NCBI GenBank assembly: GCA_945883495.1
Contig: CAMCXS010000016.1
Span: forward strand, 1 to 64,000
Origin: Akkermansia muciniphila
GTDB lineage: Bacteria > Verrucomicrobiota > Verrucomicrobiia > Verrucomicrobiales > DEV007
Reading direction: 5' to 3'
DNA: 64,000 nt
In this document: positions 1 through 64,000 of the stretch, piece by piece
How positions within the stretch are numbered: position 1 is the first letter of the stretch
How the letters are laid out: the number at the start of each line of letters is the position of its first letter
Notes under the pieces: model-generated
The model's database searches: none
What the model saw: only the letters and a program-made list of their open reading frames with translations
Told to the model about the DNA's origin: nothing
Translations under genes and position numbers: made by a program

Positions 1-735
1 AATCTCAACGCCCAAGGCGAAGGCGAGAGCGCCGGTCTGCACCAGAAAACGCTGTGGGAAACCATCCAAGAAGGCGGTTGGGTCATGATCCCCATAGGCA
101 TCTGCTCCCTCCTCACCGTCTACCTCATCGGCGAAGGCTTCACCAGGGTCACCTCCCCCAGCAAAATGATGCCACGTCAGCAAGTGGAAACCGTCAAGGA
201 TCTCTTCCGCCAGGGCAAATACGTCGATGCGGCCACCTATTGCCGCTCCAAGAACTCCGCCTTCGCCAGCGTCATGGGCGCCGCCATCAGCGCCTTGGGC
301 GAGGGAAAAACCGCCACGGAGGAAGCCGTCCTCAAGGAATTGACCAAGGAGAACTCGCGGATCCAAACCTTCGTCAGTTACCTCAGCGTCATCGGCGTTT
401 GCACCCCCATGATTGGCCTGCTCGGCACCGTCACCGGCATGATCAGCGCCTTCGCCGTCCTCGGCTCCTCCGGCATCGGCGATCCCAGTGGCCTTTCCAA
501 AGCCATCGGGGAAGTGCTCGTTGCCACCGCTTCCGGTCTCTTCATCGCCATCCCGGCCTTCACGGGTTACTACTGGCTCCGCAACCTGGGCGCCAAAGCG
601 CTGCACGACCTGCAAGACACCATCGCGAACCTGCTTCGCAAAATGCCTTACGACAAGCTGGCGGGAGCTCACCTAGGCGGTGAGGAGATTTTCGCCGCCG
701 ATCCCGAATGGTGGGGCGGCGCTGGTCACGCGTAA
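1..735 (+). CDS. exbB: ExbB/TolQ-type proton channel (5' end cut off)
   Basis: The frame is open from the first base, so the gene begins left of the window and at least 244 residues are present. ExbB works with ExbD in the inner membrane to turn the proton gradient into work passed to TonB. The visible part has a membrane segment at fragment residues 28-48 and the family core with motif GLLGTVTGMISAF near residue 140, followed by a third membrane segment near 165-185. An ATG at 85 is internal: the upstream codons read as normal ExbB sequence, so it is not the start. Two ExbD genes follow at once on the same strand. Family assignment is firm; the ligand served by this set is unknown. Confidence 0.93.
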   Translation, partial: NLNAQGEGESAGLHQKTLWETIQEGGWVMIPIGICSLLTVYLIGEGFTRVTSPSKMMPRQQVETVKDLFRQGKYVDAATYCRSKNSAFASVMGAAISALGEGKTATEEAVLKELTKENSRIQTFVSYLSVIGVCTPMIGLLGTVTGMISAFAVLGSSGIGDPSGLSKAIGEVLVATASGLFIAIPAFTGYYWLRNLGAKALHDLQDTIANLLRKMPYDKLAGAHLGGEEIFAADPEWWGGAGHA

Positions 736-792
736 ACTCCAGTCCCCTGCGTTTCGAGTCACCCAAAGATTTATCCCCACAGCGGCAACAGC

Positions 793-1251
793 ATGGCAGG
801 CGGAGGCGGCGGAGGAGAAGGCGACCCGGAGTTTCAGATCGCTCCCATGATCGATGTGTTGCTCGTGCTGCTCATTTTCTTCATGAGCATCACCAGCGCC
901 CAAGTTCTGAAGGTGGACAAAAACATCTCCCTACCCGTCTCCAGCAACGGGGCCAAAAAAGAAAACGCCCGGGGCGAAGCGATCGTTAATGTGCGCTGGG
1001 AAGCGGACAAGCGGCAGGCAATCTACACCTACGACGACAAGGTTTACACCGAAATGCCCACGCTGTCCGCCGCGCTCGCCGACGCCAAGCGCCTCAATGA
1101 TCGCGCCAAAGCGGGAGCCGGCGGCCCAGAGTTTCGCGTCGTCATCCGCGGAGACCGCGAGGGCAACGTCGCCAGTGTGACCCGCGTCATGAACGCTGCC
1201 GCCGAAGCCGGCATCGCCGATGTGTCGTTCTCCACGACGAACAAAGAGTGA
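793..1251 (+). CDS. exbD: ExbD/TolR-type biopolymer transport protein, first copy
   Basis: This 152-residue protein is the ExbD partner of the preceding ExbB. It has a short cytoplasmic tail rich in glycine, one membrane helix starting at IAPMIDVLLVLLIFF with the conserved proton-relay aspartate at residue 21, and a periplasmic domain of about 110 residues. It begins 57 bases after the ExbB stop. Its TGA overlaps the ATG of the second ExbD gene, so the two are translationally coupled. The presence of two non-identical ExbD proteins with one ExbB is common in this lineage and suggests a hetero-oligomeric ExbD, which is an inference. Confidence 0.93.
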   Translation: MAGGGGGGEGDPEFQIAPMIDVLLVLLIFFMSITSAQVLKVDKNISLPVSSNGAKKENARGEAIVNVRWEADKRQAIYTYDDKVYTEMPTLSAALADAKRLNDRAKAGAGGPEFRVVIRGDREGNVASVTRVMNAAAEAGIADVSFSTTNKE

Positions 1252-1703
1252 TGAAACCGTTCAACCCACATGCTGGCGGCGACGGCAACCTCGGCTTTCA
1301 GATCGCCCCGATGATCGACGTCGTCTTCGTGATCATGCTCTTCTTCATGGTCATGGCCGGCGCGGTCAAGGTCGAAACGGAATTGAACCAACGCCTCCCC
1401 GGCACGGAGGAAACCAGTGACAGCGTCGGCTTCACCGATGAGGTCATCATCAACCTGGCGGAGAACGGCGAGGTGCTGCTCAACGATGAACCGATGGATC
1501 CCGCCGGCCAGCGCCAAATGCCCAAACTCACAGCGACTTTGATGCGCCTCAAGCAAGCCAGCGATGCCGCCAAGACGCCCGTCCTCGTCACCATCATCAG
1601 CGAGCCGGACGCCAAGTATGCCCGACTCATCGATACCCTGGATGCTCTGGCCGCCGCCGAGATCACGAACGTCACTGTCACCGATTCGGAAGAGGAGGAG
1701 TGA
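1251..1703 (+). CDS. exbD: ExbD/TolR-type biopolymer transport protein, second copy
   Basis: This is a second ExbD of 150 residues. The membrane helix begins IAPMIDVVFVIMLFF, with the conserved aspartate at residue 23, and the periplasmic domain ends in an acidic tail (DSEEEE). I chose the ATG at 1251, which overlaps the stop of the previous gene (TGATG); a GTG three bases upstream is the only in-frame alternative. It differs clearly from the first copy outside the membrane helix, so this is not a recent duplication. The next gene on the strand is a secreted peptidase 61 bases downstream, possibly in the same transcript. Confidence 0.92.
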   Translation: MKPFNPHAGGDGNLGFQIAPMIDVVFVIMLFFMVMAGAVKVETELNQRLPGTEETSDSVGFTDEVIINLAENGEVLLNDEPMDPAGQRQMPKLTATLMRLKQASDAAKTPVLVTIISEPDAKYARLIDTLDALAAAEITNVTVTDSEEEE

Positions 1704-1764
1704 ACCTTGCTCCCAGAAATGAAGCCGATCACCTGGACGTGATCGTAATCGACTAGCACCCATC

Positions 1765-4758
1765 ATGAAGCCGTTGCGTCCGCTTTTCGTCGCCTTTCTT
1801 GTCTGCGTTGTCGTCGCCCACGCCTCGGCGGCCTCGGACGAGGCCACCTTCCTTTCCAAAATCCGCCAGGTCACCTTTGCCGGCAAGCGCGCCGGGGAAG
1901 GCTACTTCAATGCGGACGGCACTAAGCTCATTTTTCAAAGCGAGCGGGATCCCGCCAACCCGTTCTACCAGATCTTCCTCCTCGATCTCGAGTCCGGCGA
2001 TACCACCCAGATTTCTCCCGGTCATGGGAAAACCACCTGCGCCTGGCTGCACCCAAATGGCCGCAAAGCCCTGTTTGCCTCCACCCAGGACGATCCAGAC
2101 GCCAAAGCCGAACAGGAGGCCGAACTCAAAGACCGCGCCGAAGGAAAACAGAAGCGCTACGCCTGGGATTACGACGAGTATTTCGACATTTTCTCCTACG
2201 ACCTAGAGAGCAAGCAATATACCAACCTCACCCAGACCAAAGGCTATGACGCCGAGGGCTGCTACTCGCCAGACGGCACCCAAATCGTCTTCAGTTCCAA
2301 TCGCGCCTGGTACGCCCCGGAAGCCAAAGACCTCGCTCCCGAAGATCGCGCCTGGTTCGCGATGAATCCTTCGTTTGGATTGGACCTGTATCTGATGAAC
2401 GCGGACGGCTCGAATGTCCGTCGCCTGACCACCGCGCCCGGCTACGACGGCGGCCCCTTCTTTAGCCACGACGGGAAAAAGATCTGCTTCCGCCGGTTCG
2501 ATCGCAAGGGCGAGACCGCTGAGATTTACACGATGAACGTAGACGGCACGGACGAGCGCCAAATCACCAAGCTCGGCGCTATGTCCTGGGCCCCGTTCTT
2601 CCATCCCTGCGGCGAGTACTTGATCTTTAATACCAACACCCAAGGATTCGCCAACTTCGAACTCTATATCGTCGATGCCCAAGGATTGAAAGAGCCGGTC
2701 CGGGTCACCCATACCGACGGCTGGGACGGGCTCGCCAGCTTCTCACCGGACGGCCAGAAACTCACCTGGAGCAGCAAACGCGGTTCCGACGGCCTCTCCC
2801 AAGTCTTCCTCGCGGACTGGAACCACGAAGCCGCCCGCGCTGCCCTGGCGGGCTCCAGGTCCCCGGCTGGGACCACCGCCTCCGCGCCAGCATCTCCCCA
2901 GCCCAACGATGTCGCCGGCATCCGCGACGCCAAACCCGAAGTCCGCATCGAGGATCTGCGGGCTCATGTGGAATATCTCAGCTCAGACGCGCTCACCGGC
3001 CGGATGACCGGAACGGAGGGCGAACAACTCGCCACCGCTTATGCCGCCAAAGCCTTTGAAATGTATGGGCTGAAGCCTTGGGACGAAGGAGCCGGAAAGT
3101 TCACCTATTTCCAGGAGTTCACCTTCACCGCTGGTGTCGCCTTGGGCACGAAGAACGTCTTGAGTCTGCATAGCGGAGGAAACGTTACGGAGCCGCCGCT
3201 GGATAGTAGCTGGCGGCCGCTCTCCTTCTCACAGCTAGGCACCATCGAGGCCTCGGAAATTGTCTTCGCCGGATACGGCATCGAAATCCCTGAAGGCCAA
3301 GCGGAGGAGGATGGCACTGTCACCAAACGATATACCTCCTATTACCAAACCGATCCCAAGGACAAATGGGTTCTGATGTTTCGCTTCGTCCCAGAAGGTT
3401 TAGAAGGGGACGCTCGCCGCCGCTTCTTGCGTTACGCCAGCCTCCGCCTCAAAGCGCTCAATGCCCGCGAACGCGGCGCCAAAGGCGTTCTCTTCGTCAG
3501 CGGTCCGAACTCCCAGGCCAAGGAAGATCTCGTTCCCCTGACCTTTGATGCCAGCCTTGCGGATTCCGGCATCCCCGCCATTTCCATCAGCACGCAACTG
3601 GGCGAACAACTCGTCGCCACCGCCGGAAAGAGCCTCAAGGAACTCCAGGACGGTCTGGATAATGGCGAAATGATGATTGGCTTTCGCATCCCGGATACCA
3701 AGCTCGGCGCCGAGATCGACATTGTTCAGCAAGGCTCCACCGGCCGCAATGTCATTGGCCGTCTCCCAGCCTCCACGGAAGAGGGCCGCCAACGCCCTGC
3801 CCTTATCATCGGCGCCCACATTGATCACCTTGGAAACAAGCCGAATTCCTCCTCCCGCGCCCTCGGCAAGGAGCAATACGACATCCACCACGGCGCCGAC
3901 GACAATGCCTCCGGCACCGCCGGGCTGCTTGAGCTGGCTCACTATCTCAGCGATGCCTCCAGCAAAGGCGCGATCCGCCTGGAGCGGGATATTCTCTTCG
4001 CCGCCTGGTCAGGCGAGGAAATGGGCCTGTTCGGCTCCACACACTTTACACGCGAGCTCGCCAAAGGCCGCCATGGCGATGCCGATGCCAAATTGAAAGA
4101 CGTCCTTTGCGCGAACTTAAACATGGACATGATCGGGAGGTTGCGCGGATCGCTGGTCCTCCAAGGAATCGGCTCCAGCTCCATCTGGCCCGCGGAAGTA
4201 GAGCAACGCAACGCCCCCATCGGCCTGCCGGTCACGCTGCAACAAGACACGTATATCTCCACGGACGCGACCTCCTTCTATCTCCGTGGCGTGCCGATCC
4301 TCAGCGCCTTTACCGGTGCGCATGAAGATTATCACAAGCCGAGCGATACGGCGGACAAATGCAACTACGAAGGGATGAAGGACATCACCCGCTTCATGGG
4401 CCTTGTCGCTCGTTCCTTGGCGACCTCCACATCGGAACCGGACTACATTGAAATCCAACGCCAAGCTCCGCGAGGCCAACGCGCAGGGCTACGGGTCTGG
4501 CTCGGCACCATCCCCGACTACGCGCAGGGCGACCTAGTGGGCGTCAAACTCAGCGGAGCCACGCCCGGAGGCCCTGCCGCTGCCGCTGGGGTCCAAGCGG
4601 GTGACGTCATCACCAAACTCGACGGCAAGGACGTAAAGAATATCTACGACTACACCTATCTCCTCGAAGGCCTCAAGGTAGGCCAAGCAATCGATATGGA
4701 AGTCCAGCGCAAGGGGGCATCCGTCCTACTAAAAATCACCCCCGGATCCCGGGAATAG
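1765..4758 (+). CDS. Secreted peptidase: TolB-like propeller, M28 metallopeptidase and PDZ domain
   Basis: A 997-residue exported protein with a signal peptide (cleavage near HASAAS, residues 20-25). Residues 30-360 form a TolB/PD40-type beta-propeller with repeated SPDG and HPNG blades. Residues 385-880 hold an M28 aminopeptidase-like domain. All expected zinc-site residues are visible: His685 and Asp687 in HIDHLG, Asp in HGADDNASG near 712, the Glu pair 751-752 in SGEE, Asp788 in NMDMIG and His853 in GAHEDYH. A PDZ domain occupies residues 900-990. The likely role is peptide cleavage in the periplasm or outside the cell. It lies behind an ExbB-ExbD-ExbD set; a functional link, for example use of peptides imported by a TonB receptor, is inference. 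Confidence 0.9.
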   Translation: MKPLRPLFVAFLVCVVVAHASAASDEATFLSKIRQVTFAGKRAGEGYFNADGTKLIFQSERDPANPFYQIFLLDLESGDTTQISPGHGKTTCAWLHPNGRKALFASTQDDPDAKAEQEAELKDRAEGKQKRYAWDYDEYFDIFSYDLESKQYTNLTQTKGYDAEGCYSPDGTQIVFSSNRAWYAPEAKDLAPEDRAWFAMNPSFGLDLYLMNADGSNVRRLTTAPGYDGGPFFSHDGKKICFRRFDRKGETAEIYTMNVDGTDERQITKLGAMSWAPFFHPCGEYLIFNTNTQGFANFELYIVDAQGLKEPVRVTHTDGWDGLASFSPDGQKLTWSSKRGSDGLSQVFLADWNHEAARAALAGSRSPAGTTASAPASPQPNDVAGIRDAKPEVRIEDLRAHVEYLSSDALTGRMTGTEGEQLATAYAAKAFEMYGLKPWDEGAGKFTYFQEFTFTAGVALGTKNVLSLHSGGNVTEPPLDSSWRPLSFSQLGTIEASEIVFAGYGIEIPEGQAEEDGTVTKRYTSYYQTDPKDKWVLMFRFVPEGLEGDARRRFLRYASLRLKALNARERGAKGVLFVSGPNSQAKEDLVPLTFDASLADSGIPAISISTQLGEQLVATAGKSLKELQDGLDNGEMMIGFRIPDTKLGAEIDIVQQGSTGRNVIGRLPASTEEGRQRPALIIGAHIDHLGNKPNSSSRALGKEQYDIHHGADDNASGTAGLLELAHYLSDASSKGAIRLERDILFAAWSGEEMGLFGSTHFTRELAKGRHGDADAKLKDVLCANLNMDMIGRLRGSLVLQGIGSSSIWPAEVEQRNAPIGLPVTLQQDTYISTDATSFYLRGVPILSAFTGAHEDYHKPSDTADKCNYEGMKDITRFMGLVARSLATSTSEPDYIEIQRQAPRGQRAGLRVWLGTIPDYAQGDLVGVKLSGATPGGPAAAAGVQAGDVITKLDGKDVKNIYDYTYLLEGLKVGQAIDMEVQRKGASVLLKITPGSRE

Positions 4759-4763
4759 CCTTC

Positions 4764-6110
4764 CTACGCACCCAACGCTCGCCACGCCGCCCAACACTGC
4801 CGAAATGCCCCGGCGAAGTCTTGCGGCCGGTGCTCGATCCAGGAGTTGATCGTTTCCACTGGAAAAAACTGCCCGAACTCCACCTCGCTCGCCGGCCAGT
4901 GCGGTTTCACCCCAGCCGGCAGCTCCGCCCGGTGCAGTTCCACGAACTCGAAGCCGTTGCACTCCTCCGGGCCCATCGCGGCGATCCGCTCCGTAGAAGC
5001 ATCGATCCCGAGTTCTTCCTGAAGCTCACGCCCTGCCGCATCGGCGTAGGACTCTCCCACGTCCAAGTGTCCCGCCGCGCTGGAATCCCAACGGCCTGGG
5101 GCCACGTCCTTGAGCCGGGACCGCCGTTGCAGGAAGAGATCGCCGTTTCTGTGAAACAAGAAAACATGCACCGCCCGATGCTTGAGCCGGTCCCGGTGCA
5201 CCACGCCGCGCGGCTGCTGTCCGATGACCACATTGGCATCGTCCACGACGTCGAACATCTCATCCTGGCGTTGCGGATTGTCCTTGAGCGGATGCTCGTC
5301 CAGAAGGTTCGTGAGATCCACCCATTGCCGCAGCGATAAATCCTCGCCGCGCACCGCTTCCGGCACACCGAGGACTCCACAAATCTCGCTCCAACGCTCC
5401 ACCGGGATCTCCAGGCCGTTGCGCAGCTGCTTGCGGCGTTGGGCAAATCCGCGCCGGATCGTTGCATCGAAGAGCCGATGATCAAACACGGGCAAATCAT
5501 TCGCCGGGCGTGGAGTGAGCCGGATCACGGTGGAATCCACCTTGGGCCGCGGGTGAAAGCAATCTGGCCCGACGTGTTTGAGCAGACTGACCTCCCACCG
5601 GACTTGGACGCGCAACGTCAACACGCCGTAATCTTTGCCTCCCGGCGGGGCGGCGATCCGTTCCGCGACTTCCCGTTGCAACATCAGCACCGCCTCCTCC
5701 ACCGGAGAATGGATGCCGAGGAAGTTCCGAATGATTTCCCCGCCCGCGGAATACGGCAGGTTTCCAATCAGCTTCACCGGCCGCCGTGGGTAGAGAGAGC
5801 GAGTATCGAACTGGCAGGCATCGACGTTGTGGACCTCGACGCTACGCAAATCCGCCAGTTTCGCGGAGAGAAAACCCGCAAGCCGGTCGTCCTTTTCCAC
5901 GAGGACTAGGTTCTGGGTCCGGGCCAAAACTTCCCGGGTCAACGAGCCGGTGCCGGGTCCGACCTCGACCACGGTATCCCCGGGCGCGATTTCGAGTTTA
6001 TCCGCGATCCAGGTCGCGATGTTCCGATCCACCAAGAAGTTCTGCCCGAGCTTGCGGCTCGGCGTCAAATCCAGGGCGGAGAGCAGTTCTTGCAGTTCAG
6101 TCCGGTTCAC
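4764..6110 (-). CDS. rsmA: 16S rRNA dimethyladenosine transferase RsmA (KsgA) fused to a Nudix hydrolase
   Basis: The first 270 residues are RsmA/KsgA, which dimethylates two adjacent adenines in helix 45 of 16S rRNA. Visible marks are the N-terminal KLGQNFLVD, the AdoMet-binding VVEVGPGTG (47-55), the NLPY catalytic motif (117-120) and FHPRPKVDS near 185-193. The remaining part (about 283-448) is a Nudix hydrolase with a complete Nudix box at 347-369 (G, then REL and EE at the expected spacing), resembling the YfcD/IDI-like subgroup. Stand-alone RsmA is about 270 residues, so this is a genuine in-frame fusion. The start is GTG, seven bases after the ybaB stop, making it the third gene of a dnaX-ybaB-rsmA run. 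The Nudix substrate is unknown. Confidence 0.92.
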   Translation of the reverse strand: MNRTELQELLSALDLTPSRKLGQNFLVDRNIATWIADKLEIAPGDTVVEVGPGTGSLTREVLARTQNLVLVEKDDRLAGFLSAKLADLRSVEVHNVDACQFDTRSLYPRRPVKLIGNLPYSAGGEIIRNFLGIHSPVEEAVLMLQREVAERIAAPPGGKDYGVLTLRVQVRWEVSLLKHVGPDCFHPRPKVDSTVIRLTPRPANDLPVFDHRLFDATIRRGFAQRRKQLRNGLEIPVERWSEICGVLGVPEAVRGEDLSLRQWVDLTNLLDEHPLKDNPQRQDEMFDVVDDANVVIGQQPRGVVHRDRLKHRAVHVFLFHRNGDLFLQRRSRLKDVAPGRWDSSAAGHLDVGESYADAAGRELQEELGIDASTERIAAMGPEECNGFEFVELHRAELPAGVKPHWPASEVEFGQFFPVETINSWIEHRPQDFAGAFRQCWAAWRALGA

Positions 6111-6116
6111 TCCATT

Positions 6117-6428
6117 TCACATGAAGCCCGGAGGAATCGGCAGCCCAGCGGTGAGCTTGGACATCTCCTTGCTGGCGGTGTCGCGCCCCTGTTCGATCGC
6201 CTGCTTCACCCCGCTGAGGATGAGGTCCTCGAGCATCTCCACATCGTCGGGATCGACGGCTTCCTTCTTGATCTTGATGGAGATCACGTCCCCAGCGCAG
6301 TTGGCCACCACGGTGACGCTGCCGCCGCCCACGCTGACCTCGACCTGCCTTTTGGCCAAGTCATCCTGGGCCTTCTGCATGTCTTGCTGCATTTTCTGCA
6401 TCTGCTTCATCAACTTCGCGGGATTCAT
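6117..6428 (-). CDS. ybaB: YbaB/EbfC family nucleoid-associated protein
   Basis: A 103-residue YbaB/EbfC protein, a small dimeric DNA-binding protein usually encoded next to dnaX, as here. It has the N-terminal helix MNPAKLMKQMQKMQQDMQKA, the central VSVGGGSVTVVANCAGDV beta segment and a C-terminal part with LIPPG-like ending (GLPIPPGFM). I chose the ATG at 6428 because GGAGA precedes it at good spacing and the product then matches the family's length; an upstream in-frame start at 6503 would overlap the end of dnaX and add 25 atypical residues. recR, often the third gene in this cluster, is replaced here by the rsmA-Nudix fusion. Confidence 0.93.
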   Translation of the reverse strand: MNPAKLMKQMQKMQQDMQKAQDDLAKRQVEVSVGGGSVTVVANCAGDVISIKIKKEAVDPDDVEMLEDLILSGVKQAIEQGRDTASKEMSKLTAGLPIPPGFM

Positions 6429-6474
6429 CGTCGTCTCCGTAAATGATTGGTGGTTTTCGGTAAAAATTCTGGAC

Positions 6475-8397
6475 TCAGCTGGAAGACTCCAGTTCCGCCT
6501 CAAAGAGCTCCAAGGCGCCCTGAATCAGCGGATCGTTCATATACGTAGCCGGGTCAACCGGATCAGCGGCTTTCACCTCGATTGGCACGGCGGGCGCGCC
6601 CTCGGCTGGGGCCGGTTCGGGTTCACTCGCTACTTTTTTTTTGGCCGGACTCTTGGCCTTGGCACCGTCTCCCGAGGAAGGCGGGGCGCTGGCGGAGCTA
6701 CGTGGCGCTTCCGGTTCTTCATCCAACTCCGGTGGCGGCGCGGACGCCAAGCCTTCCTTGATTTCGGCCGCGAAGCTCAACGGCTTGCCGGAAAGCTCCT
6801 TCAACAGCTCCTCGATGAAGCTCCGGATGTTTTCACGAAGCAGCGAGTCCCGCGCGAAGTTGTCTCCTCGACCGAAATGGACGAGCAGGCGCTTTTCGGT
6901 CTGCTCGCCATAAACTGCCGCCTTCACCCAAGTCTTGAGCATCGGCCGTTCCACGGCGAGCACTTCGGCGACTGCTGCCCAAAGCGCCGCTCCGGACAAC
7001 GGTCCTTCCGGACGGGAACGCGTGGGCGCGGCCTCAACGGGAGCAGAACGCTCCGACGCCGCTTTGCCCGCACTCGCCCCTGGTGACGCCGGCCCCAAGT
7101 CAATGTCGTCGTCCTCCTCCAGCTGATTTGCAGGCGGCCTGGGCGTTGCCTTGCGAGCAGGCGCGGCCGCTGCCTCCGGTTTCGCCCGGCTGCTCGCCGC
7201 CGATTTCGCGGAAGCTGGTCCGGCGGCGGATGGCGCGGAAGTCTCAAACTCCGTGCCGATCGCGCCACCTGCTTGATGCAACAGGCCGATCACGTCGCTC
7301 AACGTAGTTTCGCCCAGGATCTGCATCGCCTTGATCACCGCGATTTCGAGGTGCAAACCCTTGTTCGGCGCCCACTTCAACTTCGCTTCCGTCGTGGCAA
7401 AATGATCGATGAGCCGGAGCAACCGTTCCGGCGTGGTCTGCCGGGCCTGTTCGCGGAGACGCTCCGCCGCCTCCGGCGTCAGCTCGCCAAACTCATTCTT
7501 TGTATCGATGACCGCGACCACCAGGTGCCGGAGATACCCGATCAACTCGCCAAGAAAGAGCGCCAAGTCACGCCCCCTGCCCGCTTCTTCGTGGATGACC
7601 TCAATCGCCTCGACCGCGCGCCGGGCCAAGAGCGAATCCGTCATGTCGGCGATCCGCTCCACCGACGTGAAGCCGAAAACTTCCTGGACGTTCACCTCCT
7701 CAATCCGGTTACCGCAAAACGCCACCAGTTGATCCAGCATCGACTGCGCATCCCGCATCCCTCCATCGGCGCCCTTGGCGATGGCATACGCCGCTTTCTC
7801 CTCCAGATCTACCTTCTCCAAGTTGGCGATATGAAGGAGGTGATCCGCGATGATTTTGGTCGGAATTCGCCGGAGGTCGAACCGTTGGCACCGGCTGATA
7901 ATCGTCGGGAGCACCTTGTGCGCCTCCGTGGTCGCGAAGATGAACTTCACGTGCGGCGGCGGTTCTTCTAGGGTCTTCAACAGGGCGTTGAACGCCGCCG
8001 TCGAGAGCATATGCACCTCGTCGATGTAGTAAATCTTGAACCGGCACTTCGCCGGGGCGAACTTCACCGTCTCTCGAAGGTCTCGAACGTTTTCCACGCC
8101 GTTGTTGGAGGCTCCGTCGATCTCCAACACGTCCAAGCTGTTCCCCTCGGCGATCTCGCGGCAAATGTCCTCATCTGGATCAAACTCGATCTTCGGCCCG
8201 CCCGAACAGTTCAAGGCCTTGGCGAAGATCCGGGCGGTCGAGGTCTTCCCGGTTCCCCGTGGGCCGACGAAGAGATACGCATGGGCCAAGCGATCCTGTT
8301 CGATCGCATTGCGCAGCGTCCGGACCACATGGTCCTGGCCCAAAAGGTCGGCAAACGTCTTGGGCCGGTACTTTCTCGCGAAGACCTGATAACTCAC
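6475..8397 (-). CDS. dnaX: DNA polymerase III subunit gamma/tau
   Basis: This 640-residue protein is the clamp-loader ATPase of the replicative polymerase. Visible are the start SYQVFARKYRPKTF, the Walker A GPRGTGKT (45-52), IDEVHMLS for Walker B, FIFATTE, and the SRCQRFD arginine-finger region. Residues about 375-500 and 570-620 are low-complexity Ala/Pro/Ser linkers typical of tau. The zinc module between residues 64 and 79 is unusual: only two cysteines (64 and 79) remain of the four expected, with FDPDED in place of the middle pair. The start codon is GTG. It leads the dnaX-ybaB-rsmA run on the minus strand. Confidence 0.95.
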   Translation of the reverse strand: MSYQVFARKYRPKTFADLLGQDHVVRTLRNAIEQDRLAHAYLFVGPRGTGKTSTARIFAKALNCSGGPKIEFDPDEDICREIAEGNSLDVLEIDGASNNGVENVRDLRETVKFAPAKCRFKIYYIDEVHMLSTAAFNALLKTLEEPPPHVKFIFATTEAHKVLPTIISRCQRFDLRRIPTKIIADHLLHIANLEKVDLEEKAAYAIAKGADGGMRDAQSMLDQLVAFCGNRIEEVNVQEVFGFTSVERIADMTDSLLARRAVEAIEVIHEEAGRGRDLALFLGELIGYLRHLVVAVIDTKNEFGELTPEAAERLREQARQTTPERLLRLIDHFATTEAKLKWAPNKGLHLEIAVIKAMQILGETTLSDVIGLLHQAGGAIGTEFETSAPSAAGPASAKSAASSRAKPEAAAAPARKATPRPPANQLEEDDDIDLGPASPGASAGKAASERSAPVEAAPTRSRPEGPLSGAALWAAVAEVLAVERPMLKTWVKAAVYGEQTEKRLLVHFGRGDNFARDSLLRENIRSFIEELLKELSGKPLSFAAEIKEGLASAPPPELDEEPEAPRSSASAPPSSGDGAKAKSPAKKKVASEPEPAPAEGAPAVPIEVKAADPVDPATYMNDPLIQGALELFEAELESSS

Positions 8398-8560
8398 GGT
8401 CCCGTCACTCTAGCCACAGTCCGGGGGATGGGAAATGGTTTTTCGTGGACGCGGGGCGCGGGCGATGATCGCGCCGCTGACTGTTGAGGGGCGGGACTTC
8501 CTTGGCGAGCGATCCGGTCGACTCCCGTCCAGGCAGGTCTGCTCCGCGCACTTAGCTAGC

Positions 8561-9349
8561 CTACTTCGACAATGCCGTTAGGAAGTTTCGAAATTTCTCC
8601 GGCCAGACGCGAACGCTTTCGGACCGGTCTGGCTTGAGGCCGAACCCGTGGCCGCCGAGGGCTGGGTGATGAAAGACGCAGAGGATTCCTTTCTCTGCGC
8701 AGGCCGCCGCATAGGCGAACGACGCTGGCGCGTGTTTGTCATCTTCCGCAACGTACAGAAACACCGGTCCGTGCACCGGCTCCACCTCCTCGCGGCAGTT
8801 TCCATTCTCGTCGAGATACGCCGGATAAATGAGGGCCAGGAAATCCAGCGGTGCTTCATGAGCCAATCGGGCGCTGAGGTGTCCACCGGCGGAAAAACCG
8901 ATCGCACCGATCTTCCTGGTGCTCAGCCCGCACTGGTCCCCACGCGTCTTCACCAGATGAAGCGCCGCTTTGGCATCGCCCAGCGCCAGCTCCCGAGTGT
9001 GCTCCCCCGCGCTGACATGATACAGCAGCACCGCCGCGTCCCAGCCCTCTTGGTTCAGCCATTTGGCCACCTCGCGACCTTCATGCCCCACGGCCAAACC
9101 GCCGTAGCCGCCCCCCGGTGAGACAATGACCGTGCCGTTACCTGGATGGTGCGCGGAGGTGGCGGGGTAAAGCTCCAAGAGCGGTTCGTCAAGCTTCTTG
9201 ATCCGGGCGAAGCCGTCCTTGCCTGCCTCTTCCGCCGGCCCGCACTGGCGCGACGTCCCATCCAAGCCGATCCGGCGAATTCCGTCAGCTTCCCCCGCCC
9301 CCAGGCAGGCCGTCGCCACCGATAGAACGAATAAAGTCCATCTCATCAT
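8561..9349 (-). CDS. Secreted alpha/beta-hydrolase (esterase-like)
   Basis: About 262 residues. The N-terminus MMRWTLFVLSVATACLGAG is a signal peptide, so the product is exported. The alpha/beta-hydrolase fold is shown by SPGGGYGG (oxyanion region, HGG-like), the nucleophile elbow GFSAGG, the acid in EDDKHAP and the histidine in GGHGFG. This combination fits the acetyl-xylan/carbohydrate esterase and dienelactone-hydrolase-like secreted enzymes; the substrate cannot be read from sequence. Two ATG codons (9349 and 9346) stand side by side directly behind GGGAG; a longer start at 9409 would spoil the signal peptide. No clear operon partner: the next gene upstream on the strand is a small lipoprotein. 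Confidence 0.82.
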   Translation of the reverse strand: MMRWTLFVLSVATACLGAGEADGIRRIGLDGTSRQCGPAEEAGKDGFARIKKLDEPLLELYPATSAHHPGNGTVIVSPGGGYGGLAVGHEGREVAKWLNQEGWDAAVLLYHVSAGEHTRELALGDAKAALHLVKTRGDQCGLSTRKIGAIGFSAGGHLSARLAHEAPLDFLALIYPAYLDENGNCREEVEPVHGPVFLYVAEDDKHAPASFAYAAACAEKGILCVFHHPALGGHGFGLKPDRSESVRVWPEKFRNFLTALSK

Positions 9350-9510
9350 CTCCCTTGACCGCTTGTTGGCCCCGTTGGACAAAACCCGCCGCCAAGTCCC
9401 AATTCTCACAGCGCTCCAGGAGCCCCTCAGCCTCGATCCGCTCCATGAACACCACGTAGCTACGCACGATGTCCTCAGTCCAGAGCGCCAGAGCCGACAC
9501 TGTCAGGTCG
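9285..9510 (-). other. Coding-looking stretch out of frame with the upstream lipoprotein gene
   Basis: Directly after the lipoprotein stop, another frame continues with codons that look protein-coding and includes SALALWTEDIVRSYVVFMER followed by more acidic, helix-like sequence, and ends at 9285 inside the start of the esterase gene. It could be a frameshifted C-terminal part of the lipoprotein, a small separate gene starting at an internal ATG (VVFMERIEAEG), or chance. I cannot decide between these, so no product is named. Confidence 0.2.
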
Positions 9511-9717
9511 TCAGGGATTCGGGGTGCTGGGTTGCGCGGGCGGCTGCCCCGGCTCGGAAGGGCGCGATGGCTGGGACGGATCCTGGCGATTCGGACGATT
9601 CGGCTCGTCGCTGCGGCGCTCGCCATCGGTGGAACGTTCGCCACCTCCGTCACAACCAATCGAGATGAGGGCAAGACTCAAAGCCGCGATACCGGCCGAC
9701 AGATGTTGCAGTTTCAT
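9511..9717 (-). CDS. Small predicted lipoprotein, proline-rich
   Basis: A 68-residue protein with a clear lipoprotein signal peptide: MKLQHLSAG, a hydrophobic stretch and the lipobox ISIGC with the lipidated cysteine at residue 22. The rest is hydrophilic and low-complexity (Arg, Asp, Pro, Ser, Gln), ending PAQPSTPNP. I chose the ATG at 9717 over the longer open frame because it places the signal peptide at the N-terminus. No family recognised. It is divergent from the FHA-domain gene. The following codons in another frame look coding, so the gene may be longer than shown if a frameshift is present. Confidence 0.55.
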   Translation of the reverse strand: MKLQHLSAGIAALSLALISIGCDGGGERSTDGERRSDEPNRPNRQDPSQPSRPSEPGQPPAQPSTPNP

Positions 9718-9999
9718 ATGAGTTTTGATCGCAGTTCTCTGGAGAGCAGAGCGCGTGCCACCGCTTCTCGCCCGCTTAGTCGATTCGAGGGCAGGCAAAG
9801 CGCAACGCCACGCATTGCAAACTGCGCCGCTCCGGTAAGAACTCAGCTCCGCGAATGCAAGCCGTTGACGGACGGATGGTTCCCATCAGAACCCGCTCGC
9901 CGCCCTAATGATGAGATCCATCTTCACCACTGCCTCAGCAATGCCACAGTGATTGACATTTCGGACTTCTTCAGCGATTTGTCTCAAGCTTCCTCACTC

Positions 10000-10656
10000 A
10001 TGGACTGCCTCCTCAAAACGACGGAACATCGGCTCCCCGCCACTGGGGCCGCAGGCCAGCCTTCCCCCGATACGGGCACCTCCCGGTCGCTTCCGATTGC
10101 CCACGGCTTGATCGTGTGGGATGCGGAGGGCGAAGCAAAGGAATACGAGTTTCGTGCCGCGAGGATCTTGTTGGGAAGATCCCGTAACTGCCAAATCCGG
10201 CTGCAATGCGAGTTCTTGTCCTCCTATCACTTGGAATTTGTCCGGTGCGACAGCGGGTATGAAGTAAGGGATCTGGATTCAAGTAACGGCACCAAGGTCA
10301 ATGGCGCGAAGTGCCAGCACCACCTCTTGCGCGACGGGGACCGGTTGTTGATTGGAGGACGCGTGGTGGCACATTACCTGATGGTGCCTGAGGTCTCGGC
10401 CACTCCAGAGCGGCCTCTGAGGGAGCAGCAATTGGACCTTGCGATGATCCAATATCTGGATCTCTCGCGTCGAATGCACGCCTTGGAACTGAAGCTTCAG
10501 GTGGAAAGCAGTCCTGATCAATCTGAGTTAACGCCCAGCGAGCCCGCCAAGTTGCGCCTTGAGCACTTCCTGCGCCGCTTGGAGAAACTCGAGTCTGCGG
10601 TAGCGGCGCCTCCAGACCGCCATCCGGTCCCAACCACTGAGGGACTCTACAGCTGA
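10000..10656 (+). CDS. FHA-domain protein
   Basis: A 218-residue protein whose central part (about residues 45-125) is a forkhead-associated domain, a phosphothreonine-binding module. The diagnostic GRS, SSYH and SNGT motifs are all visible (LLGRSRNC, FLSSYHLEF, DLDSSNGTKVNG). The C-terminal 80 residues are predicted helical with heptad-like leucines (LRLEHFLRRLEKLE), suggesting a short coiled coil. No membrane segment is seen, so it is probably cytoplasmic. I chose the ATG at 10000; the open frame extends much further upstream but there it runs antisense to the lipoprotein gene and is low-complexity. No kinase gene is nearby, so its phosphorylated partner is unknown. Confidence 0.72.
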   Translation: MDCLLKTTEHRLPATGAAGQPSPDTGTSRSLPIAHGLIVWDAEGEAKEYEFRAARILLGRSRNCQIRLQCEFLSSYHLEFVRCDSGYEVRDLDSSNGTKVNGAKCQHHLLRDGDRLLIGGRVVAHYLMVPEVSATPERPLREQQLDLAMIQYLDLSRRMHALELKLQVESSPDQSELTPSEPAKLRLEHFLRRLEKLESAVAAPPDRHPVPTTEGLYS

Positions 10657-10690
10657 GCGATCTTGCTCGGCGAGGCCCCCTGCCTTGGAG

Positions 10691-12754
10691 TTAGCCTCCC
10701 ACTTTGGGGAACTGTCTCAGCCACGCCAAGTTGAATATATAGTGATTTTTGCTGCTCAGCAGTTGAATTCTGCCGTCCCGGGTTTGCGTTACCGCTAGAT
10801 ATCCGGTCGGCTCAGACATGGTGTCACTGAATTCGACCAGGCCGCGGTCGATCGTAGGTAAGGTCTGCTTGGTCCCTCCGGGCGTAATGACACGCCGATC
10901 AGGCCACGTCTTTCCTTCATCGTAGGAGACGGCGGCAAAGAGGCCGTAGCCGGTAAATTCTTTGCCATTCGCTGCCTGGAACTTCAAACCTTTGCGACTT
11001 TTCCACTGCGCCCCGAGATCGGTGAACGAACAAAAAAGCAGAGGCCCCTCTTGAAGCCGCAAAAGCACGGGCCGTTGCGCACTAGAAACGGCGGGGAATT
11101 CAGACTCAGCGAAGGTCCAGGTTCTGCCGCCATCGGAACTGTAGCTGACGGGCATTTTCCCGTGGAAGCGGGCTTGGGCCTCGGGCGGATCCTGACGGCT
11201 GAAGGCCATGAGACGCCCATCCTTCAATTCGACGAACGGTGCGTGAATGCCCGGTGGACGGCCACCCGTTTGCCCGGGAGCAGGCGCGTTCTCCTTTTCG
11301 GGCAAGAAAACGGCTTCCCAGGTTTCGCCATGATCCCTGCTCGTGCACAGCCCGACGTTGCGCTGGTCATGAGTGATCGCGAGACGGCCGTCGCTCAGCC
11401 GGATCAACTGATTCCCGAATTCCCCGAAGGGCTGCAAAAGCTTGGCCTTGGACCAAGTGGCGCCGTTATCAGTGGAAGTGCGCAAGATATTTTCCGAAAG
11501 GCCGCGGGCCAGATGGAAGATGGTTTCTTGGCCGTCCCACCACAACTTGGGAGCGTGATCATTGATGTCCGGCCCATCCCAAAACACTGTAGCTGGTTCC
11601 CACTCTGTCTTGCCTAAGCGCAAGCGGCTGGCGAGGTTGTTGAGTTCCGGGCCGCCCTCATCCACGCAGGAGAACCATGAGGCGAGGAGATCGCCGTTCG
11701 GACTCTCGGTGATCGCTGGGCTGTGATTGTGCCACGAGAAGAGCGGACCGTGCGAGTCTGGCGGGATGATCACAAATGGCTTGGGCCCGGAGAATATCGG
11801 TGTTTCGGGAGAGACAGATCCCAATCCGGCTACGCTTTGGCTGACGTTTTTGCCGTGAAGATTGGTCGGCGAAGGCGGAAGCAGTTTTCCCTTGGGCGCC
11901 TCTCCCAGAACCACGCGAAAACCGATCGAGCTGTGTCTGGCTTCGGGGATCCAACCGGCGCGATTTGCCGAGCGGAGGAGTCGAGAGAAGTTCGAGTGCG
12001 CGCCGCCCCGGAAGACGCGAAAATCGCCATGGCTCCGGCCCAGAGGATCGGTCTGTGCGCCAGCCTCAAACGGACCATACCAATCGGCGCACCACTCGGA
12101 CACGTTTCCATGCATATCGAAAAGCCCCCAAGCGTTGGGCTTTGTTTCTTTGGTTTTGACCGTGGGAATTCCCGGAACATGGCGATATTCCGGCGGCATC
12201 CTCCCATCTGGAAAATACCGGGAACGGCCGTTCTCCTCGCGGAACCATTTTTGAAAGCCCGGCGGCAAAGTATCACCCGTAGAAAACAGCGTCTTGGAAC
12301 CAGCGCGGCAGGCATACTCCCATTCCGCCTCGGTGGGCAGACGGTAGCGGCGCCCCTCCTTTTCTGAGAGCCAATCACAAAACTTTGTGGCTTGAAACCA
12401 GCTGATGTCGCGCACCGCTTCGTCATCCTCTCCCCCGTCGTTCCGGAACCCTTCTTGGTATTCCCGCCACTGTCCGAGCGTCACCTCCGTGGCGCCGATG
12501 TAGAAGGCCTGGCTGATGGTGACTTCGTGCGCCGGCCATTCATCCCACTCGCGCTTTGCGAATTCCTCCGGATGTTTCGCCATGTGGTAGTCCGTGGCCG
12601 GTCCGTCCTGCCCCATGACGAAGGTTCCCGGCTCGACCCGGATCAATTGCATCCCGATCGAGTTCATGATCGCCGCTTCTTCCGCAGGGAGCATCGGCAA
12701 AAGGGCAACCACGCCGGCCGTGAGAAGATAGGAAAAGTGTTGTCTCCCATTCAT
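10691..12754 (-). CDS. Secreted FGE-like (SUMF1) domain plus sialidase/BNR-repeat protein
   Basis: About 687 residues with a signal peptide (FSYLLTAGVVALLPMLPA). Residues 30-280 are an FGE-sulfatase/SUMF1-type fold, shown by IRVEPGTFVMG, RYRLPTEAEWEYACRAG, MHGNVSEWCADWY and SIGFRVVLG; the cysteine pair needed for true formylglycine-generating activity is absent (RLLRSANR). Residues 320-680 form a sialidase-type six-blade propeller with four Asp-box motifs: STDNGATW, SRDHGETW, SSDGGRTW and SYDEGKTW. The likely role is glycan cleavage or binding outside the cytoplasm. The ATG at 12754 overlaps the stop of the upstream aldolase gene by four bases (ATGA), which fixes the start and shows translational coupling. 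Confidence 0.82.
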   Translation of the reverse strand: MNGRQHFSYLLTAGVVALLPMLPAEEAAIMNSIGMQLIRVEPGTFVMGQDGPATDYHMAKHPEEFAKREWDEWPAHEVTISQAFYIGATEVTLGQWREYQEGFRNDGGEDDEAVRDISWFQATKFCDWLSEKEGRRYRLPTEAEWEYACRAGSKTLFSTGDTLPPGFQKWFREENGRSRYFPDGRMPPEYRHVPGIPTVKTKETKPNAWGLFDMHGNVSEWCADWYGPFEAGAQTDPLGRSHGDFRVFRGGAHSNFSRLLRSANRAGWIPEARHSSIGFRVVLGEAPKGKLLPPSPTNLHGKNVSQSVAGLGSVSPETPIFSGPKPFVIIPPDSHGPLFSWHNHSPAITESPNGDLLASWFSCVDEGGPELNNLASRLRLGKTEWEPATVFWDGPDINDHAPKLWWDGQETIFHLARGLSENILRTSTDNGATWSKAKLLQPFGEFGNQLIRLSDGRLAITHDQRNVGLCTSRDHGETWEAVFLPEKENAPAPGQTGGRPPGIHAPFVELKDGRLMAFSRQDPPEAQARFHGKMPVSYSSDGGRTWTFAESEFPAVSSAQRPVLLRLQEGPLLFCSFTDLGAQWKSRKGLKFQAANGKEFTGYGLFAAVSYDEGKTWPDRRVITPGGTKQTLPTIDRGLVEFSDTMSEPTGYLAVTQTRDGRIQLLSSKNHYIFNLAWLRQFPKVGG

Positions 12755-13602
12755 CGACTTTGCGAAAACGGAGCGGCCACTATTTCCCGGCAAAGGCCAG
12801 CCTGCGCCAGCGCGCGCTTCAGCCCACGGATCACGGAGCCAGCGGTGCAGGGTTGTCCATAGATGTGGCCCAAAACCTCAACTCCCGCCTGCAACGCGGC
12901 GACCCGCTCCGCGTCTCCGGATCGGGCTGCCTCGTAAAGATCCACAAAAAGACGGGGCTCCAGATTGGCTCCGCCGTTGACTCCCCCATCGCCCCCAGCG
13001 GCCACCGCGCGGGCGGTGAGGTGCTCTGGGCCAACGAGAAGGCTCCAATCCGGACGAGCTTGAGCTTCTTCTAGATAAGCTTCGAACAGCCCCAAATCTC
13101 CGGAGCTATCTTTGAGGCCGTGGATGGATTCGACGCTCAGGAGACGCCGCACCGTTTCAGGCTCGATGGAAAGCTTGGTCATCGCCGGCATATTATATAA
13201 ATAGAGCGGGAGGGGAATCGCGCCGGCCAGTCGCTCGAAATACCAACCTAGATCGTCTTGTTCGATCGGAAAATAGTAGGGCGGCGCGGCGACAACCGCT
13301 TGAGCGCCTGCATTTGCCGCGTGCTGGGCCAAGGATACAGACTCCGCAATCGCAGTATCAGTGATGCCAACCACTACCGGAACGCGGCCTTCCACTTGGG
13401 TGCAAACCCGGTCGATTACTTTGCGACGGATCCGATAACTCAGAGAAGGCGCCTCCCCGGTCGTGCCCAACACGAAGATGCCGTGAACACCGCCATCCAG
13501 AACGTGCTCCACCAAGCGCTCCAACCCTGCGAGATCAAGTTGGCCATCTTCAAGCAGCGGCGTGATCAAGGGCGGAACGATTCCGGCTAGTTTGGCGCTC
13601 AT
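12751..13602 (-). CDS. Dihydrodipicolinate synthase / N-acetylneuraminate lyase family aldolase
   Basis: A 283-residue class I aldolase of the DapA/NanA superfamily. The GTTGE loop lies at residues 46-50, the catalytic tyrosine at 136 (LYLYNMP) and the Schiff-base lysine at 164 (GLKDSSGD). It overlaps the genes on both sides by four bases, so it is the middle gene of a GntR regulator - aldolase - sialidase-like operon. That setting favours a catabolic role on a sugar acid such as sialic acid or a related 2-keto acid rather than lysine biosynthesis. The GTTGE form is closer to DapA-type than to canonical NanA, so the exact substrate remains open. Confidence 0.85.
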   Translation of the reverse strand: MSAKLAGIVPPLITPLLEDGQLDLAGLERLVEHVLDGGVHGIFVLGTTGEAPSLSYRIRRKVIDRVCTQVEGRVPVVVGITDTAIAESVSLAQHAANAGAQAVVAAPPYYFPIEQDDLGWYFERLAGAIPLPLYLYNMPAMTKLSIEPETVRRLLSVESIHGLKDSSGDLGLFEAYLEEAQARPDWSLLVGPEHLTARAVAAGGDGGVNGGANLEPRLFVDLYEAARSGDAERVAALQAGVEVLGHIYGQPCTAGSVIRGLKRALAQAGLCREIVAAPFSQSR

Positions 13603-14345
13603 GGCTGCCCCTCCGTACGGTTGAGCATGGCGCGGACGTCATCGGGAAGCCCTAAGTCAGCAACGTCCGTGCGGCCTCGGGGACGGTCAAAGCTTTCCAA
13701 GTTGTACCGCAAACTGACGCGCACGTGCTCCGCCACCACGGAGCGCGCCGACTCGGAATCGCCGCGCCGCACGGCATCCAGGATGCGGGCATGGAAGTCG
13801 CACGCCTCGGCTACGACGTGCTCGGTGTGGATGCGCCCTTGGGCGCCAAAGAGTTCGGTCATGAGGTGGGAATCGCGGATCAGGTTTAGAATCCGCCGAT
13901 TTCCCGCGGCGGCGATCAGCAGAGTGTGGAAGGCCATATCCGCCGCAAGAAATTCCTTCACCGCCGCCCCCTCGAGAGCCGGTTGGCCGGAGCGGCGCAT
14001 CGCCTCCAATCCGGCCTCAATTTGCGCGCAAAGCTTTTCGAGACGGCGGACGTCATCCGGAGAAATGCGATCCGCCGCCAGGGCCACCGCGTATGGCTCG
14101 ACGGCTTCGCGCAGTTCGTAAAGCTCGATCATCTCGTCACGGCTGATCGTGCGGACAATGGTCCCAAAACGGGGCACCTGCTCGACGAGACCTGCGCGTG
14201 CCAAATCTCGAAGGGCTTCACCAACCGGGGTACGACTCACCCCAAGGTCTTTGGCGAGAGCGGCTTCGGAAATGACGGTGCCTGGCGGAAACTCACCAGT
14301 GATGATGCGTTCGCGGATTTGTTGGAAGGCTTGCTCTTGGATCAT
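13599..14345 (-). CDS. GntR-family transcriptional regulator, FCD (FadR) type
   Basis: A 248-residue regulator: N-terminal winged helix-turn-helix (residues 3-70, with RERIITGEFPPGTVISEAAL and GVSRTPVGEALRDL) and a C-terminal all-helical FCD ligand domain (about 85-220) whose metal-type histidines appear in MAFHTLLIAAAGNRRI and later HARILDAVRRGD. It probably senses a sugar acid made or used by the downstream aldolase. A longer open frame starts with TTG at 14405, but those bases form a good -35 box, so I place the start at the ATG 14345. The stop overlaps the aldolase start (ATGA). Auto-repression through the palindrome just upstream is likely. Confidence 0.88.
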   Translation of the reverse strand: MIQEQAFQQIRERIITGEFPPGTVISEAALAKDLGVSRTPVGEALRDLARAGLVEQVPRFGTIVRTISRDEMIELYELREAVEPYAVALAADRISPDDVRRLEKLCAQIEAGLEAMRRSGQPALEGAAVKEFLAADMAFHTLLIAAAGNRRILNLIRDSHLMTELFGAQGRIHTEHVVAEACDFHARILDAVRRGDSESARSVVAEHVRVSLRYNLESFDRPRGRTDVADLGLPDDVRAMLNRTEGQP

Positions 14346-14360
14346 CCGGGCTGCAATCTG

Positions 14361-14405
14361 CTGCGATGCAGCTGGAATTCCAGACGCATCGCAGTAGATT
14401 GTCAA
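14361..14405 (-). promoter_or_regulatory. Promoter with nested palindromic operator upstream of the gntR operon
   Basis: On the minus strand TTGACA (14405-14400) is followed after 17 bases by TGGAAT, a fair -10 box. The -10 lies inside the perfect palindrome CTGGAATTCCAG (14372-14383), which is itself enclosed by a second inverted repeat, CTGCGATGC at 14361-14369 and GCATCGCAG at 14386-14394. The nested symmetry and position, about 15 bases before the regulator's ATG, fit an operator for the GntR protein. The -35 box overlaps the stop codon of the upstream hydrolase gene. The symmetry is seen directly; the binding protein is inferred. Confidence 0.65.
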
Positions 14406-15379
14406 CCCCCTTCAGCCCATTCCGCCGCCCGGCTCTCACTCCAAAATTCGCCTTTCCGCCAAAACGTCACGAAGCCCACGTGCCCCCCCGCCTCGGGCAT
14501 TTCGAGGTGGATATGCGGGTTCGCTTCGGCTTCATCGACCGGGTAACATCCATCCGCCAAAAACGGGTCATCCACCGCATTGACTAGAAGCGAGGGGATC
14601 CGAATCCGATCTAGGTATCCCCGACTGCTGGCCTGTTCCCAGTAGTCCTCCGCACCGGTAAAACCGTGCAGCGGCGCCATGTAACGGGCCTCAAAATCCT
14701 GAAACCGGCGGATCGACTTCCAATCCGTCACGTCAAGGGCGGCCTGGCCAGGGTAGAGCAACGCTTTGGCTTCGAACTTCCGCTTCAGCGAGTGCAGAAA
14801 GGCGGAGCGGTAGAGCTTGTTCTCCGGCAAATCAATCCGGTTGGACGCCACCTCCAGATCGCACGGAGCCGAGAGGGCGACCGCACGGGTGATCCGGGAA
14901 TCAATCGAAGCTCCTTCCTCGCCGAGGAACTTCAGGGTAAGGTTCCCGCCCAAACTGAAACCCACCAAGGCCATCTGGTTAAACCGGCCCAGAGCGAGCA
15001 CGTGGCGCACCACCGTCCGCAAATCTTCCGACGCACCGCTGTGGTAGAAGCGCAGTTGCCGGTTCGGCACTCCACTGCAACTGCGGCAATTCCAAGCCAC
15101 CACGTCCCAGTCACGCTTGAGAAAGGCTCGCGCCATCCCCTGCACGTAGCCAGCACGAGAACTCCCCTCCAGTCCGTGACTAATGACTACCACCCGTCGC
15201 GAATGCCTCGGTGGTCCCCAGTCCAGATCAAGAAAGTCCTCGTCCTGCGTGGTGATTCGCTCCCGGTACGGCGTTCGTGGCGGCAATTGTCGCAAGATTG
15301 CGCCCACCCATGTCTGCCGATGCCCTTGTCCCGGACCGAAACCGAGAGGCGGGCGATACCTGGAAAGAAGCTGCGGCAT
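14402..15379 (-). CDS. YheT-type alpha/beta-hydrolase
   Basis: A 325-residue cytoplasmic hydrolase of the YheT/ABHD1-3 group. The oxyanion region is ISHGLEGSSRAGYVQG, typical of this family, the nucleophile elbow is GFSLGGN, the acid is likely in NAVDDPFL, and the histidine is in GGHVGFV. The N-terminal section LSRYRPPLGFGPGQGHRQT also matches the family. Substrates of YheT-like enzymes are poorly known (short esters). The gene ends at the promoter of the gntR operon, whose -35 overlaps its TGA. Not obviously part of that operon. Confidence 0.85.
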   Translation of the reverse strand: MPQLLSRYRPPLGFGPGQGHRQTWVGAILRQLPPRTPYRERITTQDEDFLDLDWGPPRHSRRVVVISHGLEGSSRAGYVQGMARAFLKRDWDVVAWNCRSCSGVPNRQLRFYHSGASEDLRTVVRHVLALGRFNQMALVGFSLGGNLTLKFLGEEGASIDSRITRAVALSAPCDLEVASNRIDLPENKLYRSAFLHSLKRKFEAKALLYPGQAALDVTDWKSIRRFQDFEARYMAPLHGFTGAEDYWEQASSRGYLDRIRIPSLLVNAVDDPFLADGCYPVDEAEANPHIHLEMPEAGGHVGFVTFWRKGEFWSESRAAEWAEGG

Positions 15380-15661
15380 GAAGGCAAGATAAACCGGCCC
15401 GAAGCTCGAATCCTACGAATTCCGCTCCCTCCTCCAATGCGGTTGATAGTCGTTCCCGCCAGTGGACTGAGGGGTCCGCGGTGTACGGTAAACCTTTCCC
15501 GTCACCAACTAGCGACCGCAGGCTTGCCGCTGAACGAGGCCGAGACGATCTAAAGTCACCTCACTTGCCTCCAATGACGTCCGCCACAAATTGCCCCCCC
15601 AGCCGGGAACGGTGCAGCTTAGCTCTTAACTGTTTTGCCCGTAACTCCTTGATTCTAAGAG
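15380..15661. other. Intergenic, no gene recognised
   Basis: This stretch of about 280 bases separates the YheT-type gene from the tRNA gene, both on the minus strand, so it should hold the promoter of the hydrolase and the end of the tRNA transcript. I saw no strong promoter pair, terminator hairpin or credible reading frame. Confidence 0.4.
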
Positions 15662-15735
15662 CGCACCCGTAGGGATTCGAACCCCAAACCTTCTGATCCG
15701 TAGTCAGATGCTCTATCCAATTGAGCTACGGGTGC
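15662..15735 (-). tRNA. tRNA-Arg (anticodon ACG)
   Basis: On the minus strand a full cloverleaf can be drawn: acceptor stem GCACCCG pairing with CGGGTGC, D arm with AGCTCAATTGGATAGAGC, anticodon stem TCTGA/TCAGA around the loop CTACGGA (anticodon ACG), and a T arm with GGTTCGAATCC. The discriminator base is G and the CCA end is not encoded. It reads CGN arginine codons after A34 editing. It lies just upstream of, and on the opposite strand from, the SMC-complex genes. Confidence 0.96.
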
Positions 15736-15886
15736 AACAGCGGCGGTGAAACCGGAGGGATACAGTGCGTTGCTTTGCGACTGAATCAAGAACTTTCACA
15801 CCCAAAATCGCCGCGAACTCATTTTCCTGACACTGATCCCATTTGATCGCTTGCCTCCTTTAAAGGTTTAGGCCATAGCGTTTTCC

Positions 15887-17338
15887 GTGGAACTTAAGGA
15901 TCTTCAGGACTTTCTCGGCCAATCGCCCGCCGTGCGGCTTCTCCGCGCCAATCATGGCGCCCTGATCCTTCATTTTCTCTACCGCGAGTTCAAAGAGGAA
16001 CAGCGCACTCTCGTCGCCCACGAACAGCTGGTCGCCGATTTGGCCGAGTACCAGAGCTGGTTGCAGGAGTCGGGTCAAGCCGACGCCGCGCTCAACGGCG
16101 AGCCCTCGGATTACTTGAACCAGTGGTGTAAGAGCGACATCCGCTACCTGCAACGCTTCTACCAGAGCGGCAGCGATGAGCCCGTTTACCAGCTCACTTC
16201 CCCAGCGGAGACCGCGCTCCGCTTCGTCCGGGAAGCCTTGGCCAGCGAAGGCCAGTTCGTCGGTGCGCAAAGCCGAATGAATCTCATCGTCGAGACGCTT
16301 CGGGAACTGTCGATCTTTGCCCAGGACAATCCCGACCGTCAGATCGAGACGCTGGAGACGGAAAAGGCCCGACTTGAAGCCCGGATCGAGCGGATTCGCT
16401 CCAGTGGCAAAGCGGAACGGATGGATCCCACGCAAGTCCGGGAGAAGTTCAACTTCGCCATCGACCTGTTGCAACGCGTCCTCGGCGACTTCCGCCACGT
16501 GGAAGACAAGTTCAAGGAGATCACCCGCGAGGTCCAAGACCGTCAGATGGCCGGGGATCGCCGCGGAGGACTCCTGGAGTTCGTCCTCGACGCCGAATCT
16601 CTACTCAAAGAGTCCGATCAAGGCCGCACCTTCTACGGGTTCGTGAACCTGATCCTGTCCCCCGGCCGTCAGGAGAAGCTGCGGCAACTGGTGGAAGCGA
16701 TCCATCAAGTGCCTGATTTAGCGGGCTGCGAAGGGGGCTTGGAGATGCTCCGCCAGATGATGCCTGCGCTCACGGCGGAGGCCGAGCAGGTCATGCAGAC
16801 CAACCAACGTCTCTCCGCCTCCATCCGCCGCCTCCTCGACGGGAGGGTGGCTGACGAGCGCCGCAAGATTGCGCTGACGATGGACGAGATTCTCAACCTG
16901 GCGCGTCAGAATCGAAATCAACCGCCCGAGGAGTTTGAAATCGATCTCGAAGTCGAGGACCCGATTCGCGTCTTTTCCTGTTTCAGCCGCCAGTTCTGGA
17001 CCCCAGCCGCCGAGGTCGAAGCCGTGGCCCTGGCCACCGACGAAGCCTCCGCCGAGGACGTGGATGAAGCGTTCGACCTCTTCGCGGGCATGCAACGTCT
17101 CGACTGGAGCGCGATGCGCCAAACCATTGATGAACTCACGGCACGGGAGCCTTCGATCTCCCTGCCCCGCCTGCTCGAGGTCCGTCCTCCTAGGAGCGGA
17201 GTCGTCGAGGTGCTTGGGTATGTCCAAATCGCTTCGGATGACGATCACGTGCTCCTCGAAGAAGAGACGGACATGGTTCACGTCCCTGACTCCTGCCAGC
17301 TCCAAATCCCCCGGGTCATCTTCCGTCAACCGGTCTGA
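15887..17338 (+). CDS. jetA: MksF / Wadjet JetA-type subunit (DUF3375)
   Basis: A 483-residue kleisin-like protein of the DUF3375 family, the MukF-type subunit (MksF, JetA) of bacterial Mks/Wadjet SMC complexes, which bridges the ATPase heads and binds the MksE subunit. The N-terminus (LQDFLGQSPAVRLLRANH, then LHFLYREFK) is the typical winged-helix dimerisation region; the middle (130-330) is long and helical with coiled-coil character, and the C-terminal part (about 400-483) is a second compact domain. The GTG at 15887 is the only suitable start. The MksE gene follows after 19 bases and the SMC gene overlaps that one, so the three form one operon. Confidence 0.88.
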   Translation: MELKDLQDFLGQSPAVRLLRANHGALILHFLYREFKEEQRTLVAHEQLVADLAEYQSWLQESGQADAALNGEPSDYLNQWCKSDIRYLQRFYQSGSDEPVYQLTSPAETALRFVREALASEGQFVGAQSRMNLIVETLRELSIFAQDNPDRQIETLETEKARLEARIERIRSSGKAERMDPTQVREKFNFAIDLLQRVLGDFRHVEDKFKEITREVQDRQMAGDRRGGLLEFVLDAESLLKESDQGRTFYGFVNLILSPGRQEKLRQLVEAIHQVPDLAGCEGGLEMLRQMMPALTAEAEQVMQTNQRLSASIRRLLDGRVADERRKIALTMDEILNLARQNRNQPPEEFEIDLEVEDPIRVFSCFSRQFWTPAAEVEAVALATDEASAEDVDEAFDLFAGMQRLDWSAMRQTIDELTAREPSISLPRLLEVRPPRSGVVEVLGYVQIASDDDHVLLEEETDMVHVPDSCQLQIPRVIFRQPV

Positions 17339-17357
17339 GCCCATCCAAACTCCAGCT

Positions 17358-17960
17358 ATGAGCTTATTACCTGAATTTCACGAGTCCAGCGTCGCAGCCG
17401 TCAAGCTATTGCAAGGCGCGGTCTACATGGATGACGCCAAAGCCTGGGACATTATCCTATCGAATCGCTCCCGCCTGGAAACCTATTTCGGCCGGGTCGG
17501 ACTGGTGATGGTCATTGATGAACCGGAAGGGTTCGCCTATCTCCGTCAACTGGAGGAGCACGAGTTCCCCGACGGTTATGACCGCATGCCCAAGCTAATC
17601 CGCAAAAGCCGTCTCGGATACGACCTGACCCTCTTCTGTATTCTTCTACGCGACGAGCTCCGCCGCCATGAAGAGCAAGGAGCCGAAGCGGGCCGTTGCA
17701 TTGCGGATTTAGATGATCTCTTCGCGCGTCTCCGCGAGCTCATGCCCGACGCCGAAGACGAGGTCCGCTCCCGTAAGAAACTGGATCACTTGGTGGTTCG
17801 CGCTCAGGAACTCGGCTTCCTGCGCCGCCTTCCCTCCGAGTCTCCCGTTTACGAAATCAAACCCATCCTCAAAGCCCGGATCACGGCGGAACGCCTTGAT
17901 GAACTGAAGGAACAACTTTCCGCTTTCACCGCCGCCCGCAAAGAAACTCTCCATGCATGA
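17358..17960 (+). CDS. jetB: MksE / Wadjet JetB-type subunit (DUF4194)
   Basis: A 200-residue MukE-like protein (DUF4194), the small winged-helix subunit that binds the kleisin and DNA in Mks/Wadjet complexes. It has the expected early segment (AVKLLQGAVYMDDAKAWDII), EPEGFAYLRQLEE and a pair of predicted winged helices up to about residue 180. I chose the ATG at 17358, which gives the family's usual length; the same open frame extends far upstream but there it is a shadow of jetA. Its 3' end overlaps the SMC gene by eight bases, indicating coupled translation. Confidence 0.87.
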   Translation: MSLLPEFHESSVAAVKLLQGAVYMDDAKAWDIILSNRSRLETYFGRVGLVMVIDEPEGFAYLRQLEEHEFPDGYDRMPKLIRKSRLGYDLTLFCILLRDELRRHEEQGAEAGRCIADLDDLFARLRELMPDAEDEVRSRKKLDHLVVRAQELGFLRRLPSESPVYEIKPILKARITAERLDELKEQLSAFTAARKETLHA

Positions 17961-20900
17961 CCCCACCCTCTCTCCGCTCGCGCTCCCAGGCTACCGTCTA
18001 GCCAAAGTTCAGGTGATGAACTGGGGCACCTTCGACTCCGCGAAGGGCCAGATCCATACCGTGCGACCGGACGGTCGCACGTCTTTGCTCATCGGCCAGA
18101 ACGGCAGCGGCAAGTCGACTCTGGTGGATAGCATTTTGACGCTTTTGGTCCGTCCAGGGGTGCGCAATTACAACGTAGCGGCTGGCTCCTCAGGCGGCAA
18201 ACGCGAGCGCGACGAGCGCTCCTATCTTCTTGGCGCATTTGGCCATGCAAGCTCGGACAGTGAAAACAAGGCATCGACCCTTTATCTACGCAAAGAAGGG
18301 CGTCACCTGAGCATCCTGCTCGCCTATTTTCATAACGCGCAAACCGCCCGCGGCTTCACCATGGCCCAGGTGCTTTATTCTGGAGTCGATGGCAAGGTAG
18401 AGAAGATTTTCTGCTTCGCGAAAGGCGAAAAGGACATCGCAGTTGATTTCGACGGCCTCAAATCCGTCGACCAGATTTGCCCAAAACTAGAGGCTCGTGG
18501 CATCAAGACCACAAAGACGTTCCTCCAGTATCACAAGTGGATGTTGGCTGAAACGCAGATGCGCGGCAAGGCCATGGATATCTTCAACCAGACCGTCGCC
18601 GTCAAAGATATTCGCAGTCTCACCGAGTTCATTCGCTGCCACATGCTTGAGGCCAGCGACTGGCAGGACCGAATCGACGACATCCTCAACCACTTCCAAC
18701 AGCTTTCCGACTCGCACCGCATGCTCGTGGATGCGCGGGAGCAAGCGGAGGCGCTGCAACCGGTCGTGGCGGCAGGAGTCGATTATCAGAATTTGAAAGC
18801 GGCCCTCGATGTCCGGGAGAAGGTGGAACGAGCATCTGAGGCATTCTTCCGCACCCGCACCGCGCAACTTTTTAGCGAAGCCAAAGCCACTCGTCAAACC
18901 GAGCAGGAGACCCTCGCTCGCGAGGTCGCGCACACTGGCCAAGAGCTGGAGCAGTGCGAAGACCAGATCCGCAGGCTGCGTAACGACATCGAACACGCCG
19001 GGGGCGAGCGCTTGCGCTCCCTGCCATTTTTGATTCAGCAGAAGGAGCAGGACAGCCGCCGCCGCAGGGAACGAGCCGAACGTTACCAAAAAGCTCTCGC
19101 CAAAGCAGGAATTGGCCAACCGGTCGATGACTCCGCGACCTTTGAAGCCATGGCCCGCCGCTTGGCTGAACTGCGCGCCGAGATCGATGAGCTCGTTCAG
19201 TCCACCGATCAATCACGCTTCGAAAACGCCCTCAAAGCGCACGATTTGAATCAACGCCGCGAGAATCTTGAGCGCGAGATCAAAGCGCTTGAAGAACGCC
19301 GTTCGAACATTCCGGAAGCGTTTCTTCGCCTCCGTCGCGAGCTTTGCCAGGAGCTCCGGCTCGAGGTTTCCGATCTTCCCTTCGCCGCTGAGCTGATGGC
19401 GGTTCGTCCCGAGGAAACCCGGTGGCAGAGCGCGGCGGAGATGGTTCTTCGCAGTTTCGGGCTGAGCCTCTTGGTTCCGTCCACGCATTACCGCGAAGTC
19501 AGCGCCTACCTCAACCGGGTGAAACTCCGCGATGCTTCCGGACGAGGCCAACGCCTTGTCTACCATCGTACGGGGGAGATCCCAACGGCCGCGCAAGAAC
19601 TTATTCAATCCGCAGCCCCGGATTCACTCCTCCAAAAGCTCGACTTCAGCCGAGAACATCCGCTGGCGGACTGGGTGCGGGCCGAAATCGCCCAGCGCTT
19701 CAATTTCCGGTGCTGCGAATCTCTGGAGTCTTTCCAAGAGCAACGCACCATGGCTCTCACCGCCGATCGACACGTAAAGTCGACCGTAAACCGGCATGAA
19801 AAGGATGATCGCGAACAGGTTTCCGAGCCCCGCCACTTCATCCTCGGTTGGGACAACCGCGCCAAACTCGACACCCTGCGCTCGGACCTCGGTCTGATCC
19901 TCGCGGATATTCAGCGCCTCATGGTTCAGGCGCAGCACCACGCGGATCACATCGCGCAGTTGCAGAGCCGCCGTGAGGCCATCCAACACGCCCTAGAGGT
20001 CAAGCTTTTCGCCGAAGTCGACTTCGCCGCTCCCGATCGGGAAATTTCCGCGCTACTGAAGGAAAAGGAAGGTTTGGAGAACACTGATCAGCTGGTCTCA
20101 ACATTAACCCAACAACTTCAGTCCGCGAACGCTCGCAAGCACCAGCTCAAGCAGCGGGAATCCGAGTGCACGAAACGCTTGGGCGTCATCGAACGCGAAA
20201 TCGCCCAAGCCGCCCAGTTGGTCGAGACCGCCGAACGCCGTTTGGGCGAAGCTCATGCCGCCGGTGAACTGGATGCTCATCGCCAGCTTTTCCCGCAGAT
20301 CGAATCCGATCTCCACGCCGCTGGCATCGTCCTCACGGCGGAAACTCTGTTCGCGCAGGAAAATGCCTTCCTCGCTACCCTTCGGGAAGCCATCGCCCGC
20401 ATCCGCGCGGAAGTGGAACCTTTGGAGAAATCACTTCTTCAGACGATGGGCCGTTTCCTCCGTAAGTTCCGCAACTTCGAACACGAGTTGCGCGACGATC
20501 CGGCCTATATCGAAGACTTTATCCGCCTCCACGACACCCTGGAGCACGAGGACCTTCCAAAACACGAGCAACGTTTCAAGGAGCGCCTCAACGAAAAAGT
20601 CACCACAGAGCTCGGCATCCTCAACAATCAGCTCACCAACGAGCGAGAGGAGATTCTGACCCGGATTGCGACGCTCAACCGGTGCCTCGAGACGATCGAC
20701 TATGATCCCCTCGCCGGCACCTACATGCAGCTCGACCCAAAGCCAGTCCGCGACAAGGAGATCGACGAATTCCAGAAACTGCTGCGCGACTGTTTGAGCG
20801 ACGCTTTCGACGGTGCGTTCGAAACGGATGAAGCACGTTTCCAGAAAATCGAGGGTTTGATCGATCGGCTTCGCGACGAACCGCGTTGGCGCGAGAAAGT

Positions 20901-21435
20901 AACCGACGTCCGCCGTTGGTTTGACTTTGGCGCTCGCGAAACCGTGCGTGCCAGTGGTGAAGAGCGCGGCTACTACTCGGATAGCATGGGTCAATCTGGT
21001 GGCGAAAAGGCAAAGCTTGCCTTCACCATTCTGGTCGCCGCCGTGGTGTATCAATTCGACATTGATCCCGAGGCCTCCATCAGCGACCGCTTCCACTTCG
21101 TTGTGGTCGACGAGATGTTCTCCAAAATCGACGACCGCTACGCTGAATATGCTATGCGGCTCTTCCAGAAGTTCGGACTCCAGCTACTCATCGTGGCACC
21201 ATTCGATGCCAAGGCCAAGGTCACCGAGCCCTTTGTGGATTACTACATGCACGTAGTGAAGAAAAACAATCGCTCCCGCGCGCTGACGATGTCTTCGGGA
21301 GAGTTCAATGGCCGGTTCCGCGAGTCCAGTCAAGAAACTACCTCTGCTGCGCCCCTCTCGACTCCGACAGTCGTGCAGATCTCAGAACCGCGCCTACAGA
21401 TCTACTCCGCAAGGGATATTTCGCTGAACTCTTAG
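17953..21435 (+). CDS. jetC: MksB / Wadjet JetC-type SMC ATPase
   Basis: A 1160-residue SMC-like ATPase related to MukB. The N-terminal head has NWGTFDSAKG and Walker A GQNGSGKST (48-56); the C-terminal head has the ABC signature QSGGEKAKLAF (SGGE at 1015-1018) and Walker B VVVDEMFSKIDD (Asp1053, Glu1054). Long coiled coils fill about 265-480 and 620-940, around a hinge-like region near 480-620. With MksF and MksE it should form a DNA-loop-extruding or -compacting machine. In Wadjet the fourth gene (jetD, a Toprim nuclease) normally sits next to it; here the next gene is convergent and belongs to a pilus cluster. So it is either a housekeeping MksBEF condensin or an incomplete Wadjet. Confidence 0.9.
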   Translation: MHDPTLSPLALPGYRLAKVQVMNWGTFDSAKGQIHTVRPDGRTSLLIGQNGSGKSTLVDSILTLLVRPGVRNYNVAAGSSGGKRERDERSYLLGAFGHASSDSENKASTLYLRKEGRHLSILLAYFHNAQTARGFTMAQVLYSGVDGKVEKIFCFAKGEKDIAVDFDGLKSVDQICPKLEARGIKTTKTFLQYHKWMLAETQMRGKAMDIFNQTVAVKDIRSLTEFIRCHMLEASDWQDRIDDILNHFQQLSDSHRMLVDAREQAEALQPVVAAGVDYQNLKAALDVREKVERASEAFFRTRTAQLFSEAKATRQTEQETLAREVAHTGQELEQCEDQIRRLRNDIEHAGGERLRSLPFLIQQKEQDSRRRRERAERYQKALAKAGIGQPVDDSATFEAMARRLAELRAEIDELVQSTDQSRFENALKAHDLNQRRENLEREIKALEERRSNIPEAFLRLRRELCQELRLEVSDLPFAAELMAVRPEETRWQSAAEMVLRSFGLSLLVPSTHYREVSAYLNRVKLRDASGRGQRLVYHRTGEIPTAAQELIQSAAPDSLLQKLDFSREHPLADWVRAEIAQRFNFRCCESLESFQEQRTMALTADRHVKSTVNRHEKDDREQVSEPRHFILGWDNRAKLDTLRSDLGLILADIQRLMVQAQHHADHIAQLQSRREAIQHALEVKLFAEVDFAAPDREISALLKEKEGLENTDQLVSTLTQQLQSANARKHQLKQRESECTKRLGVIEREIAQAAQLVETAERRLGEAHAAGELDAHRQLFPQIESDLHAAGIVLTAETLFAQENAFLATLREAIARIRAEVEPLEKSLLQTMGRFLRKFRNFEHELRDDPAYIEDFIRLHDTLEHEDLPKHEQRFKERLNEKVTTELGILNNQLTNEREEILTRIATLNRCLETIDYDPLAGTYMQLDPKPVRDKEIDEFQKLLRDCLSDAFDGAFETDEARFQKIEGLIDRLRDEPRWREKVTDVRRWFDFGARETVRASGEERGYYSDSMGQSGGEKAKLAFTILVAAVVYQFDIDPEASISDRFHFVVVDEMFSKIDDRYAEYAMRLFQKFGLQLLIVAPFDAKAKVTEPFVDYYMHVVKKNNRSRALTMSSGEFNGRFRESSQETTSAAPLSTPTVVQISEPRLQIYSARDISLNS

Positions 21436-21471
21436 GTCCGCTGTCGAACAAGTCCAGGTTTTATCACCGAA

Positions 21472-21495
21472 AGCCCCGCCCAAGAAGGCGGGGCT
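21472..21495. terminator. Hairpin between convergent genes, possible terminator
   Basis: AGCCCCGCC at 21472-21480 pairs perfectly with GGCGGGGCT at 21487-21495 around the loop CAAGAA. It sits 36 bases past the SMC gene stop and 80 bases past the end of the convergent pilus operon. No long T tract follows on either strand (TTTC on the minus side), so termination is plausible but not certain. Confidence 0.6.
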
Positions 21496-21574
21496 GCTTC
21501 AAGCGCGGACTCCAAAGAGGCATACAGGACGGTCTCCACATGAAAAGCGGAATCCCTCCGAGTGAGTCAGCCTC

Positions 21575-22573
21575 TCATTTCACCTCCGGGACTTCCGGCA
21601 AACTCCCCTTCGTCAGAGTGACCTCGCTGCCATCAGTCAGCTTAAGAGTGGCCACCGCTCCCGCTTGGTCGATCGCCTCAAGCTTATAGGTAACAGCCGG
21701 TTCTTTCTGAAGAGTAAAGGTCTCTCCGATTCGGACATAGAATTGCTTCTGATTGGCATCGAGGGTGAAGTCGAATTCCCCGAAATAAGTCGGGTAATTT
21801 TGCTCTTTGCGAAACTCGAGAACGATGTCGGAACCGTTTGAGTTGTCCTTCAGGGCGAGAGTTGACTGGTTGGCTCTGATCCCGCTGCTGTTCAATCCCT
21901 CTTTCTTCTCATAGCTCAACACCTTAAACCGGCCATTGAAAAAGGTGTCTCCTACCGCCGGGAACTCTGCCGGAGCGCGGGCGCCCCGGTTGATGATGTT
22001 GATCTGGAACTTTGGATCATTATCCGCGGCAAAGGTCATGGTAAAATTCTGCTGCTTGCGATCCACGAACTTCAATTTCAGCCAATACGGGGGGTGTGAT
22101 GCAGGATCGACCGGAGAAGTCTTAGCCTTCCACTCATCCAAGGTAACAAACCCATCCGCATCAGGATCTGATTCGAGTACGGCACTGTAGAGGAGATCCA
22201 AGTTATACTTCTGAAACCACTCGTTAGGAACAGGAGGCCGAATGGGTGCCGTGGTTGGGTCCGCCAAATCAAAAAGGGCACCGTCTTTCTCAATGATGGT
22301 CACCGAGCGAAAAAGAGGAACCATCTTCCGAGCTCCACTCCCGAGTTCGACGTCCTTATCTGCCCAGTTGAAGGGCGACTTCAAAATCGCGGCGGATTGA
22401 TCGACCACCTCGATTTCAGGTTTCGGCAGTTCGGCCTTCACAGGCGACTTTGGGATCACGTATTGGTCTGGCAATGCGGAAACGCCCATTAAGTTCTTGG
22501 CGCCGACGCCAATTCCCGCCACCCCCAAGAGGAGTGCCAACAGCTTATCAGGATTCTGTTTAATCCATTCCAT
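21575..22573 (-). CDS. Amuc_1099-family pilus-like system protein
   Basis: A 332-residue protein with an N-terminal membrane anchor (KLLALLLGVAGIGVGAKNL, residues 10-28) and a periplasmic remainder made of beta-rich segments. Its position as the last gene after Amuc_1100-, 1101- and 1102-like genes, and its topology, match the Amuc_1099 component of the type IV pilus-like system of Verrucomicrobiota. The role is probably structural, at the inner-membrane assembly platform. In Akkermansia the outer-membrane secretin (Amuc_1098) comes next; here the next gene is the convergent SMC ATPase. Assignment rests on gene order and overall pattern rather than a catalytic motif. Confidence 0.8.
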   Translation of the reverse strand: MEWIKQNPDKLLALLLGVAGIGVGAKNLMGVSALPDQYVIPKSPVKAELPKPEIEVVDQSAAILKSPFNWADKDVELGSGARKMVPLFRSVTIIEKDGALFDLADPTTAPIRPPVPNEWFQKYNLDLLYSAVLESDPDADGFVTLDEWKAKTSPVDPASHPPYWLKLKFVDRKQQNFTMTFAADNDPKFQINIINRGARAPAEFPAVGDTFFNGRFKVLSYEKKEGLNSSGIRANQSTLALKDNSNGSDIVLEFRKEQNYPTYFGEFDFTLDANQKQFYVRIGETFTLQKEPAVTYKLEAIDQAGAVATLKLTDGSEVTLTKGSLPEVPEVK

Positions 22574-22594
22574 GTTCTGCGATACGTAAAAACC

Positions 22595-23584
22595 TTAGGG
22601 GTTCGCCGGACGGGCTGTTGAACGATTGCCAGGAGTTCGCCCAGCTCCTCTGGTTGGCGGACCTGCCGCTGGCGGCTCCGGTGGGGCGTCAACAATCTCC
22701 GGGAATCGGCACAGATCAATCACAGCCGTGATCCTCAGCTTCTCGTTTCCAAAAATGACACGCCCATCGTATTCTTGGAGACCACTGGCACCCGGATCTT
22801 GCCCCTCGACCACCTCCACGACCTCACCGGTCGTTGGATCCTTCGCCAAACGCTTCGACTCTAGATTCTTCGATGGGCCTGCTTTTACTTCATTGTCTAC
22901 ACGCAAAACGCGAACGATGTAGAAATACTTTTTGTCATTGCTAACTAGATTTAGAAAATTCCGAAACCCATCGTGACTCGTAACAAAACTCAGCTTCACG
23001 GGGTACTTCACCACCCTTTTGGACTTCTCCGGATCAGGCTCGCCTTTCTCGAGCGCGGTCTGTTCGCGCTCCACCGCGATGATTTCGTCTGCCCCCTGAT
23101 TCACAATCATCCGCAGCAGGTAATCCACTGAGTCCAGCTGGTATTTCAAGATCCCGGTGGCCGCGGGCTTCGGCAAGGTGGTCGAATACTCCTGCATACC
23201 AAAATAGAAGCCTTCGGGAACGACAACCCGCTTCTCGAAGGCGAATTTCTGGAAGGACTCAATCATCGCCTTCAATTCCTGGGGGAACTGTTGATCGCTG
23301 ACCGCTTCCAGAGGCCGCTGGTAGGCCTTGAGCTGGGTGTGTAACGTCTCGACGTGTTCCTCAAACTCGGTTACCAACGCTGTCTCCTTCTCCAGATTTG
23401 CCGCATTCGGATATACCGGAGCCGCCTCAAGCTTACGTTTCTGCGCTTTCTGTGCTTCAAAGCCACTGGCTGAAGCGGAGTAAACTCCGAGAGATTGAAA
23501 GAGGTAATAGCCTGCGCCGCCGAGGAGCAGAACCATCACCACCACGTAGCTCACCCAGAAAGCCTGTTCTTTTGCGCTCTTCAT
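22595..23584 (-). CDS. Amuc_1100-family pilus-like protein (PilO-like)
   Basis: A 329-residue protein with one N-terminal membrane helix (FWVSYVVVMVLLLGGAGYYL, 9-28), a coiled-coil stretch (about 40-115) and a periplasmic ferredoxin-like part. The segment YFGMQEYSTTLPKPAATG aligns by eye with the WLGFQVYSTQAPSVQAAS region of Amuc_1100, the Akkermansia protein known as a TLR2-active surface factor. The C-terminus (about 290-329) is a Pro/Gly/Arg-rich tail. It probably plays a PilO-like part in the pilus platform with the PilM/PilN-like neighbour. It starts 18 bases after the upstream gene's stop. Confidence 0.83.
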   Translation of the reverse strand: MKSAKEQAFWVSYVVVMVLLLGGAGYYLFQSLGVYSASASGFEAQKAQKRKLEAAPVYPNAANLEKETALVTEFEEHVETLHTQLKAYQRPLEAVSDQQFPQELKAMIESFQKFAFEKRVVVPEGFYFGMQEYSTTLPKPAATGILKYQLDSVDYLLRMIVNQGADEIIAVEREQTALEKGEPDPEKSKRVVKYPVKLSFVTSHDGFRNFLNLVSNDKKYFYIVRVLRVDNEVKAGPSKNLESKRLAKDPTTGEVVEVVEGQDPGASGLQEYDGRVIFGNEKLRITAVIDLCRFPEIVDAPPEPPAAGPPTRGAGRTPGNRSTARPANP

Positions 23585-23602
23585 TACGTCTTCGATGCGA
23601 GA

Positions 23603-25423
23603 TTACTTTGTGAACTGAATTCGGCGACCTTCCGGCAGAGGAAGCTTCAACGTAAACTCGTAAGCTTGACGGTCATTTCCGGTCCCGTGATTGATTGGGT
23701 TTAGTAATTCACCATCGGTAAACTTCTTCGCGACAGCTCCTTCTGGGCCAACCGCAGGTTGCCCAGTAGCGGGGTCCCGCTCCACGAGATCAAAAAACGG
23801 ACGTTTGGACTGCCGCAGCCGGTCGAGGAAGCTATACACTACCTTCGAGCCTCCCTGGGTATTGTCCCGCCACAACCCTTTGATTTGGATGGAGTCGATC
23901 ACGTGCTGCCCCGCAGGCACGGCCGCCATTAGTGGATCCGCACCAGCTTCGAGCGCGGCCTCACCGGCACGCCGCGGTTCTGCGATGAGCGGATTTGTTC
24001 CCGACATCGGCTGGAGTTCAACAAACCAAATCTTGTCGTCCACCATCGCTTCGCTCAAGTCCCGGAAGGTGGTGATCCAATACACCCGCCCCAAGACGGC
24101 ATCTGAATAAGGTTTGCTCCGGCCCCGGATCGCCTCAAGACGCTCGTCCTGTTCAGCGATGTCCGCAGCGAATTTCTTCAGTGTGGAGACCTCCCGCTCC
24201 AACGATGTTCTTCGTGCGCTGACATAGTCGGCCGCCTGCTGATAATAGAAGCCTGAGGTTCCAAGCATCATCGCGAACGAAACCCCGGCCATCCAGAACA
24301 ATGGCGCCCGCTTTGCGACGATCCGCTCGCGTGCGACCACACGAGGCACCAAATCGATCTCCACCGGCGCAGCTCCCGCTCCCCGCAATCCGAGGCCGAC
24401 GAGCTCACCGAGTGCGTGGGCCTGTCCCATCACAGCCGCCTGATCGACCTTCCGTCCGATCTCGACGTTGCGCAGAGCATTAAAATACTCCACGGGGACT
24501 TTCAGCTTCTCTTGGAAGAACTCGTTGAGATACGGGAGAGAAGCTCCAATACCGCAGAGAAAGGCGACGGTCGGAGCGGAGCCCCCCTGGTTACTGCGGT
24601 AAAAATTGTTTGTCCGGATCACCTCCGCGTGCAAACGCGTCAGCGCATTTCGAATCACTTTGGACATCGCCGCAATTTCGGGATCCTCGTGATCTGCATA
24701 TCCCCCACCAAGAGCAACAAAACCATCCTGCTGCTTTCTCGTCTCCGCCTCAAGGAAGGAGATGCCAAACTCCTTGGAAATCGCTTGGGTAATGTCCCGG
24801 CTGCCAGTATTTATACTGCGAACGAAGAACTTCGTTCCTTCCGCGTAGATCAAATTCGTAGAACGCGCTCCCATGTCAATCAGCAGCACCGGCTGATCGA
24901 CATCTGGGTAATTGTAGCGGAATGCATTGTAGACTGCCAACGGAGCAAGATCCACTTTACCGGTCTCGAACCCGTTTGACCGGACGACCTGATTTACGGA
25001 CTCCAGTTCTTCCGCCTTGATGGCCACCAGCATGACTTCAATCTCAATATCGCCCTCGTTCCCTAGCGTCTGGTAATCCCATACCGCTTCCGTCAGAGGA
25101 AAAGGAACCTGCTGCTGCGCTTCAAAACCGACGATTTGATCCAACTGCTCCACGTCGAGCGGAGGAAGCTTCACAAAGCGAGTGAAGACCGATTGGCTCG
25201 TCACCGCATAGTGGGCGGGCCCTTTTACCTTCATCGATTTCGCCAAGGCACCAATGGCAGCCTGGCATTGGTCCAACCGCGTCGCATCGGCGGAAGGATC
25301 CGGTAGAAGATCGCTGGACTCGAGTTGTTCCAGCACCAGAACGCCACGAATCCCGCTGGAGAACACTCCCAACGAAATGTTTTGGGCGCCTAAATCAATC
25401 GCGATGTTTTTCTGAGAAGCCAT
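23603..25423 (-). CDS. Amuc_1101-family PilM-like protein with PilN-like C-terminus
   Basis: A 606-residue protein. Residues 5-355 are a PilM/actin-fold ATPase (IAIDLGAQNISLGVF phosphate-1 motif, VLLIDMGARSTNLIY phosphate-2, CGIGASLPYLNEFF near 300). A membrane helix follows at about 375-395 (FWMAGVSFAMMLGTSGFYY), then a coiled coil and a periplasmic PilN-like part to the end. PilM and PilN are separate proteins in most type IV pilus systems; here they are joined, as in the Amuc_1101 family. It should connect cytoplasmic motor proteins with the PilO-like subunit encoded next. No PilB/PilT motor gene lies in the window. Confidence 0.86.
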   Translation of the reverse strand: MASQKNIAIDLGAQNISLGVFSSGIRGVLVLEQLESSDLLPDPSADATRLDQCQAAIGALAKSMKVKGPAHYAVTSQSVFTRFVKLPPLDVEQLDQIVGFEAQQQVPFPLTEAVWDYQTLGNEGDIEIEVMLVAIKAEELESVNQVVRSNGFETGKVDLAPLAVYNAFRYNYPDVDQPVLLIDMGARSTNLIYAEGTKFFVRSINTGSRDITQAISKEFGISFLEAETRKQQDGFVALGGGYADHEDPEIAAMSKVIRNALTRLHAEVIRTNNFYRSNQGGSAPTVAFLCGIGASLPYLNEFFQEKLKVPVEYFNALRNVEIGRKVDQAAVMGQAHALGELVGLGLRGAGAAPVEIDLVPRVVARERIVAKRAPLFWMAGVSFAMMLGTSGFYYQQAADYVSARRTSLEREVSTLKKFAADIAEQDERLEAIRGRSKPYSDAVLGRVYWITTFRDLSEAMVDDKIWFVELQPMSGTNPLIAEPRRAGEAALEAGADPLMAAVPAGQHVIDSIQIKGLWRDNTQGGSKVVYSFLDRLRQSKRPFFDLVERDPATGQPAVGPEGAVAKKFTDGELLNPINHGTGNDRQAYEFTLKLPLPEGRRIQFTK

Positions 25424-25462
25424 CCGGTGTGCGGGATGCGGAAATTAAATTAGGAATACGGA

Positions 25463-26077
25463 TCAACGCTTGGCCTCAAGGTGCCGGTCGATCCAAAGAA
25501 GATGAAAGGGAGTGTTCTCCTTGGCGAGCAGGAGTCCGGAAACGCGTTGGGCCTGAGCCGTCGTCCACCAGTCCCCACCGCTGCTGGAAAAACTCCCCAC
25601 CACACGGCCATTGAAGAGCACCTCCGCCCCCCAGGCCACCACGTCGCCAGCCTTGAACTTACCCATCTCCCCGTTCACCCGAGTCAAGCCAGTCGGCGAG
25701 ACATAAACCACTGCATACGCAGGTTCCTTGTCGATGACGTTGGTGTAAGTGAAGCTATCCGTAAGGATCTGCTGGGTCGCTCCCTTCACCGCGAGGTAAT
25801 ACTGAACCATCACCTCGGGAATCACGCCCACCTTGGAGTCCGACCGGGTCTCGAACTCAACTTCTACTTCTAGCCATTCGCGGAGTTTGCCATCCTTCTT
25901 CGTTTCCACCCCGGCGGCCGTGAACACTGGGGTCTTCTGCATAATTACCTTTACTCCAGCCACCTTCGCTTGCACCTGGGTCGGGCCTTGCGCGTGTGCC
26001 GATACCATCCCCGCCAAACCGATGATGGCGGTAAGCTGAAACAGAAGTTGAGAGCAATTCATGGAGTTTGATTTCAT
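25463..26077 (-). CDS. Amuc_1102-family pilus-like protein
   Basis: A 204-residue exported protein with a signal peptide (LLFQLTAIIGLAGMVSAHAQ, cleavage near residue 30). The mature part is beta-rich with the pattern of a single immunoglobulin-like domain: VKVIMQKTPVF, WLEVEVEFETRS, VMVQYYLAVKG, AYAVVYVSPTGL, VVAWGAEVLFNGRVVGS. It is first in the operon that continues with the PilM-like gene 39 bases downstream, as in the Amuc_1102-1098 order of Akkermansia. The ATG at 26077 is preferred because the lysine it adds gives a normal n-region; ATG 26062 is possible. Function is unknown beyond its association with the pilus-like system. Confidence 0.75.
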   Translation of the reverse strand: MKSNSMNCSQLLFQLTAIIGLAGMVSAHAQGPTQVQAKVAGVKVIMQKTPVFTAAGVETKKDGKLREWLEVEVEFETRSDSKVGVIPEVMVQYYLAVKGATQQILTDSFTYTNVIDKEPAYAVVYVSPTGLTRVNGEMGKFKAGDVVAWGAEVLFNGRVVGSFSSSGGDWWTTAQAQRVSGLLLAKENTPFHLLWIDRHLEAKR

Positions 26078-26194
26078 CGATTGAAAGATTCCTGAGCGGT
26101 GAGGCCGCGGGCCAGACGCGCATTTCTAAAGGGAAAAGGCGGTACGATGCAACGCTATTCTCGGCTGATTTCGGCCGAAGAAGCTCAAACCCAG

Positions 26195-26213
26195 GGAAAA
26201 CCCTAGGTTTTCC
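26195..26213. repeat. Perfect inverted repeat between two minus-strand genes
   Basis: GGAAAACC and GGTTTTCC form eight-base arms around CTA. It lies 60 bases past the end of the PQQ-propeller gene and about 120 bases before the pilus operon, both on the minus strand. It could be a short terminator stem or an operator; a loop of three and no T tract make the terminator reading weak. Confidence 0.45.
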
Positions 26214-26272
26214 TGAGAACCACGGCCGTTCAAAGCTTGGACGACGGCCCACCTAGGTCCCAGCGCCCTTTT

Positions 26273-27559
26273 TTACCGCACGGCCACTTTGGCTCCACCC
26301 AAGTCAAAACATCCACCCTCCACCGTGCTACGAACGAACGCTTTGCCTTCGCTAAGTGCCGGCGTGCTCCAGCACTTCCCTTCCAAGACCTTGGCTCGCG
26401 CCAACTCCGTGTAGGACTCGGGGCGAGCGGCGACCAGCACCAGCTCCCCCGCGTCCGTCAGTGCCAGCAATCGCTGCCCGGATAGGATCACATTCCCCGG
26501 CCCAAAACCAGGTTGCGACCACTTCTTCTCCCCCGTCCGAATATCCACGCAGCCCAACGGACCCGTACCGTATTCCTTGAAGCTGAACATCCCGTAGAGA
26601 TGCCCATCCAGCACCACGGGCGTGCTCCAGTGATTCATGTTGTCATTCGAAGTCCGCCAAATCTCTCGGGCGCTGAACTTGCCCCCTTCCCTCGTAATGC
26701 GAGCTGCCCCCGCTCCCACCCCGTACCCGGCGGAGCAATAGACAATGTCTTCCCACACAACCGGAGAAGCCGCCGTAGAGACCTTGAAGGGGAAATCATG
26801 CCTCCAGAGCACCACCCCGTCGTCCGGCATCACCGCGACAAGGCCCTTCTGCGTAAAGAACACGACCTGGGTCACTCCGTGCAACTCCGCCAAAATCGGC
26901 GTCGCGTGCGTCATGGCGTCATCCTCACCCTTCCAAACCGTCTTCCCGGTCAATTTGTCCAGAGCCAAAAGAGCTTCACCCGGTCCTCCCCCTGCCAGGA
27001 AGAGGTGCTGACCGTGAATCAGCGGAGAAGCAGCGTTCTGCCACTTGATGACGTTCCCTTTATGCTCCTTGACGATGTCACGCTTCCAAACCTGCGAGCC
27101 ATCCGCCAACTTCAGCCCAAACACCTTTAGGTTGGCGTCAATCACGTAAACCATTTCCCCGTCGATCACCGGGGTCGAACGAGGCCCGTCTCCTCCCTTA
27201 TTCTGCTCCGTCCCGGCGTTCCCGCCACCGTCATATTGCTTGGACAACCAGAGTTCCTGCGCCCAAAGCTCCTTGCCAGTCGATGCGTCGAACGCCACGC
27301 AAACTTCCATCGGATTTCCGTCCACCTCCCGGCTCACCAGCGTCACGGCCTTGCCGCTGGCCACAGAAAACGAGCTAAAGCCGGTTTCCGCCGGTGCTTT
27401 CCAAAGGCTCTTCGGCCCCTCAGCTGGCCAGCTCGACTCTGTCAAGACCTCCCCGGCGATTCCGTTTCCAGCAGGCCCTCGATAATTCGGCCATTCTGCG
27501 CGTGCGCCGGCGGAAACGAAGAGACTACAGGCAAGCAGTCCGAGAGCAGAGGTTTTCAT
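26273..27559 (-). CDS. Secreted PQQ-type beta-propeller protein
   Basis: A 428-residue exported protein. The ATG at 27559 gives a clear signal peptide (KTSALGLLACSLFVSAGARA), followed by EWPNYRGPAGNG, the usual opening of verrucomicrobial and planctomycetal PQQ-like WD40-type propellers. Repeated blades such as DASTGKELWAQELW, LADGSQVWKRDIV, LDKLTGKTVWKG and DIRTGEKKWSQPGF are visible. No catalytic residues of quinoprotein alcohol dehydrogenases are evident, so it is more likely a binding or scaffold protein than an enzyme. It is transcribed divergently from uvrC; a longer open frame upstream of 27559 overlaps the uvrC promoter region and is unlikely to be translated. Confidence 0.85.
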   Translation of the reverse strand: MKTSALGLLACSLFVSAGARAEWPNYRGPAGNGIAGEVLTESSWPAEGPKSLWKAPAETGFSSFSVASGKAVTLVSREVDGNPMEVCVAFDASTGKELWAQELWLSKQYDGGGNAGTEQNKGGDGPRSTPVIDGEMVYVIDANLKVFGLKLADGSQVWKRDIVKEHKGNVIKWQNAASPLIHGQHLFLAGGGPGEALLALDKLTGKTVWKGEDDAMTHATPILAELHGVTQVVFFTQKGLVAVMPDDGVVLWRHDFPFKVSTAASPVVWEDIVYCSAGYGVGAGAARITREGGKFSAREIWRTSNDNMNHWSTPVVLDGHLYGMFSFKEYGTGPLGCVDIRTGEKKWSQPGFGPGNVILSGQRLLALTDAGELVLVAARPESYTELARAKVLEGKCWSTPALSEGKAFVRSTVEGGCFDLGGAKVAVR

Positions 27560-27661
27560 CACTGCCAAAAAACTCGCGCCCGCGTTCCTGACAAGAAAAT
27601 TCGTCACAAGGCTCGCCCAAGGCGTATGGTTCCTTTGGCGATTGCCCGATATTCCGCCCTC

Positions 27662-29269
27662 ATGGAAGAGCCAAACCCCAAGGCCAAACTGCGCGACGTC
27701 CCCCACCTCCCCGGTGTTTACTTGATGAAGGACCGGCTCGGCACCGTGATTTACGTCGGCAAAGCCAAAAGCCTCCGCAAGCGGCTCTCCAGTTATTTCA
27801 GCCCGTCCCGGAGCCGGATGGCCGATGTCAAAACCCGCGCCCTAATTAAGAGCATCTGGGATTTCGAATACCACGTGGTCCGCAACGAGCCTGAATCGCT
27901 CCTCCTGGAAGGCAAGCTGATCAAGGATTACCGGCCGAAGTACAACGTCAGCTTCCGCGACGACAAACGCTTCCTGCTCCTTAAAGTCCATCTCGACGAT
28001 CCCTATCCCCGTTTCCACTTCAGCCGCGTTCGCAAAGAAGACGGCGCCCGCTACTTCGGACCCTTTGCCCATTCAGGGGCTCTCCGCTCTACCATCTCCT
28101 GGATGAACAGGCAGTTCGGCCTGCGCACCTGCCGGCCACTGGTCCCCGGAGAAACCGACTACCGCCACTGCAACGCCGATGTCATCCGCAATTGCTCCGC
28201 TCCCTGTGTCGGCCGCATCACGACAGAAGAGTATCACGCTCTTGTCGAAAAGGCCTGCGACTTCCTTTCCGGTAAGCCCAAGGAGATGATCGCCGCGCTG
28301 GAAGAAGAGATGCGCCAAGCCGCAGCCGCCCTCGACTTCGAACGAGCTGCCGATCTGCGTGACATGCTAGCCGATCTTCGCCAAACGATGGCCCCGGCCC
28401 GTCAGTTCCGGCGTGGGCGCGGCGTCCCCCGGAACGGTTCCAACATCGATCCGCAAGCCGATCTCACCGAGTTGCGCGAAATCCTCCAACTCAGCCGCAC
28501 TCCCGTGGTCATGGAGTGCTTTGATATCTCCAACATCTCCGACAATCACTGTGTAGCCTCGATGGTTCGTTTCCGCAACGGCACTCCGGACACCGCCAAT
28601 TACCGCCGCTACCGCATCAAAACCGTCAAGGGACAGGACGACTTCGCCAGCATGGCTGAAGTCGTGCGACGCCGCTACTCGCGGATTCTCCTTGAGGCCC
28701 GCGAACAAGCCGGGAAGAGCCTGGAGGAGACGCAGCTCAACCCTCTGGAAGCGATGCGCCAGCTCGAAAAGGAAGTCGAAGCCCGCGAGGCCGCCGGGGT
28801 CCTTCCCGAAGGCAAGCGCAAACCCTTCGTCCGGCTCCCAGATCTCATAATCGTCGATGGCGGCAAAGGGCAACTCTCCTCCGCCTGTCGCGAGTTGCAA
28901 CGACTCGGACTTACCGACCTTCCGATCATTGGGCTCGCCAAGAAGCGGGAAGAAATTTTCCGGCCCGGGGAATCTGAGCCGCTGGTCTTGGATCACGACC
29001 AAGGCGCGCTCAAACTCCTCCAGCGCATCCGCGACGAAGCCCACCGATGGGCCAACCGATACAACGAGTTGCTCATGAAGCGCCGCATCACCGAGAGCCT
29101 GCTCGATGATTGTCCCGGCGTCAGCGCCCGTCGCAAAACGGCCCTGCTCCAGCATTTCGGCTCGCTCGCCAAACTGCGCAAAGCTCCGGTCGAGGAGATC
29201 GCTTCCGTCGAAGGGATTAGCCGAGCCTTGGCCGAGGGCATCGCCCGGTTTTTGGAATCACGCAGCTGA
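27662..29269 (+). CDS. uvrC: Excinuclease ABC subunit C
   Basis: UvrC makes the two incisions around a DNA lesion in nucleotide excision repair. The 535-residue product has the GIY-YIG nuclease domain at the N-terminus (GVYLMKD and VIYVGKAKSLRKR, about residues 18-42), the four cysteines thought to hold an iron-sulfur cluster (in CRPL, HCNADVIRNC and SAPC), the UvrB-binding UVR helix pair near 205-235, the RNase H-like nuclease (VMECFDISNISD and LIIVDGGKGQL) and the C-terminal helix-hairpin-helix repeats. It is somewhat shorter than E. coli UvrC. An ATG at 27626 would add 12 residues; no ribosome-binding site favours either. xylB, a DUF374 gene and folD follow on the strand. Confidence 0.95.
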   Translation: MEEPNPKAKLRDVPHLPGVYLMKDRLGTVIYVGKAKSLRKRLSSYFSPSRSRMADVKTRALIKSIWDFEYHVVRNEPESLLLEGKLIKDYRPKYNVSFRDDKRFLLLKVHLDDPYPRFHFSRVRKEDGARYFGPFAHSGALRSTISWMNRQFGLRTCRPLVPGETDYRHCNADVIRNCSAPCVGRITTEEYHALVEKACDFLSGKPKEMIAALEEEMRQAAAALDFERAADLRDMLADLRQTMAPARQFRRGRGVPRNGSNIDPQADLTELREILQLSRTPVVMECFDISNISDNHCVASMVRFRNGTPDTANYRRYRIKTVKGQDDFASMAEVVRRRYSRILLEAREQAGKSLEETQLNPLEAMRQLEKEVEAREAAGVLPEGKRKPFVRLPDLIIVDGGKGQLSSACRELQRLGLTDLPIIGLAKKREEIFRPGESEPLVLDHDQGALKLLQRIRDEAHRWANRYNELLMKRRITESLLDDCPGVSARRKTALLQHFGSLAKLRKAPVEEIASVEGISRALAEGIARFLESRS

Positions 29270-29321
29270 AGTCACAGTTTCAAGTAGCGCGCTCGCCTGG
29301 ATCGTTCTAGGTAGGTCCGAC

Positions 29322-30812
29322 ATGTTGTTTCTCGGAATAGACAGCGGCACCCAAAGCACCAAGTGCGTCGTGGTGGACGGCACCAGCGGGCAAATCCTTG
29401 CCTCGGCCGTCGAAAGTTACGGATTGCTTGAGGGGTTGCCACCGGGGCATCTCGAGCAGGATCCTGCCAGCTGGACCCGCGCCCTCGACTCCACGGTCGA
29501 GGCCTGCCTTTCCTCGATTGGCGAACGCCGCGGTGAGATCAAGGGCATCGGCGTCAGCGGGCAGCAACACGGCCTCGTGGTTCTCGACGCAAACGACGAA
29601 ATCATCCGCCCGGCGAAACTCTGGTGCGATACCTCGACTGCCCAGCAGTGCGACCAGTTCGCGGCCGCTTTCTCCGGCCATCCCGGACTGATTCAGCGCG
29701 CCGGAAACGCCATGCTGCCTGGGTACACCGCTCCGAAGATTCTCTGGCTCAAGCAGAACGAACCGGATCACTTCGCGAGAACCCGCACCGTGTTGTTACC
29801 GCACGACTACCTGAATTTCCACCCCACCGGCGTCAAGCGCATGGAGTTCGGCGACGCCTCTGGAACCGGTTTGCTCAACGTCCGGAAGCGGCACTGGGAC
29901 ACGGAACTTTGTGATTTCATCGATCCGCGTGTTCGGGAAATGCTGCCAGACACGGGCTCCTCGCTATCCGTCCACGGGGAACTTCGCGAAGATTTGCGCG
30001 CGGCCTGGGGCTTGCCACAAGGCGTGGTCGTCAGCGCTGGAGGTGGCGATAATATGATGGGCGCCATCGGTACCGGCAACGTCACCCCTGGAGTGGTCAC
30101 TGCCAGCTTCGGCACCTCTGGCACCCTGTATTCCTGCGCGGCCGAACCCGTCATTGACCCCAATGGCGAAGTCGCCGCGTTTTGCGACAGCACGGACCAC
30201 TGGCTTCCGCTGGTTTGCACGATGAACGTCACCGTGATCACCGAACAGGTGCGCGGTCTTTTTGGATGGTCGCACCAGGATTTGGAGGCTGCGGTCGCCT
30301 CAATTCCAGCCGGTGCAGACGGCCTTACCTTTCTCCCTTATTTAACTGGGGAGCGTACCCCCAACCTCCCGAACGGTGCCGGGGTGCTCCACGGACTGAA
30401 TCCGGGGAACATGACTCCCGCGCATATTGCCCGCGCCGCCATGGAGGGAGCGACCCTCGGCCTCGCTTACGGATTAAGGCGCTTCCGCGAGCTCGGAGTT
30501 CAGCCCACGGAGATCCGCCTCACTGGCGGCGGCAGCAAGAGTCGGATTTGGCGCCAAATCGCCGCCGATGCGTTTGGCGTCCCCGTGGTTTGCCTTTCCA
30601 CCGCCGAAGGAGCCGCCCTTGGGTCCGCCATCCAAGCAGCGCACGCCTCCGGCTCCGTTCCAGGCTCCCTCACGGATCTTTGTGCACGCTGGGTAGCCCT
30701 CGACGAAACGACCCGCTGCGCTCCTGACGCAGGCCACGCCACCCTCTACGCCGAGCAGCTCGATCGCCAACTCGCCCTCACGGGAACCCTGCGCGGCGCT
30801 TCCTACCTTTGA
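29322..30812 (+). CDS. xylB: Xylulokinase (FGGY family)
   Basis: A 496-residue sugar kinase that phosphorylates D-xylulose for the pentose phosphate pathway. The N-terminal phosphate motif is FLGIDSGTQSTKCVVVDG, the substrate pocket has SGQQHGLVVLD and MLPGYTAPKILWLKQNEP, the DASGTGLLNV block is typical of XylB, the catalytic aspartate is in SAGGGDNMMGAIGTG, and the C-terminal nucleotide site is IRLTGGGSKSRIWRQIAAD. I chose the ATG at 29322, since residues before it in the open frame read through the end of uvrC. No xylose isomerase gene is adjacent, so the source of xylulose is not shown here. Confidence 0.92.
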   Translation: MLFLGIDSGTQSTKCVVVDGTSGQILASAVESYGLLEGLPPGHLEQDPASWTRALDSTVEACLSSIGERRGEIKGIGVSGQQHGLVVLDANDEIIRPAKLWCDTSTAQQCDQFAAAFSGHPGLIQRAGNAMLPGYTAPKILWLKQNEPDHFARTRTVLLPHDYLNFHPTGVKRMEFGDASGTGLLNVRKRHWDTELCDFIDPRVREMLPDTGSSLSVHGELREDLRAAWGLPQGVVVSAGGGDNMMGAIGTGNVTPGVVTASFGTSGTLYSCAAEPVIDPNGEVAAFCDSTDHWLPLVCTMNVTVITEQVRGLFGWSHQDLEAAVASIPAGADGLTFLPYLTGERTPNLPNGAGVLHGLNPGNMTPAHIARAAMEGATLGLAYGLRRFRELGVQPTEIRLTGGGSKSRIWRQIAADAFGVPVVCLSTAEGAALGSAIQAAHASGSVPGSLTDLCARWVALDETTRCAPDAGHATLYAEQLDRQLALTGTLRGASYL

Positions 30813-30843
30813 GTTGATTCCCGATTCTTCGCCGCGAGAGCCC

Positions 30844-31500
30844 ATGGCGCGCCCCACGGATCTGCCCATTAGTTGGAAAGCCCGGACCATTGCGGCCATC
30901 GGAGTCTTCATCATTCAGCTGTTTGGCCTCACCCTTCGCTTCAAGCTCTACTCCAAGGCACCGATCAGCGCCCAAGCCGATACGAACTACATCTGGGCCG
31001 TCTGGCACAATTGCCTCTTCAGCTTCCCGCTGATTTACCGCAAGTTCTTCGCCGCCCGCCGGGGAGCCGCATTGACCAGCGCCAGCAAGGATGGAGAAAT
31101 CGCCGCCGCGGTCGTCAAACAACTCGGCATCGCTCCCATCCGCGGCTCCAATTCACGCCGTGGCGGCCAAGCGCTCATCGAACTGGCTTCCTGGCTCAAC
31201 GAAGGCTACGATATCGCCCTCACCCCGGACGGCCCACGCGGCCCCCGTTACCAACTCAGCCCCGGCCTGATTCTCCTCGCAAAAAAGACCGGGACGCCAG
31301 TCGTACCGGTTGCCATTCGGTACCACAACTGCTGGAAGTTGAAATCGTGGGATCAATTCCGCATACCGAAGCCTTTTTCCCAAGTCGATGTCCACGTCGG
31401 CCCGGTCGTACAGGTCCCGGCCGACATCAACGATCAACAGTTCGAGGAGTTCCGCTTAGGCGTCCAAGAACTCATGTGCGCGGAGGGTTGCAATGACTGA
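30844..31500 (+). CDS. Lysophospholipid acyltransferase-like protein (DUF374)
   Basis: A 218-residue membrane-associated acyltransferase of the DUF374 group. It has an N-terminal hydrophobic helix ([17 protein letters not shown]), the [13 protein letters not shown] segment carrying the conserved histidine, [11 protein letters not shown], and [17 protein letters not shown], which is the most characteristic block of the family. Such proteins are thought to acylate lipid A precursors or lysophospholipids at the inner membrane; the substrate is not known here. I chose ATG 30844, 31 bases after the xylB stop; a frame start at 30814 gives ten atypical residues. Its 3' end overlaps folD by eight bases. 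Confidence 0.87.
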
Positions 31501-32386
31501 ACCAATGGTGATTCGAGGCGCCGATGTTGCGGCGGAGGTCTATCGTGAGCTCTCAACTGAACTCAGCGAGTTCTTCGCCCAAGGCATCCGCCCCGGCTTG
31601 GCCGTGGTCCTCGTTGGCGATGATCCCGCATCGAAAGCCTACGTTGGCTCCAAGGACCGCAAGTGCCGCGAACTTGGTCTCCATTCCCTCAAAATCGAAC
31701 TTCCGGCCACGACCCTGATGCCGGAACTCCTGGGCCGCATCGAAGAACTCAACCAAAATCCGGCCATCCACGGTATCCTCGTCCAGATGCCGCTTCCCAA
31801 GCATCTTGACGAGCAGACCGTGATCCGCGCCATCGATCCCCGCAAAGACGTAGATGGGCTGCACCCGGTGAATTTGGGCAAGCTCGTCATGGAGGACCCC
31901 ACTGGTTTTGCGCCTTGCACCCCCTCCGGCTGCCAGAGAATGTTGCAGTTTGCCGGCGTCGAAACTGCGGGTGCCCGCGTCGTCGTCCTCGGACGCAGCC
32001 TCCTCGTCGGAAAATCGATCGCGCTACTCCTCGTCTCCAAAGGGGTCATGGCGGACGCTACCGTCACCATCGCGCACTCCCGTACGCGCGGCCTCCCCGC
32101 TTTGTGCCGGGAAGCGGACATCATCATTGCCGCGATCGGCAAGCCCAACTTTGTCACGGCGGACTTTGTCCGAGAGGGAGCCGTGGTCATTGATGTCGGG
32201 ATCAACCGGATCGAAGACCCGGAGAAACCCGGGAGCTACAAGCTCGTCGGAGACGTGGCCTACGCCCAAGTGGCTCCAAAATGCAGGGCAATCACGCCCG
32301 TGCCCGGCGGAGTCGGCGTCATGACCATCGCTATGCTCATGGCGAACACCGCCAAGGCTTGCCGCCTGACGGCAACAATGCTCTGA
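31493..32386 (+). CDS. folD: Bifunctional methylenetetrahydrofolate dehydrogenase/cyclohydrolase
   Basis: FolD interconverts 5,10-methylene-, methenyl- and 10-formyl-tetrahydrofolate in one-carbon metabolism. The 297-residue product has all family blocks: [20 protein letters not shown] with the catalytic lysine region, [53 protein letters not shown] for NADP binding, and [16 protein letters not shown] at the C-terminus. It overlaps the DUF374 gene by eight bases, so translation is probably coupled. It is the last gene of the uvrC-xylB-DUF374-folD run. Confidence 0.96.
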
Positions 32387-32432
32387 CATTGTCATTTACT
32401 CAATGATTCCAGCCCAGCAAGGTGCCCGTTAA

Positions 32433-32448
32433 GTGACGAAATCGTCAC
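32433..32448. promoter_or_regulatory. Palindrome upstream of the envelope-machine locus, possible operator
   Basis: GTGACGA and TCGTCAC form perfect seven-base arms around AA, and a TTGACA hexamer starts two bases later (32450). It lies about 180 bases before the two-partner-secretion transporter gene, the first gene of the locus. A convincing -10 at 16-18 bases is not present, so I report a symmetric element rather than a promoter. Confidence 0.4.
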
Positions 32449-32629
32449 CTTGACAGATACACATCAGATGGTGCCGCATGAAACCGTCATGGGCAGGCAA
32501 CTTTCACAAAATTGTCTTTGGAACAGCTCGAAACCTCACTATAGGTGGCTCTGGGACCACCTCACCTTTTGAGGATTTTAAGGAAGTGAACGCCTTAACG
32601 CTGCCCAAAGGTCTGCGTTTTTTAAAAAT

Positions 32630-34399
32630 ATGTTTTCCGGTCAACAACGACGGCTATTGGATGGTGGTCTGCCCGTTCCTGGGTTGCCCGCCCTCTTGGC
32701 TCTTTGCTTGTTGTCCGCCAGCAGCCGGGCAGAGACTCCCATGCCTTTACCGCCCCCGCCCGCGCCGGACTTTGGCGACAATTCGCTCCCCTCTGCGGAT
32801 GCTGCCTCTAGCGAGGCGGAGGCAGAATTCCGCTTCTTCGTGAAGCAGATCCGGGTCAACGGCTCTAAACTCCTGACCAATCCGGAGATTGAAACAGTCA
32901 TCTATCCGTTCCTTGGACCGGGCAAGACCTTAGAAAGCCTGGAAGAAGCTCGTGCGGCGTTGGAGAAAGCCTACCGCGACAAGGGCTACCAGACCGTGAC
33001 TGTTGAACTTCCCCAACAGAACGGAACGCGTGGCATCATTTACATGAACGTGGTTGAAGGCCGCATCGGGCGGGTCACGGTCAAGGGAGCTCGCTACTTC
33101 TTGCCTAGCGAAATCAAGCGGGCCGCCCCTTCATTGGCCGAAGGCACCGTTCCGAACTTCAACCAAGTTACCAAAGACCTTGTGGCCTTGAATGCTTGGC
33201 CGGAGCGGCAAGTGAGTCCCTCGATTCGTCCCGGCGCTGTACCGGGCACCTTTGACGTCGATCTGGAAGTGAAGGACAAAGCACCTCTCCACGGCAGCCT
33301 GGAACTCAACAACCGTTTCATCACCAACACCACCGAGTTGCGCCTGGATGCCTCGGTGAGCTACGCCAACCTCTGGCAAAAAGGTCACACCTTCGGTCTG
33401 TCCGCCCAGGTTGCCCCGAACAATACGGATGATTCCATGGTCGTTTCGGGTTTCTACCTCGCTCGATTCCCCCAGCTATCCAAGTTCTCCCTCCAACTGA
33501 TGGCGTCGAAACAGGATAGTTTGATCGGAACACTGGGGGGAGTCGCCTCGGTCGGCGCTGGCTCCACGATGGGGCTACGCGGCATTGTTCAGCTCCCAAC
33601 GCGTGGGAGCTACTTCCATTCTGTAAGCGCCGGTTTTGATTACAAGGCATTCGATAACACCCCAGTTGAGCTAATCGAATTTAGAAAACTCAATCAAGAA
33701 GCCCGTGATTTCCTGAACCCCGAATTTGAAACTCCGTTGATCTGCTATTACCCAATCAACATTGCCTACAGCGCAGGATTGACAAAGAAGAACTCATTTA
33801 CAGAGTTTAATTCGGCATTGCAGTTTCACCTGCGCGGCGTGGGCAGCGACATTTCCACCTTCTTGGACACTCGATACCCGTCCGATGGTTCGTGGGTTTC
33901 CTTACGCAGTGACGTCGCCCACACCCAGGACCTTCCCAAAGGATTTCAGGTATTCGGCAAATTTCAAACCCAACTGACGAATGACGCGCTGATTCCCAAC
34001 GAACAGTTTGTCATCGGTGGTGTATCCACGGTGCGCGGCTACCCCGAGGCAAGTGTCCTCGGCGACAACGGTTGGGTCTTCAACTTCGAAGTTCGCACTC
34101 CTTCTCTCATTCGAGCCAACGGCCAGTCCGAGGGCGGCACTCCCGATAATGAACTCCGATTCCGTACCTTCTTCGATGCCGGTACGGTCTACGTGAACGA
34201 AGTGCTTCCTGAGCAAACTGAGACGTTCGAGCTAGCCAGTTTCGGGTTCGGAACCACCATCGACCTCGCGAAGAATTTCCACGGGAATTTAGACCTTGCT
34301 TGGCCTCTGACTACGCAGGGGATCACCCCCAACACGCCATCAGGCAGCCCCCGCCAGCACGAACCTTTCCTGAGTTTTCAGGTCGGATACGATTTTTGA
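32630..34399 (+). CDS. Two-partner-secretion-type outer-membrane transporter (FhaC/ShlB/HecB family)
   Basis: A 589-residue outer-membrane protein of the Omp85 superfamily, TpsB branch. A signal peptide (LPALLALCLLSASSRA) precedes a Pro-rich linker, an ShlB-type POTRA domain (about 65-150, with IRVNGSKLLTNPEIE and LEEARAALEKAYRDKGYQTV), a second POTRA (about 150-215) and a 16-strand-type barrel. The L6 motif is seen as IGGVSTVRGYPE, and the final residue is the phenylalanine of a barrel signal (VGYDF). TpsB proteins export a large TpsA partner, but no TpsA-like gene is adjacent. Instead the next five genes encode an energising complex, a porin-like barrel and a coiled-coil protein on the same strand. 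Its cargo is unknown. Confidence 0.87.
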   Translation: MFSGQQRRLLDGGLPVPGLPALLALCLLSASSRAETPMPLPPPPAPDFGDNSLPSADAASSEAEAEFRFFVKQIRVNGSKLLTNPEIETVIYPFLGPGKTLESLEEARAALEKAYRDKGYQTVTVELPQQNGTRGIIYMNVVEGRIGRVTVKGARYFLPSEIKRAAPSLAEGTVPNFNQVTKDLVALNAWPERQVSPSIRPGAVPGTFDVDLEVKDKAPLHGSLELNNRFITNTTELRLDASVSYANLWQKGHTFGLSAQVAPNNTDDSMVVSGFYLARFPQLSKFSLQLMASKQDSLIGTLGGVASVGAGSTMGLRGIVQLPTRGSYFHSVSAGFDYKAFDNTPVELIEFRKLNQEARDFLNPEFETPLICYYPINIAYSAGLTKKNSFTEFNSALQFHLRGVGSDISTFLDTRYPSDGSWVSLRSDVAHTQDLPKGFQVFGKFQTQLTNDALIPNEQFVIGGVSTVRGYPEASVLGDNGWVFNFEVRTPSLIRANGQSEGGTPDNELRFRTFFDAGTVYVNEVLPEQTETFELASFGFGTTIDLAKNFHGNLDLAWPLTTQGITPNTPSGSPRQHEPFLSFQVGYDF

Positions 34400-34418
34400 C
34401 TATAGCCTACCACGCCTC

Positions 34419-36419
34419 ATGACGATATCAGCTCTCCCAACGTTTCGATTGGCCCGAGCCATCCAGCGTTTCCTCCTGCTCTCGCTGGTGGCCGCAGCCA
34501 CAGCCCATGCTGCCGACGATCACGGAGGAAGTGCTGCCGGCTGGTGGGACAAGGCATGGGCAATTCGCAAGCCCGTAAACTTGACCCCGGCCTCTGGCGC
34601 GGAACCAGCCGGTGCCAACCTCGTCCTCTTGCGCCTCCACGCAGGTAACTTTCAATTTGGAGCCGCCAAAGAAGACGGCAGTGACGTCCGGATCATCGCG
34701 GAAGACGGCAAGACCGAATTGCCCCTTCACTTTGAGCGCTACGACGCGTTGATGAACGAAGCCCTCCTCTGGGTCCTGATCCCAGAGATCAAGGCAGGGG
34801 CTACCACTCACCTTCATCTCTATTATGGCAATCCCGAGGCGCCCGCTTCCACCATCAGCGCGAAGGACAGCTTCCCGTCTACCGCCTCGCTGATTTATCA
34901 CTTCACAGATCGCGGTGCTCCAGCCCGGGACTCATCCGTCAATGGCAACTCCTCAACCACCGCGCCTGCGGTAACCGAAGGCGCACTGATCGCTGGCGGC
35001 ATCCTCCAATTCGGCACGAACGGCATTGATGTGCCCGGGTCAGATTCCTTGAAATGGGGCGCCGCGGCCGAGGTGACCATTTCCGCCTGGGTGAAGCCAA
35101 CCGCCCAAGCGGCGGGCGGCGCCCTCTTCAAGCGGGTGGACGGTGGTTCCTCGTTCGTGCTCGGTGTCGATTCCGGCATTCCCTACGTCGAGATCAAGGA
35201 TGGCTCGGGAACGGCGCGCACCGCGCCAGGTGAGGCGATCGCCGTCGGAGGCTGGAAACACCTCGCCGTCGTTGCGTCCACCACCAAGACCGATCTCTAC
35301 GTCGGGGGCAAGCCCTACGGCTCCATCCCCAAACCAATGCCTGCCCTGGCCACGCCGGGCACGATCGGGGGATCGATCGATGCCGGTGGCGGCTTCACGG
35401 GAGAGGTCGATGAATTCCAAATCCACAATGCAGCGCTCACCGCTGGCACGATTAACTTTCACGCCATCGCCGAGTCGGGCAGTGATGAAGCTCTCAAGAT
35501 GGTCGAGGTTTTGGAGGACGAGGGATCTGGGGGAACCTCTCACCGCCCGGAGTGGGTCGAGCATATTCTTCTTTTCGGCGACATTGCGGAGAAGATGAAG
35601 TTCGACGGTTGGGTAGCCGTCGCGCTTTGCGCCGTGATGATCGTGCTCAGCTGGTGGATCTCCATCGTCAAGTTCCTCTATCTGAATAGCATTCAGAAGG
35701 GCAGTGACATGTTCTTGAAGGAATGGCGCAAGCTCTCAGCGAGCCTCCACAAGCTCGACATCCACGATGAGGAGGGCCTGCAGACGCTGGGCGGCAATGT
35801 CTCTCGCGCGGCGCTCCACCAGATCAAGAAATCTCCGATTTATCATCTGTATCTCATCGGTTTTGAAGAAATCCGTCATCGGGCAAATGGTTCCGGCCGC
35901 CCGACTCTCTCTGCCCGCTCCATGCAGGCGATCAAGTCCGCCTTGGATTCCGGCTTGGTTCACGAGAGCCACAACATGACCGGCGGGTTGATTCTCCTCA
36001 CCATCAGCGTGGCTGGTGGTCCCTACATCGGTCTTCTCGGAACCGTTGTCGGGGTTATGATCACCTTCGCCGAGATCGCCAAAACCGGCGAGGTCGAGGT
36101 GGCCGCCATTGCGCCCGGTATCGCATCCGCGCTCCTCGCGACCACGGTCGGCCTGATCGTGGCGATCCCGGCACTCTTCAACTACAGCTACCTGAACACC
36201 CGCATCAAGGTGCTCCTTAGCTCCATGACCGTCTTCATTGATGAGTTCATTACGAAGTCTGCGGAAATTTTCCCGGAGCAGCCAGATTCCTCGCTTCCCC
36301 CGGCTCCACCCGCTCCGCTTCCACCGGCATCGCCAGTGGCCCCATCAATGCCTAGCCGTCCCGTCAGCTTCGGTCCTGGCGTTACACCTGGGCCGGCTCC
36401 AGCCGCTCCTGCGGAGTAG
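34419..36419 (+). CDS. DUF2341 + LamG-like domains fused to an ExbB/TolQ proton channel
   Basis: A 666-residue inner-membrane protein. After a signal peptide (FLLLSLVAAATAHA) comes a DUF2341-type domain (about 40-145, WWDKAWAIRKPVNLT and HLYYGNPEAP), then a concanavalin/LamG-like domain (about 155-345, with VTISAWVKPTAQ, HLAVVASTTKTDLYVGG and FTGEVDEFQIHNAAL). A membrane helix at about 402-425 (VAVALCAVMIVLSWWISIV) starts an ExbB module whose core is PYIGLLGTVVGVMITFAEI and GIASALLATTVGLIVAIPAL. The C-terminal tail is Pro/Ala-rich. So an extracytoplasmic glycan-binding-type region is joined to the motor channel. ExbD and a TonB-like gene follow at short gaps. A role in sensing or gripping a periplasmic polymer is inference. 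Confidence 0.88.
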   Translation: MTISALPTFRLARAIQRFLLLSLVAAATAHAADDHGGSAAGWWDKAWAIRKPVNLTPASGAEPAGANLVLLRLHAGNFQFGAAKEDGSDVRIIAEDGKTELPLHFERYDALMNEALLWVLIPEIKAGATTHLHLYYGNPEAPASTISAKDSFPSTASLIYHFTDRGAPARDSSVNGNSSTTAPAVTEGALIAGGILQFGTNGIDVPGSDSLKWGAAAEVTISAWVKPTAQAAGGALFKRVDGGSSFVLGVDSGIPYVEIKDGSGTARTAPGEAIAVGGWKHLAVVASTTKTDLYVGGKPYGSIPKPMPALATPGTIGGSIDAGGGFTGEVDEFQIHNAALTAGTINFHAIAESGSDEALKMVEVLEDEGSGGTSHRPEWVEHILLFGDIAEKMKFDGWVAVALCAVMIVLSWWISIVKFLYLNSIQKGSDMFLKEWRKLSASLHKLDIHDEEGLQTLGGNVSRAALHQIKKSPIYHLYLIGFEEIRHRANGSGRPTLSARSMQAIKSALDSGLVHESHNMTGGLILLTISVAGGPYIGLLGTVVGVMITFAEIAKTGEVEVAAIAPGIASALLATTVGLIVAIPALFNYSYLNTRIKVLLSSMTVFIDEFITKSAEIFPEQPDSSLPPAPPAPLPPASPVAPSMPSRPVSFGPGVTPGPAPAAPAE

Positions 36420-36439
36420 TATCAACCGGATAAACCTTC

Positions 36440-36844
36440 ATGCAGGCAGGCGACGACAAGAGCTTCGACGATATCAACGTCACCCCGATGGTAGACCTCT
36501 ACCTCGTGTTGCTGTTGATCTTCATCATCATGACCACTGCCGGCGTTCAAGGGGTCAAGGTGGATCTCCCCAAAGGCAGCAAACAACCCGCCAAGGACCT
36601 AGCAGGACCTAAGGGCAAGGCCGTGACCGTGAACAATGAGGGAAAAATTTTCCTCGATACCGTGCCTGTCACACTCGAACAGCTTGAGGCTAAGCTCAAC
36701 GAGCACAAGTCACAGAATCCGGATTTCCCCATCGTCGTCCGGGGAGATCGCGCCACGCAATACCAGGGCATCATGGATGTTCTGGACGTGATCGGCCGGG
36801 TGGGAATCACCAAGATCGGCCTCGCGACTCAGCCGCCAAAGTAA
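36440..36844 (+). CDS. exbD: ExbD-type biopolymer transport protein
   Basis: A 134-residue ExbD. The single membrane helix is preceded by FDDINVTPMVDLYLVLLLIF with the conserved aspartate at residue 18, and the periplasmic domain carries GKIFLDTVPVTLEQL and IVVRGDRATQYQGIMDVLDV, both typical. It begins 20 bases after the DUF2341-LamG-ExbB gene, which must supply its channel partner, and is followed by the TonB-like gene after 26 bases. This makes a self-contained ExbB-ExbD-TonB set separate from the one at the left edge of the window. Confidence 0.93.
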   Translation: MQAGDDKSFDDINVTPMVDLYLVLLLIFIIMTTAGVQGVKVDLPKGSKQPAKDLAGPKGKAVTVNNEGKIFLDTVPVTLEQLEAKLNEHKSQNPDFPIVVRGDRATQYQGIMDVLDVIGRVGITKIGLATQPPK

Positions 36845-36870
36845 CCAGTCACCGTTTCGCAGACGCGCCC

Positions 36871-37587
36871 ATGACCGCCAACTTCGACAACGAGGAAGAA
36901 TTTTCCTTCGCCCAGCACGGCGCGAAGATTGTTGGTCTTTTTCTCTTAGCGGCAGGTGCCGGGGCCTTAGTCGGCTGCGGAAAGAAGGAAGAACCAAAGA
37001 AATCATCGGTGAGAATGGTGGACTTGGCTTTGCCGCCGCTCCCCCCTCCTCCACCACCTCCTCCTCCGCCACCTCCGCCGCAGCAGCAGCCGGATCAACC
37101 GCCTCCAGAGGAAGAGGTTCAACAGTTTGTAGAGGAGACCGCGACGGACAGCGCACCGCCAGAGCCTGACCCAGCTCCTGCCGACAGTGAGCCAATGGCT
37201 ACCGGGGTGACTGGGGATGGGCCGCCGGATGGCTTTGGACTCGGATCCAGGGGCGGGGGCATGGGTTTCGGAGGCGGGAAAATTGGAGGCAGCGGTCGCA
37301 AAGGCGGCAGCAAGTACGGCTGGTATGCTGGGAAGGTCCAGACGGCCATCGCGGATGCTGTACGTTCCAATGATGCAACCCGTTCCGCAGTGATGAGCAT
37401 CCAAGTAAAAATATGGGCTGATGCCACCGGACGGGTCAGCAAGGCTCAGTTAGTCAGCTCAACGGGGAACCCGGAAATCGATAGTGCCCTCCGCAACGAG
37501 GTGCTTCGCGGTCTCCGCTTGCCTGAACCACCGCCCGCAGACATGCCGATGCCCATTAACCTTCGGATATCGGCACGCAAGCCATAA
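36871..37587 (+). CDS. tonB: TonB-like energy transducer with proline-rich linker
   Basis: A 238-residue protein with an acidic N-terminus, one hydrophobic segment (IVGLFLLAAGAGALVG, 20-35), a run of about 13 prolines followed by Gln/Pro/Glu-rich linker, a glycine-rich stretch (about 115-150) and a C-terminal TonB-type domain (about 155-238) with MSIQVKIWADATGRVSKAQL and IDSALRNEVLRGLRLPEPPP. TonB carries energy from ExbB-ExbD to outer-membrane proteins. Unusually, the hydrophobic segment ends in LVGC (Cys36), which fits a lipobox; it could be an anchor helix or a lipoprotein signal. No TonB-dependent receptor is adjacent; the likely outer-membrane partners are the TpsB and porin-like neighbours. 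Confidence 0.83.
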   Translation: MTANFDNEEEFSFAQHGAKIVGLFLLAAGAGALVGCGKKEEPKKSSVRMVDLALPPLPPPPPPPPPPPPPQQQPDQPPPEEEVQQFVEETATDSAPPEPDPAPADSEPMATGVTGDGPPDGFGLGSRGGGMGFGGGKIGGSGRKGGSKYGWYAGKVQTAIADAVRSNDATRSAVMSIQVKIWADATGRVSKAQLVSSTGNPEIDSALRNEVLRGLRLPEPPPADMPMPINLRISARKP

Positions 37588-37613
37588 GTTTTCTCGCCAT
37601 CTCTCCAAGTATC

Positions 37614-39506
37614 ATGCCTTTGTTAACGCGTACATCTTCGTTGTGCTCCCTCAGGGCCCATCTCTCCCGGATGGCATTGGTGGTCGGGCTTATGGCCACC
37701 GCTCCAGCTCAGGAGCTCCCCTCTCCATTTGGCGCCCAAGAAGCGCCGGCGCCTGACGGACTGGGACCAGCACCGCTGACAAATGGTCTTTTCCCTACAG
37801 GTGACCTTCAGCTCGAACCTCCGCCGTCCTTGGAAGCATTTCAAACGCCGGCTTCCGCCGCTCCACCGGTTGTAACGGGTAGCGTCGTCGTCAACCTTAT
37901 CAACCACCTCGTTGCCAAAGGCATTCTCAGCCAGGGAGACGCGGCGGACATGATGATCCAGGCCCAACAAGAAGCGCAGGTTCACAACCAGAACGCCGCA
38001 ACGGCTGCGCTTGTCGCCGAAGATATGACCCTGACCTCCGATGAGGATGTCGTCGTCAGTTATGTCCCTGAGCCAGTGAAGGCTCGTATGCAGGCGGAAA
38101 TCAGCCAACAGGTGCTCGCCCAAGCCAAGGCGGAAGCCTGGGGTGCATCAAACTCTCCGGAGTGGGCCAAAAACATGCGCTTCTTCGCCGATTTCCGGAC
38201 ACGAAACGATTTCACTGTCTTCCCCGACGGCAATGAAGCCACCGGCTCCTTCCCAGATTTCAACCGCATCAATCGGGGAGAACCCTACGACATCACGGGA
38301 ATCGTCTTTTCCCCGCAACGGAACGTGGAGGAGAATCGGAATCGGCACCGGATTCGGGCTCGCTTCGGCGCGGAGATGGATCTGGGGGATGGATTCCTGT
38401 TTGGCGCCCGGATTGCCACCGGCAGTGATATCAGCCCGGTGAGCACAAACCAAACCCTCAGCGGAGAATTTGGAAAATACCAACTCTGGCTTGATCAAGC
38501 CTTCCTCCGTTGGCACGGCGGCACGGATCAAACTGGATTGAAGGTTACCGCGGGACGCATGCCCAACCCCTTTTTCCGGACAAGTGTCAATATGTGGGAC
38601 GATGACCTGAATTTTGATGGCTTGGCCGTTCAGCTGAACCACCACCTCAACAGCCGCGTCTCTCCCTTCCTCAATGCGGGTATTTTCCCGGTCTTTACGA
38701 GCCTCTTCGATCAACCTTTCAACAGCCCGGACAAGGCCGACACTCTCGACAAATGGCTTCAAGCTCTTCAAATCGGGGCCAAGCTTGAAGGCGACGAAGA
38801 CAACGTAACGGCACAGTTGGGCGCGGGCATCTTCCACTTTGATAACATTGAGGGCAAGTTCTCCGATCCGTTTCTTCCCCTTACCGTCCTTGACGCCGGG
38901 AGCACTGACGACCGACGGCCCTCCTTTGCGCAGAAAGGCAATAGCTACATGCCGCTCAGGGTCATCATTCCAGATCCGCTCAATGATTTCGGAACATCGA
39001 AACAATGGCAGTATTTCGGCTTGGCTTCAAAGTTCAATATTCTCGCCTACAATGCCCGCATCGATTTCAACTTCTTTGAACCATTCCAGATCTCTATGCT
39101 CGGAGACATCTCCACCAACCTTGGATTTGATGCGGACGACATCGATCGCAAAGCCATAGCTACCAACCGGGGTCCGGTTACAGCTGAAGATCCTCTTGGA
39201 CGTTTCGATGGTGGCGCCAACGCCTGGAACCTCGGTCTCCACGTAGGCCCTCAGGCCCTGACAAAGAAGGGTGATTGGGACGCCCACATTGGATACCGCT
39301 ATATCGAATCTGATGCCGTGGTCGATGGCTTCAACGATTCCGCGTTCGGTCTGGGCGGCACCAACATGGAAGGCTTCACCGTCGGTGCTGGAATGGCCGT
39401 AACTCCCCGGATCAACCTCAACCTGCGTTGGATGGGAGCCTCGGAAATCGCCGGCCCGCCCCTGAAATCCGACGTCATTCAATTCGACATCAACGCGCGA
39501 TTCTGA
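37614..39506 (+). CDS. Putative outer-membrane porin
   Basis: A 630-residue exported protein. After a signal region (RMALVVGLMATAPAQ) and a Pro-rich stretch comes a helical, coiled-coil-like part (about 85-185, INHLVAKGILSQGDAADMMI) and then a long beta-barrel (about 190-630) with alternating aromatic strands such as RHRIRARFGAEMDLGDGFLF and LKVTAGRMPNPFFRTSVNMW, ending FDINARF with a terminal phenylalanine. The pattern fits the 'putative porin' group (PF16930-like). It starts 27 bases after the TonB-like gene and is followed after nine bases by the coiled-coil gene, so it is part of the same module and may be the outer-membrane channel served by it. Confidence 0.8.
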   Translation: MPLLTRTSSLCSLRAHLSRMALVVGLMATAPAQELPSPFGAQEAPAPDGLGPAPLTNGLFPTGDLQLEPPPSLEAFQTPASAAPPVVTGSVVVNLINHLVAKGILSQGDAADMMIQAQQEAQVHNQNAATAALVAEDMTLTSDEDVVVSYVPEPVKARMQAEISQQVLAQAKAEAWGASNSPEWAKNMRFFADFRTRNDFTVFPDGNEATGSFPDFNRINRGEPYDITGIVFSPQRNVEENRNRHRIRARFGAEMDLGDGFLFGARIATGSDISPVSTNQTLSGEFGKYQLWLDQAFLRWHGGTDQTGLKVTAGRMPNPFFRTSVNMWDDDLNFDGLAVQLNHHLNSRVSPFLNAGIFPVFTSLFDQPFNSPDKADTLDKWLQALQIGAKLEGDEDNVTAQLGAGIFHFDNIEGKFSDPFLPLTVLDAGSTDDRRPSFAQKGNSYMPLRVIIPDPLNDFGTSKQWQYFGLASKFNILAYNARIDFNFFEPFQISMLGDISTNLGFDADDIDRKAIATNRGPVTAEDPLGRFDGGANAWNLGLHVGPQALTKKGDWDAHIGYRYIESDAVVDGFNDSAFGLGGTNMEGFTVGAGMAVTPRINLNLRWMGASEIAGPPLKSDVIQFDINARF

Positions 39507-39514
39507 GAAAGACC

Positions 39515-40237
39515 ATGCACTCACCGAACTTCGTTTCCGCCTACTTCCGCACCATGGTCGCCATCACCTTGGCGTGTCCGGCCATCTCCCAAGCGCAGGA
39601 GGAAGTCTCCCCTGTCGAGTTGAAGCTCCGCGAAGCTCTACGGAACTCGATGATCCAACAACGCACTGTCGAGGGCGAACGCGCCCGCCTGGATGCCGAG
39701 CTCCAAGCGCTTAAAGTCCAGAGCGAGCGCCAAATCGCCGATCTCAAACGCGCGCTCAGCGAGGCGACCAAACAAGCCGATTCCGACAAGGCGGTTGCGG
39801 ATCAAAAACTCAAGGAAACGACCGAGCGCCTCAAAGTGGCCGAAGGTCAGGTAGGGGCTCTGGCGGCTTCACTTGATCAGTGGAAAGCCTCGCACATCCA
39901 GCTCTCCGACATCACCCGGAAGAAAGAAGCAGACCGCGCTAAACTGGAAGCAGAGAATGTGGATCTGAAGAACCTCGTGAAGGACCGCGAGCGCCGTAAT
40001 CTGGAACTCTACGAAACGGGCAAGGAAATCCTCGATCGCTATCGGTCCTTCGGCCTCGGCAAAGCAATTTCAGCCCGCGAACCCTTTACCGGGCTCGCCA
40101 AAGTGAAGCTGGAGGAGCAGGTTCAGGGATATCAAAACCAGCTTGCTGATGGCTTTGTGAAGTCCGGAGAGCCTGCGCGAGTCGAGGCCATCCGCTCCGA
40201 TGCTCCGGCAGCAGAGGTTTCTGCGGCAACCCCGTGA
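39515..40237 (+). CDS. Exported coiled-coil protein of unknown function
   Basis: A 240-residue protein with a signal peptide (TMVAITLACPAISQAQ) and then an almost continuous predicted coiled coil from about residue 35 to 175 (heptads in RTVEGERARLDAELQALKVQ and RKKEADRAKLEAENVDLKNL). The C-terminal part (180-240) has GLGKAISAREPFTGLAKVKL. No enzyme motif. It is the last gene of the TpsB-ExbB-ExbD-TonB-porin run, separated from the porin gene by nine bases, and its length could let it span part of the periplasm, like the adaptor proteins of other envelope machines. That role is inference. Confidence 0.75.
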   Translation: MHSPNFVSAYFRTMVAITLACPAISQAQEEVSPVELKLREALRNSMIQQRTVEGERARLDAELQALKVQSERQIADLKRALSEATKQADSDKAVADQKLKETTERLKVAEGQVGALAASLDQWKASHIQLSDITRKKEADRAKLEAENVDLKNLVKDRERRNLELYETGKEILDRYRSFGLGKAISAREPFTGLAKVKLEEQVQGYQNQLADGFVKSGEPARVEAIRSDAPAAEVSAATP

Positions 40238-40444
40238 GGGACAGCGCCCTTTCGCTTGGTGCAATGAGGGTAAGGCTGTCCTTTCCGTGATCCGCAAGGC
40301 TCGCTTTCACTGAACGCGTACGCTTTTTGCCTATAGCCCTACTTCAATCGACTACGCGACGATCACCTCCACTGCCCATTTCGTTTTCTGACTCTCAGCT
40401 CTAGGCTCATGCTGTTCCTCAACAGCCACACCGACAGCTAAGTC

Positions 40445-41365
40445 ATGATTGCCCAGGAGTTTGAAACCGCTGAAGACCGCGCCATCCAAAAACTCGCTGA
40501 GTCTCCCTTCCTCCGAACTTGGAAGAGAGCCTTCGCTTTGGCAACGGGACTCGAAGCGGAACTGATTGCGGCAGAGGGTCACGAGGCCACGAGCTGTCAA
40601 GACAGCCGCACGGCCAACCCATTCTGCCGGTCGCTTCAGGCGTCCCAGGGATGCCAGGCATGCGTGGCGACTCGGCAATCTCTCTGGCGCGATGCCGCAG
40701 ATCGCGCCGCTACTACAAAGTGCTTCGCGGGCATGCGCGAAGCCGCCGTTCCGGTCCGCGTTGGAGATCACGCCATCGCCTATCTGGTGGCAGGGCAAAT
40801 CTTTGACCACAGCCCAACCACCGAGGACTTCACCCCAGTTGAAGCTCGCTTGCGACGCGACGGATTCACCGGGGAGCAAATTGCCGAACTACGTGAGGCC
40901 TACGCCGCGAGCCCGGTCATGGAAGTGTATCGGTTCCAAGCCGCCACCACCTTGCTCGTCGCCTTCTCCCTCCAACTGGCGGCCGAACTGAATCGACTCC
41001 TTCTGGCAGAGGAGAATGTCGAGTCCCCTGCCATTTGCCGCGCCAAGCAGTACATCAACGCGCATCTGGACGAGCGGATCTCCCTCGACGACGTGGCCGC
41101 GCATGTCTGCGTCAGTCCGTTCTACTTCTGCAAGATCTTCAAGCAGGCCACCGGTATGACTCTCACGGAGTATGTCAATCGACGCCGAGTGGAGTGGGCC
41201 AAGCGCAAACTCCTCAATCCGCATGCCCGGGTCACCGAAGTGGCGTTCGATGTCGGCTACCAATCTTTGTCACAGTTCAACCGCAGCTTCCTGAAGTACG
41301 CGGGAGAATCTCCCACCAAATTCCGGGAACAAGCGCACACGGATCACATCTGCGAAGCCGCCTGA
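40445..41365 (+). CDS. AraC-family regulator with PocR sensory domain
   Basis: A 306-residue regulator. Residues 15-165 are a PocR-type ligand domain with its cysteine pattern (FCRSLQASQGCQACVATRQ, then KCFAGMREAAVPV and YLVAGQIFD). Residues 205-300 hold the double helix-turn-helix of AraC proteins: ISLDDVAAHVCVSPFYFCKI and VTEVAFDVGYQSLSQFNRSF. PocR domains are thought to bind small hydrocarbon-type ligands such as 1,3-propanediol and may sense metal or redox state through the cysteines. It stands before a run of stress-related genes on the same strand and may control them; this is inferred from position only. Confidence 0.9.
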   Translation: MIAQEFETAEDRAIQKLAESPFLRTWKRAFALATGLEAELIAAEGHEATSCQDSRTANPFCRSLQASQGCQACVATRQSLWRDAADRAATTKCFAGMREAAVPVRVGDHAIAYLVAGQIFDHSPTTEDFTPVEARLRRDGFTGEQIAELREAYAASPVMEVYRFQAATTLLVAFSLQLAAELNRLLLAEENVESPAICRAKQYINAHLDERISLDDVAAHVCVSPFYFCKIFKQATGMTLTEYVNRRRVEWAKRKLLNPHARVTEVAFDVGYQSLSQFNRSFLKYAGESPTKFREQAHTDHICEAA

Positions 41366-41507
41366 GCCTTTGATCCGGGTGCGGCTGCAAGCTCGGCCCG
41401 CCCCGCGCGCCTCCAACGATCGCGACGCCTGACGTGCCAATCGACAATCAAGGGCTGACAACGGGCGCGTGGCAGCCACACAGTTCTAGGGGTTAAGGTG
41501 TATCACA

Positions 41508-41873
41508 ATGACGGAGACTCAGACGGCAGAGCTGAAAAATAGACTTCTCGCTGAACGGGAGGCCATCAGCCGGAACCTCCAAGAGCATCGCGGAGACCGG
41601 ATCGCACTCGACACCCCTGCACGAGATGCCGCAGACCGGGGCGACAGCGAGATTGAACGTGCCTTGGAACATCGCCTGGCCCTGGACGACGCCCACCTCA
41701 TCCAGAAAATCGACTTTGCTTTGAAGCGCATTGAGGAAGGCAGCTACGGCGCTTGCGAGGTCTGCGGGGCTGAGATTCCGATCGAACGGCTCCTCGCCAA
41801 ACCTTCCGTTTCCACTTGCCGCTTTTGCCAACAAGCCAAGGAAGATCACAGTCATGTCGAATCGAATCACTGA
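41508..41873 (+). CDS. dksA: DksA/TraR-family zinc-finger protein
   Basis: A 121-residue protein of the DksA/TraR family, which binds in the secondary channel of RNA polymerase and, with ppGpp, adjusts transcription in stress. The N-terminal coiled coil runs to about residue 85 and includes DAADRGDSEIERALEHRLA; the zinc finger has CEVCGAEIP and CRFCQ, all four cysteines present. The tip motif is DxxDR-like rather than the canonical DxxDxA. It lies 142 bases after the PocR-AraC gene and its end overlaps the start of the cytochrome gene by 20 bases. Confidence 0.9.
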   Translation: MTETQTAELKNRLLAEREAISRNLQEHRGDRIALDTPARDAADRGDSEIERALEHRLALDDAHLIQKIDFALKRIEEGSYGACEVCGAEIPIERLLAKPSVSTCRFCQQAKEDHSHVESNH

Positions 41874-42306
41874 ATCGCATCTGCTCACCGCACTTCTTGC
41901 CGTCTTCTCGTTGTGCGCCACTTCCGCCGAGGAGCTCCGGCTTCCGTTGGGAGACGCGGAGGCAGGCAGGCAAGCCTTCGTCGATCTCCGCTGCATTCAC
42001 TGCCACGCTGTGGAGGGAGCCGCAATTGATCACATTGAGCTCGGCAGCCGCCTCGATCTCAAGCTAGCAGTCGCCAAGCCCCGCTTTGTGCGAAGCTCCA
42101 ACGGCTTGCTGACAGCCATTACCAATCCAAGGCACGTGGTCCAAGAGCAGTACCGCCAACTGCTCGATCCCGCCCAAACTGCGGAAGCTGAGCCGTTTAT
42201 GCTCGATCTCACTCGGTCGATGACAGTCCGGCAACTCATCGACCTCCTTACGTTCCTCGACGAGCGCTACGCGGCCAACCAGCCGGACTACGTCCCGCGC
42301 CGATGA
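41854..42306 (+). CDS. Small monohaem c-type cytochrome
   Basis: A 150-residue exported protein with a signal peptide (LLTALLAVFSLCATSAEE) and one haem-binding motif, CIHCH, near residue 49. A distal methionine ligand is probably in EPFMLDLTRSM. The fold is that of a class I cytochrome c. It is likely a periplasmic electron carrier. The start ATG at 41854 lies within the end of the dksA-like gene (20-base overlap), which argues for co-expression of the two. No cytochrome oxidase genes are near, so the electron partners are unknown. Confidence 0.85.
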   Translation: MSNRITESHLLTALLAVFSLCATSAEELRLPLGDAEAGRQAFVDLRCIHCHAVEGAAIDHIELGSRLDLKLAVAKPRFVRSSNGLLTAITNPRHVVQEQYRQLLDPAQTAEAEPFMLDLTRSMTVRQLIDLLTFLDERYAANQPDYVPRR

Positions 42307-42366
42307 TCGCTCATGCCGGCCAATTTCGCGGATGCAACCCGGAACCTCTTGCCTAAACTGCCGTCG

Positions 42367-43209
42367 ATGAACTCTACGATCCAACGGATTCTGGTGCCGC
42401 TTGACCCTTCCCCATACTCCGAAGCGGCCACGCTCCGGGCCTGCGATGTCGCTCAGCGTCACTATGCTCAGGTCACCGGATTGGCCGTTCTTGATTCCCC
42501 CGAAATCCGCCGCCGTTTTTCCCCTGTGGAAGTCGCTCATTGGCCTTCCATCCGGGAGAACCTCACCACTGGCCTCGAGCAAGCGCACCAAGTCATCGCC
42601 CGCGCCAAGGAACGGTTCGCCATGACTTGCGACGCCAAGCACGTCGCGCACAGTGAAGACGAACTGTCCGGCGTCCCCGCCTCCATCATCACCGAGACGG
42701 CGGCTTTGTACGACCTCGTCATCATGGGGTTGCGCACTTACTATCACTTTGAAACCCGGGAAGCGGATGGCGACTCCCTCGCGCGCGTCCTCGACCGCAC
42801 CGCCTCGCCCGTTTTGGCGGTTCCATCACAAACCGGCGGATCCTTCAAACGCGTGCTGATCGCCTACGACGGTAGCTTTCCTGCGGCCCGCGCGATTCGC
42901 GATTTCGTTGGCTTTGCCCGGCCCTATGACTTTGAAATCAACGTCTTCGCCTCCGGAGACGACCGGGCCCAATCCGATGCCCTCCTGGCCCGAGTGGGAA
43001 CGTATCTGCGCTCCCACGATTTCGCCAATTTTCACATCCATGCGACTTCCCAAGCTCCGTGGGACTTCGTGCGAGAAGAATTCCTCGACTCCACCGATAT
43101 CGTGGTGGCTGGAATTCACTCCCGGAAGTTCCTCGTCGATCCGTTCGTGGGCAGTTTCACCCGGAACCTGATCGAAGCCAACAAGGTCTCCCTTTTTCTT
43201 TCGCATTAG
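42367..43209 (+). CDS. Tandem-domain universal stress protein
   Basis: A 280-residue protein with two UspA-type domains: residues 1-155 (RILVPLDPSPYSEAATLRAC, then LYDLVIMGLRTY) and 158-280 (RVLIAYDGSFPAARAIRDFV, then STDIVVAGIHSRK). The second domain ends SLFLSH. The nucleotide-binding GxxG(S/T) signature is not obvious in either half, so ATP binding is uncertain. It lies 60 bases after the cytochrome gene and before the ribosome hibernation factor gene, in a same-strand group of stress proteins. ATG 42367 gives a normal UspA N-terminus; a start at 42313 would add 18 residues. Confidence 0.88.
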   Translation: MNSTIQRILVPLDPSPYSEAATLRACDVAQRHYAQVTGLAVLDSPEIRRRFSPVEVAHWPSIRENLTTGLEQAHQVIARAKERFAMTCDAKHVAHSEDELSGVPASIITETAALYDLVIMGLRTYYHFETREADGDSLARVLDRTASPVLAVPSQTGGSFKRVLIAYDGSFPAARAIRDFVGFARPYDFEINVFASGDDRAQSDALLARVGTYLRSHDFANFHIHATSQAPWDFVREEFLDSTDIVVAGIHSRKFLVDPFVGSFTRNLIEANKVSLFLSH

Positions 43210-43230
43210 TTTCTTTCATCCCAAACAACA

Positions 43231-43554
43231 ATGAGCGAACAGAATTACACCGTCCAGGTCACCGCGCGGCACATGGAACTCACCGGCGCCATGCGGGAAC
43301 ACTGCCATCAACGGCTTTCCCGCATCCACCTGGAGTATCCTCGAATCATCGAGGCCAAGTTCGTCCTCGACGCGCAGGAGCACGGACACCGGCACATCGC
43401 GGAGCTGGTGCTTTTCTGCTCCAACAATGTGACCCTGGAGGCAAAAACGGAAACCAATGACCTCTACGAAGCGATTGACCTCACTGTCACCAAGATCGAA
43501 CGCCAGATGCGCGAGGAAAAGACCCGGTTGATGGACCGGACCGGAAAACCGTAA
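43231..43554 (+). CDS. hpf: Ribosome hibernation factor HPF/RaiA-like (short form)
   Basis: A 107-residue protein of the HPF/YfiA family, which binds the 30S subunit's decoding centre in non-growing cells and inactivates ribosomes. It has the family's NYTVQVTARHMELTGAMREH start, EAKFVLDAQEHGHRHIAELV and DLYEAIDLTVTKIERQMREE helices. It is the short form, without the dimerising C-terminal domain of long HPF. The conserved lysine/arginine-rich surface is less marked than usual. It starts 21 bases after the universal stress protein gene. Confidence 0.9.
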   Translation: MSEQNYTVQVTARHMELTGAMREHCHQRLSRIHLEYPRIIEAKFVLDAQEHGHRHIAELVLFCSNNVTLEAKTETNDLYEAIDLTVTKIERQMREEKTRLMDRTGKP

Positions 43555-43566
43555 CCCGACTCGAAC

Positions 43567-43944
43567 ATGCCGGAATCCTCTCTCTACGAACGCATCGGCG
43601 GCGAACAGGGTATCGCCAACCTGATCGATCAATTCTACCTCCGGGTCTTTGAGGATCCGGAGTTGGCGCCATTCTTCGCGCATGCGCCAGTCGATCACCT
43701 GAAGACGATGCAGCGAGAGTTCTTCAGCCAAGCTCTAGGGGGACCGTTTGTGTACTCAGGGGGTCCCATCCGCGAAGTGCATCACGGCCGTGGCATCACG
43801 CTCGACCATTTCCAGCGCTTCACGGAGCATCTCCTGACAACTTTGGAGGGCTTTCAGCTCTCCACGGCGGAAATCAACCAGATCATCAGCCGCGTAAATG
43901 TCGACGCCGACAAAATTGTCGGCCAGAGCAACTCCGGCGGTTGA
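43567..43944 (+). CDS. Truncated haemoglobin (group I-like)
   Basis: A 125-residue truncated globin. Visible are the N-terminal SLYERIGGEQGIANLIDQFY (tyrosine B10 at the end), the HAPVDHLKTMQREFFSQALGG E-helix region and the proximal histidine in REVHHGRGI, the usual pattern of trHbI. Such globins bind oxygen or nitric oxide and often serve in NO detoxification. It lies 12 bases after hpf and ends nine bases from the convergent methyltransferase gene. With DksA, UspA and HPF it forms a group that would fit low-oxygen or nitrosative stress. Confidence 0.92.
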   Translation: MPESSLYERIGGEQGIANLIDQFYLRVFEDPELAPFFAHAPVDHLKTMQREFFSQALGGPFVYSGGPIREVHHGRGITLDHFQRFTEHLLTTLEGFQLSTAEINQIISRVNVDADKIVGQSNSGG

Positions 43945-43952
43945 AACTGCGA

Positions 43953-44849
43953 TTAAACCATTGCGGCGGCCAACGCGGCCCGCAGCTTGCGCTTCCGGGA
44001 CTCGGAGTCGCCCGGGGTTTCGAAAGGCAGACTCAACAGACGCTCGATGCTTGTCGCAAGCGTTGATCTCTCTTTCGGGATCTCCACCAGTCCGATGTTT
44101 CCCCCGTCAATCTTGCGGCCAGGCCATTGCTGAAACAGGTATTGAGGCCCGAACCGGGGCTCGATCGTTTCCCCGGGGTACATTTTCTGAAGCTCCAGCG
44201 CGATCCGAGGCAGGTCGATATCGTGGAGCGCTACCCAGGCTCCCGGCTCCAGAACCGGCATCAGGTTCAAGATGTCCTGCAACGGCCAAGGATGCTGGTG
44301 ATTCCCATCAATGAAAGCGAGATTGGCTTTCGGGGAGACAAGGTCCTTCGCTTGAAAAGAGTCGGTGCCCCGGTGGAAGTGAAACTTTACCTTTGGCACC
44401 TTCGCCTGGCCTGCGATGGCAACGAACCCCACGTCCTTGGTTTCATCGAAAAGGCACTTCTCCTTGCGGTCGATGCAATGCAAATGCACCTCGGTATTCA
44501 GGGGATTTGCTTGCAGCGCCATGGCAATGGCCATTGACGAGAACCCTGATGCAGTGCCAATCTCGATGTAGCTCCGCGCGGGCATCAGTCTGGCCATCAC
44601 GTAGAGAAAGTTCACATCTGACGGTCCGGACTGGCCTGGGTGATAGACGTTCTGCAGGTGCTCGCTCAAGGCATCGACCTCGGCAGTTGCAAGCTCCACG
44701 GAGGGCACGCCCAAGATGGCCGCCATCTCGTTCACATAGCTTTGCAGTGCGGAAACCTGCCCGGTTTGTAAATGAGAGATCGCCTCGCCCATGGGCGGGG
44801 ACGTTTCAAGCGCCCCTCCTCTTTGTCTACGAGAATTTCGGGCGCTCAT
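43953..44849 (-). CDS. Class I SAM-dependent methyltransferase
   Basis: A 298-residue cytoplasmic methyltransferase of the O-methyltransferase-like group. The AdoMet motif is RSYIEIGTASGFSSMAIAMA, followed by VHLHCIDRKEKC for the acidic loop, NLAFIDGNHQHPWPLQDILN and PGAWVALHDIDLP. The early segment with VYHPGQSGPSDVNFLYVMAR also fits. The substrate is unknown. I chose the ATG at 44849 because GGAGG precedes it by six bases; an ATG at 44792 is in frame but has no such site. The open frame extends far upstream, but that part is antisense to the DUF1592 gene and not real. Confidence 0.85.
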   Translation of the reverse strand: MSARNSRRQRGGALETSPPMGEAISHLQTGQVSALQSYVNEMAAILGVPSVELATAEVDALSEHLQNVYHPGQSGPSDVNFLYVMARLMPARSYIEIGTASGFSSMAIAMALQANPLNTEVHLHCIDRKEKCLFDETKDVGFVAIAGQAKVPKVKFHFHRGTDSFQAKDLVSPKANLAFIDGNHQHPWPLQDILNLMPVLEPGAWVALHDIDLPRIALELQKMYPGETIEPRFGPQYLFQQWPGRKIDGGNIGLVEIPKERSTLATSIERLLSLPFETPGDSESRKRKLRAALAAAMV

Positions 44850-44906
44850 TCCATCCCTCCACCGCAACGTTGCCGCCGCGCCGCCAAGGCCGTATTCTGA
44901 GATTGC

Positions 44907-47285
44907 TTGACTTCCGCCCTTGTCATCTTGTCGCTCGCCCTGCCCCTGGTCGTCGAAGACCATTGCTTTTCCTGTCACGGCGAGGACAAGGTCGAGGGCG
45001 GGGTTGACTTCCGCCAACCGTTGACCGCCTCCCAATGGCAAAGGGCCATCTCCCAGGTGGAGCGCGAGGAAATGCCCCCAAACTCGGGTCCTTCCCCCGG
45101 GCAGCGTCGGGAGATTTTGGCCTGGCTCGAACAATCCGCCGTTTCGGCTCCTCCCGCGCCGCGCCCGCCCATCCCCAGGTTCGCCCGCCTCACTCGCGAG
45201 GAATACAGCCGCTCCGTCGCCAAACTGCTCGGCATCGATCTCCGCCCCGGCGAGCTCTTGGAACCAGATCCCCCTGGAGTCACCGGATTCACCAACGACG
45301 CTGAAGCGCTCCAAGTCACCCCCGCCCAAGCCGCCAAATACCTCGAAGCCGCCGAGCGGGCCGTCGAAGGATGGACCGCTCTGGGCAAGCCCGGCATCGC
45401 CGTGCGTTTTGAGGCGGAAGCCATGGATCGAAGTTCCTCTCACCTCAAAGAGTTCGACCGCGGCATGCTCTTCGCCACCGAGCCCCAGGTAATCTCGACC
45501 ACCGTTGAAATCCCAGTCGATGGCTTCTACGAGATCCGTTGCCACGGTTCCACGATGGGCAAGCCCACCCGGCTCCAGATCCTCGATGGCAGCGAACCGT
45601 TGACTTCGATCCCCGTGACTCACCCTCGCCCCGGCGCGATCACCCACCGGATTCCCCTGCTCCTGCGGAAAGGGTGGCACACGCTCTCCTTCCACCAACC
45701 CAGCTTGGTCCCCCAGGCCAGCTTGCCTCGCGATGCCGACCAAGTCATGAACGAGCGGGCCGCCCGCAACCGCATGCAGGTCCCCGAGCTCCCCCCTGGT
45801 GCCACGAAAAGCCAAATCGAAGCGCGCCACGCGTTGGAGGAAAAGTGTCTTTATCTCCAACAAGCATTCGAATGGCTCTTCGCCTATGGACAACACGGCG
45901 ATCCCCGCGACATCGCCCGATTCCGCGATTACGCCACGGAGCGCCTCGAAGGCGAACGCCAGACTCGTCACCGGTATGCCACCGAAGTCCTCCAGACCGA
46001 TCCAACGGAATTCAATCGCCAGTGGGAAACCCGCAACGGCGCCAAATCGCGAAGCTACGAGGCGCACCTGGCGAAAATCGCCGCCATCAAATGGATGGAT
46101 TGGACCAAATATCAGGGCCAACTCTACCTCGATTGGATCGAGGTCGCCGGTCCGACCGTCCCGGAAGGTTCTCACCCACGTCAGAACTTGGATTTGGAAG
46201 CCTTTGCCCGAGAGGCTTGGCGCCGCCCCGTTTCCCCAGAAGAGCTCAAGCCCCACCGAGAGCTCGAACCGCAACTCGCTTTTGCCGCCGTCCTCGCTTC
46301 GCCCCGCTTTGTCTACCGCGACAATCGCGATCCGGCAGTCCGGCTCAGCTACTTCCTTCACGGCGGTCCGCCCGGCTCAGATGCCGTGGACCGCAAAACC
46401 ATCCGCCGCCTGATCGCCACCCCTGAATTCGCCCAAACCCTCACCGAGTTCACCGGCCAATGGCTCGGCACCGCCCCGCTCGGCACCACCGTGATGCCGG
46501 ACGAATACCGCTTCCCCGGTTACAAACGCCACCTCGCCCTGGCCGCCTGCGAGGAACCGGTTCGGTTCCTGCAGCGCCTCGTCCTCGAAGGCCGTTCGCT
46601 TCGGGACTTGCTAAACTCAGACTGGACGATGGTGAATGAGCCGTTGGCCGCATTCTACGGTTTGCCCGTTCCCAAAGGCGGTGATTGGCAGCCCGTCCCG
46701 TTACCAGATCGGCGCCGCGGCGGCCTTCTCGGCATGAGCGCCGTGCTGACCACTACCTCTAGCGCCCTGCGCACCACCCCCGTTGCTCGCGGAAAATGGG
46801 TTTGGGAGACGCTGCTTGGCCGCAACCCCGGAACGCCACTCCCCGACGCCGGAGTTCTCCCCGCCATGGCCGGTGAAGAAGGCCGCACCTTACGCGAAGA
46901 GCTTGAGGAGCACCGCACCAATCCGCGTTGCCAACGCTGCCACGAAAAGCTCGACCCGATCGGCCTCAGCTTGGAGAACTTCGACGCCGTTGGCACCTGG
47001 CGGGAGACGGTCGCCGGAAAACCCATCGATCCCTCCGGCAGATTCTACCGGGGCGCGGAATTCTCCGGTCCGGAAGGCCTGCGGGCGGAGATCTCGAAGC
47101 ACGAGGACGAGTTCCTCGAACAAATCATCCGCAAACTCCTCGCTTTTGCTCACGGTCGCCCCTGCGACGACGAAGCCGACTGGATTCAAGGCATCAAGGA
47201 ACGGGTCCAGGCCGCAAATTGGAACGCCGCCACCCTTTTCGAAGAAGTGGCCGTCAACTTGGTCGAGAACGGTCCGGAGCCTTGA
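44907..47285 (+). CDS. DUF1587/DUF1592/DUF1588/DUF1585 c-type cytochrome domain protein
   Basis: A 792-residue exported protein of the planctomycete/verrucomicrobial cytochrome type. A short signal peptide (LVILSLALPLVVE) is followed at once by haem motif CFSCH near residue 20. Then come DUF1587 (about 90-160, FARLTREEYSRSVAKLLGID), a carbohydrate-binding-like middle region, DUF1592 (about 430-540), DUF1588 (about 590-690, with the second CxxCH as CQRCHEKLDPIGL near 673) and DUF1585 at the end. The family is thought to act on complex substrates in the periplasm but its chemistry is unproven. It normally pairs with a DUF1552 gene, which is absent. The start is TTG at 44907; the 3' end overlaps cobU by 32 bases, tail to tail. 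Confidence 0.88.
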   Translation: MTSALVILSLALPLVVEDHCFSCHGEDKVEGGVDFRQPLTASQWQRAISQVEREEMPPNSGPSPGQRREILAWLEQSAVSAPPAPRPPIPRFARLTREEYSRSVAKLLGIDLRPGELLEPDPPGVTGFTNDAEALQVTPAQAAKYLEAAERAVEGWTALGKPGIAVRFEAEAMDRSSSHLKEFDRGMLFATEPQVISTTVEIPVDGFYEIRCHGSTMGKPTRLQILDGSEPLTSIPVTHPRPGAITHRIPLLLRKGWHTLSFHQPSLVPQASLPRDADQVMNERAARNRMQVPELPPGATKSQIEARHALEEKCLYLQQAFEWLFAYGQHGDPRDIARFRDYATERLEGERQTRHRYATEVLQTDPTEFNRQWETRNGAKSRSYEAHLAKIAAIKWMDWTKYQGQLYLDWIEVAGPTVPEGSHPRQNLDLEAFAREAWRRPVSPEELKPHRELEPQLAFAAVLASPRFVYRDNRDPAVRLSYFLHGGPPGSDAVDRKTIRRLIATPEFAQTLTEFTGQWLGTAPLGTTVMPDEYRFPGYKRHLALAACEEPVRFLQRLVLEGRSLRDLLNSDWTMVNEPLAAFYGLPVPKGGDWQPVPLPDRRRGGLLGMSAVLTTTSSALRTTPVARGKWVWETLLGRNPGTPLPDAGVLPAMAGEEGRTLREELEEHRTNPRCQRCHEKLDPIGLSLENFDAVGTWRETVAGKPIDPSGRFYRGAEFSGPEGLRAEISKHEDEFLEQIIRKLLAFAHGRPCDDEADWIQGIKERVQAANWNAATLFEEVAVNLVENGPEP

Positions 47286-47793
47286 TCTCAACCGGAATTC
47301 CGGCCACCACCCACTCCACACGATCCGCTGCCCGGGCCACCAGCTGGTTCGCCCAGCCCACCAAGTCCCGATAAGCCCGCGTCTCCGGGCCGAGTGGAAC
47401 GATCCCACAGCCCACCTCGTTGCTCACGATGATGACCGTCACGCCACTCTCCCGGAAGGCCGCCAAGCCCCCTTCCAAACGCCGCAACACCGCGTCGATC
47501 TCCCCGTCCACCTCCAGCCAGTGCGCCAACCAAAGCGTCAGACAATCCAGCAGCAGCACCCGCCCGGCGTAATCCACCGCCAAGTCAACCAGATCAAACC
47601 GATCCTCAACCGTCTGCCAGTGATTGGGCCGGTCCTCCCGATGCCGGTGAATTCGCGCCTCCATCTCCGCATCCAGCCCCGCCGTCCGGCACGTGGCCAC
47701 ATAGACGACTTCGCCCTCAAGATCCCGGGCCAACGCCTCGGCCCGGGAACTCTTGCCGCTCCGGCTTCCACCGATCACCAACGTGATGCTCAT
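47254..47793 (-). CDS. cobU: Adenosylcobinamide kinase / adenosylcobinamide-phosphate guanylyltransferase
   Basis: A 179-residue CobU/CobP enzyme that phosphorylates adenosylcobinamide and transfers GMP to it in cobalamin salvage. It has the P-loop ITLVIGGSRSGKSSRAEAL, the histidine in RIHRHREDRP that takes the GMP, LLLDCLTLWLAHW, and IIVSNEVGCGIVPLGPETR. The ATG at 47793 overlaps the permease stop (ATGA). It is the last gene of the btuF-btuD-btuC-cobU operon. cobS and cobT, needed to complete salvage, are not in the window. Confidence 0.95.
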   Translation of the reverse strand: MSITLVIGGSRSGKSSRAEALARDLEGEVVYVATCRTAGLDAEMEARIHRHREDRPNHWQTVEDRFDLVDLAVDYAGRVLLLDCLTLWLAHWLEVDGEIDAVLRRLEGGLAAFRESGVTVIIVSNEVGCGIVPLGPETRAYRDLVGWANQLVARAADRVEWVVAGIPVEIKAPDRSRPS

Positions 47794-48770
47794 GATTCCA
47801 ATCGCCGCCGTAGCACCAAAATCACCACCAGAAACACCGCTCCGATCACCCCTGTGATGACCCCAACTGGCAATTCCTGTCCTGGGATCAAATGCCGCGC
47901 CAGCAAGTCCGCCACCGTCAAGAGCAACGCCCCAATCAACGCGGCTCCTGGAAGCACCATGCCATGTCGCGCCCCGACGAGCATCCGCGCCAAGTGCGGT
48001 GCCATCAGTCCGGCATACGCGATGATCCCACACGCCGCCACCGCCGTCCCTGCCAACAAACAGGCCACGCCAATCACCACCCGCTTCATCGCTTCCACCG
48101 GCACGCCCAGCGCCCCCGCCGAATCTTCCCCTGCCGCCAACAGATCCAACACCCGGGAAGCAGCCAAAGCCACCGCCAATCCCGGCACCAACCCCGCCAC
48201 CGCGATCCCCACGTGCTCCCAACCTCGATACGCCAAGCTCCCCATCAACCATGTCAACACCGATCTCAAGCCATACGGATCCGCCCGCAGCAGCAACGCC
48301 ATCGTCACCGCCTGCAAAAAGCCCGCCAGCGCCATCCCGCCCAACAGCAGCACCAACGGGGATGTCACGCCGTCACGTGTCGCGAGCCGGTAAACCAAAG
48401 CCGCCGCCACCCCGGCTCCCGCGAACGCCGCCAAGCTCACGACCCATTCCGGCATCCCCGCCGTCAGCACCGCCACCGCTCCAAACGCCGCCCCGGACGA
48501 CACCCCTGTCACGTAGGGCTCAGCCACCGGATTCCGGAAAAAACCCTGCATCAGCGCTCCCGCCACCCCCAGACTCGCCCCGGCGAACACCCCCAAGCAC
48601 GCCCGCGGCAAACGCAATTCCCACAACACCAGCCCCCCGCCCTCCGGTTCCGCGATCAGCTTCCACGGCGCCAGCCACCCCATCTCGCCGTAGCTCACCG
48701 CCATCAGCCACACCAGAAGGAGCGCAGCTCCGACGAGCCACAATTTCACGTCAGCTCTCATTTCGTTCAC
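47790..48770 (-). CDS. btuC: Cobalamin-type ABC transporter permease (BtuC/FecCD family)
   Basis: A 326-residue inner-membrane permease with about nine to ten hydrophobic helices. Family marks are LWELRLPRACLGVFAGASLG, GALMQGFFRNPVAEPYVTGV and, near the end, IIAYAGLMAPHLARMLVGAR, the coupling-helix region. The gene lies between btuD and cobU with ATGA overlaps at both ends, which places it firmly in cobalamin uptake rather than siderophore uptake. The start at 48770 is fixed by the overlap. Confidence 0.94.
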   Translation of the reverse strand: MNEMRADVKLWLVGAALLLVWLMAVSYGEMGWLAPWKLIAEPEGGGLVLWELRLPRACLGVFAGASLGVAGALMQGFFRNPVAEPYVTGVSSGAAFGAVAVLTAGMPEWVVSLAAFAGAGVAAALVYRLATRDGVTSPLVLLLGGMALAGFLQAVTMALLLRADPYGLRSVLTWLMGSLAYRGWEHVGIAVAGLVPGLAVALAASRVLDLLAAGEDSAGALGVPVEAMKRVVIGVACLLAGTAVAACGIIAYAGLMAPHLARMLVGARHGMVLPGAALIGALLLTVADLLARHLIPGQELPVGVITGVIGAVFLVVILVLRRRLES

Positions 48771-49552
48771 CTCGCTGGGAACAGGACGACCGGAAATCCA
48801 TCTTCCACCTCGCTGACCAACGGCTCCCCGCCGTAAACCCGCCCCAGAATCTCGCGGTGCAACACGTCCCGTGGGGCGCCATCAGCGGCAATCCGGCCCG
48901 CGTCCAACAAAACAAGCCGATCACAAACCCGTGCCGCCAGGTTCAAATCGTGCAGCACGCAAAGCACAGCCCGGCCTTCCGCCGCCAAGCGCCGCAACAC
49001 GCCGCAGAATATGGCTTGGTAAGACGCATCCAGAAAGGACGCTGGCTCATCCAAGAGCAGCGTTCCCGCATTCTGGCAAAGTCCACGCGCCAGCCAAGCT
49101 CGTTGCGCTTCCCCACCGCTCAGCAGGTCCACCCGGCGCTCTGCCCGATCGGTCAAACCGGCTTCGGCCAACGCCGTGCCGATCGCCACTTCATCAGCCG
49201 TCCCCAACTTCCGGAACGGCCCGAGATGCGGATACCTTCCCTGCGCCACAAACTCCCAGACCGTAAACGGAAACTCCAGACGCGGGCCTTGCGCGATCAC
49301 CGCGATTTGCCGAGCGCGCTCCCGGCTCGGCACCGCTGAGATCGCCGAATCCCCAAGCCGCACGTCTCCGGCCATCGGCCGCAACCTACCGCCCAGCGCT
49401 TTCAGCAAAGTACTCTTGCCCGCGCCGTTCGGTCCGGTCACGCCGAGCACCTCGCCATGGCGCACCTCCAGCGTGACGCCTTGAAGCACCGCCACACCGC
49501 CGTAGCCGGCGACCAAACCGGAGCAGTTAAGGCTGGAGAAAGTGGAGTTCAT
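48767..49552 (-). CDS. btuD: Cobalamin-type ABC transporter ATPase
   Basis: A 261-residue ABC ATPase. Walker A is GPNGAGKST (about 41-49), the Q-loop is in VIAQGPRLEFPFTVWEFV, the signature is LLSGGEAQRAWLARGL, Walker B is TLLLDEPASFLD and the switch histidine is in VLHDLNLAARVCD. This is the FecE/BtuD subgroup. Its start lies 26 bases inside the end of btuF, and its stop overlaps the permease start, so the operon order is btuF-btuD-btuC-cobU. Confidence 0.94.
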   Translation of the reverse strand: MNSTFSSLNCSGLVAGYGGVAVLQGVTLEVRHGEVLGVTGPNGAGKSTLLKALGGRLRPMAGDVRLGDSAISAVPSRERARQIAVIAQGPRLEFPFTVWEFVAQGRYPHLGPFRKLGTADEVAIGTALAEAGLTDRAERRVDLLSGGEAQRAWLARGLCQNAGTLLLDEPASFLDASYQAIFCGVLRRLAAEGRAVLCVLHDLNLAARVCDRLVLLDAGRIAADGAPRDVLHREILGRVYGGEPLVSEVEDGFPVVLFPAR

Positions 49553-50468
49553 CCGAATGCGCCCCCGAAATCAACCCGGGATGCAACGCCTCCGCCACCG
49601 CGAGCGCCGCCTTCCCCACCCTCGGTCCCGGAATCATCAGCAAACTTCCCCCAATAAAAACGATCCGCCCAGATTTCACCGCCGCCGACCGGCTCCAGAT
49701 TACGTCTTCCTTCCACCGAGCCACCGCCGTCCGCGCCGCCACGAGGTCCGCCGGATCTTCCGTCAATGATATCAAAATCACCTCCGGATTCCAACTTAAG
49801 AGCCGCTCCCGGTTCAAAGGCGGCCAAGCGGTATCCGCTTCCGCTGCTACATTTCGTCCTCCGGCACGCTCCAGAAGTTCCCCGGTAAAGCTCCCTGCTC
49901 CCGCGCAAAAAGCCGTATCCGTCCCGTAAAACAGCACCGTTCTCGGCCGCTCCTCAGGTGCTACCCGGCTCGCGAGCCGCTCCACTTCCGCGACTTGCGT
50001 CTCGACTCCCTTGGCCAACGCCTCGCCCTTCTCCGGCACGCCGAGCCATTCCCCGGTCCGCCGCAAATTCGCCACCACGCTCGCCAAATTGCTCGTGGGC
50101 AGCCGTTCGACTCGCAAACGGACTCTCCGCAACTGCGTCACCACCGCTTCCGGCGTCGGGTCGCTCGCTAAAATCAAGTCCGGCCGCAAACCCAGCAGCC
50201 GTTCCACCGAGGGCTGCACCATGTCGTCAAAAATCGCCAATCCCGCTCGGTCAGCTCCCGGACAATACCGCGTCCGCGCGATGAGCCGATCCTCAAGCCC
50301 CAACGCGAGAATCGTTTCAGTAACGCTCGGTGCCAGGCTCACAATCCGTTCCCCGGCCCTCGCCCCCACCAAGGCGAAACAGAAACTGACAATCAAGAGG
50401 CGACAACTCACGGCCGCTACCAACTCCCTCCTTGCTACCCCATCGTCAAACCCGAAAACCGTTGACAT
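49527..50468 (-). CDS. btuF: Cobalamin-type periplasmic binding protein
   Basis: A 313-residue substrate-binding protein of the TroA/BtuF fold. A hydrophobic signal segment (LVAAVSCRLLIVSFCFALVG) precedes RIVSLAPSVTETILALGLED, the standard opening of the BtuF domain, with PDLILASDPTPEAVVTQLRR and WPPLNRERLLSWNPEVILIS further on. The ATG at 50468 leaves an n-region of about 15 residues before the hydrophobic core, rather long but acceptable. A longer open frame upstream is antisense to btuB and not real. It captures cobalamin that BtuB brings through the outer membrane. It is the first gene of the uptake operon, divergent from btuB. Confidence 0.9.
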   Translation of the reverse strand: MSTVFGFDDGVARRELVAAVSCRLLIVSFCFALVGARAGERIVSLAPSVTETILALGLEDRLIARTRYCPGADRAGLAIFDDMVQPSVERLLGLRPDLILASDPTPEAVVTQLRRVRLRVERLPTSNLASVVANLRRTGEWLGVPEKGEALAKGVETQVAEVERLASRVAPEERPRTVLFYGTDTAFCAGAGSFTGELLERAGGRNVAAEADTAWPPLNRERLLSWNPEVILISLTEDPADLVAARTAVARWKEDVIWSRSAAVKSGRIVFIGGSLLMIPGPRVGKAALAVAEALHPGLISGAHSDELHFLQP

Positions 50469-50497
50469 CGCCCCGCCATCACCGAGCCGTGCCTTGT

Positions 50498-50520
50498 CCC
50501 GGCTTCGGCCGGGTTTTCTT
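50498..50520 (+). terminator. Terminator-like hairpin ahead of the cobalamin riboswitch
   Basis: CCCGGC (50498-50503) and GCCGGG (50508-50513) pair around a TTCG tetraloop, followed by TTTTCTT. This is a textbook intrinsic terminator in the plus direction, although no plus-strand gene lies just upstream. It may stop antisense transcripts coming through btuF before they reach btuB; then the btuB promoter would have to lie between it and the riboswitch or overlap it. Confidence 0.6.
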
Positions 50521-50529
50521 GGGAAGTCC

Positions 50530-50660
50530 CGCCATCCGTGGCGACGACAGGAAATAAGGGGGAATCCAGTGAAAAACTGGAGCGGTACCGCCACCGTGTG
50601 AATGCCAACATCCGTTCGCGGACGAGGGATTCGAGCCGGGTCGCCTGCCTGAGGAAAGTC
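50530..50660 (+). ncRNA. Cobalamin riboswitch upstream of btuB
   Basis: The leader carries the conserved blocks of the cobalamin (RF00174-type) riboswitch in order: AAGGGGGAATCCAGTG (50554-50570 region) with its pairing partner ACTGGAGCGG, the CCGCCACCGTGTGAA core, and the B12 box GAGCCGGGTCGCCTGCC at 50633-50649. Adenosylcobalamin binding should lower btuB expression. After the B12 box, CCAG and CTGG (near 50666-50681) can form a small stem just before the ribosome-binding site GGAGG, so control of translation initiation is likely. The outer boundaries are approximate. Confidence 0.93.
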
Positions 50661-50696
50661 AACCACCAGCGGAATCACTGGAACCGGAGGCACTCT

Positions 50697-52553
50697 ATGA
50701 AGCACAACTATTCCATCCTCGTGGCGGGCGCCGCGTGGGGCACGCTTTTCGTGTCCGCGCTTGCGCAGAACCCATCGTCTGAAAAACCTTCCTCGGCTCC
50801 GAGCTTGGAGCCCGTGGTGGTCAACGCGACCAAAATCCCCCAACAGCTGGAGGACGTCGGAAGTGCCATCACCGTCCTTCCCCGGGAAGATCTGGATCGC
50901 AGCCAAACTCGCCGGCTGGAAGATGCCTTCCGCTTTGTCCCCGGGGCCGTTCTCGTAACTTCGGGGCAAACGGGCGCCATTTCCTCCCCAATTCTGCGCG
51001 GCGCCAACCCAAATCAGACGCAAATCGTCGTCGACGGCATCCGCATCAGCGACGCCAACATCAACCCGGACGTGTTCCTCGGCGGCGAGCAAATCGGTTT
51101 GCTCCAAACAATCGAAGTCCTTCGCGGTCCCCAAGGCGCGCTCTACGGCGGTGAAGCCATCGGCGGCGTCATCAACATCGTGGCTCCACGCGGTTCTGGT
51201 GCACCGGCGTCCACGTTCGACGTCCTTGCAGGCTCGTTCGGCACCTTCAGTTCTCAACTGACTAGCGCGGGCGATCTCCAGTCGCTCAGCTACTCGTTGT
51301 CCACCGGTTGGAACACAACCGCAAACGACCGCCCCCACAACGACTTCGCCAACCTCTTCCAAGCGGTGCGGATCGATTTCCCGTTGAACGAGTCCACCAC
51401 CGTGGGCTTCACGTACAGGGGCGCCCAACGCTCCTACCAATCCCCGGGAACGATCTTCGAGAACGATCCCGACAACATCGAGGAAGAGGAGTTTCTCCTA
51501 CTCACGGCCTACATCGATCATGAGCTCTCCGAGCATTGGAATAGCAAACTGGTAGGCGGCTGGCTTCATCAAGACCTCGGATTCGTCGCGCCCCCTTGGC
51601 CCGAGAGCATCATCGATCACCGCAAGCTCGCGTTCGATTGGCGCAACACCTTCACCTGGAACGAAGCCCTTACGACCCTCATCGGCACCGGCTACGAAAC
51701 CCGGGACATGACCAACACCGGCTACGGCTCGGTCACGGCGTCCGATGCCCTCGTTTCTCTCTACGCCGATCAAGTGATCTCCCTCGGGGACCGACTCTCC
51801 CTCACCGGCGGCGGCCGCTGGGAAAGCTACCGTTCCATTGGAGAAGCCCTTACTTGGCGAGGAACAGCCGCGTATCACCTCAAAGGAAGCGGCACGACCT
51901 TCCGGAGCAGCGTCGGCACCGGTTTCCGGGCGCCCTCGTTCTTCGAGCTCTATGCGCAAGACGCATTCTTCACCGGCAACCCTGGGCTGACGCCAGAGGA
52001 ATCGCTCGGCTGGGACGCTGGGATCGCCCAGAAGATTGGCGAGACAGGCACCCTCGCCTTGACTTGGTTCGACAACGACATCTCCGACCTCATCGTCACC
52101 GATTTCGCCACAGTGCCCCTCTCCGTCGTCAACTTGGCGAGCGCCACGACCACCGGCGTCGAAGCGGAGTTCGCGGGCACCTGGCAAGACCGGATTTTCT
52201 ACCGCTTGGCTTACACCTACCTCCAGGCTGAGAATGCCGAAACAGGCGAACGCCTCCTCCGCCGCCCCAAACACACTTTTGGTTTTGACGTCAACACCCG
52301 CATCGCGGACCGGCTCACCGTCGGTGTCGGCGGTCAACTGATCGAGGACCGCCTCGACATCAATCCCGTCACCTACCTTCCGGTCAACGGCGACAGCTAC
52401 TTCCTCGGCCGGGTCTACAGTGCGCTACAAATCACCGACACCATCCAGGCACACCTCACCGTGGAAAACGTTTTGGATGAACAATACGAGGTGATCGCCG
52501 GTTTTCCCGGTCGTGGCCTGGGCGTGTTTGGCGGTCTTCGATTAACCTTTTAG
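50697..52553 (+). CDS. btuB: TonB-dependent cobalamin receptor
   Basis: A 618-residue outer-membrane receptor. A signal peptide (SILVAGAAWGTLFVSALAQ) is followed by the TonB box-like EPVVVNATKIP, the plug domain (about 45-155, with ILRGANPNQTQIVVDGIRIS and IEVLRGPQGALYGGEAIGGV) and a 22-strand-type barrel ending GVFGGLRLTF with a terminal phenylalanine. GTGFRAPSFFELYA is a typical receptor block. The cobalamin riboswitch directly upstream and the divergent btuFDC-cobU operon define its ligand. The ATG at 50697 follows GGAGG at seven bases. The TonB set that energises it could be either of those in the window. Confidence 0.94.
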   Translation: MKHNYSILVAGAAWGTLFVSALAQNPSSEKPSSAPSLEPVVVNATKIPQQLEDVGSAITVLPREDLDRSQTRRLEDAFRFVPGAVLVTSGQTGAISSPILRGANPNQTQIVVDGIRISDANINPDVFLGGEQIGLLQTIEVLRGPQGALYGGEAIGGVINIVAPRGSGAPASTFDVLAGSFGTFSSQLTSAGDLQSLSYSLSTGWNTTANDRPHNDFANLFQAVRIDFPLNESTTVGFTYRGAQRSYQSPGTIFENDPDNIEEEEFLLLTAYIDHELSEHWNSKLVGGWLHQDLGFVAPPWPESIIDHRKLAFDWRNTFTWNEALTTLIGTGYETRDMTNTGYGSVTASDALVSLYADQVISLGDRLSLTGGGRWESYRSIGEALTWRGTAAYHLKGSGTTFRSSVGTGFRAPSFFELYAQDAFFTGNPGLTPEESLGWDAGIAQKIGETGTLALTWFDNDISDLIVTDFATVPLSVVNLASATTTGVEAEFAGTWQDRIFYRLAYTYLQAENAETGERLLRRPKHTFGFDVNTRIADRLTVGVGGQLIEDRLDINPVTYLPVNGDSYFLGRVYSALQITDTIQAHLTVENVLDEQYEVIAGFPGRGLGVFGGLRLTF

Positions 52554-53058
52554 TCCCTCCAACCTGCACATCCAAGTTCATTTGGGATTGCTCGGAGCCA
52601 AGCTGGAGTCTAGACACGCTAATATCGAAGACAGCAGAATCATCACTGCAAATCCGCAGTGCGATTCTGCGGACTCGACCTAGCTAGGTACTCCTGCCAG
52701 AGATCACGACGAAGGCCGCGGAGGAGCCCTCTCGCAAGCCAAGCATCCCCCCCCCTAAATCATTTCCTTGAATACCCAACACTCCGTGCGCCTCGATCGG
52801 TCCTGAAAGTTCGCATCGACTTTTGGCCGCCCGGCCATCGCCGGGCATTAAGCAGAGTTGAAGCCGAGTGGCCATACTCAGACATCTCACAACAGGAAAC
52901 AGTTCCGTTGCTACTTAACAAAAGCTTACTTCTTGTTTCACTCAGTTATTAAGCATTTTTACACTAATGAATAGTCTGTTCGTCAAGTAGCGTAAAGATT
53001 CCCATTAATTGAAAAAAAGTTTTGACGCATCGGCGAGGGCGTTCTACATGACAAGGCC
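52554..53058. other. AT-richer intergenic region at the start of the polysaccharide locus
   Basis: No convincing gene. It holds a hairpin, TCCGCAG (52653-52659) with CTGCGGA (52667-52673), without a T tract, and from about 52900 the base composition becomes markedly AT-rich (for example TTATTAAGCATTTTTACAC). A same-strand open frame of 97 codons at 52659-52952 has no family resemblance and I do not call it. Confidence 0.5.
53022..53050 (+). promoter_or_regulatory. Candidate promoter of the polysaccharide locus
   Basis: TTGACG (53022-53027), a 17-base spacer, then TACATG (53045-53050), just before the first gene of the locus. The -35 is good and the -10 weak. Transcription would begin at about 53057, nearly at the start codon, so either the message has almost no leader or translation starts at the later ATG 53125. 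Confidence 0.35.
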
Positions 53059-55668
53059 GTGCTATCCTCATGTCGCGCACAACTTAGGGATCGCCGTTTG
53101 AGAGGTCTACTTCGACCCACCTTCATGGTAGTGTTAGGTCTTCTCTCTTCGGTTCCCGCTCACTCACAACAGGGAGGTCCTCCACCTGGGGCTGAGCCTC
53201 GTCCTGTTTCCGGAAGACTCAAAGGGCTTGCGGAGGGGGCAGGCGAGCGCAATCTCGTCGAGCGAGAGGTCGATGGAGCTGGCCGTCGTTCCTCCTCTGT
53301 CGAGATGGTTGGGTCGAATACACAGCCCTCGCAGTCGGCAAATGGTGTCTCAGTATTCGAAACGCCTAAAAGGATGGTTCCCCAGCCTCGCCCCTTGGAT
53401 GCCGAGCCGGCAGGCTCAACATCCCCAGAACAAAGAAGGCGCTCAAGCTTGTTCGGCTTTGGTTCAGGCACAAACTCCGAGCGGGGCAAGAACCGCACGG
53501 AAGATTCGCAGACTGGCGGAAGCGCTCCAACCTCCTCGTCTAGGGCGGTTGGTCACTGGCCTCCGTCGCGAGCTCAGGCACCAGGATCTGATCGCGGTGT
53601 GGTTCGGCGGGCCGACAACCCCACCGAGGATTGGAAGGACTCTAAAGGTTCACCGGCGACCAAAGGATTAGAGGATTCATCTCACTCGACATTGCAGGTC
53701 GAGGCAGCGCCTACCCGCGGCTCCCAATCTACAAATACCCCGTTCAAACTCTCTGAGAAGTTAAGTGATCCACGCGACAAGGGGCGTCAAGGGGGCCATC
53801 TAGCTCAGAACGCTCGACCGATCTCCGGCACACTATCGAAGCGAATGAGGTCAGGCGAATCGCCATCTCCCGAAACTGAGACACCTACGGAGGGGAGGCC
53901 CGCCAAACTGTTGAAAGGGCAAGAAAAGGCATCATCGGTAGCCACCTCATACACCGAAAGCGAGCCCGTTGTTACTGCGACTCCATCCGTAGAGACCTTT
54001 GAGGAGGCCATGCAACTCCCGACTTGGGAGGACAGTCTCTATCCAACCGACATGGAGGCTATTTATCCTTACACATGGGGCGGCGAGTATCCTCGGAGCG
54101 CACCCCGTCCGGCACAGAACCTCGATTCCCGTGCCATGGCCTACCAAAGGCTTGTTCCCCACTCTCCCAATGCGAGTGACGACGCCGACACCTTCCCAGA
54201 AAACTACGATCCGGAGGCAGACCCATTTCAATCGGCATTGCGGCCGTCTCGTTCAATCTTTCGGCCATTCGATACGCGGGACTCACTATTTGTTCGCGAG
54301 TATGGACTCGGGACCTATGGAGTTTCTCTCCTTGGTGATGTCGCCGATGAGAGCATAAATGCCCCGTTTCTTACAAGACGTTTCGATCCAGAACTCGCCC
54401 ATTTCAAAGCAGGGCCCCTCTTCCTTGACGTTCGCTCGATGGGGGTAGGCATGTTGTATTCCGACTACCAGGGGCCGCGCACCTTCCCGGAGGGCGACGA
54501 AGATGGCCTACTTAGTTACATCGACCTCCAGCTACGTGGATTAGTCCGCATCACAAATAACCTGTACGCCACTCTCAATGGAAGGGTAGTTTATTTACCC
54601 TTTGAGAATCGACTGGGAATTGGCGCTGACGGATTCGGCCTGGGCTTAACCCCAATCTTCTCCGCCAATTACGATCGCATGGTCGGAAACTGGTCCTTCC
54701 AGGTGTACGACGTCTTAAAGGTGGGCAATCCATTTTTGCTGCGGACGGACATGTTTGGCACAGACGCGACCCAACAGGCTGGACGGTACACGTTTGGCTA
54801 CATCTTCGGGCAAGATCGGCAGGCTCCTTACTTCAATTCTTTTGAATCGCTAGTCGTCGCTAATACTGTTGGTGCTAGCGCTTCAACCCCACTGCAACTA
54901 CGGGGCGATGATTGGCGCCTTTGGTTCACAGCAGCCCATTCCGATTTCTGGCGAACCTTCGAGCTGAATGACCATATCTCTCTGGATAACCTGGGGACCA
55001 TGCTCGCCTATCAGGGGAGCGTCTTGCCATTTGCTCCGGTGTTTCACTATAACGTGATAAGCAACGACTCCTTCGACTCACTCGCACACAGGTTCTTCAT
55101 AGACGGCAGGGGAAGATTGACGGAGAATCTAACCCTTCGCAGCGGCGCAGGTTACCTTGTAACCGATGGCTACAAGGCAGATCAGAGTCGCTTTTTATGG
55201 AGGACGGCGCTTGATCACCAGATCAACTCACGAATGTATCAGCAGTTCTGGCTTGGCAGCAACTTTCTTGAGAGCGAGTTCAGCGATGACCTAGCCGTAT
55301 CACGAAATGCAGGGTATTCGTTCCTTACAGACCTGACTTCGCGACTGTCCGGGCAGTATCTAATGGCTTTCGGCGACACGGAGGCCCTTGATGGGGTCTT
55401 CACCGGCCAGACCCAGGACTATCGACTTCAGTTTGATTACCGACTGTGGTCTTACACTCGGCTTTTGTTTGGGTCAGCCTACCATGTGGTCGATCGTGAT
55501 CGGCAAGATTCCCTACCCGCACCCGACCCCTACCACAGGTGGATTCACTATGTCCGACTCAATCAGCAAATCGCTGCTCGAACCACTTGGTGGCTAGGAT
55601 ATCAACTGGAGGAATCTAGCCTTGTTCAGGAAAACCTCTACCAGTCCGGCATACGCCGCTACTTTTGA
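53059..55668 (+). CDS. Large predicted outer-membrane beta-barrel protein with disordered N-terminal half
   Basis: An 869-residue exported protein. The signal peptide has a basic n-region (RDRRLRGLLRPTF) and core MVVLGLLSSVPAHSQ. Residues 40-310 are low-complexity, rich in Ser, Pro, Gly, Arg and Lys, with no recognisable fold. From about 400 to the end there are alternating strands of barrel type (LYATLNGRVVYLPFENRLGI, LTLRSGAGYLVTDGYKADQS, WWLGYQLEESSLVQENLYQS) ending IRRYF with a terminal phenylalanine. No family recognised. It stands at the head of an exopolysaccharide gene group, so a role in export or surface retention of the polymer is plausible. Start is GTG 53059; ATG 53125 would drop the basic n-region. 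Confidence 0.7.
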   Translation: MLSSCRAQLRDRRLRGLLRPTFMVVLGLLSSVPAHSQQGGPPPGAEPRPVSGRLKGLAEGAGERNLVEREVDGAGRRSSSVEMVGSNTQPSQSANGVSVFETPKRMVPQPRPLDAEPAGSTSPEQRRRSSLFGFGSGTNSERGKNRTEDSQTGGSAPTSSSRAVGHWPPSRAQAPGSDRGVVRRADNPTEDWKDSKGSPATKGLEDSSHSTLQVEAAPTRGSQSTNTPFKLSEKLSDPRDKGRQGGHLAQNARPISGTLSKRMRSGESPSPETETPTEGRPAKLLKGQEKASSVATSYTESEPVVTATPSVETFEEAMQLPTWEDSLYPTDMEAIYPYTWGGEYPRSAPRPAQNLDSRAMAYQRLVPHSPNASDDADTFPENYDPEADPFQSALRPSRSIFRPFDTRDSLFVREYGLGTYGVSLLGDVADESINAPFLTRRFDPELAHFKAGPLFLDVRSMGVGMLYSDYQGPRTFPEGDEDGLLSYIDLQLRGLVRITNNLYATLNGRVVYLPFENRLGIGADGFGLGLTPIFSANYDRMVGNWSFQVYDVLKVGNPFLLRTDMFGTDATQQAGRYTFGYIFGQDRQAPYFNSFESLVVANTVGASASTPLQLRGDDWRLWFTAAHSDFWRTFELNDHISLDNLGTMLAYQGSVLPFAPVFHYNVISNDSFDSLAHRFFIDGRGRLTENLTLRSGAGYLVTDGYKADQSRFLWRTALDHQINSRMYQQFWLGSNFLESEFSDDLAVSRNAGYSFLTDLTSRLSGQYLMAFGDTEALDGVFTGQTQDYRLQFDYRLWSYTRLLFGSAYHVVDRDRQDSLPAPDPYHRWIHYVRLNQQIAARTTWWLGYQLEESSLVQENLYQSGIRRYF

Positions 55669-55709
55669 TTCCCTCTCCACTTCAAAATCACGACGAACTC
55701 TCAAATCCG

Positions 55710-56585
55710 ATGAAATCTGACCCACATAGAAGGATGGACAGGCAAAGGTCGACTGTTTCTATCGCGCTGTTCATCGCAGTCGTGGTAGGACAAGCCGCAT
55801 TCGCTCAGAAGCAAGTCATTGTTGAACCCACACCAGGGGGCGACAATAAGACGCAGATGGATCTTCCAACGGATTTTCATCGATACTATGGCCAGAATGT
55901 AAACCAGTGGAAGGATGCCGAGCGAAAGATTGCGAAAGCAGATCTTGACGGCGACCTCAATTATGACGGTGTGATCTCTAATGACAACCCAGCGGATGGC
56001 GGCGCCTTTGAGGTGACACCTCCAGGGTTGATATTGGGACGCGGTGAAATGACCCGTTTTCTTATGAGGATCTTCCCATATCGTCTAGACTATCCTGGGG
56101 AAGTGGTCATCACCTTAGAAGTAGCCGGTATCAATCGAGAGTCTAAAACGGGTCAGTTCTCCTCGTTTGAAAAAGAGCAAGCTTCCACTGGACGGATTCG
56201 GGTGTGGGCGGACAACGAGAAAAAGCGCTTGCTACTCGATTCGGGAGATCCAAATCGGCGCCATTTCGAATGGGTTGTGGACGCACCAGGGTTCGTGTCT
56301 CACCTTCCCGGAGTGTACCCACGCCTCGTTTATGTCGAGGGCGTAGAACCCTCTCCGAAGTTCCTCGGCGACCTCCGACTCCTTCTCACCGTCAGCCAAC
56401 GACCAGTCGGCAGCAGTAGAGAGACTTATTCAGAGTATCGGAAGAAAGCTATCAAGGCCTTCCGGACAACTTTCGATCACTACTTGCTTACAATCACTCC
56501 ATCCCCCCACCCCAAGGATTTCACCACCAACAACGTGGAGGGGGTATGGATATCACCGTCCCAAACCATCACTACTGGTAACTAG
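55710..56585 (+). CDS. Exported protein of unknown function in the polysaccharide locus
   Basis: A 291-residue protein with a signal peptide (STVSIALFIAVVVGQAAFAQ). The mature part begins QKQVIVEPTPGGDN and contains DLDGDLNYDGVISNDNPADG, an acidic stretch like the calcium-binding repeats of dockerin/EF-hand type, followed by a beta-rich region (EVVITLEVAGINRES, TGRIRVWADNEKKRLLLDSG). I do not recognise the family. It follows the barrel protein after 41 bases and precedes the Wza-like gene, so it is probably an envelope or secreted component of the same locus. Confidence 0.62.
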   Translation: MKSDPHRRMDRQRSTVSIALFIAVVVGQAAFAQKQVIVEPTPGGDNKTQMDLPTDFHRYYGQNVNQWKDAERKIAKADLDGDLNYDGVISNDNPADGGAFEVTPPGLILGRGEMTRFLMRIFPYRLDYPGEVVITLEVAGINRESKTGQFSSFEKEQASTGRIRVWADNEKKRLLLDSGDPNRRHFEWVVDAPGFVSHLPGVYPRLVYVEGVEPSPKFLGDLRLLLTVSQRPVGSSRETYSEYRKKAIKAFRTTFDHYLLTITPSPHPKDFTTNNVEGVWISPSQTITTGN

Positions 56586-56663
56586 ACCGCCTTGTGTAAG
56601 TCCATCTCTTAGGCCCGCCACCTCACTAGTACTTACTCTACCATTCGCAGCTGAAAAGCCCGT

Positions 56664-57377
56664 ATGCACACCTGCCCCCGATTTTTCTCTCTCGCCTTCC
56701 TAACAGTTTCGGCACTTTTAATCGGATGCAAGGTACCGACACCTGTTGAGGGACAAGGCCCCCCGCCTAGTCTCCCACCACACGCAGAGTCCACGAAAGC
56801 TGCGCCTGAACTCTCCTCCAATGCTATTCAGGCAGGTGATTCCTTAGAGATCTTCGTTCGAGAGGATCCTTCTATTTCAGGAACCTACAAGGTTCGTGAT
56901 CGTGGCTACATCATTTTACCGCCTAATCATGAACGCCTCCCGGTGGCCGGGCTTACCTTGGATCAGGCTGAGAGAGCGGTAAGGGCTGCCCTGGAGAAGA
57001 GCCAGCTCCGCAAAGCGACCGTCTTTATCGAAAGCGGCACCAGAGCTCCCCTCCCACACTCCTTCAGTCCATCTAACCCAGAAGCCACGAGCCGAAGCAT
57101 CCTCGTCTACATGACAGGCAGTGTGAAGCGCCCAGGCCAACACGTACTTACGCTCCCCAAAGAGGGCTCCCTTGGGGTCTATGAGGCGATACTCATTACT
57201 GGCGGTCTGAGTCAGTTTGCGGACCACCAGAAGGCCCACCTCCTGCGTCCAACAAAATCCGGCGGTAAGCAAAGAATTCCAGTGAACCTGAGGATGATTG
57301 AGCAGGGGAAACAGAGCGATCCTCCAATAGGACACGGAGACATCGTGGTCATACCGGAGCGGGTGTTCGGATTCTGA
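56664..57377 (+). CDS. Polysaccharide export lipoprotein (Wza/GfcE-like)
   Basis: A 237-residue lipoprotein with signal LAFLTVSALLIGC (Cys22). Residues 55-125 form a poly-export domain (IQAGDSLEIFVREDPSISGT, then GLTLDQAERAVRAAL), and 145-200 an SLBB domain (VYMTGSVKRPGQHVLTLPKE, ILITGGLSQFADHQ). It ends PPIGHGDIVVIPERVFGF. Wza-type proteins form the outer-membrane exit for capsule or exopolysaccharide. It is shorter than E. coli Wza (about 380 residues), with one SLBB domain and no obvious C-terminal membrane helix, so the separate barrel protein encoded at the head of the locus could supply the outer-membrane pore. No Wzc-type kinase is seen. Confidence 0.87.
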   Translation: MHTCPRFFSLAFLTVSALLIGCKVPTPVEGQGPPPSLPPHAESTKAAPELSSNAIQAGDSLEIFVREDPSISGTYKVRDRGYIILPPNHERLPVAGLTLDQAERAVRAALEKSQLRKATVFIESGTRAPLPHSFSPSNPEATSRSILVYMTGSVKRPGQHVLTLPKEGSLGVYEAILITGGLSQFADHQKAHLLRPTKSGGKQRIPVNLRMIEQGKQSDPPIGHGDIVVIPERVFGF

Positions 57378-57427
57378 CAGCTTGAGCTAAACAGAGCCCC
57401 TCCAAAACCCAAACCATCATTACTTGA

Positions 57428-58915
57428 ATGATCTTCGGTATTTCAAAGAGTTCTCGTCATTGGTTGAGGGTTGGGCTATCGTTCTTGACCGATGTATTTC
57501 TTGTCTGGCTAGCCTTTATTGGAGGTCTCTCTATCCGTTTTGGGACTACGGATCACGCCACCCATTTCCACTACCTGAATACTTACTTCCCTGGCATCCT
57601 TTTGATTTCGGTCCTGGGACCATCTTTTCTCTACGCCGGGGGACTCTACTCCACTAGAATCCCCCAGGATGGGTTTGCCACTTACCTCCGTTGGCTATTA
57701 TCCGTGTGGATCTTGGCCTTCGTCGTTGATCTAGCCCTTGCATCCCTCGACGCATCCGCAAGAATTGGAAGAGGCGTTCTTGCCATTAGCTTTTGCCTGC
57801 TTGTAGCCATTACCCTTGCCCACCACGCCCTACTTTTCTACCGACGGCGTCGCCGCTGGCAGGTAGCACTTTGCTTGGTTAGCTCCGAGGAAGACGAGGT
57901 TGCCGTATCCCTACTGAACTGCCTATGGGGAAAGCATGCAAAGTGCCTAGGAATTGTAACTGCTGGTGACCACCAGATCTCATCTCCTCTTGCTGTTGTC
58001 GGCTCCATCGCAGACCTTGTAAGTTCATCCCAGGGATTCAAGGCCGATCTTCTGTTAGTGAGAGACTCCCATCTGTCGAACCCTGAGGTCGCCCCCCTAC
58101 TGCGCCAGTGCCGCTACAACGGAGTCGAGGTCGTTTCGCTAGCTGACGCCTGCGAAGAGGCTTATCAGGCAGTCCCTCTGGAGCTCGTCACCGAAGCTTG
58201 GCTGCTTCGAGCATCAGGGCAAAGCGGCCCACTTTATGTCCGCAAATTGAAGCGCCTATTCGATGTTGCGGTGTCGCTAGTCTTATTTATTATCCTCTTG
58301 CCAGCCCTGCTCGCGGGCTGCATCTCCATCCTCCTATCCTCGCGCGGTCCCGTTTTCTACAAGCAGGTACGAAGCGGAAGACTTGGCCGGCCGTTCACGA
58401 TCTATAAGCTTCGAACGATGCGCACGGACTCTGAAGTGGCCGGCCCGCAGTGGTCAAGCGACAGAGACAATCGCGTCTTTCCCGCGGGTAGAATTATGCG
58501 AAAATTTAGGGTGGATGAAATTCCACAATTGCTAAACATTCTCAAGGGTGAGATGTCCTTCGTTGGCCCACGGCCAGAGCGCCCTAAGTTTGTTGAGGAT
58601 CTCGCAACAGAGATCCCGGCATACAGGGAGAGACTCCTCGTCTCCCCAGGCTTGACCGGCTGGGCTCAAGTGCGATATCCCTATGGCTCATCCGTCGACG
58701 ACGCGAAGCGCAAGCTAGAGTACGACCTTTACTACATGAAGCACATGGGACTGCTCTTGGACGGGTTTATCGTTTTGGAGACCATCAAGACCGTCTTGTT
58801 CGGTGGTGTCAGACCCAAGAGCTTTGAGGAGTACACCCGATTCAGAGAGAATCTTTTTCCAGCACTAGGTCAGGATAGCTATCCGTTGGCCCCCGCCATC
58901 GTGAATCCTTCGTGA
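57428..58915 (+). CDS. Polyprenyl-phosphate sugar transferase (WcaJ/WbaP-like)
   Basis: A 495-residue membrane protein of the bacterial sugar transferase family, which moves a hexose-1-phosphate from a nucleotide sugar to undecaprenyl phosphate, the first step of repeat-unit synthesis. Four N-terminal membrane helices (about 12-130) are followed by a CoA-binding-like soluble domain (145-265), a re-entrant helix (KRLFDVAVSLVLFIILLPAL, near 277) and the catalytic part with GPVFYKQVRSGRLGRPFTIY, KLRTMRTDSE, RKFRVDEIPQLLNILKGEMS, FVGPRPERPKF and LTGWAQVRYPYGSSVDDAK. It begins 50 bases after the Wza-like gene. The sugar is not predictable from sequence. Confidence 0.93.
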   Translation: MIFGISKSSRHWLRVGLSFLTDVFLVWLAFIGGLSIRFGTTDHATHFHYLNTYFPGILLISVLGPSFLYAGGLYSTRIPQDGFATYLRWLLSVWILAFVVDLALASLDASARIGRGVLAISFCLLVAITLAHHALLFYRRRRRWQVALCLVSSEEDEVAVSLLNCLWGKHAKCLGIVTAGDHQISSPLAVVGSIADLVSSSQGFKADLLLVRDSHLSNPEVAPLLRQCRYNGVEVVSLADACEEAYQAVPLELVTEAWLLRASGQSGPLYVRKLKRLFDVAVSLVLFIILLPALLAGCISILLSSRGPVFYKQVRSGRLGRPFTIYKLRTMRTDSEVAGPQWSSDRDNRVFPAGRIMRKFRVDEIPQLLNILKGEMSFVGPRPERPKFVEDLATEIPAYRERLLVSPGLTGWAQVRYPYGSSVDDAKRKLEYDLYYMKHMGLLLDGFIVLETIKTVLFGGVRPKSFEEYTRFRENLFPALGQDSYPLAPAIVNPS

Positions 58916-59785
58916 TTGATCTTCACTGCTTCTATCCACCGCCCGCCACAAGCGAGTTCGGAGACGCAGCCAGTCAGGGGAAGCAAAGACGATCGGCCAA
59001 GCCGAATCAAGTGCGAAGGTGGCACTGACCTAGCTCAATAGAATCTTGGCGATCGTGGGCCGCGAAGTCCATGTGACAAGAGAGGTCTGGTCACTTCTGG
59101 CTCTGGCAAATCACCGAGCCATGCATGGGCTTACCTCCGCCATAAATACTCAATAACGCTAATCGGTCGCTTTCGGAGTCAGTCCCGAACCATGCGCTTG
59201 GCGGAATTCTCAAACTATGCGGTTGCACCATTGGGGATTCGCTGTTCAGCTTTCAACCAAGCTTCGAGATCCAGATTGCACTCGCCTCCCGCCAACTCCC
59301 CGAAGTTTCCCTTCTGTGGTCTTTTGCCTTTCGGTGCCTTGTCCCCAAGTCTGCTCAACTCCTTCTCATCTCCGGACACCAGTTTGACGAAGCCCTGCAC
59401 CACTCTATGCCTGCGGAACTCGAAAAGGGCTCGCCGCCTGCTGTCCGGAATCCATTCCCATGCGCGCACGCACCTTATGCCGCACGAGTTCAATCACTTT
59501 TTGGCTACAAAATCGCCCCTGCATTTGCCTAGTCACACCATGAAGGCAGAGCGAGTGACCGGCGTCGTCGTTGCGTTTGCCCCCACGTTGCATCGTCATC
59601 ATCCGTTCGCGCCACCGCTGGAATAGCCGGCAATCCACCCGCTCGACTGATGGAAGTGAGCGAGGAAGCACTTTTTGCTCTTGATGAGGGTCTCTTCGTG
59701 AACCAAGCGGAGAACGACCAGAGGCGGCAGCTTGCCGCGGGCTGGGCAATAGAAGGGGTGTTTCGAGCAACGTCATGACGAGGCT
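58916..59785. other. 870-base region with no intact gene, possibly decayed coding sequence
   Basis: Between two polysaccharide genes lies a stretch with only short overlapping open frames on both strands. The best candidates are 59650-59778 on the plus strand (42 codons, MEVSEEALFALDEGLFVNQA at its start, ending at the permease gene) and, on the minus strand from about 59774 to 59590, a frame reading KHPFYCPARGKLPPLVVLRL that has no nearby start. Adjacent minus-strand frames also look partly coding, as if one gene had been broken by frameshifts. I could not recognise a family or a complete insertion sequence. Confidence 0.4.
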
Positions 59786-60700
59786 TTGCCCCCCCCCCTT
59801 GAACCCTCGCTATCTTGGCGAAGCAAAACTTTCAACCTTAGCAGGAGCGATCATCAACTGAAAACGGAAACTTCAACCCCGAAACACGTTCTCCTCGAAC
59901 CCGGCCGCGCTTCTCGCCACTACTGGCGCGACATGTTCGAGTACCGTGAGCTCTTCTTCTTTCTCGCTTGGCGCGACGTGCTGGTTCGCTACAAACAGAC
60001 GGTAATTGGGATTGCCTGGGCGGTGGTGCGCCCCCTTCTCACGATGGCCGTTTTCACGGTAATCTTCGGGCGGGTTGCCAAATTGCCGGACGGTGGCGTC
60101 CCCTATCCCATTCTGATATTCTCAGCCCTACTGCCTTGGCAATTCTTCGCCACCGCCCTGAGCGAATCCAGCAATAGTCTGATCATCAACGCGAATCTGA
60201 TTTCCAAGGTTTACTTTCCTCGAATGATTCTTCCGACGGCCACGATCATTGTTGCCCTGGTAGACTTTGCCATTAGCTTCGGCATCCTTGCGGTAATGAT
60301 GGTTATCTATCACTATCCTTTGAGTATCTCCATTCTATCACTCCCTCTTTTTGTTATTTTGGCTTTTCTTGCAGCTTGGGGCCCCGGCCTTTTGATCACC
60401 GCCCTGAACGTAAAGTATCGGGACTTTCGCTATGTGGTCCCGTTTATCGTCCAAATGGGCCTCTACATTAGCCCCGTAGGCTTCCGATCTGATGTCGTCC
60501 CTGAACAGTGGCGACTTCTCTACTCGCTCAATCCGATGGTAGGAGTCATCGATGGCTTCCGCTGGGCGATCTGCGGAAGAGAGGCAGCTTCGGTTTACCT
60601 GCCGGGCTTCGCTCTATCCCTGGTCACAGTCATCACTCTTCTGTGCCTGGGTATCGCCTACTTCAGAAAGACAGAGCGCGGCTTTGCAGACGTCATCTAA
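59786..60700 (+). CDS. wzm: Polysaccharide ABC exporter permease (Wzm/RfbA/TagG-like)
   Basis: A permease of up to 304 residues for ABC-dependent polysaccharide export. The family block EYRELFFFLAWRDVLVRYKQ is followed by VIGIAWAVVRPLLTMAVFTV, LPWQFFATALSESSNSLI, NANLISKVYFPRMILPTATI and six hydrophobic helices; the end is RKTERGFADVI. It pairs with the Wzt ATPase gene 60 bases downstream. The start is uncertain: TTG 59786 runs straight into a C10 tract, and the only in-frame ATG is 59933, which would remove 49 residues. An ATG at 59775 is out of frame by one base and would be joined by one extra C. Confidence 0.9.
   Translation: MPPPLEPSLSWRSKTFNLSRSDHQLKTETSTPKHVLLEPGRASRHYWRDMFEYRELFFFLAWRDVLVRYKQTVIGIAWAVVRPLLTMAVFTVIFGRVAKLPDGGVPYPILIFSALLPWQFFATALSESSNSLIINANLISKVYFPRMILPTATIIVALVDFAISFGILAVMMVIYHYPLSISILSLPLFVILAFLAAWGPGLLITALNVKYRDFRYVVPFIVQMGLYISPVGFRSDVVPEQWRLLYSLNPMVGVIDGFRWAICGREAASVYLPGFALSLVTVITLLCLGIAYFRKTERGFADVI
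59789..59798 (+). repeat. C10 homopolymer tract at the 5' end of wzm
   Basis: Ten consecutive C residues begin three bases into the open frame of the permease gene. With ten C the upstream ATG (59775) leads to a stop after 28 codons; with eleven C it would be in frame with wzm. Such tracts change length by slipped-strand mispairing in many surface-polysaccharide genes. Confidence 0.85.
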
Positions 60701-60760
60701 ACCGCCCAATCGCGTTCCCTCAGCGCCGTTTACACTGATTTCCTAACCTTCGCTCTCCGA

Positions 60761-62038
60761 ATGCCCTCCATCATTTCCGTCGAGAATCTCGGGAAGCACT
60801 ATCGTATCCGGCGAGGCGCCCCTAGATCAAAGTACATCGCTCTACGGGACATCATGGCTCAGAAACTGACGAGCCTGTTCCGTCCCGCATCCAAGTCCAG
60901 TGATTCGAGCGGACTTGAGACGTTTTGGGCCCTAAAGAATGTCTCCTTCGAAGTCAACGAAGGCGAGGTGCTCGGAATCGTGGGGCACAACGGAGCAGGA
61001 AAGTCCACCTTGCTGAAGATTCTTTCGCGAATCACAGAACCGGCGGAGGGACGCATTACGCTGCGGGGTAGAGTGGCAAGCCTGCTGGAGGTTGGCACCG
61101 GATTTCACCCTGAACTCACCGGAAGGGAGAACATCTACCTCAACGCCGCTCTGCTCGGAATGAAGCGCCACGAAGTCCAAAGCCGATTCGACGAGATTGT
61201 GGCTTTTGCCAATGTGGAACGCTTCCTGGACACACCGGTAAAGCGCTATTCCTCAGGGATGCAGACTCGTCTTGGTTTTGCCGTCGCCGCACACTTGGAA
61301 CCTGAGATTCTCATCGTCGATGAAGTGCTCGCCGTAGGAGATCACGAGTTCCAGAAACGATGTCTGGGCAAAATGCAGGAAGTGAGTCAGAGCGGTCGCA
61401 CGGTTCTCTTCGTGAGCCACAACATGAATACACTAGGGACGCTCACCACGCGGTGTATTCACCTTCACCGGGGCAACATCATCAACGATGGTCCCACGTC
61501 CCAGGTAGTGGCAAACTACCTTTCCACCGGAAATGAAAATTCGGCGCTCTACGAATCACAAGAGCGCGATAGCACCCCCAAGGTCTTGCGGGTTGAGGTT
61601 CGCACCTCCAAACCGGGAGGGATTCATTCCCTCTTCGAACCGCTCGAGTTCCACTTCCAAATCTGGTGCCCCCACCCCATCCGTGGAGCCTGCTTGAGCT
61701 TCGCCGTCAACGATCTGACCCGCCTCAGCACCTCAGTTAACCCTTGGATCTTCGACTCCGAACAACCGTTTGCGCGTTCCGCAGGGGTTCACCATCTGGT
61801 CTGCCGGATGCCCAAACCCCACCTTTTTGTGGGCAATTACAGCTTGAATGTGAACTTTTCCGAACCCCCTGGCGGGGTGAAATTTGAACAATTGAAGGGT
61901 GTCTGCAGTTTCCAGATCGAATGTGTCGGCAGGCAACGGCTGGATTACCCATTCGAAATCGGCGAAGCCTGCTTCATTGAGGATTGTGAGTGGCAGGCGA
62001 ACACTGCGAAGGACTACGGAGCAACAGCCTCCGCCTAG
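60761..62038 (+). CDS. wzt: Polysaccharide ABC exporter ATPase with Wzt-type C-terminal domain
   Basis: A 425-residue protein. Residues 1-250 are the ATPase of O-antigen/teichoic-acid type exporters: Walker A GHNGAGKST, the typical LLEVGTGFHPELTGRENIYL block, signature YSSGMQTRLGFAVA, Walker B EILIVDEVLAVGD and switch VLFVSHNM. Residues about 265-410 form a Wzt-like carbohydrate-binding C-terminal domain (beta-sandwich; FEPLEFHFQIWCPHPIRGAC, HLFVGNYSLNVNFSE), which in Wzt recognises the chain's non-reducing end before export. Such a domain suggests the glycan carries a terminal modification, for which the nearby acyltransferase and FkbM-type methyltransferase are candidates. Confidence 0.93.
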   Translation: MPSIISVENLGKHYRIRRGAPRSKYIALRDIMAQKLTSLFRPASKSSDSSGLETFWALKNVSFEVNEGEVLGIVGHNGAGKSTLLKILSRITEPAEGRITLRGRVASLLEVGTGFHPELTGRENIYLNAALLGMKRHEVQSRFDEIVAFANVERFLDTPVKRYSSGMQTRLGFAVAAHLEPEILIVDEVLAVGDHEFQKRCLGKMQEVSQSGRTVLFVSHNMNTLGTLTTRCIHLHRGNIINDGPTSQVVANYLSTGNENSALYESQERDSTPKVLRVEVRTSKPGGIHSLFEPLEFHFQIWCPHPIRGACLSFAVNDLTRLSTSVNPWIFDSEQPFARSAGVHHLVCRMPKPHLFVGNYSLNVNFSEPPGGVKFEQLKGVCSFQIECVGRQRLDYPFEIGEACFIEDCEWQANTAKDYGATASA

Positions 62039-62041
62039 CGC

Positions 62042-63196
62042 ATGCGAACATCTACACAGATCTCTCCAACAACCAGGCAGCAAGCCTCTACTCAGAGTAG
62101 GGATCCTTGGCTCGATGCCATGCGCGGTGTCGCAATCATCTTGGTGCTCGGCGCACACCTTCGCCCCCCACCACTGCATTCAATTCCTCCAGAAGTTTCC
62201 ATCCTCCTCGATCTCTGGATGAGAGTCGGCTGGGCCGGGGTAGACATTTTCTTCGTTCTCAGTGGATATCTGGTCTCAGGTCTGCTCTTCTCCGAAGCCC
62301 GCAACCGTCATACCGTAGATGTCAAACGGTTTCTCATCCGCCGCGCTTTCAAGATCTATCCTCTATTTTGGCTTACAGTTTTACTGATCTTTCTTGCGCG
62401 CTCCATACTGAATGCACCGATCTCACCGAGCGACGTCTTGGGCGAGCTTCTTTTTCTACAGAACTACGTAGGCAAGCTGTCAGGACCACACTGGAGTCTC
62501 GCTGTCGAGGAGCATTTTTACTTACTTCTGGCACTATTGATCGGCATTACCCACACCAAGCTCAGGAGAGTGATGTGTGAACCCAACTTCTTTACATGGG
62601 TTCCCTGGGTCTTCGTGGCTATCGTGATCCTATCTACCGGACTCAGGTGGTTTCACCAAGGAAGTGAGGACTTCTGGCATCTGGTGATGCAGACCCACCT
62701 CCGACTTGACTCGCTCTTCCTGGGAGTCTTCCTATCGTGGCTTCGACACTACCGCTTTGGCATGCTAGGCATCCGACACCAAGCCTTGAGATTTACCCTT
62801 TTTAATCTCGGCTGCCTGCTCTTCATCCCGGTCTTCTTCTTCGACTATCTTTCGACTTGGTTTATGAGAGTTCTCGTATTCAATTCGGTGTCTGTCGGTG
62901 CAGGTCTGGTGCTTTTGTCGGGAGCACACACCCCAAACAGCGCCTTCCAATGGATTAGACCTTTGTCCACAATGGGACTCTACTCTTACGCAATTTACCT
63001 CGTGCATGAACCCTGGCAGAGATATTTTGTGTGGAGGATCAGTAACCCTGATGAGTCTCTCTTGTCATGGTGGGTCTACTTCATTCTGTACATCTCCGGC
63101 GCCATTGGCGGCGGCTGGCTGCTCACCGCAGCAGTGGAACAGCCAGCTTTAAGACTGAGAGAACACTTGTTTCCAAAGAACAGAACTGCACCGTAG
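62042..63196 (+). CDS. Acyltransferase-3 family membrane protein (OafA/YrhL-like)
   Basis: A 384-residue integral membrane protein with about ten hydrophobic helices. The family marks are LDAMRGVAIILVLGAHL with the essential histidine, GVDIFFVLSGYLVSGLLF, RRAFKIYPLFWLTVLLIFLA and HWSLAVEEHFYLLLALL. OafA-like proteins add acetyl or other acyl groups to sugars of surface polysaccharides at the inner membrane. It starts three bases after the wzt stop, so the two are co-transcribed, and it probably acylates the polymer handled by Wzm/Wzt. Confidence 0.92.
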   Translation: MRTSTQISPTTRQQASTQSRDPWLDAMRGVAIILVLGAHLRPPPLHSIPPEVSILLDLWMRVGWAGVDIFFVLSGYLVSGLLFSEARNRHTVDVKRFLIRRAFKIYPLFWLTVLLIFLARSILNAPISPSDVLGELLFLQNYVGKLSGPHWSLAVEEHFYLLLALLIGITHTKLRRVMCEPNFFTWVPWVFVAIVILSTGLRWFHQGSEDFWHLVMQTHLRLDSLFLGVFLSWLRHYRFGMLGIRHQALRFTLFNLGCLLFIPVFFFDYLSTWFMRVLVFNSVSVGAGLVLLSGAHTPNSAFQWIRPLSTMGLYSYAIYLVHEPWQRYFVWRISNPDESLLSWWVYFILYISGAIGGGWLLTAAVEQPALRLREHLFPKNRTAP

Positions 63197-63341
63197 CGGA
63201 CAGCGTTCGCCATCCCCACCTTGTGCCACCCGATCAAGCTCCGTTGCTATGGGATCCTTTACGCGATAACTCGCCTGCATTTTTGACATACCTCCTTTCC
63301 GCAAGATCCTTGCGCTTGTCACAACTCGCTACACCACATAG

Positions 63342-64000
63342 GCAACAGGCCATGACGTTCCACTATATTTTGACAAACTTTGGATCCGCCGAACGTTCAA
63401 TACACACATCGTAGACCTAGGTAAGTTTCATTATCTGCGCGATGAGTGTCGTCGGTGGACGGCGATATTTGATCGGCAGCTACACGCAACCTCTGACCAC
63501 TGGGGTACCACTACTCTCCCAATGCGGGCGACTTTATCGTAGACGTTGGGGCCGCCACAGGTGTCGATACAATTGTGTTTTCACGTTGGGTTGGAGAGAA
63601 GGGCCTTGTTGTGGCCGTTGAAGCGGACCCGCCGAATGCCGCTGCGTTAATGAAAACGGTGGAGGTCAATCAATTAACAAATACCGTGATTATTCCCGGT
63701 TCCGCTATGGCTAGTCATGGAGTCTTCGAACTCCGAAAGGGCAAGAGCCATCTTGAACACTCTATTGTCAACTCGACCGATAATGCAACCTCGCCCGTGA
63801 CTACGGTTCGTGGCGCACCACTGGACAGTTTGCTCGCACCATACCTCGCCACGCGACGAATTGCTTTGCTCAAGATGAACATCGAAGGCGCTGAGATCGA
63901 GGCCATCCAAGGAATGGCTAAAACAATTGGCAAGACCGACTGCATTTGCATTGCCTGCCACGATTTTCTAATTCCAGAAAGCGCTCCTAAGATCCGTCCA
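63342..64000 (+). pseudogene. FkbM-family methyltransferase, frameshifted and cut by the window edge
   Basis: From 63507 to the end one frame reads an FkbM-type methyltransferase: GDFIVDVGAATGVDTIVFSR (AdoMet motif), LVVAVEADPPNAAALMKTVE, and LLKMNIEGAEIEAIQGMAKT. The expected N-terminal part is found in a different frame, 63342-63506 (WIRRTFNTHIVDLGKFHYLR and IFDRQLHATSDHWG), and the two join if one base is added to the GGGG run at 63502-63505. The upstream part also lacks any ATG, GTG or TTG before the in-frame stop at 63339. So the gene is either a recent pseudogene or carries sequencing errors. The C-terminus lies beyond the window. Confidence 0.75.

Follow-up and report, generated by a model that had tools for sequence, protein, structure and literature searches.

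A conserved six-gene machine of the PdtAB type in Verrucomicrobiota, with its own ExbB–ExbD–TonB genes and an unlinked candidate giant cargo

The closest described system is the two-partner secretion (TPS) cluster of Pseudomonas aeruginosa, a part of the PUMA3 regulon, which has the published gene order pdtB–exbB2–exbD2–tonB4–PA0696–PA0697 (PMC2729926, PMC4971064, PMC7035377). The promoter PphdA serves phdA, pdtB, exbB2D2, tonB4 and PA0696–PA0701 (PMC4971064, PMC7035377). PA0696 is a putative porin, the function of PA0697 is not known, PA0698 is YbjN-like and PA0699 is a PPIase; PdtAB was reported as a functional TPS system, and the Ton genes there were called uncharacterised (PMC4971064, PMC7035377). 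Because Llamas and colleagues described the tps–exbBD–PA0696 association in 2009 for Pseudomonas, Burkholderia, Rhodopseudomonas and Janthinobacterium (PMC2729926), the type of locus analysed here was already known, and the combination of normally separate systems that the initial annotation had pointed out is not novel as such (PMC2729926, PMC7035377). Unlinked tpsA copies have been published for R. palustris (PMC2729926), so that linkage of tpsA to tpsB is not a strict criterion for two-partner secretion. What is new here is Verrucomicrobiota as a phylum of this functionally unexplained TPS–Ton locus type. Probable further additions are a DUF2341–LamG–ExbB form of ExbB, the exact company of DUF3739 and full-length Porin_5, and an unlinked cargo.

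We analysed a window of 64,000 nucleotides, the whole stretch of DNA under study, and found six tightly packed genes on the + strand at 32630–40237 (Table 1). The intergenic gaps are 19, 20, 26, 26 and 8 bases, which bears out the initial description of six genes on one strand with gaps of 30 bases or less. The start given there, 32433, has to be moved: the first start codon lies at about 32630, some 200 bases further on, and 32433–32629 is the upstream region that follows folD (ends 32386). Downstream of the coiled-coil gene, the next long open reading frame encodes an AraC/PocR-type regulator (40445–41365); YbjN, PPIase or VreAIR genes were not seen beside the machine, as we call the six-gene set. 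When compared with the P. aeruginosa PdtAB cluster through its published order, the locus agrees with it in all six functions, in their order and in having a large TpsA cargo, but differs in its phylum, in the unlinked TpsA and in the regulator downstream. Sequences of proteobacterial relatives were compared using Klebsiella, Burkholderia and Cupriavidus in place of P. aeruginosa PAO1 PA0690–PA0697. On this evidence the six genes very probably supply the machine part of a PdtA/PdtB-type two-partner (type Vb) secretion system.

Table 1. The six genes of the machine in the window
Product	Position	Strand	Basis of assignment
TpsB outer-membrane transporter, PdtB-like	32630..34399	+	Pfam POTRA_2 and ShlB/FhaC barrel (E 6e-17, 8e-17)
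DUF2341–LamG–ExbB	34419..36419	+	Pfam DUF2341, Laminin_G_3 and MotA_ExbB
ExbD/TolR-type stator partner	36440..36844	+	Pfam ExbD 2e-28
TonB-like energy transducer	36871..37587	+	Pfam TonB_2 5e-10 (C-terminal domain)
Porin_5 'putative porin', PA0696-like	37614..39506	+	Pfam E 4e-169, match over full length
Secreted coiled-coil protein, PA0697-like position	39515..40237	+	Without Pfam family; every complete locus has a homologue in this place

The product families proposed earlier (TpsB, lectin–ExbB fusion, ExbD, TonB-like protein, porin and coiled-coil protein) were all upheld, by Pfam matches in every case except the coiled-coil protein, which has no family. A profile of 13 TpsB relatives matched CdiB (6wim, E 5.5e-28) and FhaC; the window TpsB is 41–51% identical to the TpsBs of other machines and at most 31% identical to the other TpsBs of the phylum. 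The N-terminal part of the ExbB protein consists of DUF2341 and LamG (a ConA-like lectin domain) and is predicted to be secreted or periplasmic, and each complete locus has a full-length homologue in that place. The TonB-like protein has one transmembrane segment and a poly-Pro/Gly spacer, with relatives at the same position. A lipobox-like LVGC follows its transmembrane segment and is probably due to chance, since it is absent from the aligned relatives. The coiled-coil protein has a signal-peptide-like N-terminus and a conserved C-terminal EPF....V motif, and its profile search matched unrelated coiled coils only. Structure models of TpsB and the Porin_5 protein, built from three input sequences, reached a mean pLDDT of about 30 and were discarded.

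Conservation of the six-gene order as one unit had been set beforehand as the check, and the order was found to be conserved. When 289 genomes of the phylum were searched using the ExbB fusion as query, ten gave matches. Complete six-gene loci with the same order and strand were present in seven (G179, G252, G140, G125, G255, G085 and G013), which represent four families other than that of the window; the TonB of G255 was identified by hand. The locus of G216 is cut by contig ends, and G269 has just a shorter ExbB with ExbD, with neither TpsB nor porin beside them. The near relatives REEB427 and V1-115 showed the same order, the V1-115 locus being split over two contigs, and a scan of genome contigs with one query sequence gave three close loci. 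The order is kept across Verrucomicrobiota of five families. In three genomes a PEP-CTERM-type protein of about 270 residues is encoded upstream of the machine (L033, L035 and L036 loci, one match being below cut-off), and in two others TSP3-repeat proteins are found there.

The order was also seen on alpha-, beta- and gammaproteobacterial plasmids and held in most of the plasmid loci examined. Porin and ExbB fusion occurred together in eleven plasmid records, with full or near-full sets in Methylosinus, two Klebsiella, two Cupriavidus, two Burkholderia and two Variovorax. Exceptions were an Aquabacterium plasmid, in which TpsA lies between TpsB and the motor and there are two ExbD genes, and a Methylomagnum plasmid with scattered machine parts. 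On one Klebsiella plasmid (L050, 3584–5250) TpsB is split into two open reading frames of 216 and 337 residues with the other machine genes intact and IS elements nearby, whereas TpsB is whole on another (L051).

The initial annotation had regarded the transporter as lacking its TpsA cargo, and this idea had to be corrected. Each of the seven complete Verrucomicrobiota loci is followed immediately by a same-strand gene for a TPS-domain protein of 3,576–3,851 residues, with a PPIase gene intervening in some (PPIase was seen in G252 and G125); TpsA also adjoins the machine in Methylosinus, K. quasipneumoniae, Variovorax and Aquabacterium. The genome of the window has four TPS-domain proteins, none of which adjoins the machine. 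One of them, on contig C76 (G000:C76:1171-12582, − strand; the machine is on C16), has 3,803 residues with a TPS domain (PF05860 9e-18, TIGR01901 2.7e-16). It scored 1851–2768 bits against the machine-linked TpsAs and at most 62 bits against the other three TpsAs of the genome, indicating that it is their orthologue; the idea of an exporter without cargo was rejected. The candidate cargo carries DUF3739 at residues 3618–3728 (2.6e-31), a domain also found in the Klebsiella TpsA, followed at the C-terminus by the short conserved peptide ISVEVIGYGG; a peptide of the ISVEV(I/L)GYGG type and a similar module end most of the machine-linked TpsAs examined, from Verrucomicrobiota and Proteobacteria alike. 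The TpsA of G125 (C42, about 222 kb) appears to be frameshifted, since its DUF3739-bearing C-terminal part is in another frame, and for that reason it does not carry the shared C-terminal peptide. A possible link to Akkermansia mucin-uptake loci was dropped, the g2 genus (genomes of 2–3 Mb) being without the machine.

Machine, DUF3739 and full-length Porin_5 were each present in the same nine of the 289 genomes (G000, G179, G216, G252, G255, G013, G085, G125 and G140). The classes were well separated: full-length Porin_5 proteins scored 564–649 bits and all other Porin_5 matches in the 289 genomes were partial with at most 127 bits, while machine TpsBs gave E 5e-110 or better and other TpsBs 1e-32 or worse, with no machine TpsB on the broken contig of G216. 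The naive chance of one such coincidence is 3e-17, or 6e-11 when counted by genus (six genera of 153); both figures are too small because the genomes are related, although five families are involved. TPS domains were found in 39 of the 289 genomes and 30 of these 39 were without the machine, which argues that ordinary TPS does not need it and that the machine belongs to one TPS subclass. Support in a TpsB tree was too weak to tell whether the machine TpsBs form one clade. Collectively, these data indicated a real, conserved, single machine whose cargo was found.

The motor appears intact at the residue level. In an alignment of 16 relatives the ExbD motif N-[VI]-TPMVDL with its channel aspartate is invariant, and the ExbB channel motifs GGPYIGLLGTV (GTV) and APGIASALLAT (LLAT) are kept in all 16 sequences. 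We considered whether these Ton genes are merely co-regulated neighbours of the TPS pair, serving ordinary TonB-dependent receptors or Tol-like envelope maintenance under shared regulation. All nine machine genomes have TonB-dependent receptors (2–15 each), and among NCBIfam families the ExbB and ExbD subunits match TolQ and TolR best, albeit with scores under the cut-off; both observations favour this explanation. It does not account for the exact co-occurrence with the DUF3739 TpsA and full-length Porin_5, nor for an order conserved across phyla, and we consider it quite improbable. The genome itself encodes 11 MotA/ExbB proteins, four TonB-dependent receptors and two other TonB_C proteins; the latter, on C12 and C20, lie beside ExbB/ExbD genes, so the motor of the operon looks additional and a role for receptors alone is disfavoured. 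The motor is thus probably not just a stray receptor motor, though receptors occur in every machine genome, so that its use need not be exclusive. The initial annotation was correct that the operon has no TonB-dependent receptor, but one of the genome's four receptors is encoded in the window; its view of a motor not tied to distant receptors agrees with the TonB proteins on C12 and C20 but has to be set against the receptors in all nine genomes.

This locus speaks to the open question of how very large proteins are moved by TPS exporters that have no source of energy. According to a review of TPS, type V secretion needs no energy from outside, and ExbB is left unmentioned (PMC5422565); the statement of the initial annotation that known TpsB exporters are not energised by TonB agrees with this. 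Like the classical systems FhaB/FhaC, ShlA/ShlB, CdiA/CdiB and HMW1, the machine and its cargo combine POTRA domains, a ShlB-type barrel with the RGY motif, an NPXG-type N-terminal TPS domain and very few Cys in the cargo; the dedicated Ton motor, porin, coiled-coil protein and cargo-terminal DUF3739 are additional here. In the TpsBs about 8–36 residues separate the apparent signal peptide, judged by eye, from POTRA1, and compared with FhaC several members of the family seem too short in this stretch for an H1 plug helix, which would fit another gating mechanism. Ton systems that serve TonB-dependent receptors share with it the complete motor, the conserved residues of the channel and the TonB-type C-terminal domain, but the set described here has no receptor, ExbB has a DUF2341/LamG extension, and TpsB, Porin_5 and the coiled-coil protein are its constant company. 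HxuCBA of Haemophilus influenzae resembles it in that a TPS pair is encoded with a Ton-related gene; HxuC, however, is a TonB-dependent haem receptor and not a motor, the reverse of a motor without a receptor.

We lean slightly towards the explanation that a PdtAB-type machine with a dedicated motor serves the export or display of the giant TpsA. It builds on the gene set, its order, the identity of the cargo, the co-occurrence and the intact motor residues, all taken from sequence, and from these we infer the partner of the TonB arm and the step that is powered. TpsB would export one giant FHA-like TpsA of about 3,800 residues that ends in DUF3739 and ISVEVIGYGG. ExbB–ExbD–TonB would be its dedicated Ton motor, whose periplasmic arm may reach an outer-membrane partner of the same set: the POTRA domains of TpsB, the Porin_5 protein, or a TpsA C-terminus held in the periplasm. 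The proton motive force could then be spent on export, anchoring or release of TpsA, where we place the motor because its closest companions are TpsB and the DUF3739 subclass of TpsA. That the motor drives a step of this cycle is, in our judgement, evenly balanced. Against it, liposomes have been shown to take up TpsA in a reconstituted system free of external energy (PMC5422565), and no experiment ties an ExbB–ExbD–TonB set to TPS transport. The 30 TPS-domain genomes that do without the machine and the unlinked TpsA of the window genome also count against it. Insertions in P. aeruginosa tonB4 (PA0695), tpsA and tpsB all gave no zebrafish virulence phenotype (PMC2729926); the tonB4 result is uninformative since tpsA and tpsB insertions were equally without effect. 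A bolder form, which we regard as doubtful, is that of a TPS subclass powered by proton motive force, in which the Ton motor would pull on TpsB, the special porin or the DUF3739 C-terminus and so finish export or extend and retract the fibre.

The main rival to motor-driven export is ligand import through the porin. Here the giant surface TpsA would capture a ligand such as a phosphate-rich polymer, glycan or metal complex, and the Ton motor would gate Porin_5 for uptake. Of the outer-membrane barrels, Porin_5 most resembles a channel for uptake, and the full-length version, whose helical N-terminal part is predicted to be periplasmic, occurs only with the machine; the ConA-like lectin domain on ExbB points the same way. 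The Porin_5 profile had no match among PDB sequences. Neither a plug nor a TonB box could be assigned to Porin_5, which speaks against gated uptake. Phosphate-related neighbours recur, with PhoU, an OmpR-type response regulator, a CHAD protein and a metallophosphoesterase upstream of the machine in G013 (C11, ~53–57 kb) and alkaline phosphatases, a PBP-like protein and PhoU on the Methylomagnum plasmid, and the P. aeruginosa cluster is under PhoB/VreI control (PMC4971064). This context is nevertheless patchy: there were no pho genes around the other machine loci examined, and searches upstream of the operon or TpsA gave no Pho box signal in the window or its Verrucomicrobiota relatives and one weak proteobacterial case, uncorrected for 28 tests. 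Since no ligand is known either, we view import as unlikely, also that of a glycan as suggested in the initial annotation.

A sensory use was also weighed, in which the motor would inform an anti-sigma factor of the state of the giant TpsA (secreted, bound), by analogy with cell-surface signalling. VreA/VreI/VreR in P. aeruginosa suggest it, as do an STN-domain protein, a sigma factor and a FecR-domain protein beside the Methylosinus machine. VreA, however, is dispensable for sigma activity (PMC7035377), and no sigma/FecR pair was present in the flanking genes examined of Verrucomicrobiota machine loci. A FecR–LamG protein is encoded just upstream of the window genome's own TpsA (G000:C76 13491–14999), which would favour signalling, but the gene may belong with its DUF1501 and PSD1 neighbours. 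We regard a sensory role as very improbable.

Returning to motor-coupled export, a dedicated Ton motor, porin form and cargo C-terminus in one phylum and several proteobacterial classes suggest that some TPS may be coupled to a motor. If true, a proton-powered TPS subclass would be an exception to the rule by which external energy plays no part in type V secretion. DUF3739, full-length Porin_5 and DUF2341–LamG–ExbB could serve as markers for further cases; we found no literature on DUF3739 together with TonB.

Other Ton and TPS genes were observed in the window and its genome. The TonB-dependent receptor in the window (Plug and barrel, 50538–52553) is about 10 kb from the machine, with no sign of a link between them, and a second MotA/ExbB–ExbD pair is present at 1–1251 (MotA_ExbB match 265–609, ExbD-like 793–1251). 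The two other TpsBs of the genome are on contigs C7 and C29, and C22 carries adjacent genes for two more giant TPS-domain proteins (about 2,600 and 3,390 residues), neither of which is of the DUF3739 type.
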